NCBI GenBank assembly: GCA_030681895.1 | Contig: JAUXRI010000316.1 | Location: 1 to 64,000 of the forward strand | Source: Myxococcales bacterium | GTDB lineage: Bacteria > Myxococcota > Myxococcia > Myxococcales > Myxococcaceae | Reading direction: 5' to 3' | DNA length: 64,000 nt | In this document: positions 1 through 64,000 of the stretch, piece after piece | How the letters are laid out: each line of letters opens with the position of its first letter | Position numbering within the stretch: the first letter of the stretch is position 1 | Notes under the pieces: model-generated | What the model saw: only the letters and a program-made list of their open reading frames with translations | Databases searched by the model: none | Told to the model about the DNA's origin: nothing | Made by a program: the position numbers and the translations under genes

Positions 1-117
1 GCGTACTGGCCGGCGTTCAACATCGCCGACAGCGCCATCGTCGTGGGCGTCGGGCTGCTGGTGGTGGACTCGTTCGTGCGCAAAGAGACGAAGGTCGTCG
101 CGCGCGCCGTGTCCTGA
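1..117 (+). CDS. lspA: Lipoprotein signal peptidase (signal peptidase II), C-terminal end
   Basis: Frame 1 is open from the window edge to TGA at 115-117 and gives the last 38 residues of a membrane protein. The segment WPAFNIADSAI followed by a hydrophobic stretch matches the last conserved block of LspA. The Asp of the NIADS motif is one of the two catalytic aspartates of this aspartyl protease, and a final membrane helix follows. LspA cleaves the signal peptide of lipidated prolipoproteins in the inner membrane, which fits a genome with this many lipoproteins. The start lies upstream of the window. The next gene on the same strand begins about 95 bases on. Confidence 0.92.
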   Translation, partial: AYWPAFNIADSAIVVGVGLLVVDSFVRKETKVVARAVS

Positions 118-210
118 AGCCGGTGTGCAGTCGGACCACTCGTTTCCGTCCCTTCAAGACTGACCGTCGCGGTGTGCCTGGTGGTGTGGCCCCGGGGTCG
201 CTGGACTACG

Positions 211-1932
211 GTGCGCCGCGTGTCCGCCCCCCGCTTCGAGATGCTGGTTGTCGCGCTCTGCCTCCTCGCAGCGCCCGCCCTCGCACAGGCTGATGGTGGG
301 CTGAGCACCGTCGACCGCGTGCTCAACGACCTGGTGGTGCCGCTGAGGCCGCCGACGAAGGAGCCGGAGGTCGACGCGGGGCTCGAGCCGGCCGCCGTGA
401 TGGCGGCGCCCACCGACGCGGGCCTCGAGCCGGCCTTCGTGATGGCGGTGTCCAGCGACGCGGGGAGCGTGACGGTGCTCCTCGCGGGCACGGCCGACGC
501 CGGCGCCGCGCCTGCCGAAGAGCTCACCGTCGTGGTGCATGACACCGTGACGCCGCTCGTCTTCCGCCGGGCCCTCGCTGAGAAGCCTGCCCGCGTGCGC
601 GCGCGCGAGGCCACCACCGCCTTCACCAGCGCCATCGAGTTGCCTGCGCTGCCCGGCGCGCCCATGGCCCAGGTGGTGGTGGTGGGCGCCGAGGCGCGCG
701 TCTTCATCAAGGGCCGCGTCGTGACGACCTTCACCGACGCCGACCGCCTCGCCAGCGGCGCCGTGTCGTTGACGGCCTGGGCCGCGGAGCTCGAGACCCG
801 GTTGACCGGCTTCGTCGAAGACGCCGAGCGACGCCACGAGTACCGCGAGTTCGCCTTTCACCTCTTTTTTGCCGTCTTCGTCCTGTTGATGGCCGGCCTC
901 ACCCTTCGGGCCCTCAACCGGGCCTTCGCGCGCGCCGACACCACCATCGAAGACCGCGCCGGCAGCCTCAAGCCGCTGGTGGTGCTGGGCGCCGAGCTGC
1001 TCTCGAGCGACGCCGTGCGCAGCGTGCTCGGCACGGGACTGGTGGTGGTGCGCGTCGTCTCGCTCGGCGGCACGGTCGTCGTCGCGCTGGCTGCGGTGCT
1101 CGCGCAGTTCGAGCGCACGCGGCCGTTGCTCTCGAGGCTCGGCAGCTCCATCGGCCGGCCGGTGCTCGAAGGGCTCGAAGGCGCGCTCGCGTCGGTCCCG
1201 GGCCTGGTGCTGGCGGCCGTCTTGTTGGTGTTGCTGCGCGCCGCGCTGCGTTTCGTCTCGCTCATCCTCGACGGCGTGGCCACGGGCCGCGTCAAGAACG
1301 GGTGGATCGAGCCGCGCCGCGCGCCCGTCGCCCGCGCGGTGCTCAGCTGGCTCGTCGTCGCGGTGTCGTTGCCTTTGCTGGTGGCCGCCGCGTTCGGCCG
1401 CTTCGGCTCGCCCTTCGAGTCGCTCGCGCTCGGCGCGGGAGCGGTGGTGATGGTGGCCGCGGTGCCGACGGTCGCCAGCGCCGTGGTGGGCGCGTGGTTT
1501 TCGTGGAACGGCGTGGTGCAGGTCGGCAGCTGGGTGCAGGTGGGAAGCCACGTCGGCGAAGTCGTGGAGCACTCGCTCACCGAGCTGGTGCTGGTGCCCA
1601 GCGACGGCGGCTCGGTGGTGGTGCCGATGTTGATGCTCGTGGTGACGCCGGTGCGCCGGCTCTCGGGGCCTCCGGTGCAGGGCTTCGAGGTGCGGGTGCG
1701 ACGCGACGGCGGCACGGCCCAGTTGATGGAGCGGCTCGTCGCCGTGGCGCGCACCGTCGACGAGCGTGGTGACGTCGAGGTGGTGGAGGTCGACGCCGAG
1801 TCGGCGCTCGTGCGGCTGACGGTGCCGGCCGGCAACGCGCAACGACGGGCGCTGCTCTCGCGCGCGCTGCTCGACGCCGTCGACGCCGGCCACCTCGCGC
1901 TGGCTCCGGCCGCACGCTCGAAGGTGTCATGA
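211..1932 (+). CDS. MscS-family mechanosensitive ion channel protein
   Basis: This is a large MscS-like protein of about 573 residues. A signal-peptide-like start (GTG at 211, or ATG at 241 giving MLVVALCLLAAPALAQA) is followed by a periplasmic Asp/Ala-rich region of about 190 residues. About five membrane segments then lie near residues 218-236, 273-300, 328-353, 374-398 and 405-434. The last helix runs into the beta domain VGSWVQVGSHVGEVVEHS, the signature region of MscS channels, and a soluble C-terminal domain follows. MscS channels open under membrane tension to release solutes. The stop overlaps the next start (ATGA at 1929-1932), which points to translational coupling with the antiporter-like genes. 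The exact start is uncertain because no candidate has a clear ribosome site. Confidence 0.84.
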   Translation: MRRVSAPRFEMLVVALCLLAAPALAQADGGLSTVDRVLNDLVVPLRPPTKEPEVDAGLEPAAVMAAPTDAGLEPAFVMAVSSDAGSVTVLLAGTADAGAAPAEELTVVVHDTVTPLVFRRALAEKPARVRAREATTAFTSAIELPALPGAPMAQVVVVGAEARVFIKGRVVTTFTDADRLASGAVSLTAWAAELETRLTGFVEDAERRHEYREFAFHLFFAVFVLLMAGLTLRALNRAFARADTTIEDRAGSLKPLVVLGAELLSSDAVRSVLGTGLVVVRVVSLGGTVVVALAAVLAQFERTRPLLSRLGSSIGRPVLEGLEGALASVPGLVLAAVLLVLLRAALRFVSLILDGVATGRVKNGWIEPRRAPVARAVLSWLVVAVSLPLLVAAAFGRFGSPFESLALGAGAVVMVAAVPTVASAVVGAWFSWNGVVQVGSWVQVGSHVGEVVEHSLTELVLVPSDGGSVVVPMLMLVVTPVRRLSGPPVQGFEVRVRRDGGTAQLMERLVAVARTVDERGDVEVVEVDAESALVRLTVPAGNAQRRALLSRALLDAVDAGHLALAPAARSKVS

Positions 1933-3077
1933 GCGCGATCCTCGTCTTGCTGGCGCTGTTGTCGGTGGCCACCCTCGCATCCCGGCGCGGCTCCCTGCGC
2001 ACCTTCGTCGACACCGCCGCCACGCCGCTCCTCATCGCCGCAGGTGCCCTCTGCGCGCCCGGGGTGCTGGGCGTGTTGAGCGCGAAGCTGGTCGGCGAGC
2101 TGCAGCCGGCGCTCGCGGTCGGCGTCACGTGGGTGGCGGTGATGACGGGCCTGCGCGCGGGGGCGACGAATGGAAAGCCGTCTCGTGCCAGCTCACGCGC
2201 GACGACGGTGGTGGTGACGGCGAGTGTCACCTCGGTGGTGCTCGCCGCCGCGTGTCTGGCGGTGCCGGGGCTGCTGGGCTGGGCGCCTCCCGTCGGGCCG
2301 TCGGTGTGGCTCGGCGCGGCGCTGGTGGTGGGCGGCGCGATGGTGGGCACTCCCCCCGTCGAAGCGAACGAGACCGTCTTCCGCTCACGCGTGGTGTCGC
2401 TCAGCGAGCTGGTGGCGACGCTCGGCGCGGTCGCGGCCATCACCGTTCTCCCGGCGTGGTCGGTGCTCTCGCCCATCGACGTCGCGGCCGTGGTGGTGGG
2501 TAGCGGTCTGGTGCTGGGCCTGTTGCAGCGGCTCTCGGGCGGCAGCGCCTCGGCTGACGCCAACGCGCGCACCATCGCGATGCTGGGGCTGGTGACCCTG
2601 GCGGCGGGGCTGCTGCACAACGCGGCGTTGCCGTCGGCGGTGACGGGGCTCGTCGCCGGCCTCACGCTGTCTCGCACCTCGCTGGGCCAGGCGCTGCGCG
2701 ATGAGCTGACGCCGACCGAGCTGCCCGCGCGCATCGTGGTGGCCTTCCTCGTCGGCACGCTCATCGTCTTCGATGGCTCGCTGGTGCTCGTCGGGGTGTT
2801 GGTGGCCGTGTCGCAGCTCGCCGTGCAGCTGGTGTCGACCTCGTGGGCCGTCGGGCACTCTCCGAGCGTGAAGGCCGTGGCGGCCGGGCTCACCTCGTCG
2901 GCGACGCCGCTCATCGTGTCGGCGAGCTTCATGCTGGCGGGCCTGCCGGGCGGCAGCGCGTTGTTGACCATCGCGGCGAGCGCCGTCTTCACCGCCGACT
3001 GCTTCGCCGTGATGCTCACCCTGGTGGCGCGCTCGCGCACGGCGCCTGGCCTGTCGACGCAGGAGGCCCAGACATGA
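1929..3077 (+). CDS. Cation:proton antiporter-like integral membrane protein (first of tandem pair)
   Basis: A very hydrophobic protein of 382 residues with about ten to twelve predicted membrane segments. The N-terminal part, with a GALCAPGVLGVLS-type turn and a later VGVTWVAVMTGLRAG helix, resembles the inverted-repeat core of CPA-type cation/proton antiporters such as Kef and Nha-like proteins. It lacks any obvious nucleotide-binding (TrkA-N) domain. It overlaps the MscS gene before it and the second antiporter after it by 4 bases each (ATGA), so the three are probably made as one unit. Its divergence from the downstream gene suggests a paired or heteromeric transporter, which is inference. 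Substrate unknown. Confidence 0.78.
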   Translation: MSAILVLLALLSVATLASRRGSLRTFVDTAATPLLIAAGALCAPGVLGVLSAKLVGELQPALAVGVTWVAVMTGLRAGATNGKPSRASSRATTVVVTASVTSVVLAAACLAVPGLLGWAPPVGPSVWLGAALVVGGAMVGTPPVEANETVFRSRVVSLSELVATLGAVAAITVLPAWSVLSPIDVAAVVVGSGLVLGLLQRLSGGSASADANARTIAMLGLVTLAAGLLHNAALPSAVTGLVAGLTLSRTSLGQALRDELTPTELPARIVVAFLVGTLIVFDGSLVLVGVLVAVSQLAVQLVSTSWAVGHSPSVKAVAAGLTSSATPLIVSASFMLAGLPGGSALLTIAASAVFTADCFAVMLTLVARSRTAPGLSTQEAQT

Positions 3078-4411
3078 GCGGGCACGGCAAGGCCTCGATG
3101 CCGGCGCTGGTGCAGGGCGTCGCGGCCGTCGGGCTGCTGGTCGCGGCGCTGGTGGCGCTCGACGTCTCGGGGTTGAAGGTGACGCGCGGGCCGGTGTTCG
3201 GGCTCGGCTTCCTCGTCATCGCGGGCACGGTGGCCGGCCACGCCGCGGCCATGCTGCGCCTGCCTCGGCTGACGGGCTTCCTGCTCGCCGGGGTGTTGTC
3301 GGGCCCGCAGGTGTTCGGCGTACTGGCCACGCAGGACGTGAAGGCCCTCTCGCTCATCAACGCGCTGGCCCTGGCCCTCATCGCCCTGCAGGCCGGCGCC
3401 GAGTTGACGTTGAGCGCGCTACGCCGGACGTGGAAGAGCGTGCTGCTGTCGTCGGGCTCGCAGACCGTCTTCCTCGTGTTGCCGATGGCTGCGCTCTTCT
3501 TCGCGCTCTCGTCCTTCATGCCCTTCCTTGACGGGCGCGCGGTCGGCGAGGTGGTGACGGTGGCCGTGGTGTGGGGCGTGCTGTCGTTGACGCGCTCGCC
3601 CGCCGTCACGCTCGCAATTCTGGGTGAGACGCGCGCGAAGGGTCCGGTGTCGGAGCACGCGCTCGGCGTGGTGGTGGTGCTCGACGTGCTGGTGCTGCCG
3701 CTGTTCGCGCTGGCGATGGCGCTGGCGGGCAGTCAACTGTCGGGCACGCCGCTCGAGCTCTCGGTCATCTCGCACCTGGGGTTCGAGCTGTTCGCCTCCA
3801 TCTGCGCGGGCGTCACCTTCGGGCTGCTCATCGCGCTGCTGTTGCGCTTCATCGAAGGGGCGCGGGTGCTGGTGGTGGTGGTGCTGGGGTTCGGCGTCAC
3901 CGCGCTGTCGACGTATCTGCACTACGACACGCTCGTCATCTTCGTGGTGGCCGGCTTCATCGTCACCAACCTCACGCGCTTCGGGAACGACCTGGTGCAC
4001 ACCTCGGAGAAGGTGAGCGCGGGCGTGATGATTGTCTTCTTCGCCACCGCCGGCGCGAAGCTCGACCTCGATGCGCTGCGGACGTTGTGGCCACTCGCGC
4101 TCGCCTTCTTCGCGGGCCGCACCGTGCTGACGGTGCTGGCCTGCAAAGTCGGTCACCGGCTGGCGAAGGACCCCGAGCCGGTGCGGCGCTACGGCTTCAC
4201 GGCGTTCATCTCGCAAGCCGGCGTCACCATCGGCCTGGCGACCCTGGTGGCCGACCGCATGCCCGGCATCGGTCGCGCCATGGCCACGCTCGCCATCGCG
4301 GTGGTGTCGCTCAACGAGCTGGTCGGCCCGGTGGTGTTCAGCTTCGGCTTGAGGCGCGCGGGCGAAGTCCCGGGAGCTGAGCTGCCCGCACCCGAGGTGA
4401 AAATCAGCTGA
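3074..4411 (+). CDS. CPA-type (Kef-like) cation:proton antiporter membrane protein
   Basis: A protein of 445 residues with around twelve hydrophobic segments. The segment LPRLTGFLLAGVLSGPQVFG is the hallmark early motif of CPA2 antiporters, and the later VAGFIVTNLTRFG and FISQAGVTIGLA segments also fit the family. The start at 3074 is chosen because AGGAGG (3061-3066) sits at ideal distance and the ATG overlaps the previous stop. No cytoplasmic TrkA-N domain is present. It probably exchanges Na+ or K+ for H+ at the inner membrane. Co-transcription with an MscS channel suggests a joint osmotic or ionic stress role. The 3' end overlaps the convergent gene at 4404 by 8 bases. Confidence 0.87.
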   Translation: MSGHGKASMPALVQGVAAVGLLVAALVALDVSGLKVTRGPVFGLGFLVIAGTVAGHAAAMLRLPRLTGFLLAGVLSGPQVFGVLATQDVKALSLINALALALIALQAGAELTLSALRRTWKSVLLSSGSQTVFLVLPMAALFFALSSFMPFLDGRAVGEVVTVAVVWGVLSLTRSPAVTLAILGETRAKGPVSEHALGVVVVLDVLVLPLFALAMALAGSQLSGTPLELSVISHLGFELFASICAGVTFGLLIALLLRFIEGARVLVVVVLGFGVTALSTYLHYDTLVIFVVAGFIVTNLTRFGNDLVHTSEKVSAGVMIVFFATAGAKLDLDALRTLWPLALAFFAGRTVLTVLACKVGHRLAKDPEPVRRYGFTAFISQAGVTIGLATLVADRMPGIGRAMATLAIAVVSLNELVGPVVFSFGLRRAGEVPGAELPAPEVKIS

Positions 4412-4922
4412 CGGGGAAGGGCAGCTCGACGGGCTGCGCACCGGGCAACTGCCGGCCGCTGCGACGCATCGCCGCCGTGACGAAGTGCTGCGCCGTGAAC
4501 GGGAACTGCAGCGCCGCGTCGACGCCGAACCACGAGTCAGGCCAGAAGATGAGGTCTGACACGTTCGCGTCGGGGAACTGCAGCTCGAGCCAGTCCTTGA
4601 AGAAGTCGAGCTCCCACGACTCGAGCCCGCCCGTCGCGACCGCGTCGAACACCGCGACCGCTTCGGCCCACGTGAGGTCGGCGACGTACTGCGGCTTCGG
4701 AGCGAGCGCGGTCAGCACGAAGTCGCGCGTGCCCATCGCTCCCGAATACCGGGTGAACTCGTGCGGCGCGAACACGCGGTTGGCGCGCAGGTTCCACCGC
4801 GCCAGGAGCGGCTCGACGTTCTCCCTGGAGAGGACGGCGTTCTCGAGCACGTCACAGAGCTCGCAGAAGGCCCGCACTTCATGGGCCGTGGGTCGCTTGA
4901 CGACGAAGCGGTGGGGAATCAC
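4404..4922 (-). CDS. Hypothetical protein, 172 aa
   Basis: I do not recognise this family. The protein is soluble, acidic and rich in aromatic residues (several Trp and Phe), without signal peptide or membrane segment. Codon use matches its neighbours, with strong G/C at third positions. It starts 4 bases after the stop of the cytochrome c gene upstream on the same strand, so the two are probably co-transcribed. The N-terminal half is helical (HEVRAFCELCDVLENAVLSR). The C-terminal half contains FFKDWLELQFPDANVSDLIF, reminiscent of small helical scaffold proteins, but no function can be assigned. Confidence 0.74.
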   Translation of the reverse strand: MIPHRFVVKRPTAHEVRAFCELCDVLENAVLSRENVEPLLARWNLRANRVFAPHEFTRYSGAMGTRDFVLTALAPKPQYVADLTWAEAVAVFDAVATGGLESWELDFFKDWLELQFPDANVSDLIFWPDSWFGVDAALQFPFTAQHFVTAAMRRSGRQLPGAQPVELPFPVS

Positions 4923-4926
4923 CAGC

Positions 4927-5325
4927 TCAGGGGCACGCCTGACCGCGCTGCACGGTGTCGTTCTTCTGCGCCTTCAAGAACGCGAAGAGGTCGGCGAGCT
5001 GCTGGTCGGTGAGCGTGGGGTAAGGCGTCATCGTCGCGCAGAACGCCATGTTGTCGCGGCCGATGGCCTGCTTCACCGCTTTGGTGAACTCCGCCTGCGT
5101 CCACGCGCCGATGCCCGCCGTCGTCGAGCCGGTGATGTTGGGGCCCGTCGCGTTTCCCTCGCCCACGTTGCCGTGGCAGCCGTTGCACGAGCGCGCGGCG
5201 TACAGCGTCATTCCGGCGCTGACGTTGCCGCTGGGGCCAGCGTCGACCGGCGTCATGGTGCCGTCGCCACAAGCGAGGAGCGTCGAGAAGCAGAGGGCAG
5301 TCACTGCGAGGCGAAGAGAAGTCAT
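4927..5325 (-). CDS. c-type cytochrome lipoprotein
   Basis: A small monohaem cytochrome c of 132 residues. The N terminus is a lipoprotein signal with lipobox STLLAC, lipidated Cys at residue 19. A short Thr/Asp/Ala linker leads to the haem-attachment motif CNGCH (47-51). The likely axial ligand is Met99 in MTPYPTLTDQQLADLFAFL, the usual C-terminal helix of class I cytochromes. It should be anchored on the periplasmic side of a membrane and carry electrons between respiratory partners. The ATG at 5325 is chosen because it starts the signal peptide directly; a longer in-frame extension upstream has no signal character. It is the first gene of a pair with the unknown protein at 4404. Confidence 0.88.
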   Translation of the reverse strand: MTSLRLAVTALCFSTLLACGDGTMTPVDAGPSGNVSAGMTLYAARSCNGCHGNVGEGNATGPNITGSTTAGIGAWTQAEFTKAVKQAIGRDNMAFCATMTPYPTLTDQQLADLFAFLKAQKNDTVQRGQACP

Positions 5326-5454
5326 GGACTCACGGCGTGTGGAGCTCCGGACCGGCCCGGAGCGACGAGAAGAGCCACGCAGATAGCGCCGACCGGGCCC
5401 GCCTCGCCAGTGTTTGCAGCGCCGGTTGACCTGCAGCACGCCGGACGCTGCCGT

Positions 5455-6282
5455 TCAGTTGCACATCGAGAACTCTTTGCCGCCCGAGTTGATGATGGGC
5501 GAGCCGTTCGAGTTCTGCGTGACGTGAAAGCCCTCGACGAGCTGGAGCGTCGGGTTGTCGGACGACGACATGTAGAGCTGACCGCCGCGCACTTCCCACC
5601 GGCCGCCGCCTTGAGAGTCGTGCTGCCCAGCCACCGTGCCGTTCGCGCCCGAGTTGTACGTCTCGGTGCGGCCGCCGTTGTTCCAGGAGCCGTTGGGGAA
5701 GAACCGGTACTTCTCGGTGCTCGAGGTGCCCGACACCTTGTTGTAGCGGAAGCTGCACCACCCCGAGGACAGCAGCAGGCGTGAGAGCTGATCGTTCCCT
5801 GCGGCGCGAGGCTGGTCCTGACCCTGCTGCGGTGCGCCTCGGCCCGGAGCGCCCTGCTGCGGTTGTTGTTGGCCCTGGCCGTTCTTCTGCAGCCACACCT
5901 GCGCTTCGGCGAGCGCTTCTCTGTCGGCGTCTGCTTCCGACACGGCGTTGGCCTTCGCGGCCTTCGCAGCGAGCGCTCCCTGCTTCTTCACCTGCACGCC
6001 GGCGCCTGCGCGGGTGAGCGTGATGGGAATGCCGCCCATCGTCATCACGAGCGTGTCGCCAGTCACCGTGTAGCCAGCCTTGTCTGCGGTGCCTTCGTCG
6101 TCGGTGATGACGAGCGAGCTGCCGTCAGCGGTCCACTTCAGCTTGCCTTCGTCCATCAGGCCGGTTCCGTTCGCGTTGAGCGTCATGAAGGGCTCGTTCG
6201 CGAGCACCCAGGTGCCGACGAGCTTCTGGTCGACCTTCGGCGCAGCGTGGAGTGCGAGGGAGAGGATGAGCGACACGAACAC
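5455..6282 (-). CDS. Secreted two-domain protein with Gln-rich linker
   Basis: A protein of 275 residues with a short signal peptide (MFVSLILSLALHA). The N-terminal domain (about 18-95) has the pattern KLVGTWVLANEPFMTLNANG, typical of small lipocalin-like beta domains with a GTW motif. A helical and then Gln/Pro/Gly-rich linker (about 100-160) joins it to a second beta domain beginning LLSSGWCSFRYNKVSGT, with a W-C near its start and a C-N at the end that could form a disulfide. It is probably exported to the periplasm or surface. The second domain resembles the first in layout (W, charged turn, FxxNGS), suggesting an old internal duplication. No function can be given. Confidence 0.74.
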   Translation of the reverse strand: MFVSLILSLALHAAPKVDQKLVGTWVLANEPFMTLNANGTGLMDEGKLKWTADGSSLVITDDEGTADKAGYTVTGDTLVMTMGGIPITLTRAGAGVQVKKQGALAAKAAKANAVSEADADREALAEAQVWLQKNGQGQQQPQQGAPGRGAPQQGQDQPRAAGNDQLSRLLLSSGWCSFRYNKVSGTSSTEKYRFFPNGSWNNGGRTETYNSGANGTVAGQHDSQGGGRWEVRGGQLYMSSSDNPTLQLVEGFHVTQNSNGSPIINSGGKEFSMCN

Positions 6283-6372
6283 GGGAGGCTCCTGGTCGAG
6301 AACGTGGAGTGGTGGACCTCACCACGGGCTCGGCGAGTCGACCATGGTCAGTCCGTCGAGACGGGGCATCGC

Positions 6373-6861
6373 TCAGCGAATGAGCCCCTCTTGCTTCGCG
6401 CGGAGCACCAGCGCTTCGACGTCGAGACCGCGCTCGCCCGCCGCCTTGCGGAGCGCCGCTTCGCCCGACGCGTGAATCGAGAAGGGCACGTTGCCGGTGA
6501 GCACGACCGCCAGGGCCGAGAGCATGCCCCGCTGCAGGTTGGCCATCAGGCCCGTACCCTCGATGGCGAAGTACAACGCGTGAGCGCCATCACGAATCGG
6601 TGTGGACTGGCCGGTCAACGCGCGCCGGAACTCGGCCGTCGGCACCTGGAGCAGGTTGGGGACGACGCCGACGAACGACACCTTTTCTCCGCGGGCCTCG
6701 GCCTCGGTGGTGAGCCGCTGAAGGGTGACGGCCGATTCACCGTCGGGCGGCCGGTTGAAGCGCACCACCAACACAGGACCCGACACGAGCCAGCTCACGC
6801 CGGGGGGCCGCTCGGCAGGCGAGGTCGCCTCGGTGCCTTCTGTCTTCTCGATGCCCGCCAT
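6373..6861 (-). CDS. Conserved-looking hypothetical protein, STAS-like size
   Basis: A soluble protein of about 162 residues starting at ATG 6861; an in-frame GTG lies two codons upstream. The core PVLVVRFNRPPDGESAVTLQ followed by helix and beta segments has the size and alternation of a STAS/SpoIIAA-type domain with a C-terminal helical extension, but sequence similarity is too weak to assert this. No signal peptide or membrane anchor is visible. It lies 131 bases downstream of an oxidoreductase gene and 90 bases upstream of a secreted protein gene on the same strand, so it may be a single gene or part of a loose operon. Confidence 0.66.
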   Translation of the reverse strand: MAGIEKTEGTEATSPAERPPGVSWLVSGPVLVVRFNRPPDGESAVTLQRLTTEAEARGEKVSFVGVVPNLLQVPTAEFRRALTGQSTPIRDGAHALYFAIEGTGLMANLQRGMLSALAVVLTGNVPFSIHASGEAALRKAAGERGLDVEALVLRAKQEGLIR

Positions 6862-6998
6862 CAGCACGCACCCCCGCGCCCTTCGTCTGGCGCATCACGG
6901 TGCGAGCCACCGCGGCCGTCTCACATTGAATCCACGCCACGACGTTTCCGGTCAATGGGGCCGGACCGACCCACCGTGCGCGCGCGAGCGGGACGGCC

Positions 6999-7943
6999 TC
7001 ACGAGACCGAGATGACGACCTTCCCCCGCGCGCGCTTCGTCTCGACGTGCGCCTGGCCCGCAGCGGTCTCGGCCAGCGGCACCACGCGGTCGATGATGGG
7101 CTTGAGCTGCCCGCGCTCGACGAAGCCGCAGAGCGCCTCGAGGTCCGTCGTGTTCGACTTCACCACCACCAGCCGCGACTTCTTGAAGGGCAGCCAGCGC
7201 GTGCGCAGGTCGTCGAACACGCTGCGCACCGAGGGCACCGTCGAGACGTACACGCCGCGCGGACCCAGTGACGCCTTCGCGGTCGAGAAGCGCCGGTTGC
7301 CGAAGACGTCGAAGACACAACTCCAGTCGCGCCCTGGCTCGAGGCCCGTCTCCTTCGTGTAGTCGAGCGTCTCGTCAGCGCCGAGCGAACGAACGAACTC
7401 GAGGTTCTTCTCGCTGCACGTCGTCGTCACCGTCGCGCCGAGCGCCTTCGCGAGCTGGACCGCGACGACGCCCACGCCGCCCGACGCGCCGTGGATCAAC
7501 ACCCGCGCACCAGGGCCGACTCCGCCGAGGTCTCGCAGCGCCTGCAGGGCCGTCAACGACGTGAGCGGGAGCGCGGCGGCTTCCTCGAACGTGAGCGCTA
7601 CGGGTTTCAGACACAGCTCGGTCTCCTGCAGCGTCACGAGCTCGGCCACTGTTCCTCCAGTGAAGCCGTTGCGCATGCCGAAGACCTCGTCACCGATTCG
7701 GAGCTTCGTGATGCCTGCGCCGAGCGCCTCGACCACGCCCGCCACGTCGTAGCCGAGCAGCTTCGGAAATGTCGGGCCGCTCGCCGCCTTGAACTTCCCT
7801 TTGCGGATCAGCGAGTCCTTCGGGTTCAGCGCCGCCGCGCGCACGCGCACGAGCACCTCGCCGCCCGCTGCGACCGGTGGCGCCAGCTCGCGCAACTCGA
7901 GCACGTCGGGCGCTCCGTAGCGGTCGTAGATGATGGCTTTCAT
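6999..7943 (-). CDS. Zinc-independent quinone oxidoreductase / MDR-family NAD(P)-dependent reductase
   Basis: A typical medium-chain dehydrogenase/reductase of 314 residues. The N-terminal GroES-like domain starts MKAIIYDRYGAPDVLELREL. The nucleotide-binding site is in VLIHGASGGVGVVAVQLAK (Rossmann AxxGGVG motif). No zinc-ligand cysteines are seen, which places it with quinone-oxidoreductase-like enzymes that reduce enones or quinones with NADPH. The start at ATG 7943 fits the conserved family N terminus; an upstream in-frame ATG would add 16 unlikely residues. It is divergently arranged with the BAM-domain gene, separated by a 185-base intergenic region that should contain both promoters. 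Confidence 0.92.
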   Translation of the reverse strand: MKAIIYDRYGAPDVLELRELAPPVAAGGEVLVRVRAAALNPKDSLIRKGKFKAASGPTFPKLLGYDVAGVVEALGAGITKLRIGDEVFGMRNGFTGGTVAELVTLQETELCLKPVALTFEEAAALPLTSLTALQALRDLGGVGPGARVLIHGASGGVGVVAVQLAKALGATVTTTCSEKNLEFVRSLGADETLDYTKETGLEPGRDWSCVFDVFGNRRFSTAKASLGPRGVYVSTVPSVRSVFDDLRTRWLPFKKSRLVVVKSNTTDLEALCGFVERGQLKPIIDRVVPLAETAAGQAHVETKRARGKVVISVS

Positions 7944-8073
7944 TGGCCCTTTCCCAGTTGCCTTGAATTTCCTGCACACACCAGAAGACACCCGGGTCCT
8001 TCACACGACTCCGGGGGGGCACTCCGGAAAACCAGGAACGCAAAAGCGACGCTGCTTCTCTCGTCTCTGGCTG

Positions 8074-8089
8074 AACCAACCAACCAACC
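8074..8089. repeat. Tetranucleotide microsatellite (AACC)x4
   Basis: Four perfect tandem AACC units lie in the divergent intergenic region, 40 bases before the start at 8129. Such tracts can change length by slippage and so alter promoter spacing, but at only four units this is speculative. Confidence 0.6.
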
Positions 8090-8128
8090 TGACCGCCACG
8101 CGCGGTCTTCTCAAACTGGAGTGACCAG

Positions 8129-9625
8129 ATGGGCATCCTTTTGCTTCTCGTCGGTGTCGCAGTTCTCGGCTTCGGGCTCTTTCAGCACACCAAGGGCAAG
8201 CGCATTCTCTCTGCGCCCTTCAAGAAGACCGGTGAGCTGAAGTCGAACCCCACCACCAGCGACCCCAAGGGCGCCATCTCGACCGAGGGCAAGGTCGTCG
8301 CGCCCGCGCAGCAGCTCCTCTCGCCGTGCACGAAGCAGCCGTGCCTTGCGTACGAAGTGAAGGTCGAGCGCCTGTGGGAGAAGACCGAGACGACGGAAGA
8401 CGGTACCAAGACGGTGAAGGGCTCCGACACCCTCGACACGCTCAAGGGGGGCGCGGTGTTCGGCCTCGATGACGGTTCCGGCGTCTTCACGGTCGACGTC
8501 AGCAAGGGCGCCGACTTCGACAACTTCAAGGACGGCTTCAAGAAGGAGCTCAACGGCCGCGGCTGGGCGTCGCAGATTCAGTTCGGCGAGCTCAACTACG
8601 ACCTGCCCGTCTTGAGCGACTCCGAGAAGTACACCATCGGCTTCAAGGCCACCGAGAAGTACGTGCCGGTCGAAGGCAGCCTCTTCGTGCTCGGTAAGCT
8701 CGAGGGCGCGTCCATCGTCAAGCCGGGCTGGCGCTCGCTGATGACGTCGTCGAAGGGCCGCGACGGCCTCATGGGCAGCATCACCAAGAAGAAGAAGTTC
8801 TCGTTCATCGGCGGCGGCATCACGGCCGTCCTCTCGATCCCCGCGATGCTCTTCGGGCCCACCATCGACACCAGCGGGCCGTCGTCGTCGTGCGAGTCGG
8901 CGCTCACCGATACCCGCGTGAAGTGCGGCGACCGCGTGTCGAGCAAGTCCGGTGAGACCTACAACTGGACCGTGACGAAGGGCGGCGAGTACCAACTCAC
9001 CGTGTTCGCGCCGAGCAAGAAGGTCGCGTTCGACCCCGAGCTGATCATCGAAGACGCGAAGGGCGAAGTGCTCGCCGACACCGAAGGCGGCGTGGGTGGC
9101 AACGCGGTCGCGAAGCTCCACGTCGAGCCGGGCACGTACAAGCTGACCGTGAAGCCGGGCGACGACTACATGGTCAAGGGCGGCTTCGGGTTCGACCTCG
9201 AGATCTCCGGTGGCCCCGCGGCTGACGTGGCTGGCGCTCCGGTGGCGAAGGCCGAGGGTGATGCGGCGCCTGTCGCGGCTGCTGGTGGCGAGCTCGGCGA
9301 GCAGGTCGCGATGCTCAACGAACTCTGCCCCGACACCTTCTGCGAGGGCGACTACCAGTACAAGTTCAAGAAGCTCGACTGCGTCGAGGCCACGAAGTGC
9401 GTGCTCTCGTTCGACGCGAAGGACCTCAAGGGCAAGTCGTTCGCCGCGCAGGTTCCCGTCGTCGGCTTCAAGTCGCTCGACGATGAAGAGGCCACCTTCG
9501 TCGGCGCGGTCAGCGAGTCGCTCATGAAGTGGGAGTCGCTGCCGACCAACCTGAAGACGGTCGCGATGGCGAACCCGGGCAAGGCGCCAGTGAAGCCGGC
9601 CGCGAAGCCTGCGAAGAAGAAGTGA
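8129..9625 (+). CDS. BAM/GIDE-domain membrane protein with C-terminal adhesion-like beta domain
   Basis: A protein of 498 residues. An N-terminal helix (1-19) anchors it. Residues about 45-210 match the layout of the BAM or GIDE domain found in mitochondrial MUL1/MULAN ubiquitin ligases and in many bacteria: a segment ending KVVAPAQQLLSPCTKQPCLAYEVKVER, here without any RING finger. A second hydrophobic segment lies near 224-245 (IGGGITAVLSIPAMLFG). The C-terminal half (about 258-362) resembles a prepeptidase-type beta domain (YNWTVTKGGEYQLTVFAP, then VEPGTYKLTVKPGDDY). A ribosome site (GGAG at 8118) precedes the ATG. The gene stands alone, divergent from an oxidoreductase and closed by a strong hairpin. 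Function unknown; an envelope role is inferred. Confidence 0.83.
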   Translation: MGILLLLVGVAVLGFGLFQHTKGKRILSAPFKKTGELKSNPTTSDPKGAISTEGKVVAPAQQLLSPCTKQPCLAYEVKVERLWEKTETTEDGTKTVKGSDTLDTLKGGAVFGLDDGSGVFTVDVSKGADFDNFKDGFKKELNGRGWASQIQFGELNYDLPVLSDSEKYTIGFKATEKYVPVEGSLFVLGKLEGASIVKPGWRSLMTSSKGRDGLMGSITKKKKFSFIGGGITAVLSIPAMLFGPTIDTSGPSSSCESALTDTRVKCGDRVSSKSGETYNWTVTKGGEYQLTVFAPSKKVAFDPELIIEDAKGEVLADTEGGVGGNAVAKLHVEPGTYKLTVKPGDDYMVKGGFGFDLEISGGPAADVAGAPVAKAEGDAAPVAAAGGELGEQVAMLNELCPDTFCEGDYQYKFKKLDCVEATKCVLSFDAKDLKGKSFAAQVPVVGFKSLDDEEATFVGAVSESLMKWESLPTNLKTVAMANPGKAPVKPAAKPAKKK

Positions 9626-9679
9626 TTCCCGGAGGGGGAAGGCCCGACGCACTGCCTCGGACCTGAAGGTGATGAAGAG

Positions 9680-9714
9680 AAGGCGCCGGAGCTCCTCGCG
9701 GGTTCCGGCGCCTT
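9680..9714 (+). terminator. Rho-independent-like terminator after the BAM-domain gene
   Basis: A perfect 11-base stem (AAGGCGCCGGA pairing with TCCGGCGCCTT) with a 13-base loop lies 55 bases after the stop at 9625. It is followed by only a weak T-containing tail, as is common in high-GC bacteria. Confidence 0.72.
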
Positions 9715-9772
9715 CGTTCGTCTGGCCGTCGTCACTTGACGTCGTTCTCAGCGCCGCCAACGCTCGACACCG

Positions 9773-10480
9773 GTGCGAGCCCTTCTGCCGATGACGATGA
9801 TGACGAGCAGTCTGCTGGCGTGCGCGACGATTGAATATGGCGCGCCGCCGGTGCCGCCTGCCTCGGGCTCGCGGTGCACGTTCGACCAGTCGCTGGTGTT
9901 GGTGCCCGCGTCTGCCAGCCTCGCCATCGTCGACGACCCGGGCTTCAGCATGCAGCCAGTGCCTGGCGGCGCGCCGATGTTCCGCAGCTCGGGGCCGTCG
10001 CGCAGTCACACCTCGAGCGCTTCGGGGTTCAGCTTCTTCCTCGGCCCCTCACGGCTGACGCCGACCGCTGCGTTGGAGCGCCTGAACGAGCCGGCACTCC
10101 TCGCGCGCTACGAGAGCGACCTCAAGCAGCACTCGCGCGGCGCGATTCACCGGTGGGCGCGGCCGCTGTGGGTGACGTTGATGGCGGGCTCCATCGTCGC
10201 GATGTCGACCGGCCTTGCGCTGATGTTCAACGCGCAAGCGACCCGGCCGCGCGGAGGCCGAGCCGACTACGGGCCCAGCACGGCGGCGCTCCTCGTCGGC
10301 GCCGCGGGCCTGGCGTTGATGATTCCTTTCGTGGCGCTCGATCTGCTCAACCGCGAGCACGAGGCCCCGTTCGTTGCGCGTGAGGCTTTTCTCGTCGCCC
10401 GGCCGGACGAACTCGACGCCGTACAGAACGCCGTCGCCAGACACAACGAGCAGGCCGTGGCGGGTTGCCCCGTGCAGTGA
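9773..10480 (+). CDS. Putative lipoprotein with two membrane segments
   Basis: A protein of 235 residues beginning at GTG 9773 or ATG 9791. The N terminus carries a lipobox-like SSLLAC around residue 17. The middle is Ser/Pro-rich. Near residues 135-155 (LWVTLMAGSIVAMSTGLALMF) and 165-185 (AALLVGAAGLALMIPFVALDL) are two strong hydrophobic helices, an unusual combination with a lipoprotein signal. No family recognised. It lies between a terminator and the convergent pseudokinase gene, so it is probably a single transcription unit. Confidence 0.74.
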   Translation: MRALLPMTMMTSSLLACATIEYGAPPVPPASGSRCTFDQSLVLVPASASLAIVDDPGFSMQPVPGGAPMFRSSGPSRSHTSSASGFSFFLGPSRLTPTAALERLNEPALLARYESDLKQHSRGAIHRWARPLWVTLMAGSIVAMSTGLALMFNAQATRPRGGRADYGPSTAALLVGAAGLALMIPFVALDLLNREHEAPFVAREAFLVARPDELDAVQNAVARHNEQAVAGCPVQ

Positions 10481-10543
10481 CGGCTCGAGGGAGCAGCGAG
10501 GGCTCGTTTCCCGTCGAGTGGAGCTGTTCGGCGCTGCGGTCGC

Positions 10544-12589
10544 TCAGCGACGACGCCGGCGCTTCGTCGGCTTCTTCTTGATGGGCCGCGGCTTCGCGCC
10601 GGCGTCGGTGGCCGTCGGGCCCGCGTCTTCCGTGGCCGTCACGCCAGCGTCTTCTTCTTCGTCCTCTTCCACCTCGCCGCCGTCGGCGTCCGCGTCGACG
10701 AGCCCGTCCTCACCCGCGTCCGTCTCGGGTTCGGGTGCGGCCACTGCCACCGTCGCGGCGACGTCTTCCACGCCCGCGTCGTCATCGAGCAGGAGCACTG
10801 GCGTCACGCGCGCGATGGTCGACGTCTCGGCGCCACCACCCTTGAGCTTCCACACCATCGCCGCGAAGACCCCGGCCACGACGACCAGCAACACCGCGAT
10901 GAGCTTGCGCGAGCCAGACGACGCCGCCTTCACGTCGGTGATGCTGGGCCCCACGTCAGAGACGCCCGAGAGCTCCGCGGCCGTGCCCGACGTGGCGATG
11001 CGCGCGGCAGCGGGGATGGGGCGAATCGCCGTGGGCTCGTGCCGCTCGAGCTCGTCGTCACCGAGCCCGACGTCCTCGTCGCCCGTGTCACCGAGGGCAG
11101 GCACGCCCAGCGGCGGCGTCGGCACGCGGGCCTGCGTCTGCGCCCACTCGAGCTTGGCGTGCGACACCGAGCTCGCCGCGACGGGCACCGCGCGCGGGCC
11201 CGTCGATGACCCATCGTCAGAGGTGTCGGCTGGCGTGGCCGGCTTCGGGAGCTGCAAGCGCGGCTGCGTCTCGAGCGGAAGGCTGGCCGACGCGCGCGCA
11301 GGCGCTGAAGCCGTCGGAGGCACCTGCAGCCGTGGCTGCGTCTCGAGGGGAAGGCCCGCCGGCGCCACAGGAGCCAGCACGGGCGGCCGGGACGGCGACG
11401 ACGCCTTCGGAGTCAACACTGGCACCGACGACGACAACCGCGGTGGTGGCCCCGCAGGAGGCGCGACGGGTGGCCGAGACGGTGACGACGCCTTCGGAGT
11501 CAGCACCGGAACCGAGGACGACAACCGCGGTGGCGCCGCCGCGAGCATTGCCGGCCCTGGTACGCCGGGTTGCGTCGACATCGGAATGCCCTGCGCTGGT
11601 CTGGGCTCGGGTGGAATGGCCAGCGCAGAGAAGGCATCGCCGGGCGGGGTTCCTGGCTGGGTGCCGACCGGAATCTTCTGAATCTGCGGCAGGTCAGTGA
11701 ACGTCTCTTTGGTGCCCGGCGTCAGGTGCTCACCCGTCGGGACGTCGTCGATGCCCGGCGCAGGGCCCGGGTCGGCGTCGGGCACCGGTGGGCCAGGGCG
11801 AGCGGCAGGCGCTCCAGCGATGAGCTGTGCCACCTGCGCCGCAGAGAAGAGCTGGTCGCCCAGCACGGCCTCGAGCTCATCGGCGAACAGCTCGAGGTCC
11901 GGCTGCCGCTGCTCGACGCTGCGCGCGATGGCTCGCTGCACGACGTCGTCGATGGCGGGCGTACACTCGTCGTGCAGCTGCGACGGCGACGGCAGCTGGA
12001 GCCCCTCAGTGATGGCGTCGGCGTAGGTGCCTCCGAAGCCGGTCAACGAGGCGTGCAGCACCGCGCCCAGGGCGAAGACGTCGTTGACGAAGCTCGGCGC
12101 GCCGCTCGGCGTGAAGCGCCCGGGCCTGGGGCAGCCGAAGTCCATCACTGTGACGGCGCCGTCCCTGGTGATGAGCAGGCTGCCGTCAGAGAGGCCGCCG
12201 TGCGCGCGCATCGGCGTGATGGCGACGAGCGAGCGCGCCGCGTCGATGACGATGCGGCTCACGAAGGCCAGCGGCACCACGCCACCCGCGTCCAGCAGGC
12301 GCTCGACGACCTCCTGCAGCGACTCCGCCGGGAGCAGGTCCCACACGCCGTAGCGTCGGCCTTCGATGGTGACGACGTCGCGCAGCGGCACGATGCCGGG
12401 GGCTGCGCTGCCGTTCAGCCAGGGCGTGGCGCCTTCGGGCACTTCGCGCAGCAGCGCCTCTCGCCCGCTCTCATCCTTCCCGCGCCACGTGTGTGACGAG
12501 AAGGCGCCGACCGGCAAGAGGGTGACGCGAGTCCAGGCCACGAAGGCCGACTGTATGGGGCCGGTGGCAGAGCCCCAAGCGCTGTTCAC
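10544..12589 (-). CDS. Membrane-anchored Ser/Thr pseudokinase
   Basis: A protein of 681 residues with a kinase-like fold at 20-260 that lacks the catalytic residues. In place of the HRDLKPEN loop it reads HGGLSDGSLL (130-139), so the catalytic Asp is Gly and the Asn is Ser. The glycine-rich loop is absent, and the expected beta-3 Lys region reads EALLREVP. The DFG motif survives (150-152). A long Pro/Ala-rich linker with two near-identical 23-residue repeats (core PPRLSSSVPVLTPKA) and GLPLETQPRLQ-type repeats leads to one membrane helix (about 562-583). An Asp/Glu-rich periplasmic part and a basic tail (KKKPTKRRRRR) follow. Likely role: a scaffold or sensor in kinase signalling rather than phosphotransfer. 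Confidence 0.85.
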   Translation of the reverse strand: MNSAWGSATGPIQSAFVAWTRVTLLPVGAFSSHTWRGKDESGREALLREVPEGATPWLNGSAAPGIVPLRDVVTIEGRRYGVWDLLPAESLQEVVERLLDAGGVVPLAFVSRIVIDAARSLVAITPMRAHGGLSDGSLLITRDGAVTVMDFGCPRPGRFTPSGAPSFVNDVFALGAVLHASLTGFGGTYADAITEGLQLPSPSQLHDECTPAIDDVVQRAIARSVEQRQPDLELFADELEAVLGDQLFSAAQVAQLIAGAPAARPGPPVPDADPGPAPGIDDVPTGEHLTPGTKETFTDLPQIQKIPVGTQPGTPPGDAFSALAIPPEPRPAQGIPMSTQPGVPGPAMLAAAPPRLSSSVPVLTPKASSPSRPPVAPPAGPPPRLSSSVPVLTPKASSPSRPPVLAPVAPAGLPLETQPRLQVPPTASAPARASASLPLETQPRLQLPKPATPADTSDDGSSTGPRAVPVAASSVSHAKLEWAQTQARVPTPPLGVPALGDTGDEDVGLGDDELERHEPTAIRPIPAAARIATSGTAAELSGVSDVGPSITDVKAASSGSRKLIAVLLVVVAGVFAAMVWKLKGGGAETSTIARVTPVLLLDDDAGVEDVAATVAVAAPEPETDAGEDGLVDADADGGEVEEDEEEDAGVTATEDAGPTATDAGAKPRPIKKKPTKRRRRR
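11381..11532. repeat. Tandem coding repeat inside the pseudokinase linker
   Basis: Two imperfect direct repeats of about 67 bases (about 11381-11448 and 11466-11532) encode the doubled PPRLSSSVPVLTPKA segment. Most differences between the units are silent or conservative, which suggests a duplication kept in frame. Confidence 0.75.
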
Positions 12590-12621
12590 GCACGCGCGTC
12601 GAGCGCCGCCTCAGCGTGACG

Positions 12622-12698
12622 TCAGACGTTGGCGTCGAGCTCGAGGCTCGGCGTGACGCGAGCGCTCCATCGACGACGAGCCGCGCGTGCTCCGTGAA
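12622..12698 (-). pseudogene. Degenerate tandem copy of the 3' end of the adjacent lipoprotein gene
   Basis: Directly after the stop of the lipoprotein gene at 12706, the minus strand repeats the last part of that gene in decayed form. The real end reads FTVNAG..VVVDGELASR then ELDVSF-stop. The copy reads FTEHARLVVDGALASR, and after a one-base frame shift ELDANV-stop (TGA complement at 12622-12624). About 80 percent of the DNA positions match by eye, with a gap of about 12 bases. No start signal is visible, so this is best read as a gene-end remnant. Confidence 0.7.
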
Positions 12699-12705
12699 GC
12701 CGAGG

Positions 12706-13410
12706 TCAGAAGCTGACGTCGAGCTCGAAGTCACCGCGAGACGCGAGCTCTCCGTCGACGACGACGTAGACGGTCTGGCCCGCGTTCACCGTGAAGGTCA
12801 CCTCTTCTGGTTCGCCGACGCCGTTGAAGATGGTGCCCGCGACGCACACGCCCGCGCCGCAGACCGGCTGCACGTACAGCATCGGGTCGAACCGAATGAC
12901 GCCGCCATCTCCGAGCGGGCGCTCGAGCGGCGTGACGCGGACGCGATAGGCCCGCGTGACGGAGGGCGCGAGCAGGTACGCCACGTCGCGTCCTGACGCC
13001 GCACCCCCTGACGGACAGCCCATGCCCGAGACGCTGTAGTCGTCGGTGGCGAGAAAGGTGCTGCCGAGGAACGTGCCGCCCGCGGTGACATCGGGCGCTG
13101 AGGTGGAGCAGGTGTCGGAACCGTTGAGCGTGATGGCGCCCGCGTCGGCCGCAGCGCCGCCTGCCGCTCCACCTCCTGACGAGCCTCCCGCTGCAGCGCC
13201 TCCCGAAGTGCCGCCGGCCGCGCCTCCTGCGCTCATGCCTCCTGCGGTGCCGCCACCCTGCGCCGTGCCACCACCCTGCGCCGTGCCACCACCGCTGGCC
13301 CCGGCGTCACGCGTGCCTGCGTCGTTCGGCGTTCCTGCATCAGAGACCCTGATGGTCGAACTTCCGCAGGCGCTCATCGCGAGCGCGAGACACAGAGGCA
13401 GTCGTCGCAT
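12706..13410 (-). CDS. Gly/Ala-repeat lipoprotein with C-terminal beta domain
   Basis: A lipoprotein of 234 residues (lipobox MSACG near residue 15). After an Asp/Ala linker comes a low-complexity region of GGGTAQ and AAGGTSGG-type repeats (about 35-90), which should be an extended flexible stalk. The C-terminal domain (about 95-234) ends in a beta-rich segment typical of myxobacterial surface lipoproteins, with four or more Cys that could form disulfides. It should be anchored in a membrane with the domain displayed away from the surface. Its last 25 or so codons are echoed in degenerate form just downstream (12622-12698). Confidence 0.84.
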   Translation of the reverse strand: MRRLPLCLALAMSACGSSTIRVSDAGTPNDAGTRDAGASGGGTAQGGGTAQGGGTAGGMSAGGAAGGTSGGAAAGGSSGGGAAGGAAADAGAITLNGSDTCSTSAPDVTAGGTFLGSTFLATDDYSVSGMGCPSGGAASGRDVAYLLAPSVTRAYRVRVTPLERPLGDGGVIRFDPMLYVQPVCGAGVCVAGTIFNGVGEPEEVTFTVNAGQTVYVVVDGELASRGDFELDVSF

Positions 13411-13435
13411 GCCCGCTCAGATACCAGAAACACGA

Positions 13436-13463
13436 CGGGCCGGATGGTCGCCCACCCGGCCCG
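13436..13463 (-). terminator. Terminator hairpin after the 765-aa lipoprotein gene
   Basis: A perfect 8-base GC stem (CGGGCCGG with CCGGCCCG) with a 12-base loop lies 28 bases after the stop at 13491. On the minus strand it is followed by TCGTGTTTC, a moderately T-rich tail. Confidence 0.65.
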
Positions 13464-13490
13464 CTGCCCTGAAGAGACGTCGAGAACGAC

Positions 13491-15788
13491 TTAGAGCGTG
13501 CCCGGCTTCACGAGCGCGACCGACAGCTCGTCGAGGTACATCGCGCCAAAGCCAGGGGCCATCATGTTGACGTTGTCGGTCTCGCACTGGATGCGAATCG
13601 AGTTGCCCGCCTGAGCGCTGAGGTCGATGGGGCCTGACGTCAGGTAGCCAGCGTTCGGGTTCCCGTTGAAGAGCGGCTGCACGAGCACGTCAGCGGGCGT
13701 CGTGACCCGGCATCCGAAGGAGTACGAAGCACCCGGGGCCGCGTTGTTCACCACGTTCACCGTGCGGTGGCGCCCGGTGAACTCGTACCGGTGACCAGTG
13801 CCCATCAGCGAGGCGAGCGTGACATCCTGGACGATGCGCGAACGGCCAACGCCAGGAGCGCCGCCCGGAATCGAGCCGAGCACCGCAGCGCAGGGGCTGG
13901 TCGAGCCCGCGATGGCGCCGTTGTTGTTCACTGCAGCCGGAGCCGGGCCGCTGTTGAGCGTCGACGGCGTCCAGCTGCCGAGGCCGCACGTCGCGCCCAT
14001 CTGGAAGTCACCGTTCGCGAGCAGCTCGCGGCGACCCGTCAGGCTGCCCACCAGGTCGCCAGCACGAACGATGTCGTTGCCAGCGGCGTCACGGCCACCA
14101 CGAATCGCGAACGAGCCCGAGGCGTCGTTGTTCGCACCGATGGTGAGCGTGAGGATGCCTGCGGTCGACGACTCCCAGTTCCATGCGGACATGGGCGCGG
14201 GGCTCGCCGTGGTGGTGTAGGTGACCATCGACGCCGGGTCCATCGGCTCCGAGTACGTGATGCGCAGGCGAATGGTGGCCGGCGCAGACGTGTCGTTGAT
14301 GGCGTCGACGGTCGGGTTGCTCGGTGTGGCGTTCGCGTACACCACACCGCCAGCCGTCGGAGGAACCGTGTCGCGCACCTCGACCGGCGTCGCGGCCATC
14401 AGCGGCGCGCGCGTGCCGTAGGCGTCGATGCCGACCACCGCGAAGTTCACGCGATTGCCCCCGGCGAGCGGCTGCGAGAACGGCGCGTTGAAGGTGCCGG
14501 GCAGGCTGACGAACGTCGTCTCGATGCGCGGCGCTCCCGTGGCAGCGATCGGCTGCACCAGCACGTAGTTGGGGTTGTTGCGGGTGTCGCGTGCGTAGAG
14601 CTCGTACCGAACCGCACCGGCGGCCGGCGAGAACGCAATCGTGAACGTGTTCGAGCTGAAGTCGAAGGCGGTCGGGCCGAACGGGCCGGCAATCGGGTTG
14701 CTGTTGGTGACCGTCAGCCCCGACACCTGCGCCGTGAACGGCATCACCATGGCCGGGCGAACCTGGAAGCTGATGGTCGCGTTGAACTGACTGTTCGTGC
14801 CCTGGTTGGTCGATGCGTTGCGCAGCGCGAGCGTGAGGGTGTAGCGCTCGCCTTCACGCAGCGAGTTCAGCGCGGGCTTCACGCGAAGCTCGGTGGCGCT
14901 CATGAACGTGCCCTCGACGGGAACGCTGTTGCCGTTGCTGACCTGGCTCAGCGTCCACGGCGTGGCGCCCATGCCCTGGAGCGTGCCGGTGAAGAGCGGC
15001 AACGCGAAGGTGAACTGAAGGTCTTCGCCCGCGGCGATCTGCCCGTCGAACACGTTCGACGCGATGATCTGCTGGCCGATCGAGCTCGCCGAGTAGGTGA
15101 TGAACACGCGGCCAGGCTGACCCGGGAAGAGCGTCACGAAACTGCTGGTGCTGGCGTAGTCGGCCTGCATGTCGCCGTTCTCGTCGTACCAGCGGGCGTA
15201 GACGCGGGTCGACACGCCCGTCGGCGCGGTCGCGAGGCCCATCAACGTGAACGAGCCGTCCATGCCCGTCGTCGCGCTGACGATGGACTCGCCCGCGCTC
15301 GAGCCGATGTTGTTGCGCTGGTCGACGTAGACCGTCGCGTTGGGCGCCGGGTTGCCGTTCGGGAGGAAGACGAAGCCGCTGACGCTGCCGTTGGCAGGGT
15401 AGAGGTCGATGCTGAACGTGGTGGTCGAGTTCTCGAGCGGCGAGTTGCCCGCGCTGCCCGAGATGGACGTCGACGTGCGGGCGCGCAGGTAGCCGGCCTT
15501 CTCGAAGATGAACATGTACGTGCTGTTCACCACCATGTTGTCGAACTTGAAGATGCCGTCGGCGTTGGTGGTGCCGACGATGTCGCTGCCGGGCACCTTG
15601 ACGGTGACGCCTTCGAGCGGGCTCGCCGTGCCCACGTCGACGACGCGCACGATGATGCTGCCCTTGGGTGAGACAGGCTTCTGGGTCTGGTCGTACTGGG
15701 TTGGGCCGGTCGGCGGCGGAGTGGTGGTACCGCCACCGCACGCGACGAGCCACGACGCTGCAGCGAGAGCTGCGAGGACACGCTTCAT
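13491..15788 (-). CDS. Large lipoprotein with carboxypeptidase-regulatory-like and Ig-like domains
   Basis: A protein of 765 residues with a lipoprotein signal (lipobox LVACG near residue 17) and a Thr/Pro linker. Residues about 43-130 and 133-230 look like two carboxypeptidase-regulatory-like beta domains: VVDVGTASPLEGVTVKVPG with TNADGIFKFDNM, and GFVFLPNGNPAPNATVYV with TGMDGSFTLMGL. Further beta domains of Ig or fibronectin type follow, including a likely Ig-like segment DTVPPTAGGV. A C-terminal carbohydrate-binding-like sandwich begins near NGDFQMGATCGLGSW. There is no catalytic signature. It is probably a surface adhesin or scaffold. A GGGGA ribosome site precedes the ATG, and a hairpin sits in the leader. 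Confidence 0.88.
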   Translation of the reverse strand: MKRVLAALAAASWLVACGGGTTTPPPTGPTQYDQTQKPVSPKGSIIVRVVDVGTASPLEGVTVKVPGSDIVGTTNADGIFKFDNMVVNSTYMFIFEKAGYLRARTSTSISGSAGNSPLENSTTTFSIDLYPANGSVSGFVFLPNGNPAPNATVYVDQRNNIGSSAGESIVSATTGMDGSFTLMGLATAPTGVSTRVYARWYDENGDMQADYASTSSFVTLFPGQPGRVFITYSASSIGQQIIASNVFDGQIAAGEDLQFTFALPLFTGTLQGMGATPWTLSQVSNGNSVPVEGTFMSATELRVKPALNSLREGERYTLTLALRNASTNQGTNSQFNATISFQVRPAMVMPFTAQVSGLTVTNSNPIAGPFGPTAFDFSSNTFTIAFSPAAGAVRYELYARDTRNNPNYVLVQPIAATGAPRIETTFVSLPGTFNAPFSQPLAGGNRVNFAVVGIDAYGTRAPLMAATPVEVRDTVPPTAGGVVYANATPSNPTVDAINDTSAPATIRLRITYSEPMDPASMVTYTTTASPAPMSAWNWESSTAGILTLTIGANNDASGSFAIRGGRDAAGNDIVRAGDLVGSLTGRRELLANGDFQMGATCGLGSWTPSTLNSGPAPAAVNNNGAIAGSTSPCAAVLGSIPGGAPGVGRSRIVQDVTLASLMGTGHRYEFTGRHRTVNVVNNAAPGASYSFGCRVTTPADVLVQPLFNGNPNAGYLTSGPIDLSAQAGNSIRIQCETDNVNMMAPGFGAMYLDELSVALVKPGTL

Positions 15789-15808
15789 GTCTTGATTCCC
15801 CTTTGAGG

Positions 15809-15830
15809 CTTTCGGCCGTTGTGCCGAAAG
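15809..15830 (-). promoter_or_regulatory. Hairpin in the leader of the 765-aa lipoprotein gene
   Basis: A perfect 8-base inverted repeat (CTTTCGGC with GCCGAAAG, loop 6) sits 20 bases upstream of the start at 15788, just ahead of the ribosome site. It could be an operator or an RNA structure that limits translation. The sequence alone does not decide. Confidence 0.4.
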
Positions 15831-15886
15831 ATGGGGCGGACTGTACCGGTCAGGGCGTCATTTTCCACTCCCAACACGACGAATGA

Positions 15887-16561
15887 TCAGCCCCCTGCGT
15901 TGACGGGCGTCGATGTCGGTGAGGGTGGGGCTTCGGGGCGCTCCCGCGACAGGCTGGTGTCGAGGCCCAGCCAGCCGACGCTGACCATCACCTCGCCGCG
16001 CCCGACGAACGCACGGCCGGGGAAGACGTCGGCGCCCGCGCGCGCCATCACGGCGACGGTGAACTCCGAGATGCGCAGGTGAAGGCCGAACACCGCGCGC
16101 TGGGGAAGTCGTGGCGGGCCCTGCTGTCGAAGGAAGAGCTCGAGGCCCGTCTGCAGCGCGAGGTCGACCGAAAACACCCTGCCACCCAGGGAAAGCGCGA
16201 GCTGCGCCTGCGGCCCCAGGCCGAGGTCGAAGGCGCGGTCGGGCACGAGGAAGGCGGCTCCGCCCACCGACACCGAGGCGGTCGCGAAGCGGGCGTCACC
16301 GAGCTGCCACACCCGCGCGCCGCGCAGCTCTGCGTCACGGTCGGTGAAGCCCACCACGCCTTCGAACGACAGCCCTGCGCGTGGGTTGCCGGTGTCGGTG
16401 CGCACGAAGCCCGCGCCGAACGAGCGGGTGCCGACGAACGCCTCGACGACCGTCTCAGGCACCAGCCGGCCGCGCGCGGTGAGCCAGCCGGCTTCGGCGT
16501 GTGCGTTGCCTGCGGCGAAGAGCGTCACCACCACGACGCCGACGGACGACGCGGCCTTCAT
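15887..16561 (-). CDS. Exported beta-rich (outer-membrane barrel-like) protein
   Basis: A protein of 224 residues with a clear signal peptide (MKAASSVGVVVVTLFAAGNAHA). The rest alternates hydrophobic and polar residues in short strands with frequent Gly and aromatic turns (FATASVSVGGAAFLV, AQLALSLGGRVFSVDLAL, AVMARAGADVFPG), the pattern of a small outer-membrane beta barrel. The last strand ends before a Pro/Ser tail rather than at a terminal Phe. The start overlaps the stop of the upstream hydrolase gene by 4 bases, so the two are translated together. Confidence 0.78.
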   Translation of the reverse strand: MKAASSVGVVVVTLFAAGNAHAEAGWLTARGRLVPETVVEAFVGTRSFGAGFVRTDTGNPRAGLSFEGVVGFTDRDAELRGARVWQLGDARFATASVSVGGAAFLVPDRAFDLGLGPQAQLALSLGGRVFSVDLALQTGLELFLRQQGPPRLPQRAVFGLHLRISEFTVAVMARAGADVFPGRAFVGRGEVMVSVGWLGLDTSLSRERPEAPPSPTSTPVNAGG

Positions 16562-17430
16562 CGCACCTCCACGATGGCTGACGGAATCGTGCGCAGCTGC
16601 GCTTCACCGACGGCGGGTGGCGTGGCGAGGGCTGCACTGAGGAAAGAGGTCATCGCGCTGGTGATGCGCGCGTGCGCGTCATCGAGACTCGTCGTCGGAA
16701 TGCAGCTGCGCTTCACGTCTTCAGCGTCGGAGTCACTGAACTGAAAATGGGTGACGCCCTCGAGCACCACCAGCGCGGTCGGCGAAGAGACCTTCGCCCA
16801 GCCATCACGCACCTGCTGCTCCTTCGCCATGCAGTCGCTCTGGCCCGCCAGGTACATCGTCGGAATCAAGAGCGCCGGGAGCTTCCCGTCGTCCGCCGGG
16901 TCCGAGTAGCTGGCTTGAACGATGGCCGCCTGAAAGCCGCCGGCGAGCGCGAGCTTCATCGTCACCACGCCGCCGAGGCTGTGGCCGGCCACCGCGATTC
17001 GGCCCGGGTCCACCACGCCGTCGAGCACGGGCTTCGTGGTGAAGACGCCAGCGGTCTCGGGCGCGACGAGCGCCCGCCGCGCGGCCTGTCCGAAATCGGC
17101 GGCGAAGAAGGCGAGGTCGAGCGGGTGTCGCGGCATGACCACGACGGTGCCGCGCTTCGCGAGCTCGATGCCCAGCCAGGAGTACCGCGCGGGGTCGACG
17201 GCGCCGCCTTGCACGTAGACGAGCGCGGGCAGCCCGGTGCCGTTGGCGAAGCCCTCGTCGATGGCCGGGAAGAAGACCGTCATCGGCACGAGGTCGGTGC
17301 CATTGGTGCGCACCTCCCAGGACACCATGGCGACGCCTGGCGTGATGACGGTGCCGCGCTCCGGGCCGGCCGGTCGCCCACACGCCCAAAGCACTGCAGA
17401 CCCTGCGAAAACAAAGAGGATTCGACGCAT
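16558..17430 (-). CDS. Alpha/beta hydrolase lipoprotein (dienelactone/PAF-acetylhydrolase-like)
   Basis: A protein of 290 residues with a lipoprotein signal (VLWACG) and an alpha/beta-hydrolase core. The nucleophile elbow is GHSLGG in RIAVAGHSLGGVVTMKLAL, with Ser as nucleophile. The oxyanion-side strand is PALVYVQGGAVDPARYSWLG, and a likely catalytic His is in GVTHFQFSDSD. This layout matches chlorophyllase and platelet-activating-factor acetylhydrolase-like esterases. As a lipoprotein it would act outside the inner membrane on esters or lipids. ATG 17430 is used; a GTG two codons earlier is possible. It overlaps the next gene by 4 bases. Confidence 0.86.
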   Translation of the reverse strand: MRRILFVFAGSAVLWACGRPAGPERGTVITPGVAMVSWEVRTNGTDLVPMTVFFPAIDEGFANGTGLPALVYVQGGAVDPARYSWLGIELAKRGTVVVMPRHPLDLAFFAADFGQAARRALVAPETAGVFTTKPVLDGVVDPGRIAVAGHSLGGVVTMKLALAGGFQAAIVQASYSDPADDGKLPALLIPTMYLAGQSDCMAKEQQVRDGWAKVSSPTALVVLEGVTHFQFSDSDAEDVKRSCIPTTSLDDAHARITSAMTSFLSAALATPPAVGEAQLRTIPSAIVEVR

Positions 17431-17529
17431 GCGCACAACGGCGCATAATGCGTTTGGGTCACCGCTGCGATTGAATCAACCGGCCCCAACCGCGTCTGAT
17501 CCACCGCAGTCCACGAAAGAGGAAACACC

Positions 17530-18951
17530 ATGCGCCGCTTGTTGACCGGGGTACCGCTGCTGGGACTTGGGCTCTTCACGAGCGCCTGCACGGTTCGAAC
17601 GTACGAGTACCGCACGCCAGTGAACACGACGGCCTCGTACGTCGCCACGTGCGATCCACGAATGCCGTGCTCCAACACGTACTACTGGGACGAGTGGCGC
17701 GAGTGTTACGTCTTCTATGACGGCTACCGGTACTACGACGCGCTGGGCACGCCGGGCACGTACCCGCTGCCGCCGCCGAACGTCTCCATCAGCTATCCGC
17801 CTCCGGGCTACGCGCCGCCGTCGGCGTACTACCCGCCGCGTGGCACGTACCGCCGCCCGCCCAGCTACGTGTCGCCGCCCGCTGGCTGGCACGCCGCGGT
17901 GCCGGTGAACCCCGGCTACAACCAGGGCTACAACCAGCCGGGCTACAACCAGCCGCCGCCTGCCGTCGTGAACCAGCCGCCCGCGGGTGGCTCGTTCTGG
18001 GGTCAGCCGCCGCCGCCGCCGCCGGCCCGCTCGGGGAACACTGGCAACTCGCCGCCGGGTGGGTTCGCCCAGCCGCCGCCGCCGCCTGCCTCGGGTGGCT
18101 TCTATGGGAACCAGCCGCCGCCTCCGCCGGGTGGCCGCCCTGGCACCGTGCAGCCGGGCAATCCACCGCCGCCGTCGGGTGGTTTCTTCGGCAACCAGTC
18201 TCCGCCGCCCCCGCCGGGGAACTTCGGTGGCTCGACCGGAGCGCCGCCGCCTCCTCCTGGCAACTTCGGCTCGCCGCCGCCGCCCGGGAACTTCGGTGGC
18301 TCGACGGGCGCACCGCCGCCTCCTGGAAACTTCGGTGGCTCGACGGGCGCACCGCCGCCGCCCGGAAACTTCGGTGGCTCCACGGGCGGAGCCCCGCCGC
18401 CTCCGGGGAACTTCGGCAACTCCAATGGAGCGCCGCGCCCTCCCGGCAACTTCGGCTCGCCGCCGCCTCCCAGTGGGGGCTTCGTTCAGCCTCCGGGCAC
18501 GGGCTCCTTCGGCAGCTCGGGCACGCAGCCGCCGCCTCCTCCGTCGCCGGGCTACATCGGGCCCATCGGCCGGCCGGGTACGGGCACGTCGCCTCCGCCT
18601 CCGTCGCCGGGCTACATCGGGCCGGGTGGTGGCATGCAGGGTGGCTCCGCCGCGCCGCCTCCGGGCAACGCGTACATCGGGCCGGGTGGACGGCCGGGCA
18701 CCTCGTCGGGCACCGCCATCGTTCCGCCGCCGCCGCCGAGCTACCAGGGGCAGATCGAGCGCACGAACCCCAACGGCGGCCTGATGCGTCCCCCCACGCC
18801 GGCGTACACGGTGCCGCTGCCGAACGCGCCGAGCAACATGCCGACGCCGCCCGCGCCGGTTCCGCAGAAGAAGAACCCGTACCCGCCTCCCCCGGGTCCT
18901 GGTGGCGTGCAGCCCGGTGGCCCGTTGCCTCCGCCCCCCGGCATTCGCTGA
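17530..18951 (+). CDS. Proline/glycine-rich repeat lipoprotein
   Basis: A protein of 473 residues. The lipoprotein signal ends in FTSAC (Cys near residue 20). A short Tyr-rich and Cys-containing domain follows (about 25-75: YVATCDPRMPC, YYWDEWRECYVFYDGYRYYDALG). Almost all the rest is low-complexity Pro/Gly/Asn/Tyr sequence: PGYNQ repeats, tandem GNFGGSTGAPPPP units (about 228-315) and SPGYIGP repeats. It should form a long extended stalk on the cell surface or in the periplasm. AGAGGAAA precedes the ATG, and a terminator follows. Repeat number is expected to vary between strains. Confidence 0.84.
   Translation: MRRLLTGVPLLGLGLFTSACTVRTYEYRTPVNTTASYVATCDPRMPCSNTYYWDEWRECYVFYDGYRYYDALGTPGTYPLPPPNVSISYPPPGYAPPSAYYPPRGTYRRPPSYVSPPAGWHAAVPVNPGYNQGYNQPGYNQPPPAVVNQPPAGGSFWGQPPPPPPARSGNTGNSPPGGFAQPPPPPASGGFYGNQPPPPPGGRPGTVQPGNPPPPSGGFFGNQSPPPPPGNFGGSTGAPPPPPGNFGSPPPPGNFGGSTGAPPPPGNFGGSTGAPPPPGNFGGSTGGAPPPPGNFGNSNGAPRPPGNFGSPPPPSGGFVQPPGTGSFGSSGTQPPPPPSPGYIGPIGRPGTGTSPPPPSPGYIGPGGGMQGGSAAPPPGNAYIGPGGRPGTSSGTAIVPPPPPSYQGQIERTNPNGGLMRPPTPAYTVPLPNAPSNMPTPPAPVPQKKNPYPPPPGPGGVQPGGPLPPPPGIR
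18211..18470. repeat. Tandem coding repeats, GNFGGSTGAPPPP type
   Basis: At least five imperfect units of about 36-42 bases encode P-rich GNFG(G/S)(S/T) blocks within the lipoprotein gene at 17530. Neighbouring units are nearly identical at the DNA level, so slippage or unequal recombination could change copy number. Confidence 0.8.
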
Positions 18952-18975
18952 GCAGCTGACGGCGTCGGGATTTCG

Positions 18976-19014
18976 GAGGGGCTGGAGCCACACGGTTCCG
19001 GCCCCTCTTGTTTT
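18976..19014 (+). terminator. Rho-independent terminator after the Pro-rich lipoprotein gene
   Basis: An 11-base stem with one G-T pair (GAGGGGCTGGA with TCCGGCCCCTC) and a 10-base loop is followed by TTGTTTT. It starts 25 bases after the stop at 18951. Confidence 0.85.
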
Positions 19015-19156
19015 CATGTGGAGCGGCCGCGCCACGAAGGCCCGTCAGCAACGTGACGCGCCGCGGACGCGCTGGAGACCGCGCCTCGCTGGAGGTCCGG
19101 TGTCACGCCCCTGACGCAGCAATTGGCCCACGGGCTGCACTGATCAGCCACCGGGA

Positions 19157-21037
<1,881 letters not shown>

Positions 21038-21174
21038 AGCGCACGCCCGGGCGTTCGGTTCGCGGCCTGTGCACTCGAGTGGGCACACCCGATCGCACGT
21101 GGACGCCAAAGGTGGGAAGGGTTTTTCGGGGTCGCGGCATTCCTCTGTGAACACCCACTCACCTGGAGTCGCCG

Positions 21175-22524
21175 ATGAAACGTGCCCTGATGCCGTTGAC
21201 AGCCGTCGTGTGTCTGCTCGCTTCTTCCGCCTTCGCCCAGCTGGGCAACGGCACCAACCCCGAGTGCCTCGACCCCGAGTGTGGCAAGCCCAAGGAGCAG
21301 GGCGGTGGCGGTGGCTGTGGCTGCGGCTGCGGCTGCGGCTGCTCCGTCTGGGTCGCGTACACGGATGACGGCAAGACGCTGGCGTACACCGACGACGCCG
21401 ACGGCGACGGCAAGGGCGACTCGGTCGACAACTGCCCCTTCGCGTCGAACCGCGACCAGATTGACGTCGACGGCGATGGCGTGGGCAACAGCTGCGACAA
21501 CTGCTCGGCCGCGTCGAACTTCAGCCAGCTCGACACCGACGGCGACGGCAGCGGAGACACCTGCGACGGCGACCTCGACGGAGACCTCGTCGAGAACGTG
21601 CTCGACAACTGCGCGTCGATTCCGAACAAGGCCGTCAACGGCGCGCAGCAGAACCTCGACGGTGACGCCTTCGGCGACGTCTGCGACATCGACCTCGACG
21701 GCGACAGCTTCCCCAACACCGACGACCTCTGCCCGCTCATCAACAGCGCGACCAACGTCGACCTGCCGGGGCAGCTCTGCAAGCGCGACTCCGACGTCGA
21801 CGGCATCTTCGACCACGTCGACAACTGCCCCTTCACGGCCAACAGCAACAACCAGGATCTCGACCGCGACGGCCAGGGCGACGTGTGTGACCTCGACATC
21901 GACGGCGACGGGCTCAACGACAAGCTGAGCGACCTGACGGCGACGGGCAAAGACAACTGCTCGCTGGTGCGCAACCGCGACCAGGCCGACGGCGACTTCG
22001 ACGGCCTCGGCGACTCGTGCGACGCGAAGTTCTGTCTCGTCATCGACCCGTCGAACAAGGCCGACTGCCTCGACCCGAGCGGTGCCTTCAAGGTGCACGC
22101 GGGTGGCCTCGTCACCTTGAAGCGCGGCGAGAAGTTCCGCCTGCCGCTGTTCGCCAACCGCAACGGCGCCGCCATCGAATACACGTGGACGGTGGTGGGC
22201 CGCCCGGCGGGCAGCACGGCCGCCGTCGAGAACCCGACCGGCGCCGTCACGATGTCGAACCACTACCAGTACGCGTACCAGGACCAGAGCGTGCCGAGCT
22301 TCACCTCGGACGTCGACGGCGAGTACGACCTGCAGCTCCAGGCGAAGCTCGCGTTCCCCGACCGCGCGTACCCGGAGAAGAAGGAAGCCGTGTCGTCGCT
22401 GAAGATGACGGCCGCGCCGGACGGTGGCTCGACCCAGAAGCCGGGCAGCTGCAGCGCGGTGCCGGTCGACGCCTCGCTCGCCGCCCTCGGGCTCGCGATG
22501 CTGCTGCGTCGCCGCCGCGCCTGA
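21175..22524 (+). CDS. Thrombospondin type-3 repeat surface protein with MYXO-CTERM-like tail
   Basis: A protein of 449 residues with a signal peptide ending SSAFA. A striking Gly-Cys dipeptide run (GGGGCGCGCGCGCS, about residues 43-56) is followed by some seven or eight calcium-binding thrombospondin type-3 repeats (DGDGKGD..DNC type, about 70-285) and an Ig-like beta domain (about 300-410). The end has the MYXO-CTERM layout: a Cys in PGSCSAVPVD, a short hydrophobic helix (ASLAALGLAMLL) and RRRR. In myxobacteria such tails are processed so that the protein is displayed at the cell surface. GGAG precedes the ATG, and a terminator follows. Confidence 0.9.
   Translation: MKRALMPLTAVVCLLASSAFAQLGNGTNPECLDPECGKPKEQGGGGGCGCGCGCGCSVWVAYTDDGKTLAYTDDADGDGKGDSVDNCPFASNRDQIDVDGDGVGNSCDNCSAASNFSQLDTDGDGSGDTCDGDLDGDLVENVLDNCASIPNKAVNGAQQNLDGDAFGDVCDIDLDGDSFPNTDDLCPLINSATNVDLPGQLCKRDSDVDGIFDHVDNCPFTANSNNQDLDRDGQGDVCDLDIDGDGLNDKLSDLTATGKDNCSLVRNRDQADGDFDGLGDSCDAKFCLVIDPSNKADCLDPSGAFKVHAGGLVTLKRGEKFRLPLFANRNGAAIEYTWTVVGRPAGSTAAVENPTGAVTMSNHYQYAYQDQSVPSFTSDVDGEYDLQLQAKLAFPDRAYPEKKEAVSSLKMTAAPDGGSTQKPGSCSAVPVDASLAALGLAMLLRRRRA
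21385..22020. repeat. Coding repeats for thrombospondin type-3 calcium-binding units
   Basis: Repeated GACGGCGACGG-type DNA encodes DxDxDG calcium loops at intervals of about 70-110 bases, with paired Cys codons (DNC, DVC, DSC). Confidence 0.75.
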
Positions 22525-22549
22525 CACTCCTCTGGGCTCGACGACTCCG

Positions 22550-22589
22550 ACTCCCGGTCGCCCTCGCGGTGGCCGGGAGTTTCGCTTTT
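22550..22589 (+). terminator. Terminator after the thrombospondin-repeat gene
   Basis: A perfect 8-base stem (ACTCCCGG with CCGGGAGT), a 15-base loop and the tail TTCGCTTTT lie 26 bases after the stop at 22524. Confidence 0.78.
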
Positions 22590-22685
22590 CGAAGGTGAAG
22601 GTCGGAAAAGCACTTTGTCTCAGCAGCGTGACGCCCGCGAAGCGAAAGACTCGCACCCGCACTCCTGACCGGTACATTGCGGCGC

Positions 22686-23255
22686 ATGTCGTCGCCGTCG
22701 CCGTCGCCGGTCATCGAGCGGGTCGTCTTCGAGCAGACCATCGAAGGTCTCTTCGTCACGGCGCTGCGCTCGCGCATGACGCCGGCGCTGCAGCGCGTGC
22801 TGAAGGACGAGGGCGTCGACCTGATGCAGCGGCTGCGGCCTGCGTACCCCGTCGAGGTGTGGACGAAGTGTTGTCTGGCGGCAGCGAAGCACCTGCACCC
22901 GTCGCTCCCGGTCGAGGACAGCCTGCGCCTGCTCGGAGAGTCCGTCGTCGAGGGCTTCGCCAGCGGCTTCCTCGGTCGCGCGTTGATGGGCGTGGTGCGC
23001 GTGCTCGGCCCGCACCGGGCCCTCGCGCGGGTGCGACAGAACTTCCGCTCGGGGAACAACTACGCCGAGGCGACCGTCACGAAGCTCGAAGAGACGACCT
23101 ACGAGGTGTGGATGAACGAGCGCGGACCGACGCGGTACGTCTGCCAGGGCATCATCCTCGCCGGGTTGCGCGAGACGAAGGCGGTTGGCTCCCGAGTCGA
23201 CGTCACGCGCTTCGACGACGACTCGGTGTGGTTCCGCGCGTCGTGGGAGCGGTGA
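22686..23255 (+). CDS. DUF2378 / TIGR02265 family protein
   Basis: A protein of 189 residues from ATG 22686; an in-frame TTG lies three codons earlier. The layout matches the DUF2378 family, a set of paralogues abundant in Myxococcus and Stigmatella. Features seen are VIERVVFEQTIEGLF at the N terminus, then AYPVEVWTKCCLAAAKHLHP, a helical ESVVEGFASGFLGRALM region, and a beta-rich C terminus ending FRASWER. The fold and function are not known to me, though these soluble proteins are thought to be signalling-related. The last 29 codons (23169-23255) occur again, inverted, at 31457-31543 with 84 of 87 bases identical. Confidence 0.87.
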   Translation: MSSPSPSPVIERVVFEQTIEGLFVTALRSRMTPALQRVLKDEGVDLMQRLRPAYPVEVWTKCCLAAAKHLHPSLPVEDSLRLLGESVVEGFASGFLGRALMGVVRVLGPHRALARVRQNFRSGNNYAEATVTKLEETTYEVWMNERGPTRYVCQGIILAGLRETKAVGSRVDVTRFDDDSVWFRASWER

Positions 23256-23304
23256 GCGCTCGCTCTCGCTTCCCAACGCACCTCGTCCGTAGGACAACGG
23301 GCGC

Positions 23305-24099
23305 GTGAACGTTCTGCTCTCGCTCGTGCTCGCGGTGGCTCCCGATGCGCCGCGCCTGCTGGTGCTGCCGGACCCGTCGGGGAGCGTGCTGGCGGCTTCG
23401 AACGCAGGCACCCCGCAGAGCCTGCTCGACGCCCGCAAGCTGGGAGAGCAGCTGCGCTACGAAGAGGCCGTCGTGGAGTACCAGCGCTACCTCTCGACAC
23501 CCGAGCGGCCCGTGAAGGAGCGCTCGCTCGCCCTCTTCGAGCTCGGCTTCATTCACCTCGTGCTGGGCGACGAGGCGACCGCGCAGACCCGCGCCATCGA
23601 AGCGCTGGAGCTCGACCCGAAGCTCTCTCTCCCAGCGGGCACCGCGCAGAAGCAGGTCGACTTCTTGAACCGCACCCGGAAGGCGTGGCTCGCGCGCGCC
23701 AGGCTCGAGGTGCGAGACCGCGAGAGCGATGACGCCGCGTCGCTGGTGCGCGTGGCGCTGTCGGACCCGGATCAGAAGGTGGCGCGGGTGCTCATCCGCT
23801 CGTCTTCGAAGTCCATCGGCCCGTTCACCTCGAGCGAGATGAAGTGCGACGCCGAGCTGTGCATCGCAGCGCTGCCGTCGCCCACGGGAGACCCGAGCTT
23901 CACCGCGTACTACTTCGTCGAGGCGCTCGACGACACGCAGGCCACCATCGCGCGCGCAGGCAGCGCCGAGGCGCCGTCGCAGCTCGTCGTCGTCGACACG
24001 CGGCCCTGGTACCAGTCACCGTGGGTGTGGGCCATCGCGGGCGCCGTCATCGTCGGCGGCGCGGCGGTCGGCTACGCGTTGGCGCCCGGCCCGCGGTAA
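23305..24099 (+). CDS. Exported TPR-like protein with C-terminal membrane anchor
   Basis: A protein of 264 residues starting at GTG 23305. It has a signal-like hydrophobic N terminus (VNVLLSLVLAVAPDAP). Residues 40-110 look like two tetratricopeptide-type helical pairs (LRYEEAVVEYQRYLSTPE, LALFELGFIHLVLGDEATA). A beta domain follows, and a C-terminal helix near 235-258 (SPWVWAIAGAVIVGGAAVGYALAP) precedes a short tail. This signal, TPR and C-terminal helix layout is common in myxobacterial envelope proteins. It follows DUF2378 by 49 bases on the same strand. Confidence 0.8.
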   Translation: MNVLLSLVLAVAPDAPRLLVLPDPSGSVLAASNAGTPQSLLDARKLGEQLRYEEAVVEYQRYLSTPERPVKERSLALFELGFIHLVLGDEATAQTRAIEALELDPKLSLPAGTAQKQVDFLNRTRKAWLARARLEVRDRESDDAASLVRVALSDPDQKVARVLIRSSSKSIGPFTSSEMKCDAELCIAALPSPTGDPSFTAYYFVEALDDTQATIARAGSAEAPSQLVVVDTRPWYQSPWVWAIAGAVIVGGAAVGYALAPGPR

Positions 24100-24165
24100 C
24101 GCGACGGCGGAGCCCCCCGCCGCAGCCCGGGCAGCTGCCACGGCGAGAACCTTCGCGATGATCCG

Positions 24166-25539
24166 TCAGTACGCGTAGTTGTTCGTCTCGCCGAACGTCT
24201 TGAGTGACTTCTTCATCGCGTCCTTCGACTCGCGCTTCGCGTCGTAGCTCCCGCTCTCCCAGCGCTTCTTCGTGTCGGACATGACAGCGTCTTCGCCGGC
24301 CAGCGCATCAGCCGAGGTGCCGAACACCGCGCGCGCGCGGTCGAGCAGGCCCAGGGCGTTGGAGCGGTCTCCGCGCTCGAGCGCTTCACTCGCGAGGACG
24401 AGCTGCTCGTTGCCGAAGGCCCGGGCGACGTCGGCGTAGAGCGCCTCGTCACGCGACCCCGCGACGGCCACCGCGTCTTCGGAGCGCGCCACCACGACGC
24501 TGGCCTGGGCCGCCTCGCGAACGCCAGCGGTGTTGGTCCACGAGAGCTTCGGCGAGACGAGGGTGACGACGCCCAGGCCGGGGACATGCTGGAGCTTCAC
24601 CAGCACCCGCGCCGTGGCGCCTGCGGCGAAGTCAGGCAGCGTCACCGTCGAGCCTGGCAGGAGCGTGCGGCCCGCCGCTGAGACGACCATCACGTCGCTC
24701 CCCGGCGCGAGCTCGAGGGTGACGTTGCGCGCGAGCGGCTTGCGGGCGAGCTCGAGCTCCTGGGCGAGCACCACCTCGAGCGCCTCGGGCTGACGGAGGT
24801 CGCCGTAGAAGCCGCCACCCGACTGCGCCAGGCCACGCATCAGGCCCGGGTCGAAGTCGTCACCGACGCCGATGGCGGTGAGGGTCGTGCCGCGCTCGTG
24901 GGTGGCCATGGCCCTGCGCTCCAGCGACGCGCGGTCGACGTCGCCCGCGGTGGCCTTGCCGTCACTGACGAGCACGAGGCGTCTGCTCCCCAGCGCGTTG
25001 CCCAGGGTCTTCTCGCCGGCCTCGAGGCCCGCGCTGATGTTGGTGCTCCCGTCGGGGCCGAGCTGATCAATCCACGTGATGGCGCGCAGCCGTCCAGTCG
25101 TGTCCATCCGCGTGAGCGACCACGAGCGGGCCCGGTCGCTGAAGGCCACCAGGGCGAGCTCGTCGTCGTCACCGAGGCGGTTGACCAGCGCGCGCGCTGC
25201 GTTCCTGGCCTGAAACATCTTGTCGCCGGCCATCGAGCCCGAGACGTCGATGACGACGGCCAGGCTCACGCGTTGCAGAGCGACGTCGTCTTTCGAAGCC
25301 GTGACGTCGATGACGGCCCACGCGTCGCCGCCGTTGGTCGAGAGCAGTTGATGGGTCGACGCCGCGGTGAAGGACAAGGTGCCCGCGGCCGACGCAACGG
25401 GCGCAGCGACGGTGGACGACATGGACGGCCTGGCAGGCGTCGACGCCGCCGTGGACGAGGTGGTGCGGGGTCCCTGGGTGAGCAGAGCGACCAGCGTGAG
25501 GACGGCAGCAGCAGCGAGCAGGGTCGTGGTTCGGTTCAT
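24166..25539 (-). CDS. VWA-domain protein, membrane-anchored or exported
   Basis: A protein of 457 residues from ATG 25539. A signal or anchor helix (TTLLAAAAVLTLVALLTQG) is followed by a Ser/Thr/Ala linker. A von Willebrand A domain lies at about 85-270, with an intact metal site: DVSGSM for MIDAS motif 1, a Thr in the STNISAGL segment and VLVSDGKATAGD. A beta-sandwich region and a helical C terminus follow, ending KKSLKTFGETNNYAY. VWA domains bind protein ligands through a divalent metal. The arrangement resembles YfbK-like VWA proteins, but assignment to that family is not certain. Confidence 0.89.
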   Translation of the reverse strand: MNRTTTLLAAAAVLTLVALLTQGPRTTSSTAASTPARPSMSSTVAAPVASAAGTLSFTAASTHQLLSTNGGDAWAVIDVTASKDDVALQRVSLAVVIDVSGSMAGDKMFQARNAARALVNRLGDDDELALVAFSDRARSWSLTRMDTTGRLRAITWIDQLGPDGSTNISAGLEAGEKTLGNALGSRRLVLVSDGKATAGDVDRASLERRAMATHERGTTLTAIGVGDDFDPGLMRGLAQSGGGFYGDLRQPEALEVVLAQELELARKPLARNVTLELAPGSDVMVVSAAGRTLLPGSTVTLPDFAAGATARVLVKLQHVPGLGVVTLVSPKLSWTNTAGVREAAQASVVVARSEDAVAVAGSRDEALYADVARAFGNEQLVLASEALERGDRSNALGLLDRARAVFGTSADALAGEDAVMSDTKKRWESGSYDAKRESKDAMKKSLKTFGETNNYAY

Positions 25540-25681
25540 GGTGCGCTCCGGACAGCGTGATGGGTGCCACGGTTTCACGGACGAGGTGGCGCGCCCATCG
25601 GCCGTCGGGTGGTCCACCCGATGACCGACGGTCACTCGTCCGATGCGGGCGCGCGCCGGCGCTCCCGGCTACATCAGGCGA

Positions 25682-26686
25682 ATGCTCAATCATCAGGTCC
25701 GCCTCGCGGCACGTCCCGTCGGTCTCCCGAAGCGCAACGACTGGAGCTTCACCGAAGAGCCCGTGGGCGAGCCTCCCGAGGGTGGCTTCGTGGTGAAGAC
25801 GCTGATGCTCTCGCTGGACCCAGCGATGCGCGGGTGGATGAACGAGGGGAGGAGCTACATCCCTCCCGTCGGCATCGGAGAGGTGATGCGCGCGGGCGGC
25901 GTCGGTGTCGTCATCGCCAGCAAGAGCCCGGCGTTTCCCATCGGCACGCACGTCAGCGCGGGCCTCGGCGTGCAGGAGTACCGGGTGTTCACCAGCGGCA
26001 AGGGTGTCGAGCGAATCGAACTGTCCATCGCGCCGCTCGAGAAGTGGCTCAACGCGCTCGGCATGCCGGGCATGACGGCGTATTTCGGGTTGCTCGACGT
26101 CGGCCAGCCAAAGCCCGGCGAGACGGTCGTCGTCTCGGGAGCCGCGGGCGCCGTCGGTCAGACCGTCGGGCAGGTCGCGAAGCTGAAAGGCTGTCGGGTG
26201 GTGGGCATCGCGGGCGGCGCGGCGAAGTGCGACTTCGTGGTGAAGGAGCTCGGGTTCGACGCCTGCATCGACTACCGCGCGGGCGAGGTGCGCGAGGGGC
26301 TCAAGCAGCACTGCCCCTCGGGCGTCGACGTGTACTTCGACAACGTCGGTGGAGAGATTCTCGACACCGTGCTCACGCGCCTCAACAAGAAGGCGCGCGT
26401 CGTCATCTGCGGCGCCATCTCCCAGTACAACTCGACGACGGCGGTGAAGGGCCCGGCGAACTACCTCTCGCTGCTCGTCAACCGCGCGCGCATGGAGGGC
26501 ATCGTGGTGTTCGACTACGCCGACCGCTACCCCGAGGGCATCGCGCAGCTCGCCGCGTGGATGAAGGAGGGGAAGTTCGTCTCACGTGAAGACGTCGTCG
26601 ATGGCCTCGAGCACTTTCCCGAGGCGTTGCTGAAGCTCTTCAGCGGCGAGAACTTCGGGAAGCTCGTCCTGCGCGTCGCGAGCTGA
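25682..26686 (+). CDS. NADP-dependent oxidoreductase, CurA/leukotriene B4 dehydrogenase-like
   Basis: A protein of 334 residues. The family start RLAARPVGLPKRNDWSFTEE and the segment LMLSLDPAMRGWMNEGRSY are characteristic of the PTGR/CurA branch of medium-chain reductases. The coenzyme site is in TVVVSGAAGAVGQTVGQVAK, and GVDVYFDNVGG is the conserved catalytic-domain motif. These enzymes reduce the double bond of enones and aldehydes using NADPH in the cytoplasm. ATG 25682 fits the family length. It is divergent from the VWA gene and stands alone. Confidence 0.93.
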   Translation: MLNHQVRLAARPVGLPKRNDWSFTEEPVGEPPEGGFVVKTLMLSLDPAMRGWMNEGRSYIPPVGIGEVMRAGGVGVVIASKSPAFPIGTHVSAGLGVQEYRVFTSGKGVERIELSIAPLEKWLNALGMPGMTAYFGLLDVGQPKPGETVVVSGAAGAVGQTVGQVAKLKGCRVVGIAGGAAKCDFVVKELGFDACIDYRAGEVREGLKQHCPSGVDVYFDNVGGEILDTVLTRLNKKARVVICGAISQYNSTTAVKGPANYLSLLVNRARMEGIVVFDYADRYPEGIAQLAAWMKEGKFVSREDVVDGLEHFPEALLKLFSGENFGKLVLRVAS

Positions 26687-26740
26687 GGCTCACGGCGGCA
26701 ACTCCCACGGTCACGCGAGGCGCAGCGAGCGTCTCGGCTT

Positions 26741-28174
26741 TCAGTGGGCCGCCGAGCGCTGGTTGAACTCGTCGAGTGAGAGGGTCGGAGCTGCTGCCGG
26801 CGCGACGCCGCGTGCGCCCTTGGGCTGCAGCTTCGTCGACACCGAGTCCAGGTAGTTCTTCTGGTGCTTCGTCCACTCCTTCGTGTTCACCGGCGCGGCG
26901 AGTTCGGTCGTCGTCAACGTGCGGCCCTGAGCTGCTGCTTCGCGAACCCGCTCCTCACGAATCTGGGCGACCACCTCGAGCACCGCCTCGTCGATGGCGA
27001 AGAGCCCACCGGCTGGCGAGTAGTCGGCACCGCACGCGCTCGCGCCACCCATCGTCGACAGCCCGCGTGAGCCACGCACCGAGAACAGGCCGTGACCGGG
27101 ACGCAGGCCCTTCACTTCACCCGCGGCGAGCGGGCCCGAGAAGACGACGGCGCCCGACTTCGCGTTCTTCACGGTCACGTCGTTGCCGTCGTAGTAGCTG
27201 AAGACCCACAGCTCGCCCGAGGTCGTCACGAGGAACTCGTTGTCGATCTGCATGCCCTCGAGGCCGGCGGCGAAGTGGTGCTCCGCGTAGCCGCCCTTCG
27301 AGTGCTCGAGCGCGGCGACCACGACGTTGACCGGTACGTCGGACTCCACGGTGACGTACTTGTCCGCGAGGGTCAGCGTCTTCGCGGTGCCGCCCTTCAC
27401 CACGCCGTCGAAGAGCACCTCTTTCGTCTTGAGGTCGGTGATGACGACCTTCGCGTCGAGGCGCGGCGAGAGCACGTTGAGGTCGTTCACGCCGTCGGTG
27501 ATGGTGCCGACGTAGGTGTGAAACGACTTGCCGCCCGCGGAGCCGGTGTCGGCCGGCACGGTGAAGCCCTCATCCCAGTACACCTGCGCGGTGAAGGTGC
27601 CGGTGCTGGCGACGACCTCGAGCGTGGCGCCGATGACCTGGTTGAGCTCCTGCTCGAGCGAGACGAACTGGCCCTTCGCGAGCGTCACCTTCTTCACCAG
27701 CTTCTCTTTCTTCGGCGCGCGCACCTCGATGACGGCGTCCTCCATGGCCCAGATGACGACCTTCTCTTTGCCTGAGCTGGCGGCGGGCGGCGTCTGCACG
27801 AACATGTGGTTGGAGCGGAACGAGCCCGTCTCGTCCTTCGCGAAGTAGCCGACGCAGGTGCAGCTCTGTGGCGTGCCGACGAGGATCGAGGCCTTCTTGT
27901 CAGAGAGGAACCCGAACGAGCCCTGGCCCGTCTTCACCACCGTCGCGTCGCCACGATGCACGACGCCCTCCCACAGCGTGCCCTTCTTGCCGGTGAGGGT
28001 GATGATGCGCACGTGCGTGTCGGCCTCGTAGCCCTGCACGATGGCTTCACCGGCCGTGTAGAAATACGTCGTGTAGAGCTGGGACGAGACCTTCGGTTTT
28101 GGTGACGTGGGGCCGTCGACCGGAGCAGCCGTCAGCACCGATGACGCGAGCGCAACGAGCAGAGCAGTGTGCAT
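26741..28174 (-). CDS. Exported beta-rich protein of unknown function, 477 aa
   Basis: A signal peptide (MHTALLVALASSVLTAA) begins a protein of 477 residues made almost entirely of short beta strands. The pattern repeats roughly every 60-80 residues (for example VRIITLTGKKGTLWEGVV and VTVKNAKSGAVVFSGPLA). This is similar in rhythm to IgGFc-binding or propeller-like surface proteins, but no firm family can be named. Several Cys occur as CTC and SACGADY. The final 80 residues are helical and polar. It should reside in the periplasm or be secreted. Downstream on the same strand there is no close partner. Confidence 0.77.
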   Translation of the reverse strand: MHTALLVALASSVLTAAPVDGPTSPKPKVSSQLYTTYFYTAGEAIVQGYEADTHVRIITLTGKKGTLWEGVVHRGDATVVKTGQGSFGFLSDKKASILVGTPQSCTCVGYFAKDETGSFRSNHMFVQTPPAASSGKEKVVIWAMEDAVIEVRAPKKEKLVKKVTLAKGQFVSLEQELNQVIGATLEVVASTGTFTAQVYWDEGFTVPADTGSAGGKSFHTYVGTITDGVNDLNVLSPRLDAKVVITDLKTKEVLFDGVVKGGTAKTLTLADKYVTVESDVPVNVVVAALEHSKGGYAEHHFAAGLEGMQIDNEFLVTTSGELWVFSYYDGNDVTVKNAKSGAVVFSGPLAAGEVKGLRPGHGLFSVRGSRGLSTMGGASACGADYSPAGGLFAIDEAVLEVVAQIREERVREAAAQGRTLTTTELAAPVNTKEWTKHQKNYLDSVSTKLQPKGARGVAPAAAPTLSLDEFNQRSAAH

Positions 28175-28241
28175 GGGCTCCTTGAACGGGCGAGCCGTGC
28201 GGGCGATCTGCTCCCAGTGAATCGGTCGATATCGCGAGTGG

Positions 28242-28925
28242 TTAGCCGTGCGCGGTCACCACGATGGCGGGCCGCTCCAGCTTCGCGGTGCCGAACAGCA
28301 GGTCCCACAGCGGGAAGGTGCCGGCGAAGTGCGAGTCGTACTCACGCGGGTCGGCGCTGTGGTGGCGCTGGTGGAAGACGGGAGAGGTGAGGAGCCAGTA
28401 CAGCGGTCCGAAGCTCCAGCGCACGTTGGCGTGCAGGAGCGTGGTGAAGGCCTTGCGAAGGAGCACGACGCTCCCGAGGTCTGACAGCGACGCGCCGAGC
28501 AGCACGCCCGGCAGGCCGACCACGACGCCATGCACCACGAAGTCGACGGGGTGTTGCCGCCACGCATCGAGCCAGTGCAGCTCGACGGCCTGGTGATGGA
28601 CCTGGTGGAACCTCCACAGCAGCGGCACGCGGTGCATCGCGCGGTGAATCCAATAGCCGAGCAGATCAGCCGCGAAGAAGACGAACACCACCCGGCCCGC
28701 CGTTCGTGAGGCAGGCGCGTTCACCAGTGACGCCAGCCCGTCGAGGAGGGGACCACCGAGGAGCTCCATGAGGACGGTGTTGAGGATGAAGAGCGCGGCT
28801 CCGATGAACATCGAGCGGGTCGAGGCGCGAGGTGACGTGCCCGGGGCCAGGTACTCGAGCGGCACGAAGAGGCCTGCCATCAGCACGAGGAAGACCAGCG
28901 CGCCGAGCAGCGTGGCCGACAGCAT
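28242..28925 (-). CDS. Sterol desaturase / fatty acid hydroxylase family membrane enzyme
   Basis: A protein of 227 residues with four or so membrane helices and the three His clusters that bind a di-iron centre in this family: HRAMH near residue 114, HQVHH near 126 and HQRHH near 205. These enzymes add hydroxyl groups or double bonds to sterols, carotenoids or fatty chains using O2. Its ATG overlaps the stop of a 50-residue membrane protein gene (TGATG), so it is the third gene of a tight operon starting at 29366. The substrate cannot be told from sequence. Confidence 0.9.
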   Translation of the reverse strand: MLSATLLGALVFLVLMAGLFVPLEYLAPGTSPRASTRSMFIGAALFILNTVLMELLGGPLLDGLASLVNAPASRTAGRVVFVFFAADLLGYWIHRAMHRVPLLWRFHQVHHQAVELHWLDAWRQHPVDFVVHGVVVGLPGVLLGASLSDLGSVVLLRKAFTTLLHANVRWSFGPLYWLLTSPVFHQRHHSADPREYDSHFAGTFPLWDLLFGTAKLERPAIVVTAHG

Positions 28926-29077
28926 CAGTACGCCTCGAACACGCCGAAGAAGAGCTGCGGGCGACCGAGGTCGTGGAGTGGCGGGTCGACGAAACCCTTG
29001 TAGACGATGGAGCCGAACGCGACCCAGGCGACCGTCAGCACCGCGAGCGCGAGAAATCGACGCAGCGCGCGGCTCAC
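28925..29077 (-). CDS. Small single-helix membrane protein, 50 aa
   Basis: A 50-codon gene starting at GTG 29077 and ending in TGA overlapping the ATG of the hydroxylase gene. Residues 7-27 (RFLALAVLTVAWVAFGSIVYK) form one membrane helix with a basic N terminus, so the C terminus probably faces the periplasm. The last residues are FFGVFEAY. The protein encoded just upstream ends FGRFEGY, so the two share a C-terminal FGxFExY signature. Coding support comes from the 1-base overlap with the next gene, the tight spacing from the previous stop, and the shared tail. No known family is recognised. Confidence 0.72.
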   Translation of the reverse strand: MSRALRRFLALAVLTVAWVAFGSIVYKGFVDPPLHDLGRPQLFFGVFEAY

Positions 29078-29078
29078 C

Positions 29079-29366
29079 TCAGTAGCCCTCGAACCGGCCG
29101 AAGCGGACGCGCCGTCGCGTGTTCGGCTTCACCTCTTCCGGCACCAGGATGCCCAGGTCGACGGGCACTTCGATCTTCAGCTTGCGCATCGTGACCGGGG
29201 TCGCGGGCGTGAGCGCGTCATCGAGCTGCTCGACCGATTCCGTCGCGCGCGCTTCGGCGATGTCCGCGACCACGACGGCGGCCATGACCGACATCGACGC
29301 CGCCATGGCCACAGCAGCCGCCACCATCGTCGGGGCCTTGCGAGTCTGCTTTTCGTGCAACGCCAT
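29079..29366 (-). CDS. Small membrane protein, 95 aa, first gene of micro-operon
   Basis: A protein of 95 residues with a basic N terminus (MALHEKQTRK), one Ala/Val/Met-rich helix (about 13-36) and a polar C-terminal domain with VTMRKLKIEVPVDLG, ending RFGRFEGY. GAGGTGA lies four bases before the ATG, a good ribosome site. The following small gene starts one base after its stop. The C-terminal FGxFExY signature is shared with that protein, which suggests paralogy or a common docking or sorting role. Function unknown. Confidence 0.78.
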   Translation of the reverse strand: MALHEKQTRKAPTMVAAAVAMAASMSVMAAVVVADIAEARATESVEQLDDALTPATPVTMRKLKIEVPVDLGILVPEEVKPNTRRRVRFGRFEGY

Positions 29367-29467
29367 GATTCACCTCAGGGTCGAAGGCTGCAGTGAGTGA
29401 GATGCAGGCACGGACGACGTCGTGCACGACGCCTCAGACCCTCAGCGAGGTCTCGAAGTTCCGCAGC

Positions 29468-30400
29468 TCACCTCGCGCGGCGCGTGGACCGAGCTGGCAT
29501 GCCGACCCGCGCGCGCGCGGCCTCGAAGTCATGAGCGATCACCATCACGCTGGCCCACATGCGGAATGGCGCCCACGCGCGCGCGACCGACTCGACCTGT
29601 TCGTCGCTCGGCACGCCCTTCAGGCCGTACGCGATGGCGACCGCGCCATGGAGCGTGCGTTCGCTCAGCGGTAGCACGTCGAGCGGTCCACACCCGCGCA
29701 TCAGAATCGCGTCGGCTGTCCACGGGCCCACGCCGCGAATCTGCATCAAGTCCTCCCGCGCCTTCGTGAAGGGCATCGCGGTGAGCCGAGCGACCTCGAG
29801 CCGGCCTTCGAGCGCGGCGGTGGCGACGGCCTTGAGCCGCTCGAGCTTCTCGTCACTGAGCCCGGGGAACGAGCGGAGCGCGAGGAGGCTCTGCGGGCGC
29901 GGAAACGAGGCGACCGCTTCACCGTCGACGAGCGAGACGTCTCGTGCCTGCTCGGCGATGCGCACCTGGAGGGCCGCGGCCTGGGTCATTCGGATTCGCT
30001 GCGAGAGCACCGACCACCCCGCCATCACGTACGGCGAGTAGGCGACCACGGGCCGGAACCCGCCGGGCGTTGCGCTCGAGATGCGCGCAAGCACGGGGTC
30101 ACCATCGAGGACGCGGCGCCACCCGTCGACGTCGTGGTCGAGCGCGAGGAACCGCGCGACCTGTTTGCGCACGACGTCGAGGGCGGCGGTTCCGGTGGCG
30201 CGAGCCTGCACGGTGGAGTCGTCGAAGCGCAGCGTCACCGAGATGACGTCGAAGGTGCCGTCGAGCGGGAACGCCACGGTGACGTCGTTCGCGTTGCAGC
30301 TCCTGCTTCCTCTCAAGAAGCCGCAGGCCAGCTTTCGTACCGGCTCGAGCGAGAAGGGTGGTGGTGCGTCGAGGGTGAACGTGAGGGGTTCAGCGCGCAT
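29468..30400 (-). CDS. DNA-3-methyladenine glycosylase II-like protein (AlkA family), altered catalytic position
   Basis: A protein of 310 residues with AlkA architecture: an N-terminal beta domain (1-110) and a helical glycosylase domain with the helix-hairpin-helix LMQIRGVGPWTADAILMRG (218-236). These enzymes flip out and excise alkylated purines. In relatives the catalytic Asp lies three residues after the Pro of the DVFPxxD motif. Here the stretch is LDVLPLSERTL, so Glu247 takes that place. Whether Glu supports catalysis is uncertain. The gene starts at ATG 30400 inside the end of a MarR-type regulator gene (11-base overlap), so the two are co-expressed. Confidence 0.86.
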   Translation of the reverse strand: MRAEPLTFTLDAPPPFSLEPVRKLACGFLRGSRSCNANDVTVAFPLDGTFDVISVTLRFDDSTVQARATGTAALDVVRKQVARFLALDHDVDGWRRVLDGDPVLARISSATPGGFRPVVAYSPYVMAGWSVLSQRIRMTQAAALQVRIAEQARDVSLVDGEAVASFPRPQSLLALRSFPGLSDEKLERLKAVATAALEGRLEVARLTAMPFTKAREDLMQIRGVGPWTADAILMRGCGPLDVLPLSERTLHGAVAIAYGLKGVPSDEQVESVARAWAPFRMWASVMVIAHDFEAARARVGMPARSTRRAR

Positions 30401-30803
30401 GGAGGGCCTCCAGGTGAGAGACATCGACGCCAGCGAAGAAGCGACGGTCGACCTCACGCACCAGCGCTCCGCAGGCGCGCAGCTCGTCCCGGCCTGCCGG
30501 CGTCAGCTCGAGCCGCCAGGTGCGCGAGTCCTTCGGGTCGTCACGCCGGATGATGAGTCCGCGCTGCTCGAGGGCTCGCACCACCTGCGACGTGGTCATC
30601 GGGTCCGTGGCAGCCGACTTCGCGACCTCGGCCTGGGTCGGTGCGCCACGACGGCCGTGCCAGGCGATCGCTCCCAGCACGAAGAACTGCGTCGCGGTCA
30701 GGCGTTCCCCGAGGGTGTCCTGAACGGCTGCGCGCCAGGCGAGCGCTGCGTGCCAGAGGTGGAAGCCAGGGCTTCGGGAGGGGGCCTTCGCCTGGTCTGT
30801 CAT
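30390..30803 (-). CDS. MarR-family transcriptional regulator
   Basis: A protein of 137 residues from ATG 30803, with the winged-helix core of MarR proteins: LTATQFFVLGAIAWHG, then PTQAEVAKSAATDPMTTSQVV as recognition region and LEQRGLIIRRDDPKDSR as wing. MarR proteins are dimeric repressors that often respond to small aromatic or oxidising molecules. An imperfect palindrome lies just upstream of its own start, suggesting autoregulation together with the overlapping AlkA-type gene. An in-frame extension upstream is unlikely because it would cover the AT-rich promoter. Confidence 0.9.
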   Translation of the reverse strand: MTDQAKAPSRSPGFHLWHAALAWRAAVQDTLGERLTATQFFVLGAIAWHGRRGAPTQAEVAKSAATDPMTTSQVVRALEQRGLIIRRDDPKDSRTWRLELTPAGRDELRACGALVREVDRRFFAGVDVSHLEALHAR

Positions 30804-30817
30804 ATGCGTCACTATGA

Positions 30818-30831
30818 TATATGCACATATG
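30818..30831 (-). promoter_or_regulatory. Likely MarR operator
   Basis: ATATG-CA-CATAT at 30819-30830 is an inverted repeat in an unusually AT-rich patch 15 bases upstream of the MarR start. Overlapping TATGATAT could serve as a -10 element. This matches the usual MarR autorepression layout. Confidence 0.6.
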
Positions 30832-31456
30832 AAATGCCAGCCCCGGCAGAGACGCGCCACGGGAACTGAGCGTGTGAGCACGTCGTCGTTGTTCGGACAG
30901 GTGCGACTTCAACGCCGGCTTCGACATCGGCAGCGCTACGAGACCGGCGTCAGCCTCGAGGGAGGCTGAGCACTCGCGAGAGTCGCAGCATTTGACGTCG
31001 GGGGAGTGGAGGGACGGCGCGCGCGATGACTCGAGCTTGGGCCCGTTGTCGACGCGGTCGGTGCCTGAGCTCCGGCGGCGTCACGCGGCTTCACGATGAG
31101 CGGGAAGCCCACGCACGGGACGTTCGGCGACCTTCATGGTCAGCGACCGGCCGCCGCGTCCCGTTCCTGGCTGCCAGCGCTCCAGAGGGGACGAGGGCAT
31201 CAGCGCAGAGGGCGCTCCGATGCCTCGAGTGTCGGTCGTCGTGAAGGAATCCGGCGCACTCCGCGACGAATCACCGGTTCGGGTCCAGGGAGCCGGTGGC
31301 GGGCGGCATTCCGAACACGTCTCGGGCGGGACGTGTGGCGCATCGCGGTTGACGCATTTTCACGTCAACCGCGAGCTCTCTGGAGTCCGCGACGAGACGT
31401 GTTCCAAACGTCGCCCGCCGCTCTCCGCCGACGCGGCCCCCGACCTCCAGTAGCGG
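30832..31456. other. Gene-poor stretch with no supported coding region
   Basis: About 620 bases without a convincing gene. Open frames here are Arg-rich with no ribosome site and no recognisable protein character. The right part holds three hairpins (31315-31414, listed separately) and the stretch runs into a DUF2378 gene fragment. The region looks like decayed or mobile-insertion-scarred DNA, but I see no transposase or terminal repeats. Confidence 0.6.
31315..31414. repeat. Cluster of three perfect inverted repeats
   Basis: Within 100 bases there are three hairpins. ACACGTC/GACGTGT has arms of 7 and a loop of 8 (31315-31336). CGCGGTTGACG/CGTCAACCGCG has arms of 11 and a loop of 8, CATTTTCA (31344-31373). 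GCGACG/CGTCGC has arms of 6 (31389-31414). The middle one is the strongest intergenic hairpin seen outside terminators. It could be a structured RNA, a protein-binding array or the end of a lost element. Confidence 0.7.
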
Positions 31457-31543
31457 TCAACGCTCCCAGGACGCGCGGAAACACACCGAGTCGTCGTCGA
31501 AGCGCGTGACGTCGACTCGGGAGCCAACCGCCTTCGTCTCGCG
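31457..31543 (-). pseudogene. 3'-terminal fragment of a DUF2378-family gene
   Basis: The minus strand encodes RETKAVGSRVDVTRFDDDSV followed by CFRASWER and a stop. This is identical to the end of the DUF2378 protein at 22686 except for one Trp to Cys change. Of 87 bases, 84 match 23169-23255 in inverted orientation. Upstream of the matching block the frame soon reaches a stop, and no other part of the gene is present. It is therefore a gene-end fragment, recently copied or conserved from a lost paralogue. Confidence 0.82.
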
Positions 31544-31673
31544 TTGCCGTCGGGCTGCGTTGACCACGGACTGCGCCAATTCGAGCTGGCCCTCGTGTCT
31601 CGAGGCTTTGGACGCCCTTCACGACCGCCGCCCCAAAGAGCCGGCGCCTCATCAATGGAGCGTCAGTCCTACG

Positions 31674-32447
31674 TCACATGAAGTCATCGCACGGCGTGCC
31701 GAGCTTCTCGCCCGAGTACGGCCCGAGGTCGACGTACACCATGCGCGCATTGCGGAAGGTCTCGAGGTCGACGGTGGTGAGCTTCAGCTCCGTCTTGCCC
31801 TTCACCCACTTCGTCTCGCCGGTGCCGCTGACCAACCGGAGCGAGCCGTCCTTGGTGGCGAAGATCTGCCCCTGGTCGTCGTCGACCACGTCCTTGAGCG
31901 CGGCGAGCTTCATCTTCCCGCGCGGGCCGACGAAGACGCGCCAGTCGCGGCGGTCGCTGTCGTCATCGGTGCGCAGGCGGTCGACCAGGTAGTAGGTCCC
32001 GGTGTCGTCGCGGAAGAGCAGCGCGGGCCGGCGCGTCCACTTCGAGCCTCGGAGCGCAGCGCTGCTGATCATCTTCGCGGCCTCGTCCTTCGGCACCTTC
32101 GTCAGCTTCGTCGAGATGTCGGCGCACGAGACGTCGAACTGGCGGCTCTCGTCCTTCATGTTGAACGACGCGTAGCTGTTCTCGGCCCGGTAGACGCGCG
32201 GGTCCCAGAACGAGAGACCGAACGACTCGGTGCCGCTGGCGCCACCGCCGATGACGCGCACGAGGTGAAACGTCTTGCCGTCGCCGTAGAGGGTCGGGCC
32301 GGCGAGGGGCTCCTTCGCGTTGTAGATGACGTAGTGACCCTTGCCGTCGGTGACGGCGGCCATGGCGTCTTTCTTGTCGCCGAGGTCGACGACTTTGTCG
32401 GGGCCAATCTGCGCGAGGACGGCGAGGGCGAGGGCGAGAGCGTGCAT
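31674..32447 (-). CDS. Exported protein of unknown function, 257 aa
   Basis: The ATG at 32447 begins a short signal peptide (MHALALALAVLAQIG). The mature protein (about 240 residues) is beta-rich and charged, with GKGHYVIYNAKEPLAGPTLY, a WDPRVYRAENSYASFNMKD segment and a C terminus with GTPCDDFM. Two Cys (one in VSCADIS, one near the end) could pair. No family recognised. It is divergent from the kinase gene at 32569, with 121 bases between, and the DUF2378 fragment lies downstream. Confidence 0.8.
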   Translation of the reverse strand: MHALALALAVLAQIGPDKVVDLGDKKDAMAAVTDGKGHYVIYNAKEPLAGPTLYGDGKTFHLVRVIGGGASGTESFGLSFWDPRVYRAENSYASFNMKDESRQFDVSCADISTKLTKVPKDEAAKMISSAALRGSKWTRRPALLFRDDTGTYYLVDRLRTDDDSDRRDWRVFVGPRGKMKLAALKDVVDDDQGQIFATKDGSLRLVSGTGETKWVKGKTELKLTTVDLETFRNARMVYVDLGPYSGEKLGTPCDDFM

Positions 32448-32568
32448 GGCGGGGTTGTACTCCAGATGACGTGACGGAAAAGGCGCCTGGCGAGTCGATG
32501 CAGGCAGACGTCGGAGCGTGCGCCGAATTCTCCGAAGGCCCGTTCGCGCGCTGTAAGGTGCCGCCGAG

Positions 32569-34173
<1,605 letters not shown>

Positions 34174-34286
34174 GTCGTTGAGTGCCGAGTCCGTTCGGAG
34201 CGGCCGTCGTGATGCGCCTGCTCGCGAAGCGCGCTCGCCGCAGCGCTCTGTCAGGCGCCTGCTCGTGTGCACGTCTGCCGCGAGTC

Positions 34287-35084
34287 ATGTCCTCCTCGAC
34301 CCTCATCTCGCGCTTCGCCCAGGCCGGCCTGCCGCTGCAGGTGCTCGAGCGCCCGCTGTTTGGTGGCAGGGGCCAGGGGCGAGACATCGTTCAGCTCGAC
34401 ATCACGCGTGGTGAGCGTCGGCGCGCGGCCGAGTCGTTCCGGCTCTGGCCCGGCGCGTCCGACAACCGCGTGCTCGTCACCACCGTCGACAAGCCCCGCC
34501 AGCAGCTCATCGTGATGGTGCACGAGCCGCGTCGGCGCTTCGAGTTCGAGGTCAGCAAGCACCAGAGCCCGCCTGGCGACGCGCGGCTGGTTCGCGAGAC
34601 GAAGTGGGCCCGCGTGTTCGAGCAGTTCACCAACGACCGCAAGCGCCACTTCCTCGCGGGCATGGACGAGCAGCACCTCTTCATCGCGCAGCTGCCTCAT
34701 GCTGCGCCGACCGTCTGGGCTGCACACGTCGCGTTGAAGGGTGACGACGTTCGGCAGGCCGAGCGCCGCGTTGGCGGCAAGACCGTTCGCCAGGGTGAGT
34801 GGTTCTTCGTGCAGCCCACGCCGGCCGAGCTGCTCGAGGTCGAAGCCTTCATCACGACGACGCCGCACCGCGTCTCCCGCAACGTCGGCATCGCCCAGGC
34901 GGCGCAGCTGCGTCGCGTCGGCCGGCCGCACGACGCCGATGAGGTCGTCGTCATCAAGGAGCGCATCTACGTGCGCGGCCACGTGAAGCACCCCGACCAC
35001 GCCACGCTCTTCCTGCGCGGCTGGCGGCGCACCTTCGGCAACACCGAGGCCTCGCAGCCCGAAGGTGTGTACTGGGTCGATTGA
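34287..35084 (+). CDS. Hypothetical protein, 265 aa
   Basis: I chose ATG 34287 (MSSSTLISRFAQAG), since the longer frame upstream is Arg-rich without protein character. The protein is soluble, basic and well mixed. Notable segments are DKPRQQLIVMVHEPRRRFEF, LAGMDEQHLFIAQLP and the C-terminal RGHVKHPDHATLFLRGWRR then FGNTEAS. The last part is reminiscent of hypothetical proteins that I have no name for. No signal peptide. It follows the kinase gene by 113 bases on the same strand. Confidence 0.77.
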   Translation: MSSSTLISRFAQAGLPLQVLERPLFGGRGQGRDIVQLDITRGERRRAAESFRLWPGASDNRVLVTTVDKPRQQLIVMVHEPRRRFEFEVSKHQSPPGDARLVRETKWARVFEQFTNDRKRHFLAGMDEQHLFIAQLPHAAPTVWAAHVALKGDDVRQAERRVGGKTVRQGEWFFVQPTPAELLEVEAFITTTPHRVSRNVGIAQAAQLRRVGRPHDADEVVVIKERIYVRGHVKHPDHATLFLRGWRRTFGNTEASQPEGVYWVD

Positions 35085-35126
35085 CGTCGCTCGGCGTGTG
35101 CTCTTCTGTGGAGCGAGGAGGAGCAC

Positions 35127-36005
35127 ATGCCGAAGCGCATCCTGGTGACGGGTGGTGGGCGAGGGCTCGGGCGTGCCGCCGCCGTGCAGCTGGCGAAGGC
35201 CGGGCACCACGTGCTGCTCACGGCACGCACGGAGGCCGCAGGCGCCGCTGTCGTCGCCGAGGTGAAGGCCGTGAAGCCCGACGCGCACGTCGAAGCCCGT
35301 GTGCTCGACCTCGCCGCCTTCGCCTCCATTCGGAGCTTCGCCTCGAGCCTTCCATCCATCGAGCGCTTCGACGTCATCGTCCACGTCGCGGGCGTGATGC
35401 AGCAGAGCCCTTTGCGACGCCGCTCCGCGGATGGCTTCGAAGAGACGCTGGCCGTCAACACGCTGGCGCCGTTTCTGCTCACACACGAGCTCCTCGGGAA
35501 GGTGAGCGGCGGCGACAAGTCGGGGCGGATTGTCTGCGTGTCGTCACGCCTGCATCTGCCCGACTCCCGCGGCGCGCCGGTCCGCTACGACTTCGACGAC
35601 CCGAACCTCGAGCGCGACTACGAGCCGAACCGCGCCTACAAGAACTCGAAGCTCGCGCTGCTGTGGTTCGCGTTCGAGCTCGCGCGCCGCACGCCGAAGG
35701 AGCGCTTCACCGTGCACGGCATGTGTCCCGGCTTCGTGCCCGAGACCGCCGCAGCGTCGACGACAGGCTTCATGAACCTCGTGATGCGCTTCGTGATGCC
35801 GATGATGCCGTTCGCGACGAGCCTGCACGATGCGGTCGACTCCATCTGCTTCACGGCGACCGACCCGTCACTCGACGCCACGACGGGCGGCTTCTGGGCC
35901 GAGAAGAAGCCGAGCCCCGCGAGCGCGCAGGCGAACGATCTGGCCGACGCGAAGCGCTTCTTCGAATGGGCGTGTGACGCAACGAAGACGGGACCGTGGC
36001 AGTGA
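35127..36005 (+). CDS. Short-chain dehydrogenase/reductase
   Basis: A classical SDR of 292 residues. The cofactor loop is TGGGRGLG (8-15), the NNAG-equivalent is HVAGVM, the catalytic Ser is in IVCVSSRLHLP, and the YxxxK pair is in YKNSK (about 171-175). The insertion RYDFDDPNLERDYEPNRAY before the Tyr is typical of retinol-dehydrogenase-like SDRs. These use NADP(H) to oxidise or reduce alcohols and ketones. GAGGAGGAG precedes the ATG, a strong ribosome site. The substrate is unknown. Confidence 0.92.
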   Translation: MPKRILVTGGGRGLGRAAAVQLAKAGHHVLLTARTEAAGAAVVAEVKAVKPDAHVEARVLDLAAFASIRSFASSLPSIERFDVIVHVAGVMQQSPLRRRSADGFEETLAVNTLAPFLLTHELLGKVSGGDKSGRIVCVSSRLHLPDSRGAPVRYDFDDPNLERDYEPNRAYKNSKLALLWFAFELARRTPKERFTVHGMCPGFVPETAAASTTGFMNLVMRFVMPMMPFATSLHDAVDSICFTATDPSLDATTGGFWAEKKPSPASAQANDLADAKRFFEWACDATKTGPWQ

Positions 36006-36011
36006 CGACGT

Positions 36012-37118
36012 TCAGGTCTTCGTGGCGGCCTCGAGCACGCGCTGCACCAGCATCATCCTGAACGCCGTCCACGCGAACTGCTCGGCCAGCTTCTTGTTGG
36101 CGGTGAGGGCCTGCTCCATCTGCTCCGGGGTGAAGCCCATGTCTTCGGCGATGGGGACGAGCTTCGCGAGCACGGTCTCTTTGGTGAGGGACGGAGGCTC
36201 TTTCTCACCGAGCGCCCGCAGCGCGAGCTCGAGCCGCAGCCGCGCTTCCGTCGTCGTTCGCGTCTCGGCGTCGGCCTTCCACTGCGCGAGCGCCTGCTGC
36301 TGCACGTCGACCGGCAGGCCGGCCTCGCCCATCATCGTGCCTTCGGTGCGCGCCCAGCCCTTCTCGAGCTCGGCGTCGACGAGCTTCGCGGGAATGTCGC
36401 CCTTCCATCGTTTCGCGAACGACGTGAGCACCGCGTTCGCCCACTCGCCTTCGGCTTCGTCGACGCGCTCCTGCGCGAGGTCTCGCACCATGGCGATGAG
36501 CGTCTCGTCGAACGTCGTGCCCAGGCCCAGCAGCGCGAAGCCCGCCTCTGCGCCGCCCTCGGGGAGCGTCACCTCCTGCGCGTTGTGCACCACTGCCGTG
36601 ACGGCCACCGTCTTCCCTGCGAACGCCTTGGCCGCAGAGTCCTTCGGCAACGTCACCTTCACGGTGCACGACTCACCGACCGGCAGGCCCACGAGCGCTT
36701 CGAACAGCCCCGGCCACTGCGGTGACGGCTCGACGACGGTGTTCCAGAAGCGGCGGAAGGTGAAGGGCACCAGCTTCTCGCCCTCGAAGGCCACCACGTC
36801 GAGGGTCACGTCATCACCGAGGGCCAGCGGCTCGTTCGCGTCACGCTCCCGGCGCGGCGAGGCGAGGCGAACCCGGTGCACGTAGTCCTCGAGCACCTCG
36901 TCTTCGGTGGGCTCCTTCGGCGTGATGGCAGGCACCACGAGGCCGTCGAGCGTGACGGTCCCCACTGCAGGGAACTCGGGCGGCGGGCTGGCGAGGATGT
37001 CGGCGACGGGGCTCACCTTCAGCCGGTGGCCCATCGCGCGCGCAGACGAAGGCTTCGAGGTCTTCGCTCCGGACTTCGCCGAGGCTTTGCTCGAGGACTT
37101 CGACGGCTGCTTGCTCAT
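36012..37118 (-). CDS. Divergent trigger factor-like chaperone
   Basis: A protein of 368 residues that resembles the middle and C-terminal parts of trigger factor. Residues about 105-180 match the FKBP-like domain (LALGDDVTLDVVAFEGEK, then WPGLFEALVGLPVGESCTVKV and AFAGKTVAVTAVVHNAQEV). The long helical C-terminal region (about 190-360) includes DIPAKLVDAELEKGWARTEG, the segment that begins the chaperone arms. The N-terminal ribosome-binding domain with its GFRxGxxP signature is missing and replaced by a Lys/Ser/Ala-rich tail. It may therefore be a ribosome-independent chaperone or peptidyl-prolyl isomerase. It overlaps no neighbour and lies 25 bases upstream of the gene end at 37144. Confidence 0.78.
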   Translation of the reverse strand: MSKQPSKSSSKASAKSGAKTSKPSSARAMGHRLKVSPVADILASPPPEFPAVGTVTLDGLVVPAITPKEPTEDEVLEDYVHRVRLASPRRERDANEPLALGDDVTLDVVAFEGEKLVPFTFRRFWNTVVEPSPQWPGLFEALVGLPVGESCTVKVTLPKDSAAKAFAGKTVAVTAVVHNAQEVTLPEGGAEAGFALLGLGTTFDETLIAMVRDLAQERVDEAEGEWANAVLTSFAKRWKGDIPAKLVDAELEKGWARTEGTMMGEAGLPVDVQQQALAQWKADAETRTTTEARLRLELALRALGEKEPPSLTKETVLAKLVPIAEDMGFTPEQMEQALTANKKLAEQFAWTAFRMMLVQRVLEAATKT

Positions 37119-37143
37119 GGAGCGAGCGTAGTCGCCCCGATGC

Positions 37144-38133
37144 TCAGAACAACGAGCCGATGAAGCTGCTCACCACCGAGACGCCCGCGCCAATCTGGCT
37201 GACGACGGGAATGTTGGTCGCCGCCGCGATAGAGCCGAGCGCCGTGACACCACTGAAGGCTGCACGGCCGATGTTCCGGGGCGTCGGGTCCTGCACGGCG
37301 CGGTAGGTGTCGCGCGCGGCGAGGCCGGTGTCGACGACGGCCATCGCGACGTTCACGCCGGGCACGAAGCGCGCGGCGGCGCGGCCGACCGTCGACGCGC
37401 CAGCGCGCGTGCCGGCGCGGAGCGCGGCTTCACCGGCGTTGACGGCGACGCGGCTCGCGACCTCGGTGCCCGCGTGAGTCGCGGCGCGAGTCAGGGCGCG
37501 TTCACCGACCTGCACGCCGGCTGCGGCCATGCGGGAGGTGGCGCGGGTCGTCGATGCTGCAGCGGTGGCGATGCGTGAACCACCCGCGGCGACCGAGGCC
37601 TCGAGCGTGCGAGCTGCAGAGGACGTGAGGCCCGTGAACCCACCCGCAGCGCGGAAGGACTCGACCGCCGCCGTCGCACCACGACGCGCGACGCCGACGC
37701 TGTGAATGGTGATCGCGCCGCGTGCTGCGGTGAGGCCGCTACGAGCGCCCTCGAGGCCCGACGACGCAGCCGAGCCGAGGTGGCTGGCGGCCTGACGGAA
37801 GTTGCCGGAGCGCGCCGCCTCGAAGGCATCACCGAGCGAGCGCACCGCGTTGCTGCCGCCGCGAACCGCGCCGATGCCGCCGGTGACGATGCTGACGCCG
37901 CCGCCGAGCCGCCGGGCGAAGTCGAGCGCGCGCCCGTTGGAGTGCATGAACTCGCTGACGCCGCGGCCCATGCGGTCGAAGACGCCATTGCCGACCGGCT
38001 TGATGGGCGCGCGGGTGAGGGCGGCACGGGTGTCGAGCGCGCTCGTGACGTGGCCACGGGCTGCGACGCCGGCACCTACGGCGCGGGCGGCGGTCTGCGC
38101 AGGCTGGCGGTAACGGGAGATGGGCGAGGTCAT
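37144..38133 (-). CDS. Ala/Gly-rich helical protein, possibly membrane-active
   Basis: A protein of 329 residues with about 23 percent Ala by eye, many Gly, Ser and Arg, and very few Cys or Trp. The segment VSIVTGGIGAVRGGSNAVRS and the C-terminal VPGVNVAMAVVDTGLAA and VTALGSIAAATNIPVVSQIGAGVSVVSSFIGSL are glycine-zipper-like amphipathic or hydrophobic stretches. There is no classical signal peptide. Such proteins can be pore-forming effectors, tail tape-like or lipid-associated proteins, but none of these is proven. The upstream 140 bases are unusually AT-rich for this genome and include a GTCAAC palindrome, suggesting regulated expression. Confidence 0.77.
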   Translation of the reverse strand: MTSPISRYRQPAQTAARAVGAGVAARGHVTSALDTRAALTRAPIKPVGNGVFDRMGRGVSEFMHSNGRALDFARRLGGGVSIVTGGIGAVRGGSNAVRSLGDAFEAARSGNFRQAASHLGSAASSGLEGARSGLTAARGAITIHSVGVARRGATAAVESFRAAGGFTGLTSSAARTLEASVAAGGSRIATAAASTTRATSRMAAAGVQVGERALTRAATHAGTEVASRVAVNAGEAALRAGTRAGASTVGRAAARFVPGVNVAMAVVDTGLAARDTYRAVQDPTPRNIGRAAFSGVTALGSIAAATNIPVVSQIGAGVSVVSSFIGSLF

Positions 38134-38232
38134 GTTTTGGGCTTTCTCGGATCAGGCGAAGTTCTTCATTATCGGCGCCTGCTCGAGCGAGTTGCAGGTT
38201 GTTTTATTCGTTGTTCCAAGTGGTTGGGGGTC

Positions 38233-38247
38233 GTCAACGGCGTTGAC
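38233..38247. promoter_or_regulatory. GTCAAC-GGC-GTTGAC palindrome
   Basis: A perfect 6-base inverted repeat with a 3-base centre lies 100 bases upstream of the Ala/Gly-rich protein gene and 34 bases past the stop of the gene at 38281. It may be an operator or a -35-containing site. No T-run follows, so it does not look like a terminator. Confidence 0.45.
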
Positions 38248-38280
38248 ACCCATACGGAGCAGACGCCTCGGAGGATTGAA

Positions 38281-39402
38281 CTACCCCGCGTCGCGGAGCG
38301 CTCGGATCAGGTCTTCGAGCGTCGCCTGCAGCTCGGGGGCGCGACCTCGTCGCGGGGCCCACACGACGCGAACGAGCAGGCGGAGTTCGTCGTGCAGTCG
38401 TTTCCAGTCGTCACTGCCGCGCAGCCGGTCGGCCTGACGCGCGACGGGAATGAGACCGCCGAGCACGAGCGGCGCGCGCTCGACCGTTCGAGGGAGCTCA
38501 CTCAACGCCGACGCCAGCTCGAACAACGCCTCTCTCGGCTCATCTTTCACGCCGGGCGTCGCGGGCAGGTTGTGCTCGAGGTGCCACAGCCAGCGCAGCA
38601 GCGGGAAGCGCTCGGTCTCACGCCACGCGATGGGCGAGAGCCGGTCGTTGAGCACCTGGTCCATTCTGGCGACGGCGATGCTCCGCCAGAACTCTGCATA
38701 GAGGAGCAGCTCGGGCCCCGACTGCGGCGGCGCCGTCACCATGCGGCGGGCGCGTTTGCGCAGGAAGCGCACCATCGCGCCTGTGGAGTCGATACGCACC
38801 AGGCGCTGCCACACGGCGTCGAGTGACGACACGCCGTCGCGCCAGCCCTCGATGAACTCGTCGAGCTCGTCGAGCGACATCGGCAGTCGCGCGGGCCCGT
38901 CGGAAGGCCGGCCGAAGAGGCGCTCGGCGCGCCGGCCGAACCAGACCGCGCGCTGCAGCTCAGGCACGTTGTGCGGGAGCACCTCGAGCGCCGTCGACCA
39001 CCGCTGCCCGGGGAGCACCAGCCGCGGCGCCGTCAGCACCTGCGTCTCGAGCGCTTCGATGCCGGGCCTCAGCGACTGCGCCTCGAGCGGTTGTGCGAGC
39101 CTTCGACCGATGAGCCCGAGCAGCTCGGCCCGCAGCGCGGTGACCTGCGTGTGGCAGCGCATCACCAGCACGGTCTGGTCCCACGCTTCGGCGCGACCTC
39201 GCTTCGTCACGTGCTGCAGCGCCTCGTCGATGGCGTCCTGCGTGCGCGCGACCTCCTGCACGAGCGCGGCGTTCTTGCGAAGGCGCGCCTTCCATCGCCA
39301 GCTCTTCAGCGCGTTGACGAGGGCGCGGTAGCGCAGCAGCGTGGCCTCGAGCAGCTCGGCTCGTCCTTCGAGGCGTACCCGCACCGACGCGTCGTCGACC
39401 AC
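38281..39402 (-). CDS. Helical hypothetical protein, 373 aa
   Basis: A soluble, Leu/Arg/Glu-rich protein beginning at GTG 39402. It is almost entirely helical with coiled-coil-like heptads (VRLEGRAELLEATLLRYRAL and later RRLAQPLEAQSLRPGIEALE), many Trp and no signal peptide. The layout suggests a cytoplasmic scaffold protein. I do not recognise the family. The neighbour upstream on the same strand is the PDZ protein gene at 39686, which is too far away for overlap. Confidence 0.76.
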   Translation of the reverse strand: MVDDASVRVRLEGRAELLEATLLRYRALVNALKSWRWKARLRKNAALVQEVARTQDAIDEALQHVTKRGRAEAWDQTVLVMRCHTQVTALRAELLGLIGRRLAQPLEAQSLRPGIEALETQVLTAPRLVLPGQRWSTALEVLPHNVPELQRAVWFGRRAERLFGRPSDGPARLPMSLDELDEFIEGWRDGVSSLDAVWQRLVRIDSTGAMVRFLRKRARRMVTAPPQSGPELLLYAEFWRSIAVARMDQVLNDRLSPIAWRETERFPLLRWLWHLEHNLPATPGVKDEPREALFELASALSELPRTVERAPLVLGGLIPVARQADRLRGSDDWKRLHDELRLLVRVVWAPRRGRAPELQATLEDLIRALRDAG

Positions 39403-39559
39403 GCGCAGAGGCTATCCGAGGCGGCAACGCGCGTCCGACTCCTGACAAGAGCTGACAGTGCCTGCGCCGCCGCTTCGCCCATGAACGAACCGAAGCCGAA
39501 GGTCTGGGTTGGCGTCAGCTCGCGCGCGCACGTGTGGCGGCGTCGAAGGAGGCGGCGAG

Positions 39560-39736
39560 GTGGGGCTCGAGGCGCTGCGAGGCACGCTCGAGTTCGTGAA
39601 GGACGCGGGCTGGGGAATGAAGGCGCGCAGAGGGCACTTCGAGATCTCGCGCGCCGATGGTGAACGCATCATCCGCGCGATGAGGTCAGCGGGCGACGCG
39701 GCGGCGCGGGGTGGTGACGAGCTCGACCACGCCTGA
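39560..39736 (+). CDS. Small protein, 58 aa, possibly truncated or frameshifted
   Basis: A short gene starting at GTG 39560 with a perfect AAGGAGG ribosome site seven bases earlier (39546-39552). It encodes a mixed, basic protein with the segment GTLEFVKDAGWGMKARRGHF then EISRADGERIIRAM, which looks like real coding sequence. An earlier ATG at 39481 in a neighbouring frame gives MNEPKPKVWVGVSSRA before losing protein character. A single frameshift could therefore join the two into a protein of about 85 residues. It overlaps the convergent gene at 39686 by 51 bases. No family recognised. Confidence 0.45.
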   Translation: MGLEALRGTLEFVKDAGWGMKARRGHFEISRADGERIIRAMRSAGDAAARGGDELDHA

Positions 39737-41545
39737 GGAGCGCTTCACCTCGAGCGCGACCGTCGTGTCCTGACTGCCGCGAATGCGCTCGATGGCGCCG
39801 CCGAAGCCGAGCGTCGAGGTCGGCGTGCCGTCGATGCGCAACACGAGGTCGCCTGCGACGAGGCCCACCTCGGCCGCGCCTCCACCTGGCATCACGCGCT
39901 CGATGCGTAATGCGTCGCCTTCGGTCTTCAGCACCGCGCCGATGCCGACGAGCTCGAGCTGCGGAGTGCCACCATCGGCGACGGGCGCGAGGTCGATGAG
40001 CAGCGGACCCGCCGCGACGTTCGCGTTCAAGTCGACCGACATCAGCCGCGCGTCGTGCTCGACCGCGACGATGAAGAGCGAGTGCCGGCCTGACGGCAGA
40101 CCCTGCAACGTGAAGTGTCCACGGTCGTCGGTGCGCGCGAGCGCCTGTGCCGACATCGGGTCGTCTCCCCGTTGCTCGAGCGAGAGACGCGCGCCCTCGA
40201 GCGGACGTTGCGTCACGCGGTCGACGACGGTGCCAGAGACCTGGGCGCCGCGACCGAGGCGGAGCTCGACGTGTTTCGTGGTGCCAGCCTCGAGGTCGAC
40301 GTTCGTTGGAGCCGACGGGGCGAGACCAGGAGCCACGACGACGACCTCGACCGGGCCTGGGGCCAACGAGGCGAGGATGAAGTGGCCCTCCGGGTCGACG
40401 ACGTGATGGGGCTCGAGCGGCTCGCGTTCGAGCGAACCCACGCGACGTGACACCAGCACCGAAAACGTCGTCACGACGAGGCCTTCGGCGTCGGTCACCG
40501 CGCCAGTGAGCGTCGCGCCGCGAGCCAGGCGGAGCACCACGGGCTCGCCTGAGGTCTGCTGAATGTTCGACAAACGCCCGCTCGCCATCGCGGCCACCTG
40601 CCAGGGGCCTGGTGCCTCGACGTCGACGTGGAAGGTGCCGTCGGTCGCCGTCGTCGCGCTGGCCTCGAGCCGCTCCCAGCGCCCGTCGGTCGTCGAGTGC
40701 ACCCGCGCGACGCGAACCGTGGCGCCACTCACGCCAGCGTCACCTTCCTCGACGACGAGCCCGTGCACCGAGACGAGCGCGGTGCCTGCATCCACCGCAC
40801 GTGGCCCCAGCGTCACCGTGAGCCGCCGCGTCGTCGTCACCCTGAAGTCGACGAGCCCGACCCCGGCCGAGAACTCGGGGTGCGTCGCGACGACGAGCGC
40901 ACCATCGACTGCGTGGAAGCGGAAGCGGCCCTGCGTGTCCGTCACCAGCGGCGCCGCGGGCGCCTCGTGCTCCGTACCAATCGTGATGCGCGCGCCGGCC
41001 ACGCCTTCACCGTTCGGCCCGACGACCTCGCCGTCGTACTCGACGCGTGGCACCAGCGAGAGCGAGAGGTCTGCGACGCAGAGTCCCTGCACGAGCCGAA
41101 GCTCCAGCGCGGGCCGAAGGGTGAAGTGGTCTGCTGCGGTGACCTCGACGATGGAGACGACGCCCTCGGTGAGTCCGCGTTGTTCGAACCGGCCCGTCTC
41201 ATCGCTCGTCATCGTCACCGCGCCCGCGAACGTCGAGAGCCTCACCCGTGCGCCCGCGAGGCCCTGGCCGCTCACCGAGTCCACGACCTTCCCGGTCACA
41301 CACGCGCGGTCGATGGTGGGCGTCAGCGTCGCAGAGGGAAACGGAGCTCCACCAACGGTGAAGGTCGACCGCGGCGCCGACAGCGCGAACCGGCCCGCGT
41401 CAGGCACCGACAGCTTCGGCACCACGGGAACCCGCGGCGTCGTGTCGAGCAGCCACAGCCCCAGCACGCCCGCGCCCATCATCAACGCGAGAATGGCGAG
41501 CCACCGGAGCGTCTGCGCGGCGAGCGTCGGCGGGCGCTGCTGCAT
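39686..41545 (-). CDS. Membrane-anchored protein with carboxypeptidase-regulatory-like repeats and PDZ domain
   Basis: A protein of 619 residues. An N-terminal membrane helix (WLAILALMMGAGVLGLWLL) is followed by a linker. About five carboxypeptidase-regulatory-like beta domains (about 80-520) follow, seen by repeats of the pattern VxDxxxGxxLxGAxVxL with a later DxxGxFxLxGL (GKVVDSVSGQGLAGARVRLS, GTVVDRVTQRPLEGARLSLE). The C-terminal 80 residues are a PDZ domain (GIGAVLKTEGDALRIERVMP, GLVAGDLVLRIDGTP). It should project from the inner membrane into the periplasm and bind a C-terminal peptide through the PDZ domain. The HAD gene upstream ends only 6 bases away, so the two may share an operon. 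Confidence 0.9.
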   Translation of the reverse strand: MQQRPPTLAAQTLRWLAILALMMGAGVLGLWLLDTTPRVPVVPKLSVPDAGRFALSAPRSTFTVGGAPFPSATLTPTIDRACVTGKVVDSVSGQGLAGARVRLSTFAGAVTMTSDETGRFEQRGLTEGVVSIVEVTAADHFTLRPALELRLVQGLCVADLSLSLVPRVEYDGEVVGPNGEGVAGARITIGTEHEAPAAPLVTDTQGRFRFHAVDGALVVATHPEFSAGVGLVDFRVTTTRRLTVTLGPRAVDAGTALVSVHGLVVEEGDAGVSGATVRVARVHSTTDGRWERLEASATTATDGTFHVDVEAPGPWQVAAMASGRLSNIQQTSGEPVVLRLARGATLTGAVTDAEGLVVTTFSVLVSRRVGSLEREPLEPHHVVDPEGHFILASLAPGPVEVVVVAPGLAPSAPTNVDLEAGTTKHVELRLGRGAQVSGTVVDRVTQRPLEGARLSLEQRGDDPMSAQALARTDDRGHFTLQGLPSGRHSLFIVAVEHDARLMSVDLNANVAAGPLLIDLAPVADGGTPQLELVGIGAVLKTEGDALRIERVMPGGGAAEVGLVAGDLVLRIDGTPTSTLGFGGAIERIRGSQDTTVALEVKRSSGVVELVTTPRRRVAR

Positions 41546-41551
41546 CGTTCG

Positions 41552-42445
41552 TCAGGCCTTCGCGTTCGACAGCTCGTCGATGATGTCGAGCACCTGCGCG
41601 TAGTTCGAGAGGCTGCGCGTGGGCTTCACGGTCTGCACGCCCTGCTCGAAGACCGACGCGACGTGGCGCCGCGTGATGGCGTTCGACGAGACGATGTCGA
41701 GGCGCTCCCGGTACTCACCGGGCACGTAGGTGCCGTACTCGGCCCAGGCGTCGTGGCAGCCGACTTCTTTGGCGATGGCGATGTCCTTCTTCACCGAGTC
41801 ACCCACCACGAGCACCTCTTCTGGGCGCATGCCGTAGGTGTTGAGAATCTTCTTGAGGCCCGCCGGGTTCGGCTTCTCGTAGTCGCGCGGCAGCTCGATG
41901 AGCGGGCAGGCCGACTTGTACGCGCCCTTCTCCTGCTTCTGCAGAATGTCTGGAGCGACGAGCGCTTCACCGTCAGGCCCCGCGGGGAAGGTGAAGCCCG
42001 GCATCGTGTACAGCGAGGTGAGCAGCACGTCGAAGCCGAGGCGCCGCACACGTTGCTCGGCCGGGTTGCGGGGCGCGTCGGTGAGCGCGACGACGGGAAT
42101 GCGCCGCTCCTTGAGCGCGGTGAGCGTCTCGGTCACGCCCTTGTACGGCTTGAGGTACTTCCGCCGCGCTTCAGAGAACGCCGCGCGCGCGGGCTCGATG
42201 ACGAGCTTGTCGAAGCTGCCGAAGTCGGGGAACTCCTGGAAGAGCGACGACTCCTGCAGGGCGAACGGGTACTCGTTGGATTCGTACTTCGTGTACACGG
42301 CCTTGAGCGACTGCACGACGCGCAGCCGGGGCAGGCTGGTCGAGCGCACCACCGCCTCGACCATCGCCTCCACCGCTGGCACGACGTAGTCGATCCAGGA
42401 GTACAGCGTGTTGTCCATGTCGGTGACGACGAGGCGAATGGCCAT
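41552..42445 (-). CDS. HAD-superfamily phosphatase
   Basis: A protein of 297 residues from ATG 42445. The HAD motifs are clear: DMDNTLYSW (motif I, nucleophile Asp and general acid Asp), VVALTDAPRNP (motif II Thr), Lys in the YEKPNPAGLKKIL segment (motif III), and VLVVGDSVKKDIAIAKEVG (motif IV). A helical cap lies between motifs I and II. The enzyme should hydrolyse a phosphate ester in the cytoplasm using Mg2+. It sits 77 bases from a divergent lipoprotein gene and directly upstream of the PDZ protein gene. Confidence 0.92.
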   Translation of the reverse strand: MAIRLVVTDMDNTLYSWIDYVVPAVEAMVEAVVRSTSLPRLRVVQSLKAVYTKYESNEYPFALQESSLFQEFPDFGSFDKLVIEPARAAFSEARRKYLKPYKGVTETLTALKERRIPVVALTDAPRNPAEQRVRRLGFDVLLTSLYTMPGFTFPAGPDGEALVAPDILQKQEKGAYKSACPLIELPRDYEKPNPAGLKKILNTYGMRPEEVLVVGDSVKKDIAIAKEVGCHDAWAEYGTYVPGEYRERLDIVSSNAITRRHVASVFEQGVQTVKPTRSLSNYAQVLDIIDELSNAKA

Positions 42446-42522
42446 GATGCGCGCGTCAAACCGCAGTCGCGTCGCGATGTCGACGCGCACGAACGGGGCG
42501 CCTCGGTTACGTTGGTTTTACC

Positions 42523-43122
42523 ATGCGTCATCTCTCGCTCCTCCTCCTCCCGCTCCTCGGCTGCGCGCCGACGGAGATTGAAGTGAAGGACCGGCTGCTC
42601 GGTACCACCACCAGCGTCGGCGTCGACTCGACGAAGTTGTGCAGCGGAGAGCCTCTGGGAGTCGGCACCGTCGACTTCGGCAAGGACCTCAAAGAGGCGG
42701 GCATCGACCTGTCGCAGGGGTGCATCAAGCAGGGAACCTTCGAGCTGGCCGCCGAGGTTGGTGACGCCACGGCTGGCGCGACCTGTTCCGTGGCGACGGG
42801 CACGCTGACGTTGACGGGCGTGAACGTCGAGGCGACCTGTACGATGGGCCTCGGGACGCAGCGGCTGCGCTCCTCCTGCACCTCGAATCGCCTCGAGGTC
42901 GCTGACGGCGCGCAGGTCTTCCTCGCGTTGAACGCCTGCCTCGACGAGCTCGAACGAACGCAGGTCGAGCCGTTTCGAAAGCTCATCAACACCTGCAAGC
43001 CGACGACGCTGAAGTTCACCGTCGAGGGCACCTGCTCGGCCGACCTCTGCTTCAAGCTGGACATCAAGTACGGCCTGCGGACGAAGAACGTGGTGGCGCA
43101 GCTCGGCGGCACCTGCCCCTGA
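42523..43122 (+). CDS. Putative lipoprotein, 199 aa
   Basis: A lipoprotein signal (MRHLSLLLLPLLGC) is followed by a beta-rich domain of about 180 residues with about ten Cys, several of which could pair (LCSGEP, GCIKQG, TCSVAT, TCTMGL, SSCTSN, ACLDEL, TCKPTT, TCSADLCF, TCP). The dense Cys content suggests a disulfide-stabilised extracellular domain. No family recognised. It is convergent with the LysR regulator gene, with two bases between the ends. Confidence 0.83.
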   Translation: MRHLSLLLLPLLGCAPTEIEVKDRLLGTTTSVGVDSTKLCSGEPLGVGTVDFGKDLKEAGIDLSQGCIKQGTFELAAEVGDATAGATCSVATGTLTLTGVNVEATCTMGLGTQRLRSSCTSNRLEVADGAQVFLALNACLDELERTQVEPFRKLINTCKPTTLKFTVEGTCSADLCFKLDIKYGLRTKNVVAQLGGTCP

Positions 43123-43124
43123 CG

Positions 43125-43982
43125 TCAGGCGGGCCTTGCGGCCTTGAGCGCGGCGATGAGGGCGCGGGCGCCTGGCGAGCGCTGCGCGTCGGCGCGATAG
43201 ACGAGGCACACCGAGTCGACGACCGACGGCTGGGCTCCGCGAGGCACCCGGAGCTTCGGCGTCATGCGCGTCGCGAGGTGCGTGGGCAGAATCGCCGAGC
43301 CGGCACCCTGCGCCGCGAGCCGGGCCAGCAGCTCGAGGCTCGACGAGGTGAGGCTGCGCTCGAAGGTGACGCCGCGCTTCTGCAGCTTCGACAGAATCGA
43401 CTGCGCCTGCAGCAGCTCGGGGTCGTAGAGCACGGTGTTGGAGAGTTGATCGCGGCGGTCCCACACGGTGAAGACGTCGGTGGCGAGCTCGAGCACGACG
43501 AGGTCGGGGTGTTTGAGCGGGTTCACCACCAGCCCGAAGTCGAGCTGGTGGCTGACGACGAGGTCGTTCACGCGGCGTGACAGCTCGTGCACGAGGGTCA
43601 GCTCGAGGCGTGGCCACCGCTCCAGCACCGCCGGGAGCGTGCGCGGCAGCCAGTGCGTCGCGATGGAGACGTGACAGCCGATGGAGAACCGGCCCTGCGG
43701 CGCCTCACCGTCACGCATGACGGCGGCTTCCAGCGCGTCCCACTCGGTGAGGAACGACTTCGCCCGCGCCGCGAGGAGCTTGCCCGCGCGGGTCAGCTCG
43801 ACGCCCGACTTGCTCCGGATGAGCAGCTCGGTGCCGAACCGCTTCTCGAGGCGTTGAATCGCCATGCTGAGCGAGGGCTGGCGAATGCCGAGGCGCTCGG
43901 CGGCGCGGGTGATGGTGCCGACCTGCGCGACCTCGAGGAAGTACGTGAGGTCGGCGGGTGCGACGGGCGTCGAGGCAGGCAT
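43125..43982 (-). CDS. LysR-family transcriptional regulator
   Basis: A protein of 285 residues. The N-terminal winged helix is clear: LTYFLEVAQVGTITRAAERL, then IRQPSLSMAIQRLEKRFGTELLIRS. The effector-binding domain follows from about residue 90 (GRFSIGCHVSIATHWLPRTL). LysR proteins usually control a divergent gene. The lipoprotein gene at 44095 is divergent, with inverted repeats in between, so it is a candidate target. ATG 43982 is chosen; a TTG directly upstream is possible. Confidence 0.92.
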   Translation of the reverse strand: MPASTPVAPADLTYFLEVAQVGTITRAAERLGIRQPSLSMAIQRLEKRFGTELLIRSKSGVELTRAGKLLAARAKSFLTEWDALEAAVMRDGEAPQGRFSIGCHVSIATHWLPRTLPAVLERWPRLELTLVHELSRRVNDLVVSHQLDFGLVVNPLKHPDLVVLELATDVFTVWDRRDQLSNTVLYDPELLQAQSILSKLQKRGVTFERSLTSSSLELLARLAAQGAGSAILPTHLATRMTPKLRVPRGAQPSVVDSVCLVYRADAQRSPGARALIAALKAARPA

Positions 43983-44000
43983 CAATAGAAACTATCACAG

Positions 44001-44028
44001 CGATGGCGGCCATCGATTATCGCGATGG
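44001..44028. promoter_or_regulatory. Inverted-repeat cluster, likely LysR operator
   Basis: The sequence reads CGATGG-CGG-CCATCG-ATTATCG-CGATGG, giving two overlapping palindromes with perfect 6-base arms (44001-44015 and 44010-44028). It lies between the divergent LysR and lipoprotein starts, the typical place for a LysR binding site. Confidence 0.55.
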
Positions 44029-44094
44029 AGACGCCGTTGGTACACCTTCGTCCACGTCGCGCACTCCTGCGTGCCGCCCGACAAGGAGACGAAC

Positions 44095-44709
44095 ATGCGG
44101 TTGCCGATTCTGATGGTGGTGGTGGTGAGTGGCTGTGGGCTGCAACCCGTCGAGGAGCTGGGGCCTGAGCCCGTCTTGCCCATCGAGCAGGTCGAGCCGG
44201 TGACCCAGCCGGTCGAACCCCAGCCGGTGATGACGGCCCTCGCGCGTCCCCGCATGCGTCGAGCACCCATGAGGTCGGGAGACCAGCAGCGCGTGCTGAG
44301 CGACAAGACGAGCCAGGTGGCGCTCGCGCTCAACGACGAGACCGTCTTCTGCTCCGCCATCGGCTACGGCGTGTCGTTCCTCAAGGTGTCGGTGCCCGAC
44401 CTCGATTGGCTCGCGCACTTCAACCACCGCGCCAACACGCTCGGGTTGCCGTGCGCGGCGGCGGGCGAGTGCACCGACCTGCTCAACCCCGAGTCGATTC
44501 TGCAGAGCCGGCCTGGCGTCGAGGCCGTCGAAGTGCGCGTCATTCTCACCGAGGTGTTGCGCATCGACGTCGAGGGTCAACGCTGTAGCCGGTGGCTGAA
44601 AGAGGACGTTGAGGCCACGGTGCGTGGCGTGCAACTGCGCCATCACGTCGAGGGCACGCCCGAAGAGGTGCCCTTCGAGACGTGTCAGGTGCTCGCGTCG
44701 TTCCTTTGA
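44095..44709 (+). CDS. Putative lipoprotein, 204 aa, divergent from LysR gene
   Basis: The ATG at 44095 has AAGGAGA eight bases before it. The signal peptide ends in VSGC (lipobox, Cys near residue 14). A Pro/Val/Glu-rich linker (about 20-45) leads to a domain with four Cys and the segments DKTSQVALALNDETVFCSAIG and AAAGECTDLLNPESILQSR. Function unknown. Its divergence from the LysR gene suggests regulation by that factor. Confidence 0.82.
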   Translation: MRLPILMVVVVSGCGLQPVEELGPEPVLPIEQVEPVTQPVEPQPVMTALARPRMRRAPMRSGDQQRVLSDKTSQVALALNDETVFCSAIGYGVSFLKVSVPDLDWLAHFNHRANTLGLPCAAAGECTDLLNPESILQSRPGVEAVEVRVILTEVLRIDVEGQRCSRWLKEDVEATVRGVQLRHHVEGTPEEVPFETCQVLASFL

Positions 44710-44717
44710 CAGCGTTC

Positions 44718-44756
44718 GTCGCCTGCGAGGCGACAGTGGACCCTGCGGCCTCCACT
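44718..44756 (+). terminator. Two adjacent hairpins, possible terminator
   Basis: GTCGCCT/AGGCGAC with a 3-base loop (44718-44734) is directly followed by AGTGGA/TCCACT (44735-44756), starting 9 bases after the stop of the lipoprotein gene. No T-run is present, so termination is only a guess. Confidence 0.45.
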
Positions 44757-44865
44757 CCACGTCGGTTCGTCGTCAGCTCAAACGAGCCGAATCGCTGGAG
44801 CGCGCCGCTGGCGTCCCGCGTGCACAGCAGCGCTGCGTCAGCTCCCCTCACTTCTGGAGAACCGC

Positions 44866-45810
44866 ATGCGCCGCCTCGCCGTCGTGCCCGCCCTCGTCGT
44901 CTGTTTCACGCTCGCCGGGTGTGGGCCCTCGGCCCTCATCGACTCGTCGAGTGAAGGCGCGACGACGACGGAAGGCGCCCGTGGGCTCGGCGCGCAGTTC
45001 ACCGTCGACGAGTGGATGGTGTTGGGCACGGCCGAGCGCGTGGCCGCGAAGGCGACGATGACGACGGCCGAGCGCTTCGCGGTGTGGGACCGGCTGAGCC
45101 TCGAGCAGAAGACGGCGCTCACCGTGACCAACGCCGCTGCCGACGCGCTCCTCGCGAACGACCCCGGGCCCAGGCCGCCTGGCAGCCCGTTCTCTTCGCA
45201 CGAGTGGCTCGTCAAAGGCGCCGCGGAGCGCGCGAGGCTTCGCCCGGCCCTCGTCGCCAACGGCCTCGACCTGTGGAACGCCCTGACGACTGCGCAGCGA
45301 ACCGCGCTCTCCGTCATCAACCGCTCGTGGGATGCGCTCCAGGCGCCGGTCGACCTCTGCGCGACGTCTGGGTACCCCGACGTGCAGTTCTACGACATCG
45401 ACATCTCCTTCACCCGCACCGTGCTCGGGTACTTCGCCAACGAGACCATCATGGTGAGCCGGTTCTCGGTGCCGACGAACGCGGTGCTGACACCGCAGTC
45501 GCTGCTCGATGCGTCCATCGCCGAGTACGACGGCCCGCCGACGTTCCGGGCCGTGACGTTGTCGACGCGCCCGTGTGACTTCCGCCCTGTGGACCCGACG
45601 GGTGAGCGAGGGCCGATGGCGCTGTCTCAAGGCGTCACCGCGAACATCCTGCACCCCATCGGGGCCGGGCCGACGCAGGTGGTGCCGGGCCGCACGTACT
45701 TCTTCAACGCCAGGAACTGGGCGCAGGACTTCAACGACGGCGCGGGCGGGCCTTCGTGTCAGGCCGATACGAACTGCCGCGCGAGCGTCGTCATCGTCAC
45801 GCGAAACTGA
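44866..45810 (+). CDS. Putative lipoprotein with helical repeat region
   Basis: A protein of 314 residues with a lipoprotein signal (FTLAGC). Residues about 45-165 are helical with a doubled pattern (VDEWMVLGTAERVAAKATMT then SSHEWLVKGAAERARLRPAL), suggesting an internal repeat of about 68 residues. The C-terminal part is a beta domain (DVQFYDIDISFTRTVLGYFA) with Cys pairs and PGRTYFFNARNWAQDFNDG. TGGAGA precedes the ATG. No family recognised; an envelope role is inferred. Confidence 0.82.
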   Translation: MRRLAVVPALVVCFTLAGCGPSALIDSSSEGATTTEGARGLGAQFTVDEWMVLGTAERVAAKATMTTAERFAVWDRLSLEQKTALTVTNAAADALLANDPGPRPPGSPFSSHEWLVKGAAERARLRPALVANGLDLWNALTTAQRTALSVINRSWDALQAPVDLCATSGYPDVQFYDIDISFTRTVLGYFANETIMVSRFSVPTNAVLTPQSLLDASIAEYDGPPTFRAVTLSTRPCDFRPVDPTGERGPMALSQGVTANILHPIGAGPTQVVPGRTYFFNARNWAQDFNDGAGGPSCQADTNCRASVVIVTRN

Positions 45811-45877
45811 AGGTCTCCCCGCGCGCCACCGGAAAATCGCTGTCGGCGCGGGCGGCCGCTGATGCACAATCGAGTCG

Positions 45878-48469
45878 ATGTCGTCGCAGTCTGTCCCCAG
45901 CACGCAGAGCGAGCCGCTCCTCCCGACGCTGCCTCGAAGCGGCGAAGCGCCGGCACGGTCCTCGCGGGTCAGGGTTGGCGAGCTGCTCAGTGACCGCTAC
46001 CTGCTCAAGCGCTTCATCGCCGCCGGGGGCATGGGCGAGGTGTGGGAAGCCGAGGACTCGCTGCTCCACGAGACCGTGGCGCTGAAGCTGCTCAAGAGCG
46101 ACGACGGAGCGCCCGAGGCCATCGCCCGGCTGAAGTCAGAGGTGACGCTGGCGCGCAAGGTCTCGCATCGCAACGTCTGTCGCGTTCACGAGTTCGGCGC
46201 GCATCGGCCAGTCGGCCAGGCGCCGCTCTTCTTCTTCACGATGGAGCTCCTCCAGGGCGTCACCTTGAGCGAGCTGCTGCGTGAACGAGGGGCGCTCCCC
46301 GAGGAAGAGGTCCTCGAGATCGTCGTTCAGCTCGCGGCAGGCCTCGACGCCGCCCACCGCGCCGGCGTCATTCATCGCGACTTCAAGAGCTCCAATGTCT
46401 TCCTCGAGCCGGGCGCTCAGGCGCGGGTCGTCATCACGGACTTCGGCGTCGCGCTCGCGATACAGCCCGGGCCACGCATCAGCGTCGAAGGCCAGGGGCT
46501 CCTCGGCACGCCTGCCTACATGGCGCCCGAGCAGGCGAGCGGCCACGACGCAGGGCCCGCGTCGGACCTCTACGCGCTTGGCGTGGTGACGTTCGAGCTG
46601 CTCACGGGGAGGCTGCCGTTCGACGGCTCGAGTCTCGTCGCGCAGCTGAAGGCCCGCCTCACGAGCGCGCCGCTCGACGTCACCCTCTTCAGGCCCGACC
46701 TGCCGGCGCGGTGGTCGGAAGGCTTGCGGCTCATCCTCGCGCGCAGATCAGAAGACCGGCTGCAGTCAGGTGAGGCGTTCGTGAACGCGCTCCGCGACGG
46801 CAGCTTCAGCCATCGCCCGGGGCTGCGGGTGCGCGTTCGCGCCGGCATCGCCAGCGTCGCCATCGCGTGCCTCACCGTTGCAGGGTTCTGGTGGGTGGCA
46901 GGGCCGGAGCGACGGGGCTGGGCCGACATTCCCACCGACTCCGCTGCGACACCGCAGAGTGCGCAGGCGCTTCGCCGCGCGATGGTGGCCTACTCGGCCT
47001 TTCAGGGCGGTCGCGACAGGGCGCGGCAGGTCGTCGCCGAGGACCCCGAGTTCGCCGAGGCCAGACTGCAGCTGCTGTACCTCGCGCGGTTCGCGAACTC
47101 GAACCGGCCGGTCGATGCGGTCGAGCTCCTTCACGAGGTGCAGCTCCGGCGCGCGCAGCTGACGACCCGTGACCGCGAGCTGCTCGACGCCATCGAGCCG
47201 GCGTTGCTCGACCCGCCACAGCACGAGGAGACGCTCGCCCGCCTGGAGCGACTGGCCGAAAAGCGGCCGCGCGACGCCCAGGTATGGAACGCCATCGCGC
47301 TGGAGCACCTCGCCGCGCGGCGCACTGAGAAGGCCATCGTCGCCTTTCGCGCCGAGCGTCAGGCAGACCCCGGGTCGCTTGCAGGCGTCGCGAACGAGGC
47401 CTCGGCCGCGTACGAACGAGGCGAGCAGGCTGAGGCCCAGCGGCTCCTCGCGCGCTGCCTCGCCACCAACGCAGGGCACGCGCCGTGTCTGATGGCGGCG
47501 GGCAACATCGCGGCGGCGGACGGCTCGTGCCGCGAGCTCGACGACCTCGGCCGTTCGCTCTTCGCTGCCACACCCGGCTCCAGAGGGAAGGCGCTGCTGT
47601 CCTTTCGCTACTCCTCGTTGCTTCGCCAGCACGCAGACCAGGCCGCGCTCGACGGGCTGCGTGTGTTGATGCTCCAGCAATTGGATGAGGTCTGGCACCG
47701 GGCCATCGACGAGGCTGACGCGGTGGCCAGGCACGACCTCGGGGCGCAGCTCGCTCGAGCCCTTCAAGCGTCTCCGGCCGATGACGACATCGCCCCGACC
47801 GTCGACGCCACCACGAAGGCGCGCCTGCTGCTCGAGGTCGGGCGCGATGCAGAGGCGCTCGAGCTCGTCTCTGCTGCCCTGGCGGCGACGGCGGCGGCCC
47901 CGTCGCCAGCGCGCCCGCACCTCGACGCGACGCCCCGCCTGTGGATGCTCCAGCGGCAGCACGGGGTGTTGAGCCCAGAGGCGCACGCGACGAAACGTGA
48001 CGCGTGGGTCTCGACCTGGCGCAAACGCCTTGGCGCGCGTTCCGAGGTGCAGGACGCGCTGCTCTGGGTGATTGCGTGGGCCCCGTTCGAGGCAGGCACT
48101 GCGGAGCTGGGCGTCGAAGCCATGCAGACGTGGGGCAACCGGCCGCTGCCGCGAGCGTCACTGGCGCTCGCGTCGGTGATGCACGGCCTCCCGTTCCTGA
48201 CCGACCTCGGGCACCTCGCGATGGTGGGCGCGCGGCTCGAGGACGCGGAAGGAATTCTCACGCAGGCCAACGCGCTGTGTACGTGGAACCTCATCGAGCC
48301 GCGCGTGGGCTTGATGCTCGCGCAGGTGCAGGCGCGTCGAGGCCTGCGCAACAAGGCGTGCGAGACGCTGCGGGCCTACTTTGCCGAGTGGAATGATCTG
48401 CGTCCCCGCAGCGTGTCGCTCGAGCGAGCGCGTGAGCTCGCAGACGGGCTGTCCTGTCCCTCGTCGTGA
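45878..48469 (+). CDS. Ser/Thr protein kinase with C-terminal TPR-like domain
   Basis: A protein of 863 residues. The kinase domain (about 40-310) is complete: glycine loop IAAGGMGEVWEA (47-58), Lys70, HRDFKSSN with Asp168 (Phe in place of the usual Leu), DFG (188-190) and GTPAYMAPEQA. One membrane helix (about 320-342) is followed by some 500 helical residues with tetratricopeptide-type pairs (VWNAIALEHLAARRTEKAIV, ANEASAAYERGEQAEAQRLL). The TPR part would face the periplasm and probably binds partners. Kinase-TPR fusions are common in myxobacteria. It follows the lipoprotein gene by 67 bases. Confidence 0.93.
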   Translation: MSSQSVPSTQSEPLLPTLPRSGEAPARSSRVRVGELLSDRYLLKRFIAAGGMGEVWEAEDSLLHETVALKLLKSDDGAPEAIARLKSEVTLARKVSHRNVCRVHEFGAHRPVGQAPLFFFTMELLQGVTLSELLRERGALPEEEVLEIVVQLAAGLDAAHRAGVIHRDFKSSNVFLEPGAQARVVITDFGVALAIQPGPRISVEGQGLLGTPAYMAPEQASGHDAGPASDLYALGVVTFELLTGRLPFDGSSLVAQLKARLTSAPLDVTLFRPDLPARWSEGLRLILARRSEDRLQSGEAFVNALRDGSFSHRPGLRVRVRAGIASVAIACLTVAGFWWVAGPERRGWADIPTDSAATPQSAQALRRAMVAYSAFQGGRDRARQVVAEDPEFAEARLQLLYLARFANSNRPVDAVELLHEVQLRRAQLTTRDRELLDAIEPALLDPPQHEETLARLERLAEKRPRDAQVWNAIALEHLAARRTEKAIVAFRAERQADPGSLAGVANEASAAYERGEQAEAQRLLARCLATNAGHAPCLMAAGNIAAADGSCRELDDLGRSLFAATPGSRGKALLSFRYSSLLRQHADQAALDGLRVLMLQQLDEVWHRAIDEADAVARHDLGAQLARALQASPADDDIAPTVDATTKARLLLEVGRDAEALELVSAALAATAAAPSPARPHLDATPRLWMLQRQHGVLSPEAHATKRDAWVSTWRKRLGARSEVQDALLWVIAWAPFEAGTAELGVEAMQTWGNRPLPRASLALASVMHGLPFLTDLGHLAMVGARLEDAEGILTQANALCTWNLIEPRVGLMLAQVQARRGLRNKACETLRAYFAEWNDLRPRSVSLERARELADGLSCPSS

Positions 48470-48638
48470 CGCGAGGCTGCACGCTCCGCATCGGTTCATC
48501 GCTCGTGAGGCTCGCCGTTCGCCTCGCCTCCACGCTGAGGGAAAGAGCGCGTTCTCCGCGGCCGCCACCGCTCGCGTGCGGACCGTCAGGAGGTGAGGCG
48601 TCTCCTTCCGCCGACCATCGACCCGCTCTGCCATTCGT

Positions 48639-49907
48639 TCAGCGCGTCGGCCGGCGCCCTGCGGCGACGAGCAGCTCGAGCTGTGCTGCCCACTGACTGG
48701 TGCGCGCCACCTCGGCCAGACTCTCGGCGTCGCGGGCTCCGCGCTCGGCCTCGATGAGCTCGATGTTGGTGCTGGCGCCTTCCTTCCACGCCGCGCGCGC
48801 GAGCACCTCGGCCTCGAGCGCCCACTTCGACGACGCGCTGGCAGCGCGCGCAGACGCTTCGCGAAGCGACAACACCTGGAGCGCCAGCCGCAGGTCGCTC
48901 TCGGCGCGCTGCCGCACGTCGTCTGCCTGTGCGCGGGCCAGCGCGAGTGAGGCTTCACGTTCCTTGCGCACGCCGCTGCGGGCGAGCCCATCGAAGAGCA
49001 CGAGCTGGCCCGTCAGCTGCGCCGTGACCCCGAGCGAAGGCTGCGTCGGGGTGGCTGGCGTCTGCGCGGTGGGCTGCACGAGGAGCCCTGCGGTCGGAAG
49101 GTAGTCGGTCCAGCTGGTGTCGACGGCACGCTGCGCGAGGGCGACCCGGCTCTCGGCGGCGGCGACGTCTGGGCGCGCGGTGATGACGCGCTCGAGCTCG
49201 CCCGGGCCCGGGAGCTGGCCGAACTCCGGCGTGCCTGAGATGTCGACCGGGCCGCGTTCGCCCAGCACCACGCCCAGCACCTCACGCGACGTCGTCAGCT
49301 CAGCGTTGGCGCGTGCGAGGCGGCCTTCATTGTCCGAGAGCTCGCGGTGCGCGCGGACGAGGTCGAGCCGGGTGCCGAGGCCTCCCGCGAGCCGCAGCGT
49401 CGCCAGCTCGAGCTGCTCCGCGCTCGTCACACGGGCGCGCTCGGCGACGGCCACCAGCTTGTGCTGCAGCTGCACCGCCAACCACGCGCGACCCACGAGG
49501 CTCGTCACCACGCGCGTCACCTCCTTCTCATCTTCAGTCGAAGCCTCGACGGCGAGCTGGGCCTGCTGGGTCGACATCCAGCGCGGCACCGAGAGGAGCG
49601 GAACGTTCAGCGCCAGGTTCGCCCCGCCCGACTGCGCCGGGAGCAGCACGCGGTCGTTGAGCCCACGGTTGCCTTCCAGTTGGGTGAAGGTGCCGTTGAG
49701 CGAGAGCGTCGGGAGCCACGTCGCGCGCGACTGCACCACCAGCGCCTCGGCCCGCAGCACCGCGGCGCGCACCGACGCGACCCGAGGAGATCGCTCCAAC
49801 GCTCGGTCGATGGCCTCGGGCAGCGTCACGCTCGACACCGGCTGAGGCAGGACGTCGGCATCTCCCGGCGCGGCCGACAACACCACCACGAGCAGCAACG
49901 CGCTCAT
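48639..49907 (-). CDS. TolC-family outer membrane efflux protein
   Basis: A protein of 422 residues with a signal peptide and two copies of the OEP helical pattern. Conserved parts are VTLPEAIDRALERSPRVASV near the N terminus, WLPTLSLNGTF, and the second-half repeat GELERVITARPDVAAAESRV with WTDYLPTAGLLVQP. It is the outer membrane channel of the RND system encoded upstream. Its ATG overlaps by 4 bases the stop of a 31-codon remnant frame that copies the end of the adaptor gene, a sign of past rearrangement here. Confidence 0.92.
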   Translation of the reverse strand: MSALLLVVVLSAAPGDADVLPQPVSSVTLPEAIDRALERSPRVASVRAAVLRAEALVVQSRATWLPTLSLNGTFTQLEGNRGLNDRVLLPAQSGGANLALNVPLLSVPRWMSTQQAQLAVEASTEDEKEVTRVVTSLVGRAWLAVQLQHKLVAVAERARVTSAEQLELATLRLAGGLGTRLDLVRAHRELSDNEGRLARANAELTTSREVLGVVLGERGPVDISGTPEFGQLPGPGELERVITARPDVAAAESRVALAQRAVDTSWTDYLPTAGLLVQPTAQTPATPTQPSLGVTAQLTGQLVLFDGLARSGVRKEREASLALARAQADDVRQRAESDLRLALQVLSLREASARAASASSKWALEAEVLARAAWKEGASTNIELIEAERGARDAESLAEVARTSQWAAQLELLVAAGRRPTR

Positions 49908-49999
49908 CGGGCGACCCCGGCATCGGGCTGCAGCACGTCGACCCGCGCTCCGTTCTCGAGGTCTTCAGGCGGGAAGAGCAGCACCTCGAGCGCGCGCAT
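49904..49999 (-). pseudogene. Remnant copy of the 3' end of the RND adaptor gene
   Basis: A 31-codon frame from ATG 49999 contains FPPEDLENGARVDVLQP and ends AGVAR-stop. The real adaptor ends NPPDDLENGERVEVMQP and then GGVAR-stop. The DNA matches closely except for a 9-base gap. Its stop overlaps the TolC start in the ATGA manner expected of a native adaptor-TolC junction, so the remnant may preserve the original operon joint after loss of most of a second adaptor gene. No ribosome site is obvious, so translation is doubtful. Confidence 0.76.
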
Positions 50000-50061
50000 C
50001 GAGTGAGCAGCAGTGCTCTGTACTCGAGGTCGTGAGGCCGGTTGCGCAGCCTTGAACGTCC

Positions 50062-51210
50062 TCATCGAGCGACTCCGCCGTCGGGCTGCACGGGCTGCAT
50101 CACCTCGACCCGCTCTCCGTTCTCGAGGTCGTCAGGCGGGTTGAGCACCACCTTGGCGCCTGCCGCGACGCCGGTGAGGACCTCGACGGTGCGGCCCTGG
50201 TCTCTGGCGATGGTGACGAGCGTGGTGGCGACGACGCCGTCGTTCACCACGTGCAGGCGCACCCCATCGGCGCGAGGCACCACGGCGCTCGCGGGCACGA
50301 GGAGGGGAGGGTCGGCGCGCTCGACGGTGAACGTCACCTGCACGAAGGCGTTCGCCAGCAGCGCGCCCGGCTTCTCGACGAGGGCCTCGACGCGCAGCGT
50401 GCGGGTGACGGGGTCGAGCGCGAAGGCCGAGCGGGTGACGCGCGCCTCGACGGCGAGGGCCGGGCGTTGCGCCGGAGCGATGGAGACGGCCAGCCCCGGC
50501 CTCACGTCTGCTGCGAGCCACTGCGGGACGTCGACCGTCACCTTGAGCGTGTCGGTCTGCGCCACCTCGAAGAGCGGCGCGCGGTCGGACGAGACGAGGG
50601 CGCCCTGCTCGATGAAGCGGCGGGTCACCACGCCCGCGAACGGCGCCACCACACGCGTGAAGCCCTTGAGCGCCGACAGCCGCAGCGTGTCAGCGCGGGT
50701 CGTCTCGACGGACGCGATGGCGGTGGTGAGCCGGCTCTGCGCTTCTTCAGCCTGCTGCTTCGAGGCGACGCCCTGCTCCGACAAGCGGCTGGAGCGTTCG
50801 GCCGCCGAGCGCGCGAGCGTCACGTTCGCTTCTGCTTCGGTGAGCCTGGCCTTCGCGCGCTTCACGTCTTCGTCGACTTCCGGTGACTCGAGCACCGCCA
50901 GCACCTGTCCGGCCTTCACCGTGTCGCCGAGGTCGACGAGGGTGCTCTGCACGAAGCCTGTGCCTCGTGCCGTCACCACCGCAGCCCGCATCGGCGCCGC
51001 GGTGCCTGACAACGAGAAGGTGGCCTTCGCCGGCGCGCGTTGCACGACGCCCGTCACGACGCGACGAGGCGCGGTGGAGAACGCTCGTTGCCGCTCGACG
51101 GCCTCGGCGCGGCGCGCTCTGGGGATCCACCCGGCGGCGACGAGCCCGAGCAACGTCAACACGCCGAGCACCGGCACGGCCTTCGGCAACCTGGGTTTGA
51201 TGTCACTCAT
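50062..51210 (-). CDS. RND efflux periplasmic adaptor (membrane fusion protein)
   Basis: A protein of 382 residues with an N-terminal membrane helix. It has a biotinyl/lipoyl-like half motif (GTGFVQSTLVDLGDTVKAGQ), a coiled-coil hairpin (about 110-165) and the second half motif (LKGFTRVVAPFAGVVTRRFI). A beta-barrel and membrane-proximal domain ends NPPDDLENGERVEVMQP. It bridges the RND pump and TolC in the periplasm. It starts within the end of the pump gene (ATGA, 4 bases). Confidence 0.93.
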   Translation of the reverse strand: MSDIKPRLPKAVPVLGVLTLLGLVAAGWIPRARRAEAVERQRAFSTAPRRVVTGVVQRAPAKATFSLSGTAAPMRAAVVTARGTGFVQSTLVDLGDTVKAGQVLAVLESPEVDEDVKRAKARLTEAEANVTLARSAAERSSRLSEQGVASKQQAEEAQSRLTTAIASVETTRADTLRLSALKGFTRVVAPFAGVVTRRFIEQGALVSSDRAPLFEVAQTDTLKVTVDVPQWLAADVRPGLAVSIAPAQRPALAVEARVTRSAFALDPVTRTLRVEALVEKPGALLANAFVQVTFTVERADPPLLVPASAVVPRADGVRLHVVNDGVVATTLVTIARDQGRTVEVLTGVAAGAKVVLNPPDDLENGERVEVMQPVQPDGGVAR

Positions 51211-54200
51211 GCGCTGACTCCTTCATCGTCACCCGGCTCTTTGAGCGCCTCGTCGAGCGCGCGCGGTGCCCACTTCGCGCGCAGGCGGGAATAGATGACG
51301 GGGACGAGGAACAAGGTGGCGAAGGTGGCGCCGATGATGCCGCCCAACATCGAGCGTCCGAGCGCGGCGTTCTGCTCGCCACCCTCCGACTGGCCCAGCG
51401 ACATGGGGAGCATGCCGATGGCCATCGCGAGCGCCGTCATCAACACCGGCCGCAGCCGCACCCGCCCGGCCTCGAGCGCCGCGTCGATGGCCGACATGCC
51501 CCGCGCGCGTTGTTCGTTCGCGAACGTCACCACCAGAATCGAGTTCGCGGTGGCCACGCCGACGCTCAGCACCGCGCCCATCAACGAGGGCACGCTGAAG
51601 GTCGTCTGCGTCGAGAAGTGCGCCAGCACGATGCCGATGCCTGCGCCGGGGAGCGCCGAGATGATGATGAGCGGGTCGGTCCACGACTGGAAGTTGATGA
51701 CCATCACCGCGTAGACGAGGAGCGCCGCGGCGAGCAGGCCGAGCGCGAGGGCCGCGAAGGCGCTGCGCATCGACTCCACCTGGCCACGCACCTGCACCGA
51801 CGTGCCCGGCGGCAACGTCGCGCGCACCTCGGCCACGATGCCATCGAGCGCATCGGCGACGGTGCCGAGGTCGATGAACTGCACGTCGGCGCGCACCTGG
51901 TAGGTGGGTTGCACGTCGACGCGCGAGGTGAAGACGGGCGTCTGTTGTCGCCTGAGCGTGGAGAGGTCTCCGAGCAGCTGGGCGCCGCGTGGTGTCTGCA
52001 GCGAGAACGTCTCGAGCGCTTCCACCGAGGCCACGACGCCTTGAGGCACCTGCACCGCGACGCCGTAGCCGAAGCCGGTGCGAGGGTCCGTCCAGAACGT
52101 GGGAGCGACCTGGCTCGACGACGAGATGGCGAGCAGCACGTTGTTCGCGACGTCACGCTGCGTGAGGGCCACGTCGGCGGCGCGCAGGCGGTCGACGTCG
52201 ACCTGCAGGCGGGGCGCGTCGACGATTTGATGGAGCCGCACGTCGACGGCTCCGGGCACCGCGCGCAGGCGCTTCTCGATTCTGCGTGCGGCGGCGAGCG
52301 TCACGTCGCGCTTCTGGCCCGACACCTGAACGTCGATGGCCGAGGGCAAGCCGAAGTTGAGGATCTGCGTGACGATGTCGCCGGGCTGAAAGAAGAACCG
52401 CGCCTGAGGGAAGCGCCGGGCCAGGGCCTCGCGGAGCATCGCCTCGTACTCGATGACGCTCTTCGTGCGCGCGGGCGTCAGCTCGATGAGAATCTCTCCA
52501 TCGGCGGTGCTCACGTTCACGCTGTCGGTGATGGCGAGGTTGTAGCCGCTCGAGGGGCCGATGAAGTCGAGCAGGCCTTTGCGCTCGTTCGCAGGAATGA
52601 GCTCACGAATCGCGTTCTCCACCTCTCCGAAGAGCGCCTCGGTCTCTTCCAGCCGGGTGCCTGGCGGCGCCACCACGTGCAGGCGCAACACGCCGGCGTC
52701 GATCTTCGGGAAGAAGTCGCGGCCCACCAGCGTCGAGAGGCCGACCGCCAGCGCCACCGACGCCGCGAAGGTGGCCATCACCAGCGCGCGGTGCGAGAGC
52801 GCCCACGCGAGGATGCCGAGGTAGCTCGTGCGCAGGGCCTCGAAGGTGCGCTCGAAGGCGGCGTGCAGGCGCCCGAAGAAGCCGGTGCCCGGGGCGTGGC
52901 CGCGCTCCACCTCGGCGGGCAGCAGGTACTGCACCATCGTCGGCACGATGGTGCGCGACAGCAGGTACGACGCCATCACCGAGAACGAGACGGCCAGGCC
53001 CATCGGCATGAAGAGGAACCGCGCGGGGCCCTCGAGGAACAACACGCTGATGAACACCACGCTGATGGACAAGCTGGCCACGAAGGCCGGCACGGCGATC
53101 TGCTGCGCGCCGTCGAGAATCGCGCGGGTCAGCGGCTTCCCCATGGCGAGGTTGCGGTGAATGTTCTCGATCTCCACCGTGGCGTCGTCGACGAGAATGC
53201 CGACCGCGAGCGCGAGGCCCCCGAGCGTCATCGCGTTGATGGTGTAGCCGAGTGCGCGAAGGCCAAGCACGGCTACGACGACAGACAACGGAATCGAGGT
53301 GGCGACGATGAGCGTCGAGCGCCACGAGCCGAGGAAGAGCAGAATCATCAGCGCGGTGAGCGCGGCGGCGAGCGTCGCTTCGGTGAGCAGCCCTTCGATG
53401 GCGTGCTCGACGAATCCCGACGCGTCAGCCAGCACGTCGACACGGGTGCCCTCGGGCGCGGCGGCCCTGATGGCCGGGAGCATCGCCTTCACGCGGCTGG
53501 CCACCTCGAGCGTCGAGGCGTCGCCATTCTTCATCACCGTCAGCACCACGCTCCGGCGCCCGTCGGCGCGCGCGATGTTCGTCTGCACCTGAAAGCCGTC
53601 GTGCACGAAGGCCACGTCGCGCACCTGCAAGACGCGGCCATCAGCCCGGCGAATCGGCAGCTCGTTGAGCGCCGCGATGGTCTCGGGCGAGCTGTTGAGC
53701 GCCACGCGGTACTCGCGCTCGGCAATCTTGAGCGAGCCCGTCGGCAGCGTCAGGTTCTGCGCCGACACGGCGAGCGCGACGTCTTGCGGTGACAGCCCCT
53801 GCGCCTCGAGCGCGTCGAGGTCGAGGTCGACGCTCACCTGGCGGAACTTGCCGCCCTGAGGCAGCGGGAAGCGCGTGCCGCGAATGATGGAGAGGGCGGT
53901 GCGCACGCGGTTGTTCACGTGGTCGAACAGCTCGGCCTCGGACAGCGTGTCGTTGGTGAAGGCGAGCTGGAGCACCGGCACGCTCGAGGCCGTGTACCGG
54001 AGGATGATGGGCGGAATCATTCCCGGCGGCATGCGGCGCACGATGGTCTGCGACGCGGCGGTGATCTGCGCCATGGCCGCGCTGACGTCAGCGCCGGGCT
54101 GCAGGTACACGCGAATGACGCTCACGCCGTCGTAGGTGTCGCTCTGCAGTCGAGACACGTCGGCGGTGTTGCCCGCGATGGAGAACTCGGAGAACTGCGT

Positions 54201-54389
54201 CACCTGCGCTTCCATCTGCTGCGCCGGCAGGCCCGAGTACGTCCACACCACGCTGATGACGGGCAGGTCGACCGAGGGCAGCACGTCGGTCGGCGTTCGC
54301 CGCAGCACCTGCCAGCCGGCGAGGAGCAGCGCGAGCGAGAGGACGACGAAGGTGTAGGGTCTCCGAAGCGCGAGGCGAACGATCCACAT
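51207..54389 (-). CDS. RND-family efflux pump permease (HAE1-like)
   Basis: A protein of about 1060 residues with the RND layout: helix 1 near the N terminus (RRPYTFVVLSLALLLAGWQV), two large periplasmic loops and eleven further helices. The proton-relay aspartates are present in GGLALAVGILVDDATVEIENIH. The N terminus (TDVLPSVDLPVISVVWTYSG) is of the HAE1 drug/solvent type, though metal export cannot be excluded by eye. The start at ATG 54389 gives the usual length; ATG 54401 is also possible. It heads the pump, adaptor and TolC operon, 150 bases downstream of the cupredoxin gene. Confidence 0.94.
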   Translation of the reverse strand: MWIVRLALRRPYTFVVLSLALLLAGWQVLRRTPTDVLPSVDLPVISVVWTYSGLPAQQMEAQVTQFSEFSIAGNTADVSRLQSDTYDGVSVIRVYLQPGADVSAAMAQITAASQTIVRRMPPGMIPPIILRYTASSVPVLQLAFTNDTLSEAELFDHVNNRVRTALSIIRGTRFPLPQGGKFRQVSVDLDLDALEAQGLSPQDVALAVSAQNLTLPTGSLKIAEREYRVALNSSPETIAALNELPIRRADGRVLQVRDVAFVHDGFQVQTNIARADGRRSVVLTVMKNGDASTLEVASRVKAMLPAIRAAAPEGTRVDVLADASGFVEHAIEGLLTEATLAAALTALMILLFLGSWRSTLIVATSIPLSVVVAVLGLRALGYTINAMTLGGLALAVGILVDDATVEIENIHRNLAMGKPLTRAILDGAQQIAVPAFVASLSISVVFISVLFLEGPARFLFMPMGLAVSFSVMASYLLSRTIVPTMVQYLLPAEVERGHAPGTGFFGRLHAAFERTFEALRTSYLGILAWALSHRALVMATFAASVALAVGLSTLVGRDFFPKIDAGVLRLHVVAPPGTRLEETEALFGEVENAIRELIPANERKGLLDFIGPSSGYNLAITDSVNVSTADGEILIELTPARTKSVIEYEAMLREALARRFPQARFFFQPGDIVTQILNFGLPSAIDVQVSGQKRDVTLAAARRIEKRLRAVPGAVDVRLHQIVDAPRLQVDVDRLRAADVALTQRDVANNVLLAISSSSQVAPTFWTDPRTGFGYGVAVQVPQGVVASVEALETFSLQTPRGAQLLGDLSTLRRQQTPVFTSRVDVQPTYQVRADVQFIDLGTVADALDGIVAEVRATLPPGTSVQVRGQVESMRSAFAALALGLLAAALLVYAVMVINFQSWTDPLIIISALPGAGIGIVLAHFSTQTTFSVPSLMGAVLSVGVATANSILVVTFANEQRARGMSAIDAALEAGRVRLRPVLMTALAMAIGMLPMSLGQSEGGEQNAALGRSMLGGIIGATFATLFLVPVIYSRLRAKWAPRALDEALKEPGDDEGVSA

Positions 54390-54540
54390 GCACGATGGCA
54401 TTTGCCGCGCCCGGGCCCCTCGCGCCACCCTCAGTTGCGATGAGGCGCACGAATAGGGGCTTTCCGTGCCCCTCGTGAAACCAATGGTGGGGCCGGGTCA
54501 TGACGAGTCCAGCCTGAAGCGGGAAGGTGCGCGCGCGCGC

Positions 54541-55824
54541 CTACTGCTGGTACTCGCCGTAGGGCGACCCGTTGAAGCGCCTGAGCAAGGGGGCCTCGTG
54601 GCCCTCGAGTGACACCTCGAGCGCGCTGTCGCCGGCACACGCAGTCACGGGCACCTCGATGCTGTTTCCGTTGGGCTCGAGCACCTTGAGCACCTGCGCT
54701 CCCTTCGGCACGTGGTCGATTCGCCAGGTGCCGTCATCTGCCACTGTGGTGGCGAGCTCGAGCACCGGCACCACGACGACCCATGCCCGCATGTTGGCGT
54801 GGATGTCACACTGAAGGCGGAACCCACCCTCCTTCAAGAACGCAACCGGCTCTGGCTCGGCCTTCTTCGTCGGGCTGATCCGCACGGTGGTGCGATCGCT
54901 CGTGAAGACGGAGTGCTCTTTGTTGTCCCGGTTCGGGAACGACACCGAGTCGTTCTTCTGGATGATCAGCATGCGCGGGGTGAATTGCAGATCCTTCTGA
55001 GCGATCTCGTGGCGGCGAGGCTCGCTGAGCTTCACGGAGCGCGCGCGGGTCTTGAGATACACGACGAGGTCGCTGGCTTTCACCTTCGGGTCTCTCGACG
55101 AGAAGGTGACCCTGCCCGAGAGTGAGCAGCCCTGTGCTGAGGGCTTCACCTCTTCCACCTCGTTGGAAGCCTTCGCCGTGGGTCGCGGCATCGCGATGAG
55201 CAGAGAGCTCCTCGGGTACCTGGTGCGAAACGCCGTCGCGACGCTCGCCAGCTCGGGGCTCTGCGAGAACGCGGCAGTCAAGACGAGCAGGGCATCGCGC
55301 TCCTCACGCACGTCGTCCTGGGGAAAGTTGGCCTCGTGCTTCGTCAGGGCAGCCGCCGCCTCGAGCAGCCGGTTGTGTTCGAGGGCGGCGCGCACCGCAC
55401 GCCTCGAACCATCACGGCTCAGTGGACGCGCCTGGACGATGGCGTCGGGTTCTCGCGTCGGCACGGGCGCGCTTGCCTCTGCTCGAGCTTCGACCGTCGG
55501 AGCTTCCACGCGCGGCACTTCGACCGTCGCGATCGGCGCGGGCTCCACTGCTGTTGCCGGTGCCGCGACGGGCGTTGGTTCCACCCTCGGCGTCGGCTCC
55601 GGCACACCGAGCGACGAGACGGCCCAGCCGCCGACCGCAACGCCGAGCAGGCCGGTGATGATCAGCAGCGCCGGTCCGATGGGGCCACGCGCCGGGCTCG
55701 CTCCAGACCGCACGCTGTCGCTGATGCGCTTCCACAGCCGCTCGTTCAGCGCCGCAGGTGGTGGCGGTGGCGCCTGCCGTTCCGGCGCCAGCATCGCGTC
55801 GAGCTCAGGGTCGCGTTCGAGCAT
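54541..55824 (-). CDS. Membrane anti-sigma-like protein with C-terminal cupredoxin copper site
   Basis: A protein of 427 residues. A short cytoplasmic N terminus (1-45, MLERDPELDAMLAPE) resembles small anti-sigma regions, and a membrane helix follows (about 48-72). A long Pro/Val/Glu-rich spacer (75-130), a helical TPR-like section (138-210) and a beta domain (232-415) come next. The beta domain has a cupredoxin-type copper site: His304 in NKEHSVF, then Cys339, His342 and Met345 in LQCDIHANMRAW. It starts 20 bases inside the end of an ECF sigma factor gene. This pairing suggests an anti-sigma factor whose periplasmic part senses copper or redox state. No known gene of exactly this layout is familiar to me. 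Confidence 0.84.
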   Translation of the reverse strand: MLERDPELDAMLAPERQAPPPPPAALNERLWKRISDSVRSGASPARGPIGPALLIITGLLGVAVGGWAVSSLGVPEPTPRVEPTPVAAPATAVEPAPIATVEVPRVEAPTVEARAEASAPVPTREPDAIVQARPLSRDGSRRAVRAALEHNRLLEAAAALTKHEANFPQDDVREERDALLVLTAAFSQSPELASVATAFRTRYPRSSLLIAMPRPTAKASNEVEEVKPSAQGCSLSGRVTFSSRDPKVKASDLVVYLKTRARSVKLSEPRRHEIAQKDLQFTPRMLIIQKNDSVSFPNRDNKEHSVFTSDRTTVRISPTKKAEPEPVAFLKEGGFRLQCDIHANMRAWVVVVPVLELATTVADDGTWRIDHVPKGAQVLKVLEPNGNSIEVPVTACAGDSALEVSLEGHEAPLLRRFNGSPYGEYQQ

Positions 55825-56335
55825 GGAGGCCTCCTTCCATCGAGCCCAGCCGCCGGGTCATCGCGTCCTTGAACTGCTTTCGCGCGGCCTTGAGCCTCGA
55901 CCACGCGGTATCGGTCAGCAGCCCGAGCACGGCGGCCGCCTCACTCACTGGCACCTGGTCGAGCTCGTGCATGATGAAGATGGCGCGCTTCTCGTCATCG
56001 AGTTCTTGAAGCGCGCGGCGGATCAACCGCTGCGCTGCGGCCCGCTCCGAGTGCTCCTCGGGTCCCGGTGCGTCGTCGACCTGCTCCGAAGGCGAACGTG
56101 TCTCGGCCCGCTTCGTGCTCGCGAGCGCACGCTCGTTGGCCACCAGCCCATGCGCGATGCCGAACAGCCACGGCCGCACGGGCCGCGAGGTGTCGAAGTC
56201 GGCGAGTCTGCGATGCACGGTGACGAAGACGTCGTGCGCGAGGTCCTCGACGCGATGGGCCGGAGCGCCCAACCGCCGCAGCGACTGCAGCACGTACCCG
56301 AGGTGCTCCCGATAGAGCGACTCGAGCCCTGTCAC
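55805..56335 (-). CDS. ECF-type RNA polymerase sigma factor
   Basis: A protein of 176 residues starting at GTG 56335. Region 2 reads LYREHLGYVLQSLRRLG and VEDLAHDVFVTVHRRLADFD, then WLFGIAHGLVANE. Region 4 reads LQELDDEKRAIFIMHELDQV, then SEAAAVLGLLTDTAWSRLKA. ECF factors direct RNA polymerase to stress promoters and are held by membrane anti-sigma factors. The next gene overlaps by 20 bases and encodes a membrane protein with a copper-type site, the likely partner. The RND pump downstream on the same strand is a likely target or co-transcribed unit. Confidence 0.92.
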   Translation of the reverse strand: MTGLESLYREHLGYVLQSLRRLGAPAHRVEDLAHDVFVTVHRRLADFDTSRPVRPWLFGIAHGLVANERALASTKRAETRSPSEQVDDAPGPEEHSERAAAQRLIRRALQELDDEKRAIFIMHELDQVPVSEAAAVLGLLTDTAWSRLKAARKQFKDAMTRRLGSMEGGLHARTRP

Positions 56336-56417
56336 GAACGCCTCGAGGTGCGGTGCGCGGCCATCACCACTCTCATTGTGGCCACCCCCTGGAGTTCGTC
56401 ACCACCTCGCGTCGATT

Positions 56418-56464
56418 GTCGCACGCTGGTGCGACGGGAAGGGCTTGGCCCCGAGGCGTCGGGG
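56418..56464. promoter_or_regulatory. Two hairpins upstream of the gene at 56499
   Basis: GTCGCAC/GTGCGAC (arms 7, loop 4, 56418-56435) and CCCCGA/TCGGGG (arms 6, loop 4, 56449-56464) lie in the 163-base divergent region between the ECF gene and the gene at 56499. They may be operators or leader structures. Confidence 0.4.
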
Positions 56465-56498
56465 TGCTGTGGTTCGCGCCTCTCTCACAGGAGCCTTC

Positions 56499-57008
56499 AT
56501 GCCTGCCATTCAGAACCGCGTCGCCACCACGCGCACCACGGCCACTCAAGCTGTCGCTGCTCCCGCCACGACTGCTGCCGACGCCGCGCTCGCGAAGAAG
56601 GCCACTTCGTGGATCAAGACGAACTCGGGTGAAGGCTGGGGCAAGAAGTTCCCGCCGCTCGACTCGGGCAACCTCGGCGTCTCGGCCTTCGTGCCGTCGC
56701 AGGCTCAGGCGAAGGCGCTGCTCGCCGATGCGAAGGCCACGCTTCCCGGAGCCGCAGGCATTCAGGCCGCGAAGCTCGACCCCGCGAAGAACCAACTCCT
56801 GGTGGTGCTGACGAGCGACGACGAGCCGCAGATGCACCTCGTGCTCCAGGACAAGCGCACCGGCAGCCTCAAGAACCTCGGCGAGGTGAACTCCATCGAC
56901 CTGCCTTCGAGGGACGGCGACTTCGGCCAGGCGCTCAGCCGCGTGTCGAAGGGCGCGAAGTGGTTGCCGCTGGGCGAGGGCTCTGCGCCGCCGAACTGGT
57001 GGAAGTGA
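56499..57008 (+). CDS. Hypothetical protein, 169 aa
   Basis: The ATG at 56499 is preceded by CAGGAG at ideal spacing. The protein begins with a Thr/Ala-rich, unstructured segment (MPAIQNRVATTRTTATQAVA) and then has a compact alpha/beta domain with segments PLDSGNLGVSAFVPSQ and KNQLLVVLTSDDEPQMHLVL, ending WLPLGEGSAPPNWWK. There is no cleavable signal peptide. The Thr/Ala-rich N terminus resembles those of some myxobacterial proteins exported by non-classical routes, which is only a guess. The gene at 57019 follows by 10 bases on the same strand. Confidence 0.76.
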   Translation: MPAIQNRVATTRTTATQAVAAPATTAADAALAKKATSWIKTNSGEGWGKKFPPLDSGNLGVSAFVPSQAQAKALLADAKATLPGAAGIQAAKLDPAKNQLLVVLTSDDEPQMHLVLQDKRTGSLKNLGEVNSIDLPSRDGDFGQALSRVSKGAKWLPLGEGSAPPNWWK

Positions 57009-57018
57009 GCGAGGGTCG

Positions 57019-58476
57019 ATGAATCGGTGGTTCGTCGCGGTGGTGGTGGTCGTCGTGTCGGCCCGAGCCGGTGCTGCGCCTGCGGCTGAGGACGACGTCA
57101 AGCTGCGCTTCGAACTCGCCACGCGGCTGTACTCGCAAGGCAACACGCTCGAGGCGCTCGACGAGCTGGAGCGGCTGGCGAAGACGACCGAGCTGCCTTC
57201 GGTGTTGGTGAACCTCGTCAGCGTGAACGCCGAGCTGGGCCGGCCCGAGGCGAGCGTCGCGGTCGCCGACCGGCTGCTCTCGAAGCCCACCACCCTCGAC
57301 CCTGCGCGCCTGACCCGTGTGCGAGCGATTCGCGACGAGCAGCGCCAGAAGCTGGGAGACGTGATGGTGACGTCGCCCGTCGACGGCGTGGAGCTGCGCC
57401 TGGCCGGGAAGCTCGTCGGCCAGACGCCGTTGCAGAAGCCCCTGCTGTCGCGGTCCGGCACGGTGATGCTCACGGCCACCGCGAAGGGCTACGAGCCGCT
57501 CTTTCGTGAGCTGACGGTGCTCGCCGGTGGAACGCTCGAGGTGACGGTGGAGCTCGTCGCCACGACCGCGACTCCGGGGTCGGCGGTGATCCGCACCTCG
57601 ACGCCCGACACCACCGTCCTCGTCGACGGCCAGCAGGTCGGCGTCACCCCCGACGTGACGAAGGTGCCCGTGATGCCGGGGACGAAGACGGTCTCGGTGA
57701 CCCGCGAGCACTACTCGAGCGCAGAGCTCGTGGTGAAGGTCGCGGACGGCGCCGAGGTCGACGTGCCGCTCGAGCCGACCGCGATTCCGGCCGAAGAGAC
57801 GGCGCAGGTGGCGGTGCGCTCGACGGAGGGCAGCGTCACCCTCACGGTCGATGGCCTTCAGGGCGGGCTGCTCGAGGAAGGCTCCACCACGCGCCTGATT
57901 CCCGGCCGCCATCGCCTCGCCTTCGAGCGTGGCGGCTTCCTGCCCATTCGCCGCGAGGTCTGGCTGGCCGGCGGACGCGTTCAGACGTTCGAGCTCGTCT
58001 TCGAGCCCACGCCTGAGCTGCGCGCCGAGCTCGTGTCGTCGCGTTCGGTACGGCGAATCGCTGGCTTCACGGCCATCGGCATCGGCGCCGCTGGAGCCAT
58101 CGCGAGCGGCATCTACGCCTTCGGTCTCGCGAGCGTCGACGAGGCGTACTGGAACAAGCAGGTGAAGGACTTCGAGGGCCAGCTGCAGACGGGGAAGGGC
58201 TGCGCGCAGGTGACCGACCCGACCGTGCCGACGTGTCAGCAGAACATCACGCTCTCGAAGCAGAAGCTGGTCGAGCTGGGCCAGGCGCGGACGATTGGGT
58301 ACGTCGGCTTTGCGACGTCGCTCGTGGCCATCGCGGGTGGCGTCGTCTCGGTCTTGTTGGCCCCCGACCTCGGGCGCTTCGAGCGGCCGATTTCGAACTC
58401 AGACTTCGTGCAATCGCTGGCAGTGACGGTGCTTCCCGAAGGCGGCGCCGCGGTCGCCGCCGCCGGCAGGTTCTGA
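57019..58476 (+). CDS. PEGA-domain exported protein
   Basis: A protein of 485 residues with a signal peptide (MNRWFVAVVVVVVSARAGA). A helical TPR-like segment (about 25-105) is followed by three PEGA-type beta domains: VMVTSPVDGVELRLAGKLVG, AVIRTSTPDTTVLVDGQQVG and VAVRSTEGSVTLTVDGLQGG. Two C-terminal hydrophobic helices flank a polar loop (about 348-450). PEGA domains are thought to support surface-layer or envelope structures. GAGGGT precedes the ATG. It is probably co-transcribed with the gene at 56499. Confidence 0.9.
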   Translation: MNRWFVAVVVVVVSARAGAAPAAEDDVKLRFELATRLYSQGNTLEALDELERLAKTTELPSVLVNLVSVNAELGRPEASVAVADRLLSKPTTLDPARLTRVRAIRDEQRQKLGDVMVTSPVDGVELRLAGKLVGQTPLQKPLLSRSGTVMLTATAKGYEPLFRELTVLAGGTLEVTVELVATTATPGSAVIRTSTPDTTVLVDGQQVGVTPDVTKVPVMPGTKTVSVTREHYSSAELVVKVADGAEVDVPLEPTAIPAEETAQVAVRSTEGSVTLTVDGLQGGLLEEGSTTRLIPGRHRLAFERGGFLPIRREVWLAGGRVQTFELVFEPTPELRAELVSSRSVRRIAGFTAIGIGAAGAIASGIYAFGLASVDEAYWNKQVKDFEGQLQTGKGCAQVTDPTVPTCQQNITLSKQKLVELGQARTIGYVGFATSLVAIAGGVVSVLLAPDLGRFERPISNSDFVQSLAVTVLPEGGAAVAAAGRF

Positions 58477-58511
58477 CGGTCTCTCCTGTCGTCTCACTGA
58501 AAGTTCCCCGC

Positions 58512-59630
58512 ATGCGCTGTGTTCCGTTCTTCTTCGTCATCGTCGCCTGCGCGGCGCCTCCCGCGACCAGCATCATCATCGAGCGGCAGAGCCCCGACGC
58601 CGCGGTGGTCGATGCAGGCGTCGACGCGGGGCCCGAGCAATACGAGGTGGCGCTCTTCGACCGCGCGCGCATCTCGAGCCAGGGCAGCGCGCCGAACTTC
58701 CACAAGGTGCGCGTCACGGTGCCTGCGCTCGATGGCGGCTCGTTCTCGAACGTCACGCTCGTCACGCAGCTCGACACCACCTGCTTCCCCTTCACGTCGT
58801 GGGCGACCAACCGTCCACCAGCCGGCCACAACTGGCCCGCCGACTGTGACGCCTTCGACCGTAACTACGAGTGGAAGCTCATCGACCCGGCCCTCGATGG
58901 TGGCGCTCCGGCCATCGAGCTGCTGCGCGCCATCACGCCGTTCGGTGGACCGCTCGAGGTGCCGGTCGACGTGACTGACGTCTTCAACGCGACGACCGGG
59001 CCGCGCGTCATCGAGGTGAACATTCCGACGTACTCAGATGGCGCGGGCATCGTCAGCGGGAGCAACGGTGGCTGGTTCGTGACGGGCAAGCTGGTGGTGA
59101 CGAAGGGCGCTCCGCCGCGGAAGGTGCTGGCGGTCACGCCGCTGCTGTATCGCTCACTCGGCACCGCCGACCGCACGCAGTCACTGCCCTTCACGACGCC
59201 TGCTGGAGCGACGCACGTCACGGTCGAGTACCGCGCGACGGGCCACGGTGGACCGACGAACAACGACATGGGCTGCTTCGGCCCGGCCGATGAGTTCTGC
59301 ACGAGGCGGCATACGTGGCGCGGCGACGGCATGCAGCTCGACTCGAAGACGCTCTTGCGCACCAACTGCGCTCAGCTGTGCACGGTGACGGCGTTCGCCT
59401 CGTCTGCTGGAGGCACCATCATGGCGTGCGCGGAGAACCCGTGCGGCGCAGTCAGCTCGGTGCGCGCCAATCGCGCCAACTGGTGCCCCGGGAGCGTGAC
59501 GCCGCCGCTCGTCTTCACCGCCGCGTCGTGGGCGAACGCCGGGCCGCACACGTTCGACGTCGACATCGACCGCATTGCGACGGGCGGCAGCTGGGTCGTC
59601 AGCGCGACCGCGTTCGTCTACGGCGACTGA
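58512..59630 (+). CDS. PNGase F-like (peptide N-glycosidase-related) lipoprotein
   Basis: A lipoprotein of 372 residues (lipobox VIVAC near residue 13) with an Asp/Ala linker. The rest has the two-jelly-roll layout of PNGase F family proteins. The first domain begins near YEVALFDRARISSQG. The second has the signature-like VTVEYRATGHGGPTNNDMGC, then ADEFCTRRHTW, ending with a GSWVVSATAFVY strand. PNGase F removes N-glycans from asparagine on proteins. Whether the catalytic acids are all present cannot be verified by eye. In a predatory myxobacterium an enzyme acting on glycoproteins would be a plausible tool, which is inference. A 35-base gap follows the PEGA gene. Confidence 0.8.
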   Translation: MRCVPFFFVIVACAAPPATSIIIERQSPDAAVVDAGVDAGPEQYEVALFDRARISSQGSAPNFHKVRVTVPALDGGSFSNVTLVTQLDTTCFPFTSWATNRPPAGHNWPADCDAFDRNYEWKLIDPALDGGAPAIELLRAITPFGGPLEVPVDVTDVFNATTGPRVIEVNIPTYSDGAGIVSGSNGGWFVTGKLVVTKGAPPRKVLAVTPLLYRSLGTADRTQSLPFTTPAGATHVTVEYRATGHGGPTNNDMGCFGPADEFCTRRHTWRGDGMQLDSKTLLRTNCAQLCTVTAFASSAGGTIMACAENPCGAVSSVRANRANWCPGSVTPPLVFTAASWANAGPHTFDVDIDRIATGGSWVVSATAFVYGD

Positions 59631-59657
59631 GTGGGTCTCCGAGTTCAGGTCGCGACG

Positions 59658-60872
59658 TCAGCGACGGTAGTCGACGAAGCGCACCAGCCCTGCGTCGACC
59701 TCGAAGGTAACAAACTGTCCTGAGGCCCAGACGGCGCTGCCGAAGGGCAGCCACGTCAGGACCGGCACACCCGCGTCGCGATTCCACTGAACGAGGAAGT
59801 TTCCGCGCTTCTCCGGAAAGACGGCGAGCGGCGCGCCGCGGTTCGTTGCCTTTGGCTCGTTGTAAATGGGCGGCTGGAAAGAGCCGAGGAGGCGGTCGTC
59901 AGCGTACGGCCGAGCGTACGCCCACAAATCCCTGCCCCGCCGAAACAGCACCGTGTCGGCATCGATGCCCACCACCGAGGCTCGATGGGGCAGTTGGTCG
60001 CAGCCGCCATCCTCACGACACCGTGTCCCGAATGCGAATTGCCAACCAACGAGGCCGTCGGCGAGGCGTGCGTGCGTTGCTGGTGCAGGAATCGTCACGA
60101 AGGTCTCAATCCCTCCGCCGTCGACGACGTAGGCGAACAGGTCGCCGCGGTAGTAGCGAACCTCGTCGGCGTAGGTGAGTTCGACTCCTTGCGTCGTCAC
60201 CGGCACGCTGGCGGTCATCACGAGCCCTCCGTCACTCGTGTCAAACCGGCGGAGAACTCGTCCTGCGTCCTGCGACTGCTCGAGCCAGACCACGTCGCCT
60301 TCGACAGCGACGTTCTGAGCGAGATGAAGCGTCGCAACGAGAGTTCCTTTGTTCCAGACCGTCACTCCACCGTCCGCGCCCCTGTGCTCACAGACAACCA
60401 GTCCGCTTCGCGTTCGAGCAGGGGACGGGCAGCGGCTGATGTCTTCGACTGAAGGCAGTTCGCGGCCATCGTGAGCGATGAAGAGCGGAATTCGTGCGAT
60501 GCCGAGGTTGGGCTCTACTGACAGTTCGACTGACGAGCCGGAGGTGACCTCGGTCGATGTAAAGGCAAGGCTGACGGTCACCTTCCCAGTGACGAGATCG
60601 TGCTGGGGCTGCTCAATCGCGAGCTCATTCGCGGTTCCATCGAGGCTGCGGAGGCTGGCTCTTGCCTCGAGCGTTCCTGCGGGAAGCTCACAGCCAAGAG
60701 GTCCCGGGAAGGTGAAGACGAGTTCCTGTCGCACGCCGGCGACTGCGAGAATTGACTCAGGCACGGACCGCAAGACCGGGGATCCAAGGGGACACCGGGG
60801 GACCGCGGGGCTGCATCCCAGGGCAAGGAACGCGAACACGACCAGTTCTGCGCTGGACTCCATCTTCGTCAT
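59658..60872 (-). CDS. Putative lipoprotein, propeller-like, 404 aa
   Basis: A lipoprotein signal (FAFLALGC, Cys near residue 20) is followed by an Ig-like domain (about 45-135) and a region of short repeated beta strands (about 150-400) with the pattern GLVxWQFAFG or VVWLEQSQDAGRVLRRFDTSDGG, like a beta-propeller. No catalytic motif is seen. GC content and codon bias are slightly lower than in neighbours by impression. It is convergent with the PNGase-like gene, with 27 bases between. Confidence 0.82.
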   Translation of the reverse strand: MTKMESSAELVVFAFLALGCSPAVPRCPLGSPVLRSVPESILAVAGVRQELVFTFPGPLGCELPAGTLEARASLRSLDGTANELAIEQPQHDLVTGKVTVSLAFTSTEVTSGSSVELSVEPNLGIARIPLFIAHDGRELPSVEDISRCPSPARTRSGLVVCEHRGADGGVTVWNKGTLVATLHLAQNVAVEGDVVWLEQSQDAGRVLRRFDTSDGGLVMTASVPVTTQGVELTYADEVRYYRGDLFAYVVDGGGIETFVTIPAPATHARLADGLVGWQFAFGTRCREDGGCDQLPHRASVVGIDADTVLFRRGRDLWAYARPYADDRLLGSFQPPIYNEPKATNRGAPLAVFPEKRGNFLVQWNRDAGVPVLTWLPFGSAVWASGQFVTFEVDAGLVRFVDYRR

Positions 60873-60943
60873 GGTTCGGCCTGCGTCGCATCCATTGGGC
60901 GGTTCCGCAGGTACTCAAGCTTCGAACGAGATGCCAATGCGCC

Positions 60944-61633
60944 TCACGGCAAGGTCGTCGCCGCCCAGAAGCTGCGCACGTCGGTGTCCTCGCCCTTCGT
61001 CATCAGAATCGCCGTGACGCGATGGCCGCGTGCGTGGCCAAAGCTCGCGGTGCCGTCCGCTGCCGTCGTCGCCTTCGCCAGGGCCTTGCCCGCGCGGTCC
61101 TTCAGCCAGACCACCTGGCCCTTCACCGGTCGCCCCGACTTGTGCGCGACCACGAGCAGTGGGTCGAGGGAACGCAGCTCGAGCTCGAACTCACAGCCCA
61201 CGGGACCGGACTCCCTCGGGACCGCGACGAGGCAGCGCGAGTACCTCTCGGTGACGGGCTTCGTTCGTCCTTTCAGCGAGAGTCCAGGCGGCGCGACGAC
61301 CGAGTCTTCCTTCAGGTACGCGGCGAACTTTGACGGCGTCTGCTCCAGCGTCGCGGGCTTCGACTCGTAGATGGCGGCGAGGAACGGCGCGGGTGGCGCG
61401 ACTCCGGAGGGCTTCGCACCGGCATCAGCGGCAAACGTCGCGAGGTCATCACCGGTGATCAGCTCGAAGCGCGCGAGGCGCTCTGGGTTCCGAGGCAGCT
61501 CTTCGACGCTCGTGCCGTCGCTGAGAAAGAGCCGTCCCGTCACACCCGTGGCCGAGGTCTGCACCTCAATCCACTGGTCGTGGGCGAACGCGGTCGCCGA
61601 CACCAGACAGACGACTGGCGCGATGAGTCGCAT
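60944..61633 (-). CDS. DUF4198-like exported protein
   Basis: A protein of 229 residues with a signal peptide (MRLIAPVVCLVSATAFA) and the typical mature start HDQWIEVQ seen in DUF4198 proteins. Other family features are VEELPRNPERLARFELI, a helical AAYLKEDSVVAPP section and a C-terminal beta domain with SGRPVKGQVVWLKDRAGKAL. DUF4198 members are periplasmic and sometimes linked with metal uptake. It lies 3 bases after the DUF2252 gene on the same strand. Confidence 0.82.
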   Translation of the reverse strand: MRLIAPVVCLVSATAFAHDQWIEVQTSATGVTGRLFLSDGTSVEELPRNPERLARFELITGDDLATFAADAGAKPSGVAPPAPFLAAIYESKPATLEQTPSKFAAYLKEDSVVAPPGLSLKGRTKPVTERYSRCLVAVPRESGPVGCEFELELRSLDPLLVVAHKSGRPVKGQVVWLKDRAGKALAKATTAADGTASFGHARGHRVTAILMTKGEDTDVRSFWAATTLP

Positions 61634-61636
61634 GCG

Positions 61637-62767
61637 TCAGGCGTCTCCGAAACGGTCGAACACCACGTCACAGAACTGCAGGAACGCCGTCTCGTGCAAC
61701 CCGGCGAGCTGCTGCGCCCCGTCGAGCACGCGCGCCTGCTGAGCGCTGCTCCACGTCGAGGGAGCTCCGCCGCGTCGATGCACCTCGCCCACCAATGAGC
61801 CCAAGTACCGCACGTACGGCTCGAGCGCCTCGGGCGGAATCTCGTCGACGCCGAGCTTGTCTTCCTTCGCGCCGAGCCTGGTGACGACGACCGGCAGCTT
61901 TCCCAGCAGCGACGCTCCGAAACACGCTGGCGGCTTCGGCAACGCGCGTCGCATCACGTCGACCAGCCGCTGCGCTGACGCTGGAGCGCCCACTGACGCC
62001 GCGCCGCGCACCTCTTTCACCTCGAGCAACCACGGCGCGCCGTCGCCGCGCGTCAACACGAGCAGCCGCTCCACGCCGAGCGAGCCCGTGCCTGCGATGC
62101 GACGCGTGACGTCGAGCACCTCGAGCGCCGCCGCATCAACCTTCGCCGGGAGCGTCGCGCTCCACATCGCCAGCGCCGCCGGCACGCGCTTCACCACCTC
62201 AGCCGGAGCCGTCGGCGTCTTCTCGGGGTTGCGCATCAGCTTGCCGACGTCGTCGACCTTCTTCTTCAGCACCGCCTCAGGCGGCAGCGCGTTTACCTGC
62301 GATACCAGCTGTTGCACGAACGCCGGCGCACGCACCGCTCCACCACGCACGCCCACCTCGTACCCATCCATCATCGCGTGCGCCAGTCCGAGCACCTTCA
62401 CGCCCGAGACGTGCAGCTCGTCACGCGCCAGCAGCGTCGAGGTCAACAAGCGCAGCACGTCGAACGCGCACGGCCCCTCGAACGTCTCGTCGAAGTCGTT
62501 CACGTGAAACGTCACCCCGCGCGCCCAGCGGAACACGCCGACATTCTCGAGGTGCACGTCGCCCACCAATGACGCGCGGCCGGGGAGCCCTCGAAGGAGC
62601 ACGGGATGCCGGCTCATCGCCTCGGCCCACAACGGTGACGCGCCCCGAAGGAACGCGAACGGGGAGCGGGCCATGCGCATCCACTTCCGCTCCAGCAACG
62701 CCGGCTTGCTGCCCAACCTCGCCAGGTCTGCGTCGAGCTGCACCCGCGCCAACGAAGGTCTCGCCAT
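61637..62767 (-). CDS. DUF2252 family protein
   Basis: A protein of 376 residues from ATG 62767. The DUF2252 motifs are clear: MARSPFAFLRGASPLWAEAM, then GDVHLENVGVFRW and FHVNDFDETFEGPCAFDVLR. These belong to the protein-kinase-like / aminoglycoside phosphotransferase-like fold, so it may phosphorylate a small molecule, though activity for the family is not established. A longer in-frame start upstream is less likely because it adds a basic, unconserved stretch. The DUF4198 gene follows by 3 bases. Confidence 0.89.
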   Translation of the reverse strand: MARPSLARVQLDADLARLGSKPALLERKWMRMARSPFAFLRGASPLWAEAMSRHPVLLRGLPGRASLVGDVHLENVGVFRWARGVTFHVNDFDETFEGPCAFDVLRLLTSTLLARDELHVSGVKVLGLAHAMMDGYEVGVRGGAVRAPAFVQQLVSQVNALPPEAVLKKKVDDVGKLMRNPEKTPTAPAEVVKRVPAALAMWSATLPAKVDAAALEVLDVTRRIAGTGSLGVERLLVLTRGDGAPWLLEVKEVRGAASVGAPASAQRLVDVMRRALPKPPACFGASLLGKLPVVVTRLGAKEDKLGVDEIPPEALEPYVRYLGSLVGEVHRRGGAPSTWSSAQQARVLDGAQQLAGLHETAFLQFCDVVFDRFGDA

Positions 62768-62915
62768 GCCTCGACTTATTCCGTTCGCTCGCCGGGTGAC
62801 GCCGATTCGTAGGCCGTCGAAGGTGCGCGGATTTGCATCGCGCGCGGCCTCCTGCACAGATCGACCTCCTCCCGGGTCTCACCGTGGAACATTCCCTCCC
62901 GTTGGGTTTTCGGCC

Positions 62916-64000
62916 ATGAAGGACACGATGCTCCCCCGCACCAGCCTTCACCTCGCGCTGTTCTTCGCGCTGATCACCGCCGCGTGTACGTGCGGCCCCC
63001 GCAAGCCCATCAACGACACGCTCAAGAAAGAGGGCGAGGTCTGCTCCAGCGACGACAATTGCGAGACGGGCCTGTGTGACGGCGTCGTGCAGGCGTTGTG
63101 CGTGCGCAAGTGTTCGAGCACCTGCAAGACCGAAGAGGTCTGCACGCAGCTGACGCCCGGCCGCTTCAGCTGCCAGCCCGACCAACGCAAGCTCTGCCAG
63201 GCGTGCCTCATCGACAGCGACTGCCCGTACCCGGCTGACAAGTGCATCGTGGTGAACAGCGAGCGCGTGTGTGGCCGCGACTGTGCGTTCGACCAGTCGT
63301 GTCCCACTGGCTACGTGTGCGTGAACGGGCGTGGCTCCGACGGCATGTCGAAGGTGCAGCAGTGTTCTCCGATGGTGGCGAGCTGCGCGTGTCTGGCGCG
63401 TGGAGACCTGATGCAGCCGTGCTCGAACGCGACCGACGCGGGCGTCTGCATCGGCGTCAAGACGTGCGACCTCGTGAACAACGGCATCTCGTGCAACGCG
63501 CCGGTGCCGCTGCCCGAGGCGTGCAACGGCAAAGATGACAACTGCGACGGCCAGGTGGACGAAGGCGCGTCGGTGGTGACCTGCGGCGTCGGCGCCTGTC
63601 GGCGCACCGTCAACACCTGCACCGATGGCGGCATCACCATGTGCGCGCCGGGAGCCCCCATCACCGAGCTCTGCAACAACGTCGACGACGACTGTGATGG
63701 CAACGTCGACAACGGCTTCCCCATCGACAACGACGTGAACAACTGTGGCGGCTGCGGCGTGGTGTGCAACCTGCCGAACGCGACGCCGACGTGCTCGAAC
63801 CGGACCTGCCGCGTGCAGACCTGCAATGCCGGCTTCGCGAACTGCGACGGGCTCGACCCGAATGGCTGTGAAGTCGAGACGGCCAGCAACGCGATGAACT
63901 GCGGCGGCTGCGGCAACTCGTGCACACGGGCGAACTCGGTCGGCACCTGCGCCAACGGCATGTGCAGCTTCGTCTGCGCGGCCGGGTTCTACGACTTGAA
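62916..64000 (+). CDS. Cys-rich lipoprotein with MopE-type metal-binding motifs (partial)
   Basis: The frame is open from ATG 62916 to the window edge (361 codons seen). A lipoprotein signal ends in LITAAC. The mature protein is extremely Cys-rich: an EGF-like or Cys-knot part (about 40-180, for example EGEVCSSDDNCETGLCDG) is followed by repeats of CNGKDDNCDGQVDEG and CNNVDDDCDGNVDNG. These are the putative MopE copper-binding motif common in myxobacterial surface proteins. Further CGGCG modules (NNCGGCGVVC, NCGGCGNSC) continue to the edge. It is likely surface-exposed, disulfide-stabilised and metal-binding. Confidence 0.9.
   Translation, partial: MKDTMLPRTSLHLALFFALITAACTCGPRKPINDTLKKEGEVCSSDDNCETGLCDGVVQALCVRKCSSTCKTEEVCTQLTPGRFSCQPDQRKLCQACLIDSDCPYPADKCIVVNSERVCGRDCAFDQSCPTGYVCVNGRGSDGMSKVQQCSPMVASCACLARGDLMQPCSNATDAGVCIGVKTCDLVNNGISCNAPVPLPEACNGKDDNCDGQVDEGASVVTCGVGACRRTVNTCTDGGITMCAPGAPITELCNNVDDDCDGNVDNGFPIDNDVNNCGGCGVVCNLPNATPTCSNRTCRVQTCNAGFANCDGLDPNGCEVETASNAMNCGGCGNSCTRANSVGTCANGMCSFVCAAGFYDL

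Follow-up and report, generated by a model that had tools for sequence, protein, structure and literature searches.

Small predicted exported proteins with a shared C-terminal FGxFExY tail are inherited with a membrane di-iron hydroxylase in myxobacteria

Why would two tiny proteins, encoded immediately before a membrane enzyme, end in the same short peptide? The question is raised by a 64,000-nucleotide stretch of DNA (hereafter the window; assembly GCA_030681895.1, contig JAUXRI010000316.1) from a member of the Myxococcaceae, a soil bacterium. The original prediction described three genes in tight succession, two of them encoding single-helix proteins of 95 and 50 residues (P95 and P50) and the third a sterol desaturase-family hydroxylase. 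The succession was borne out (Table 1): a single base lies between the P95 stop and the P50 start, and the P50 stop and the hydroxylase start overlap as TGATG. Both tails, RFGRFEGY and FFGVFEAY, are present as described. The prediction had also credited the tail to the hydroxylase, which was an error: the enzyme ends in VVTAHG, and the tail is common to the two small proteins only. Just upstream of the three genes, on the same minus strand (29468-30881), a MarR-type regulator is directly followed by a gene resembling a DNA glycosylase (HhH-GPD, below cutoff).

Table 1. Features of the three-gene locus (positions are those of the window)
Feature	Coordinates	Strand	Description	Basis
P95	29079..29366	minus	95 aa, ATG start, predicted exported or single-helix, ends RVRFGRFEGY	ORF list, homologues
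P50	28925..29077	minus	50 aa, GTG start, predicted single-helix, ends LFFGVFEAY	ORF list, G003 homologue
Hydroxylase	28242..28925	minus	227 aa, membrane di-iron, FA_hydroxylase (sterol desaturase) superfamily	PF04116, alignments, AlphaFold2
P95 hydrophobic segment	29253..29327	minus	about residues 14-38	sequence and predicted helix 10-45
A-E-A, P95 residues 37-39	29250..29258	minus	possible signal peptidase I site	family alignment; putative cleavage
P95 tail codons FGRFEGY and TGA stop	29079..29102	minus		
P50 tail codons FGVFEAY and TGA stop	28925..28948	minus		

The original prediction had proposed a search for tailed short proteins beside hydroxylases, and we ran it with a DNA pattern for F-G-x-F-E-x-Y-stop, using the same pattern reversed as a control. 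Across 195 Myxococcota genomes, the pattern gave nine matches in six genomes and the reversed control none. Eight of the nine belong to clusters containing this same hydroxylase, where they directly precede the enzyme or, for the 95-residue type in the window and in genome G003, precede a 50-residue gene that itself lies before the enzyme. The ninth (L082, G003:C420:29409-29543, minus strand) is a lone 45-residue single-helix ORF ending in PPVFGTFEGY with no adjoining hydroxylase; G003 carries it in addition to the full three-gene set, and no homologue was found in the other 39 of the 40 genomes searched. Scanning 84,980 species genomes for FGxFEGY returned 37 stretches. With helices judged by eye, only nine of them, all from Myxococcota, had the tail in frame on a small protein containing a hydrophobic helix; the remaining 28 hold short frames or frames lacking a helix and look like background. 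New tail loci were found in Nannocystis (L096), Myxococcales (L112) and Polyangia (L119) metagenome-assembled genomes, each with an orthologous hydroxylase as the next gene. In GC-rich DNA one might suspect a pair of spurious short ORFs that end alike by coincidence, and the window does hold many overlapping open frames. We give this a negligible probability: it is contradicted by a gene order kept across genera and classes and by nine matches against none, and the pattern control and conservation in relatives together exclude a tail arising by chance.

Tailed P95 homologues precede this hydroxylase in eight genomes besides the window's (G002, G003, G006, G108, G109, G195, G196, G197), five of which (G108, G109, G195, G196, G197) were first found through the tail pattern, so that the exact tail is there partly by construction. 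Because some loci had come in through the tail, we also searched from the enzyme, running a profile of the hydroxylase (A2) against 377 Polyangia-side genomes and 195 from Myxococcota; this search and one starting from P95 are the only two free of the tail-pattern bias. All intact close orthologues (about 370 bits or more against the hydroxylase profile) had a tail gene directly upstream (8/8, or 9/9 once G196, from the tail scan, is added). The original prediction had staked itself on finding the small genes and the tail in relatives with the same hydroxylase, and the P95-type gene and the tail are conserved there. The next scores came from a broken copy in G002 (234 bits) and from G547 (223 bits), with everything else at or below 163 bits. 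The G547 hydroxylase (L130), the next-closest, is preceded by a small hydrophobic ORF ending in SDLYDGY, possibly a divergent form of the tail to judge from its aromatic, acidic, Gly and Tyr residues. Starting from the P95 profile, eight loci in seven of the 195 genomes were recovered, all adjoining this hydroxylase, with six intact and two broken. The same profile recovered only the two seeds present among the 377 Polyangia-side genomes, a silence that is weak because no more than 12 candidates per genome were scored.

The broken loci point the same way. In G002 (C64) the hydroxylase is frameshifted, which could be an assembly error, and the tail is altered to FGAFDGC; in G018 (L055), a case of natural decay, the hydroxylase is reduced to a short C-terminal remnant and the P95 homologue ends in FGPLEGY. 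A broken hydroxylase thus goes with an altered tail in both cases, few as they are. Within the window's genus the distribution is patchy (intact pair in 4/7 genomes). The prediction of two small partners held in general for the P95 type, but the P50 type lies beside the hydroxylase in two genomes only, the window's and G003, where its homologue (C642) is 56% identical (E = 8.4e-5), and the lone 45-residue ORF of G003 is one further copy. A common tail function tied to the enzyme is supported by the joint conservation, but the docking, sorting and accessory roles that had been suggested cannot be told apart by sequence. The joint inheritance of enzyme and tail in only distantly related myxobacteria makes the tail a probable working part of a module not described before; our search of the accessible literature found no account of such a small-protein/hydroxylase pair.

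Conservation within P95 is concentrated at its end. Among ten aligned members, eight of 72 gap-free columns are invariant, five of them in the last seven (hypergeometric p = 8e-5), and the tail has a pairwise identity of 0.87 against 0.29 for the remainder, figures inflated by the five rows that were found via the tail pattern. The tail codons differ at third positions and include synonymous changes, and the tail appears to be the selected part because the rest of P95 is poorly conserved. AlphaFold2 predicted one helix (residues 10-45) and no helix or strand beyond it. Basic residues precede the helix and acidic ones follow, so an N-in/C-out orientation is expected from the positive-inside rule. 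In the family alignment Ala39 is invariant and position -3 is mostly Ala, otherwise Ile, Leu or Val. Because these residues would suit signal peptidase I, the helix may be a signal peptide cut by this enzyme, and cleavage may leave mature P95 as a free peptide some 56 residues long. The predicted single helix per small protein stands as a hydrophobic segment, but in P95 it may be cleavable and not an anchor. Neither P95 nor P50 matched anything above cutoff in Pfam or NCBIfam, nor did the L096 member (Pfam and NCBIfam) or the L112 member (Pfam), and a sequence search of the PDB gave no match up to E 0.01. Weak matches of P95 to DUF5849 (E = 0.0099) and choice_anch_P (E = 0.013) fell below cutoff and were set aside.

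The third gene encodes a member of the FA_hydroxylase superfamily (PF04116, E = 3.5e-27, 95.9 bits against a gathering cutoff of 31), many bacterial members of which have, to our knowledge, no known substrate. Its histidine motifs are H94xxxH98, H107xxHH111 and H185xxHH189, with H94/H98, H107/H110/H111 and H185/H188/H189 invariant in 62 rows, and orthologous hydroxylases are 51-68% identical to it. The AlphaFold2 model, built from 62 sequences, is confident (pLDDT 92.7, pTM 0.88); helix order and positive charges suggest that the N-terminus is outside and the histidine cluster cytoplasmic. A Foldseek search of the PDB with this model yielded 20 matches at E ≤ 10; none of them reached E ≤ 0.001 and the best had a probability of 0.08, which leaves no usable fold match. 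The nine tail-associated hydroxylases share 22 invariant residues that are each present in under a quarter of 52 relatives, and many of these lie around the active-site motifs (W122, Q124, F129, H132, G137, K158, T161, T162). The nearest named family is OlsE (NF052566, E = 1.4e-19 over residues 78-213), at 70.6 bits against an equivalog cutoff of 475. The window's enzyme resembles OlsE in superfamily and histidine motifs, but differs in the clade-specific residues of the active-site region and in its upstream small partner, for which the OlsE passages of PMC3972451 give no counterpart.

A wider survey classed 107 hydroxylase loci by their upstream small protein. Besides the nine of the tail class, 40 encode, directly before the enzyme, a single-helix protein whose motif resembles [FY]xx[AGS][TS]K[SA], four a hydrophobic protein ending in -GY, four another hydrophobic protein and 50 none by this criterion; among these 50, L154, L203 and L220 were later seen to have the [TS]K motif, while L186 stands for the broken copy of G002 with its altered tail. 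The upstream genes of two further hydroxylases (L143, L153) end in -GY and appear by eye to hold a PASTA-like repeat. On a tree of 84 of the 107 hydroxylases, from which we left out rows shorter than 190 aa or beginning late in the profile, the class of small protein tracks the enzyme, with 12 changes versus a shuffled mean of 37.5 and none of 200 shuffles as low. The [TS]K protein was found in 42/46 members of one clade and 0/38 outside it; as the expression [FY]xx[AGS][TS]K was drawn from the same loci, the former fraction is descriptive and the latter the control, and both count sequences rather than events, near-identical genomes being included. We read this as motif class following enzyme class within a module. 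Hydroxylases of this related clade (L128-L234) are about 30-36% identical to the window's, with an overlapping upstream single-helix or lipoprotein-like gene, and the window's own genome also has such a locus (G000:C18, L225). Pairs of this class are present in well-assembled Myxococcaceae genomes too. The motif occurs three times in the small protein of L135 and twice in those of L140, L166, L224 and L228. Of 40 related-clade pairs, 31 have the small-protein stop overlapping the start of the hydroxylase (at -2 or +1), and 11 of the 40 small proteins carry a lipobox-like Cys.

Several known systems offer partial parallels. CydX, CcoQ and KdpF are small single-helix subunits of membrane enzymes; by description, they share with P95 the pairing of a tiny hydrophobic protein with a large membrane enzyme encoded alongside it, but in P95 conservation is highest in a C-terminal motif beyond the helix and not in the helix itself. 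In RiPP-like systems, which pair a precursor peptide with a modifying enzyme, a small gene lies directly before the enzyme and a conserved short motif sits on a variable carrier. The same arrangement was found here, and in the related class the motif copies are also repeated; modification of the motif by the neighbouring enzyme is hypothetical, and the carrier differs in being predicted to be exported and membrane-associated. The sorting tails PEP-CTERM and MYXO-CTERM, a C-terminal hydrophobic helix followed by basic residues, are likewise conserved C-terminal signatures of exported proteins, but the hydrophobic segment of P95 is N-terminal and its motif forms the extreme C-terminus. A PEP-CTERM-type sorting tag was rejected on this anatomy, as the helix lies at residues 10-45 and neither helix nor basic cluster follows FEGY.

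We conclude that a small partner, predicted to be exported, and a coupled membrane hydroxylase form a real, inherited myxobacterial module in which the tail is probably the functional part of one partner class. In the reading we favour, and hold to be about evenly balanced between right and wrong, P95 (here also P50) would be a dedicated small exported partner of one membrane di-iron hydroxylase subfamily, encoded in tight succession with it and most likely serving as an adaptor or regulatory subunit. The C-terminal F-G-x-F-E-[GA]-Y would be its working part, carried on a poorly conserved linker without predicted structure and either tethered to the membrane through the N-terminal helix or set free outside as a peptide. 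Such a subunit would work on the outer side of the inner membrane, meeting there the hydroxylase or the lipid that the enzyme consumes or produces. Here we infer a single transcript, an outward C-terminus, a cytoplasmic active site, physical contact, and an adaptor rather than a substrate. With the tail predicted outside and the histidine cluster inside, the two would not meet in the mature state, which argues against a tail that simply slots into the active site.

The same sidedness weighs on a rather unlikely alternative, that the small protein is itself the substrate: the hydroxylase would modify its motif prior to export or in the course of it, much as a modifying enzyme treats a precursor peptide. 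Because the final positions are predicted to be opposite, modification would have to precede export; moreover, the two motif classes have no obvious common target residue, and we know of no member of the FA_hydroxylase superfamily that acts on a protein. In favour of a substrate are the restriction of conservation to the motif on a variable linker, the two or three motif copies of some related-clade proteins, the differing residues of the active-site region between clades, with the tail and [TS]K classes as two substrate types for two active-site types, and the proximity to OlsE, homologues of which hydroxylate the ornithine part of ornithine lipid (PMC3972451). Extended to the whole branch, with each clade hydroxylating the conserved motif in the exported small protein encoded beside the enzyme, the proposal is quite unlikely; if true, FGxFEGY in one clade and [FY]xx[AGS][TS]K, in up to three copies, in the other would be hydroxylated motifs of a new type of envelope peptide, made on ribosomes and then modified. 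The small proteins might also act outside on their own, for example by binding a hydroxylated lipid or another envelope protein, and be only co-regulated with the enzyme. Predicted export, the lone tail peptide of G003 away from any hydroxylase and the lipobox-like Cys of the related clade fit this, but we consider it improbable: the related-clade overlaps and the short gaps of the tail class suggest coupled, matched synthesis, and motif class follows enzyme class. Very improbable is a tail that arises as a side effect of translational coupling, its Phe-Glu-Gly codons supplying GAGG as the ribosome-binding site of the next, overlapping gene. In the window and G003 the next start does follow GAGG by 7-10 bases, but Phe-Gly and Tyr are left unexplained, and this reading was rejected because G108, G196 and G197 keep the tail with the next start 22-38 bases past its stop, too far for such a site.

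The module contributes small, predicted exported proteins that current family models do not cover. That motif class follows enzyme class provides a handle on specificity: the motif may direct the enzyme to its target, or may be that target itself.

Follow-up and report, generated by a model that had tools for sequence, protein, structure and literature searches.

ChrR and other regulators join an anti-sigma part to a C-terminal metal-binding beta domain, as the protein analyzed here is predicted to do. Unlike this protein, ChrR is cytoplasmic and combines a cupin domain with a zinc anti-sigma domain. In the CnrYXH system of Cupriavidus metallidurans, the class II anti-sigma factor CnrY, the sensor CnrX, and the sigma factor CnrH are accompanied by the RND pump CnrCBA. 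Two CnrY helices have been described as wrapping sigma4 and sigma2, and anti-sigma domains of the CnrY type as highly divergent and very short, with about 3% identity to RseA (PMC7406223). The locus described here resembles CnrYXH in its CnrH-like sigma factor, a short two-helix cytoplasmic part, one transmembrane (TM) segment, a periplasmic metal site (here predicted), and RND genes downstream. It differs in that sensor and putative anti-sigma factor form one chain, with a cupredoxin in place of CnrX. Its pump is HAE-1-like and lacks a conserved link to the sigma pair, and no sequence match to CnrY was found.

A copper-dependent ECF sigma factor has been described in myxobacteria, CorE of Myxococcus xanthus (PMC3107203). 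It detects copper directly, by means of a Cys-rich extension at its C terminus (PMC10141476), and functions without the layout seen here. The sigma factor studied here is also a myxobacterial ECF sigma factor; unlike CorE, it ends at residue 176 and has no Cys cluster or extension. The copper domain has two kinds of known counterpart. Amicyanin (PDB 1aac, 1sfd, 1id2) shares the cupredoxin fold and the C-x2-H-x2-M ligand loop, but works as a free electron carrier and lacks both a membrane anchor and a regulatory part. Stand-alone secreted cupredoxin/prealbumin-like proteins (Cupredoxin_1-like) have the same domain and the same four ligands, but are secreted alone and are not linked to a sigma gene. 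No anti-sigma factor with a cupredoxin, plastocyanin, or blue-copper domain was found in the titles and abstracts of the non-subscription literature. Within that literature, this agrees with the initial annotation, which knew of no anti-sigma factor with such a layout.

The window, which is the whole 64,000-nucleotide stretch of Myxococcales DNA that was analyzed, holds the features listed in Table 1. Its parts are ordinary and their combination is unusual; a sigma/anti-sigma pair with a copper or redox sensor is a plausible description of them. The explanation that we judge somewhat better than an even bet is an ECF sigma factor paired with a short two-helix membrane anti-sigma factor, whose C-terminal amicyanin-like domain originated as a copy of a cupredoxin that is secreted in this genus and reads copper or redox state.

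Table 1. Features of the sigma locus and of the adjoining RND operon, with positions in the window.
Feature	Positions	Strand	Basis or remark
Possible sigma-operon promoter, GTGACG-N16-CACAAT	56375-56402	minus	Shared with the upstream region of the G095 sigma gene
ECF sigma factor, 176 aa, GTG start	55805-56335	minus	Sigma70_r2, Sigma70_r4_2
Putative anti-sigma factor fused to copper domain, 427 aa, single-pass	54541-55824	minus	ORF, one TM segment, AlphaFold model
Cytoplasmic N terminus, residues 1-45, putative sigma-binding module	55690-55824	minus	Model helices 6-11 and 23-39
TM segment, about residues 48-72	55609-55683	minus	Hydropathy; basic residues before it
Helical stalk in the periplasm, residues 137-202, preceded by a Pro/Ala-rich linker	55219-55416	minus	Three model helices
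Cupredoxin plus prealbumin-like domain, residues 230-427; ligands H304, C339, H342, M345	54544-55137	minus	Profile, model, Foldseek
RND permease, HAE-1-like, probable ATG at 54389	51207-54389	minus	ACR_tran 3e-196
RND periplasmic adaptor	50062-51210	minus	RND_mfp above cut-off
TolC-type outer membrane channel	48639-49907	minus	OEP 3e-35

The sigma ORF matched Sigma70_r2 (6.6e-10) and Sigma70_r4_2 (1.5e-9), both above the Pfam cut-off, and scored 69 bits vs 43 with TIGR02937. It contains sigma regions 2 and 4 only, as is characteristic of ECF sigma factors. The nearest sigma factor with a solved structure was CnrH (7.4e-12 among PDB sequences), a point in favor of the preferred explanation. So is the 20-base overlap (55805-55824) of the sigma gene with the membrane-protein gene; both reading frames lie where the initial annotation put them. 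The description of the second product as a single-pass protein was also borne out by hydropathy, which in 19-residue windows showed a single hydrophobic stretch (window starts at residues 46-56). Basic residues ahead of it fit an N-in topology. A gene that adjoins or overlaps the sigma gene and encodes a TM segment is the general mark of ECF anti-sigma factors.

The cytoplasmic part resembles class II rather than class I anti-sigma factors. Class I (RseA/zinc-type) proteins have a four-helix domain, with Hx3Cx2C if zinc-binding, whereas this protein has about 47 residues before the TM segment, two helices, and no Cys or His there. The AlphaFold model places two helices (6-11 and 23-39) ahead of the membrane at moderate pLDDT. 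This is the short two-helix arrangement of class II (CnrY-type) proteins and supports the preferred explanation. The membrane protein matched no anti-sigma family in Pfam or NCBIfam, and residues 1-48, a very short segment, matched neither CnrY nor any other solved anti-sigma chain among PDB sequences. Since CnrY-type domains are very short and divergent, the missing profile match says little.

A second line of evidence came from relatives of the sigma factor. In its family, 19 distinct relatives are followed by a TM protein that begins at or near the sigma stop, a count conditional on the scan, which required a TM segment. Nearly all of these partners carry the same short N-terminal pattern: an acidic and hydrophobic start, a Pro-rich turn, and a basic amphipathic helix. 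Their overlaps with the sigma gene are mostly of the 4-base type and they are usually about 220-290 residues long. Several of the cupredoxin-free sigma partners also have the helical stalk, with best matches at 145-208. We built an N-terminal profile from 15 other sigma-linked membrane proteins, on which window residues 1-48 scored 14.0 bits, a score reached by 0 of 2000 shuffles. Both the recurring gene order and this score count for the preferred explanation. The proposal that the short N terminus binds the sigma factor thus gained a recurring sigma-linked family and found no anti-sigma match in Pfam, NCBIfam, or the PDB.

The C-terminal domain is, by its sequence and model, a true type-1-like copper domain that is predicted to bind copper. 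As a single sequence, it scored below the curated cut-off of Pfam Cupredoxin_1 (20.7 vs 27 bits). A seven-sequence profile of the domain reached amicyanins in the PDB at 3e-5, with its four ligands aligned to those of amicyanin. The residue numbers first given for the ligand set were exact. A profile of 55 rows, from Myxococcota, Acidobacteriota, Verrucomicrobiota, Pseudomonadota, and others, matched PDB amicyanins (4e-10 to 2e-9) and an additional cupredoxin domain carried by a nitrite reductase (3e-15). In those 55 rows, V294, N298, H304, G333, C339, H342, and M345 were invariant, and C-x2-H-x2-M was the rule among the domain relatives, which span many phyla. AlphaFold pLDDT was mostly above 90 over residues 231-410. 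Foldseek with the domain model returned amicyanin first, in several entries (E 3e-6, rmsd 2.0-2.2 Å, about 86 columns). The domain annotated as a periplasmic beta domain therefore models as an amicyanin-like cupredoxin fold, to about 2 Å, with the His, Cys, His, and Met of a type-1 site in order and a short ligand loop. The cupredoxin core covers residues ~270-352 and is followed by a prealbumin-like part. This C-terminal part gave profile matches to NOMO and scaffoldin, and CarboxypepD_reg matched it weakly.

Most of the domain's Myxococcota relatives that were inspected stand alone and have a signal-peptide-like start. One of these secreted copies is encoded in the window's own genome (contig C117); it is 83% identical to the fused domain over 197 residues and has the same four ligands. 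A maximum-likelihood tree placed the fused domain beside this copy (99/85), inside the clade of the genus. The fusion looks recent from this sister position. Between the two copies dN/dS was 0.21, which indicates purifying selection, and this value and the tree both favor the preferred explanation. Against it, changes after the fusion on the window branch were no rarer at copper-site residues than at the other positions (2/40 vs 9/157, p = 1), so they point to no special constraint on the site. The dS values were mixed and give no date for the fusion: 0.51 between the fused domain and the C117 copy, 0.24 between the C117 copy and that of a congener (G094), 1.3 between the sigma pair and that of another congener (G095), and 0.50 between the RND operon and that of G095. 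In this genus, the genes around the stand-alone copies code for a CCP_MauG peroxidase, a coiled-coil protein of outer-membrane type, and a pentapeptide protein. As a side observation, a genus-level cluster (L039:7064-11774, and also L040 and L042) contains genes for a pentapeptide protein, a MauG-type di-haem peroxidase, a coiled-coil outer-membrane-type protein, a secreted cupredoxin, and a zinc-ribbon protein. The window's genome also encodes a secreted protein with a cytochrome-c-like start (CAICH) and two cupredoxin-like repeats (L004, G000:C185).

The fusion itself is rare. Relatives G090-G095 belong to the same genus as the window. Among 195 Myxococcota genomes, only the window genome and G095 shared an alignment over the full length of the protein. 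These two genomes also supplied the only loci, among 144 with a cupredoxin-domain match, at which a sigma gene adjoins the domain; at one other locus a sigma-like ORF is present but distant and unlinked. Searching genome contigs with the full-length protein gave no match, and searching them with the domain alignment gave 80 loci, none of them fused. That the fusion is known from two genomes only counts against the preferred explanation. Because the partners of the sigma relatives share the N terminus and stalk without a cupredoxin, and the fusion is so restricted, the membrane protein is best read as a short anti-sigma protein of the CnrY-like kind to which a copper domain was added.

The G095 protein (L038:10256-11404) is 33% identical over residues 1-397 in one frame, and its sigma factor is 71% identical to that of the window. 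Its N terminus aligned directly with that of the window (46% in the N-terminal search) and scored -1.6 bits on the partner profile, where 547 of 2000 shuffles did as well. Its C-terminal domain is 25% identical and keeps H, C, and H, with Glu in place of the Met (CDAHPGE). The profile score and the lost Met are two further points against the preferred explanation. In type-1 sites, the axial position holds the weakest ligand and the one that varies most, so the G095 domain may still bind copper. The two genomes may share one fusion that has decayed in G095, may have gained the domain independently, or may differ because the window's domain was replaced by a C117 copy. With a G095 domain branch as extremely long as 7.4 changes per site, these histories are indistinguishable.

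The RND operon described as lying directly downstream is indeed on the same strand, with 151 bases between the anti-sigma stop and the permease ATG, followed by the adaptor and channel genes. As a conserved or metal-specific target it fared less well. The permease scored 564 bits with RND_permease_2 vs 380 with CusA/CzcA (cut-off 701), so the heavy-metal subfamily model was not its best match. MdtB was its only solved relative at 1e-80, and TM4 of the window permease carries DD (LVDDATVEIENIHR). Orthologues in G095 and G093 (84% and 89% identical) are divergent from a LysR gene (L100, L101), and the G095 sigma pair has no RND genes beside it, its pump being elsewhere in the genome. The link between sigma pair and pump is thus specific to the window genome among those seen. 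Homology of the window to its relatives ends exactly at the permease ATG, and the best match to the LysR gene in the window genome, which is about 88% complete, was no orthologue (2e-14, 29%). The broken homology and the missing orthologue suggest a change of pump regulator. Separately, we observed that the whole operon (48639-54389) is 84-89% identical to the G095 and G093 operons.

These data bear on the idea that the sigma factor, the sensor-anti-sigma factor, and the RND pump are one copper-efflux module, a counterpart of CnrYXH-CnrCBA with sensor and inhibitor in one chain. The idea would supply the preferred explanation with a target, so the two are not exclusive. The shared strand and short gap, in which no coding-strand terminator was found, argue for it, and because the LysR gene has no orthologue in the window genome, the pump may have passed to sigma control. 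The pump is not CusA-like, however, the adjacency is absent from G095 although both parts are present there, and the candidate sigma-operon motif does not occur before the pump. We therefore consider a dedicated efflux switch unlikely. The adjacency may reflect a real replacement of the regulator or a chance neighbor; the pump is probably a recent neighbor only, and at most a lineage-specific target of the sigma factor.

Other explanations concern the protein itself. It could be a true anti-sigma factor with the copper domain as a passenger: the recent fusion would serve to tether a cupredoxin that transfers electrons or carries copper, and the signal would be read by the stalk, as in the relatives without a cupredoxin. 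No cupredoxin domain was found in the other partners of the sigma clade that were examined, and the recent origin beside C117, the lack of extra constraint on the site, and the strongly diverged G095 domain without its Met would all fit. The fused domain nevertheless keeps all four ligands under an overall dN/dS well below one, and a homologous domain is found in both lineages that have this sigma pair. A passenger domain is accordingly a serious alternative that we still hold to be less than probable. The protein might also be a membrane cupredoxin, either an electron carrier or a copper chaperone, that is merely co-transcribed with the sigma gene. The missing anti-sigma family and chain matches would be explained in this way, but such matches are hardly expected for domains as short and divergent as those of the CnrY type (PMC7406223), and the sigma overlap and N-terminal pattern persist in cupredoxin-free partners. 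This makes a bystander role improbable. A chimera in which the assembly wrongly joined a sigma operon to a cupredoxin gene is more improbable by far. The window lies on contig C247 of a 352-contig draft (9.8 Mb, 87.85% complete, 5.6% contamination), the intact form is known from one genome only, and the junction with the RND genes is new. However, the fused domain differs by 17% from the copy in its own genome, so it is not a misjoined duplicate. The independent G095 assembly has the same one-frame architecture, and the fused domain and the C117 copy have similar GC3.

Copper or redox sensing by the membrane protein, as the preferred explanation has it, is plausible from sequence and model. 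The N-terminal helices would clamp the sigma factor at the membrane, while the copper domain would respond to its loading with copper in the periplasm, to redox state, or to contact with a partner that is a redox or outer-membrane protein. A change there would travel through the stalk and TM segment, or would trigger proteolysis, and release the sigma factor. Once free, the sigma factor would transcribe its own operon and other genes. Known cupredoxins change little on metal binding, which weighs against such a mechanism. Quite possibly, though we stop short of calling it probable, this is the first anti-sigma factor with a type-1 copper (amicyanin-like) sensor. It would be a one-chain counterpart of CnrY and CnrX that arose within one myxobacterial genus, when a secreted blue-copper protein was joined to a short anti-sigma factor already present, and it would make transcription depend on copper or on the electron-transfer state in the periplasm. 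Should the copper domain indeed be the sensor, a transcription switch would have acquired a new input through the capture of an entire secreted redox protein, and the sensor domain would be spectroscopically visible (blue). Both the states before the capture (partners lacking a cupredoxin, the domain on its own) and those after it (one intact and one diverged fusion) are at hand, so domain swaps in laboratory strains could test how a periplasmic sensor originates.

Upstream of the sigma gene, the window and G095 share GGTGACGA-N15-CACAAT, for which 0.04 matches are expected per window. The shared motif is a candidate promoter of the sigma operon, or may simply be inherited sequence. GTGACG-N15-17-CACAAT was tried as a regulon marker and rejected. 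It had six matches in the two genomes, two of them before the sigma genes; two of the others are in G000 and two in G095. No regulon was found, since the extra matches inspected, those in G095, fall in or among unrelated ORFs. A 210-aa ORF (56376-57008), with no match in Pfam or NCBIfam, is divergent from the sigma gene and lies across or next to the possible promoter. Elsewhere in the window, at 21175-22524, is a predicted secreted protein of 449 aa that has, close to its start, a run of Gly and a run of CGCGCGCGC.
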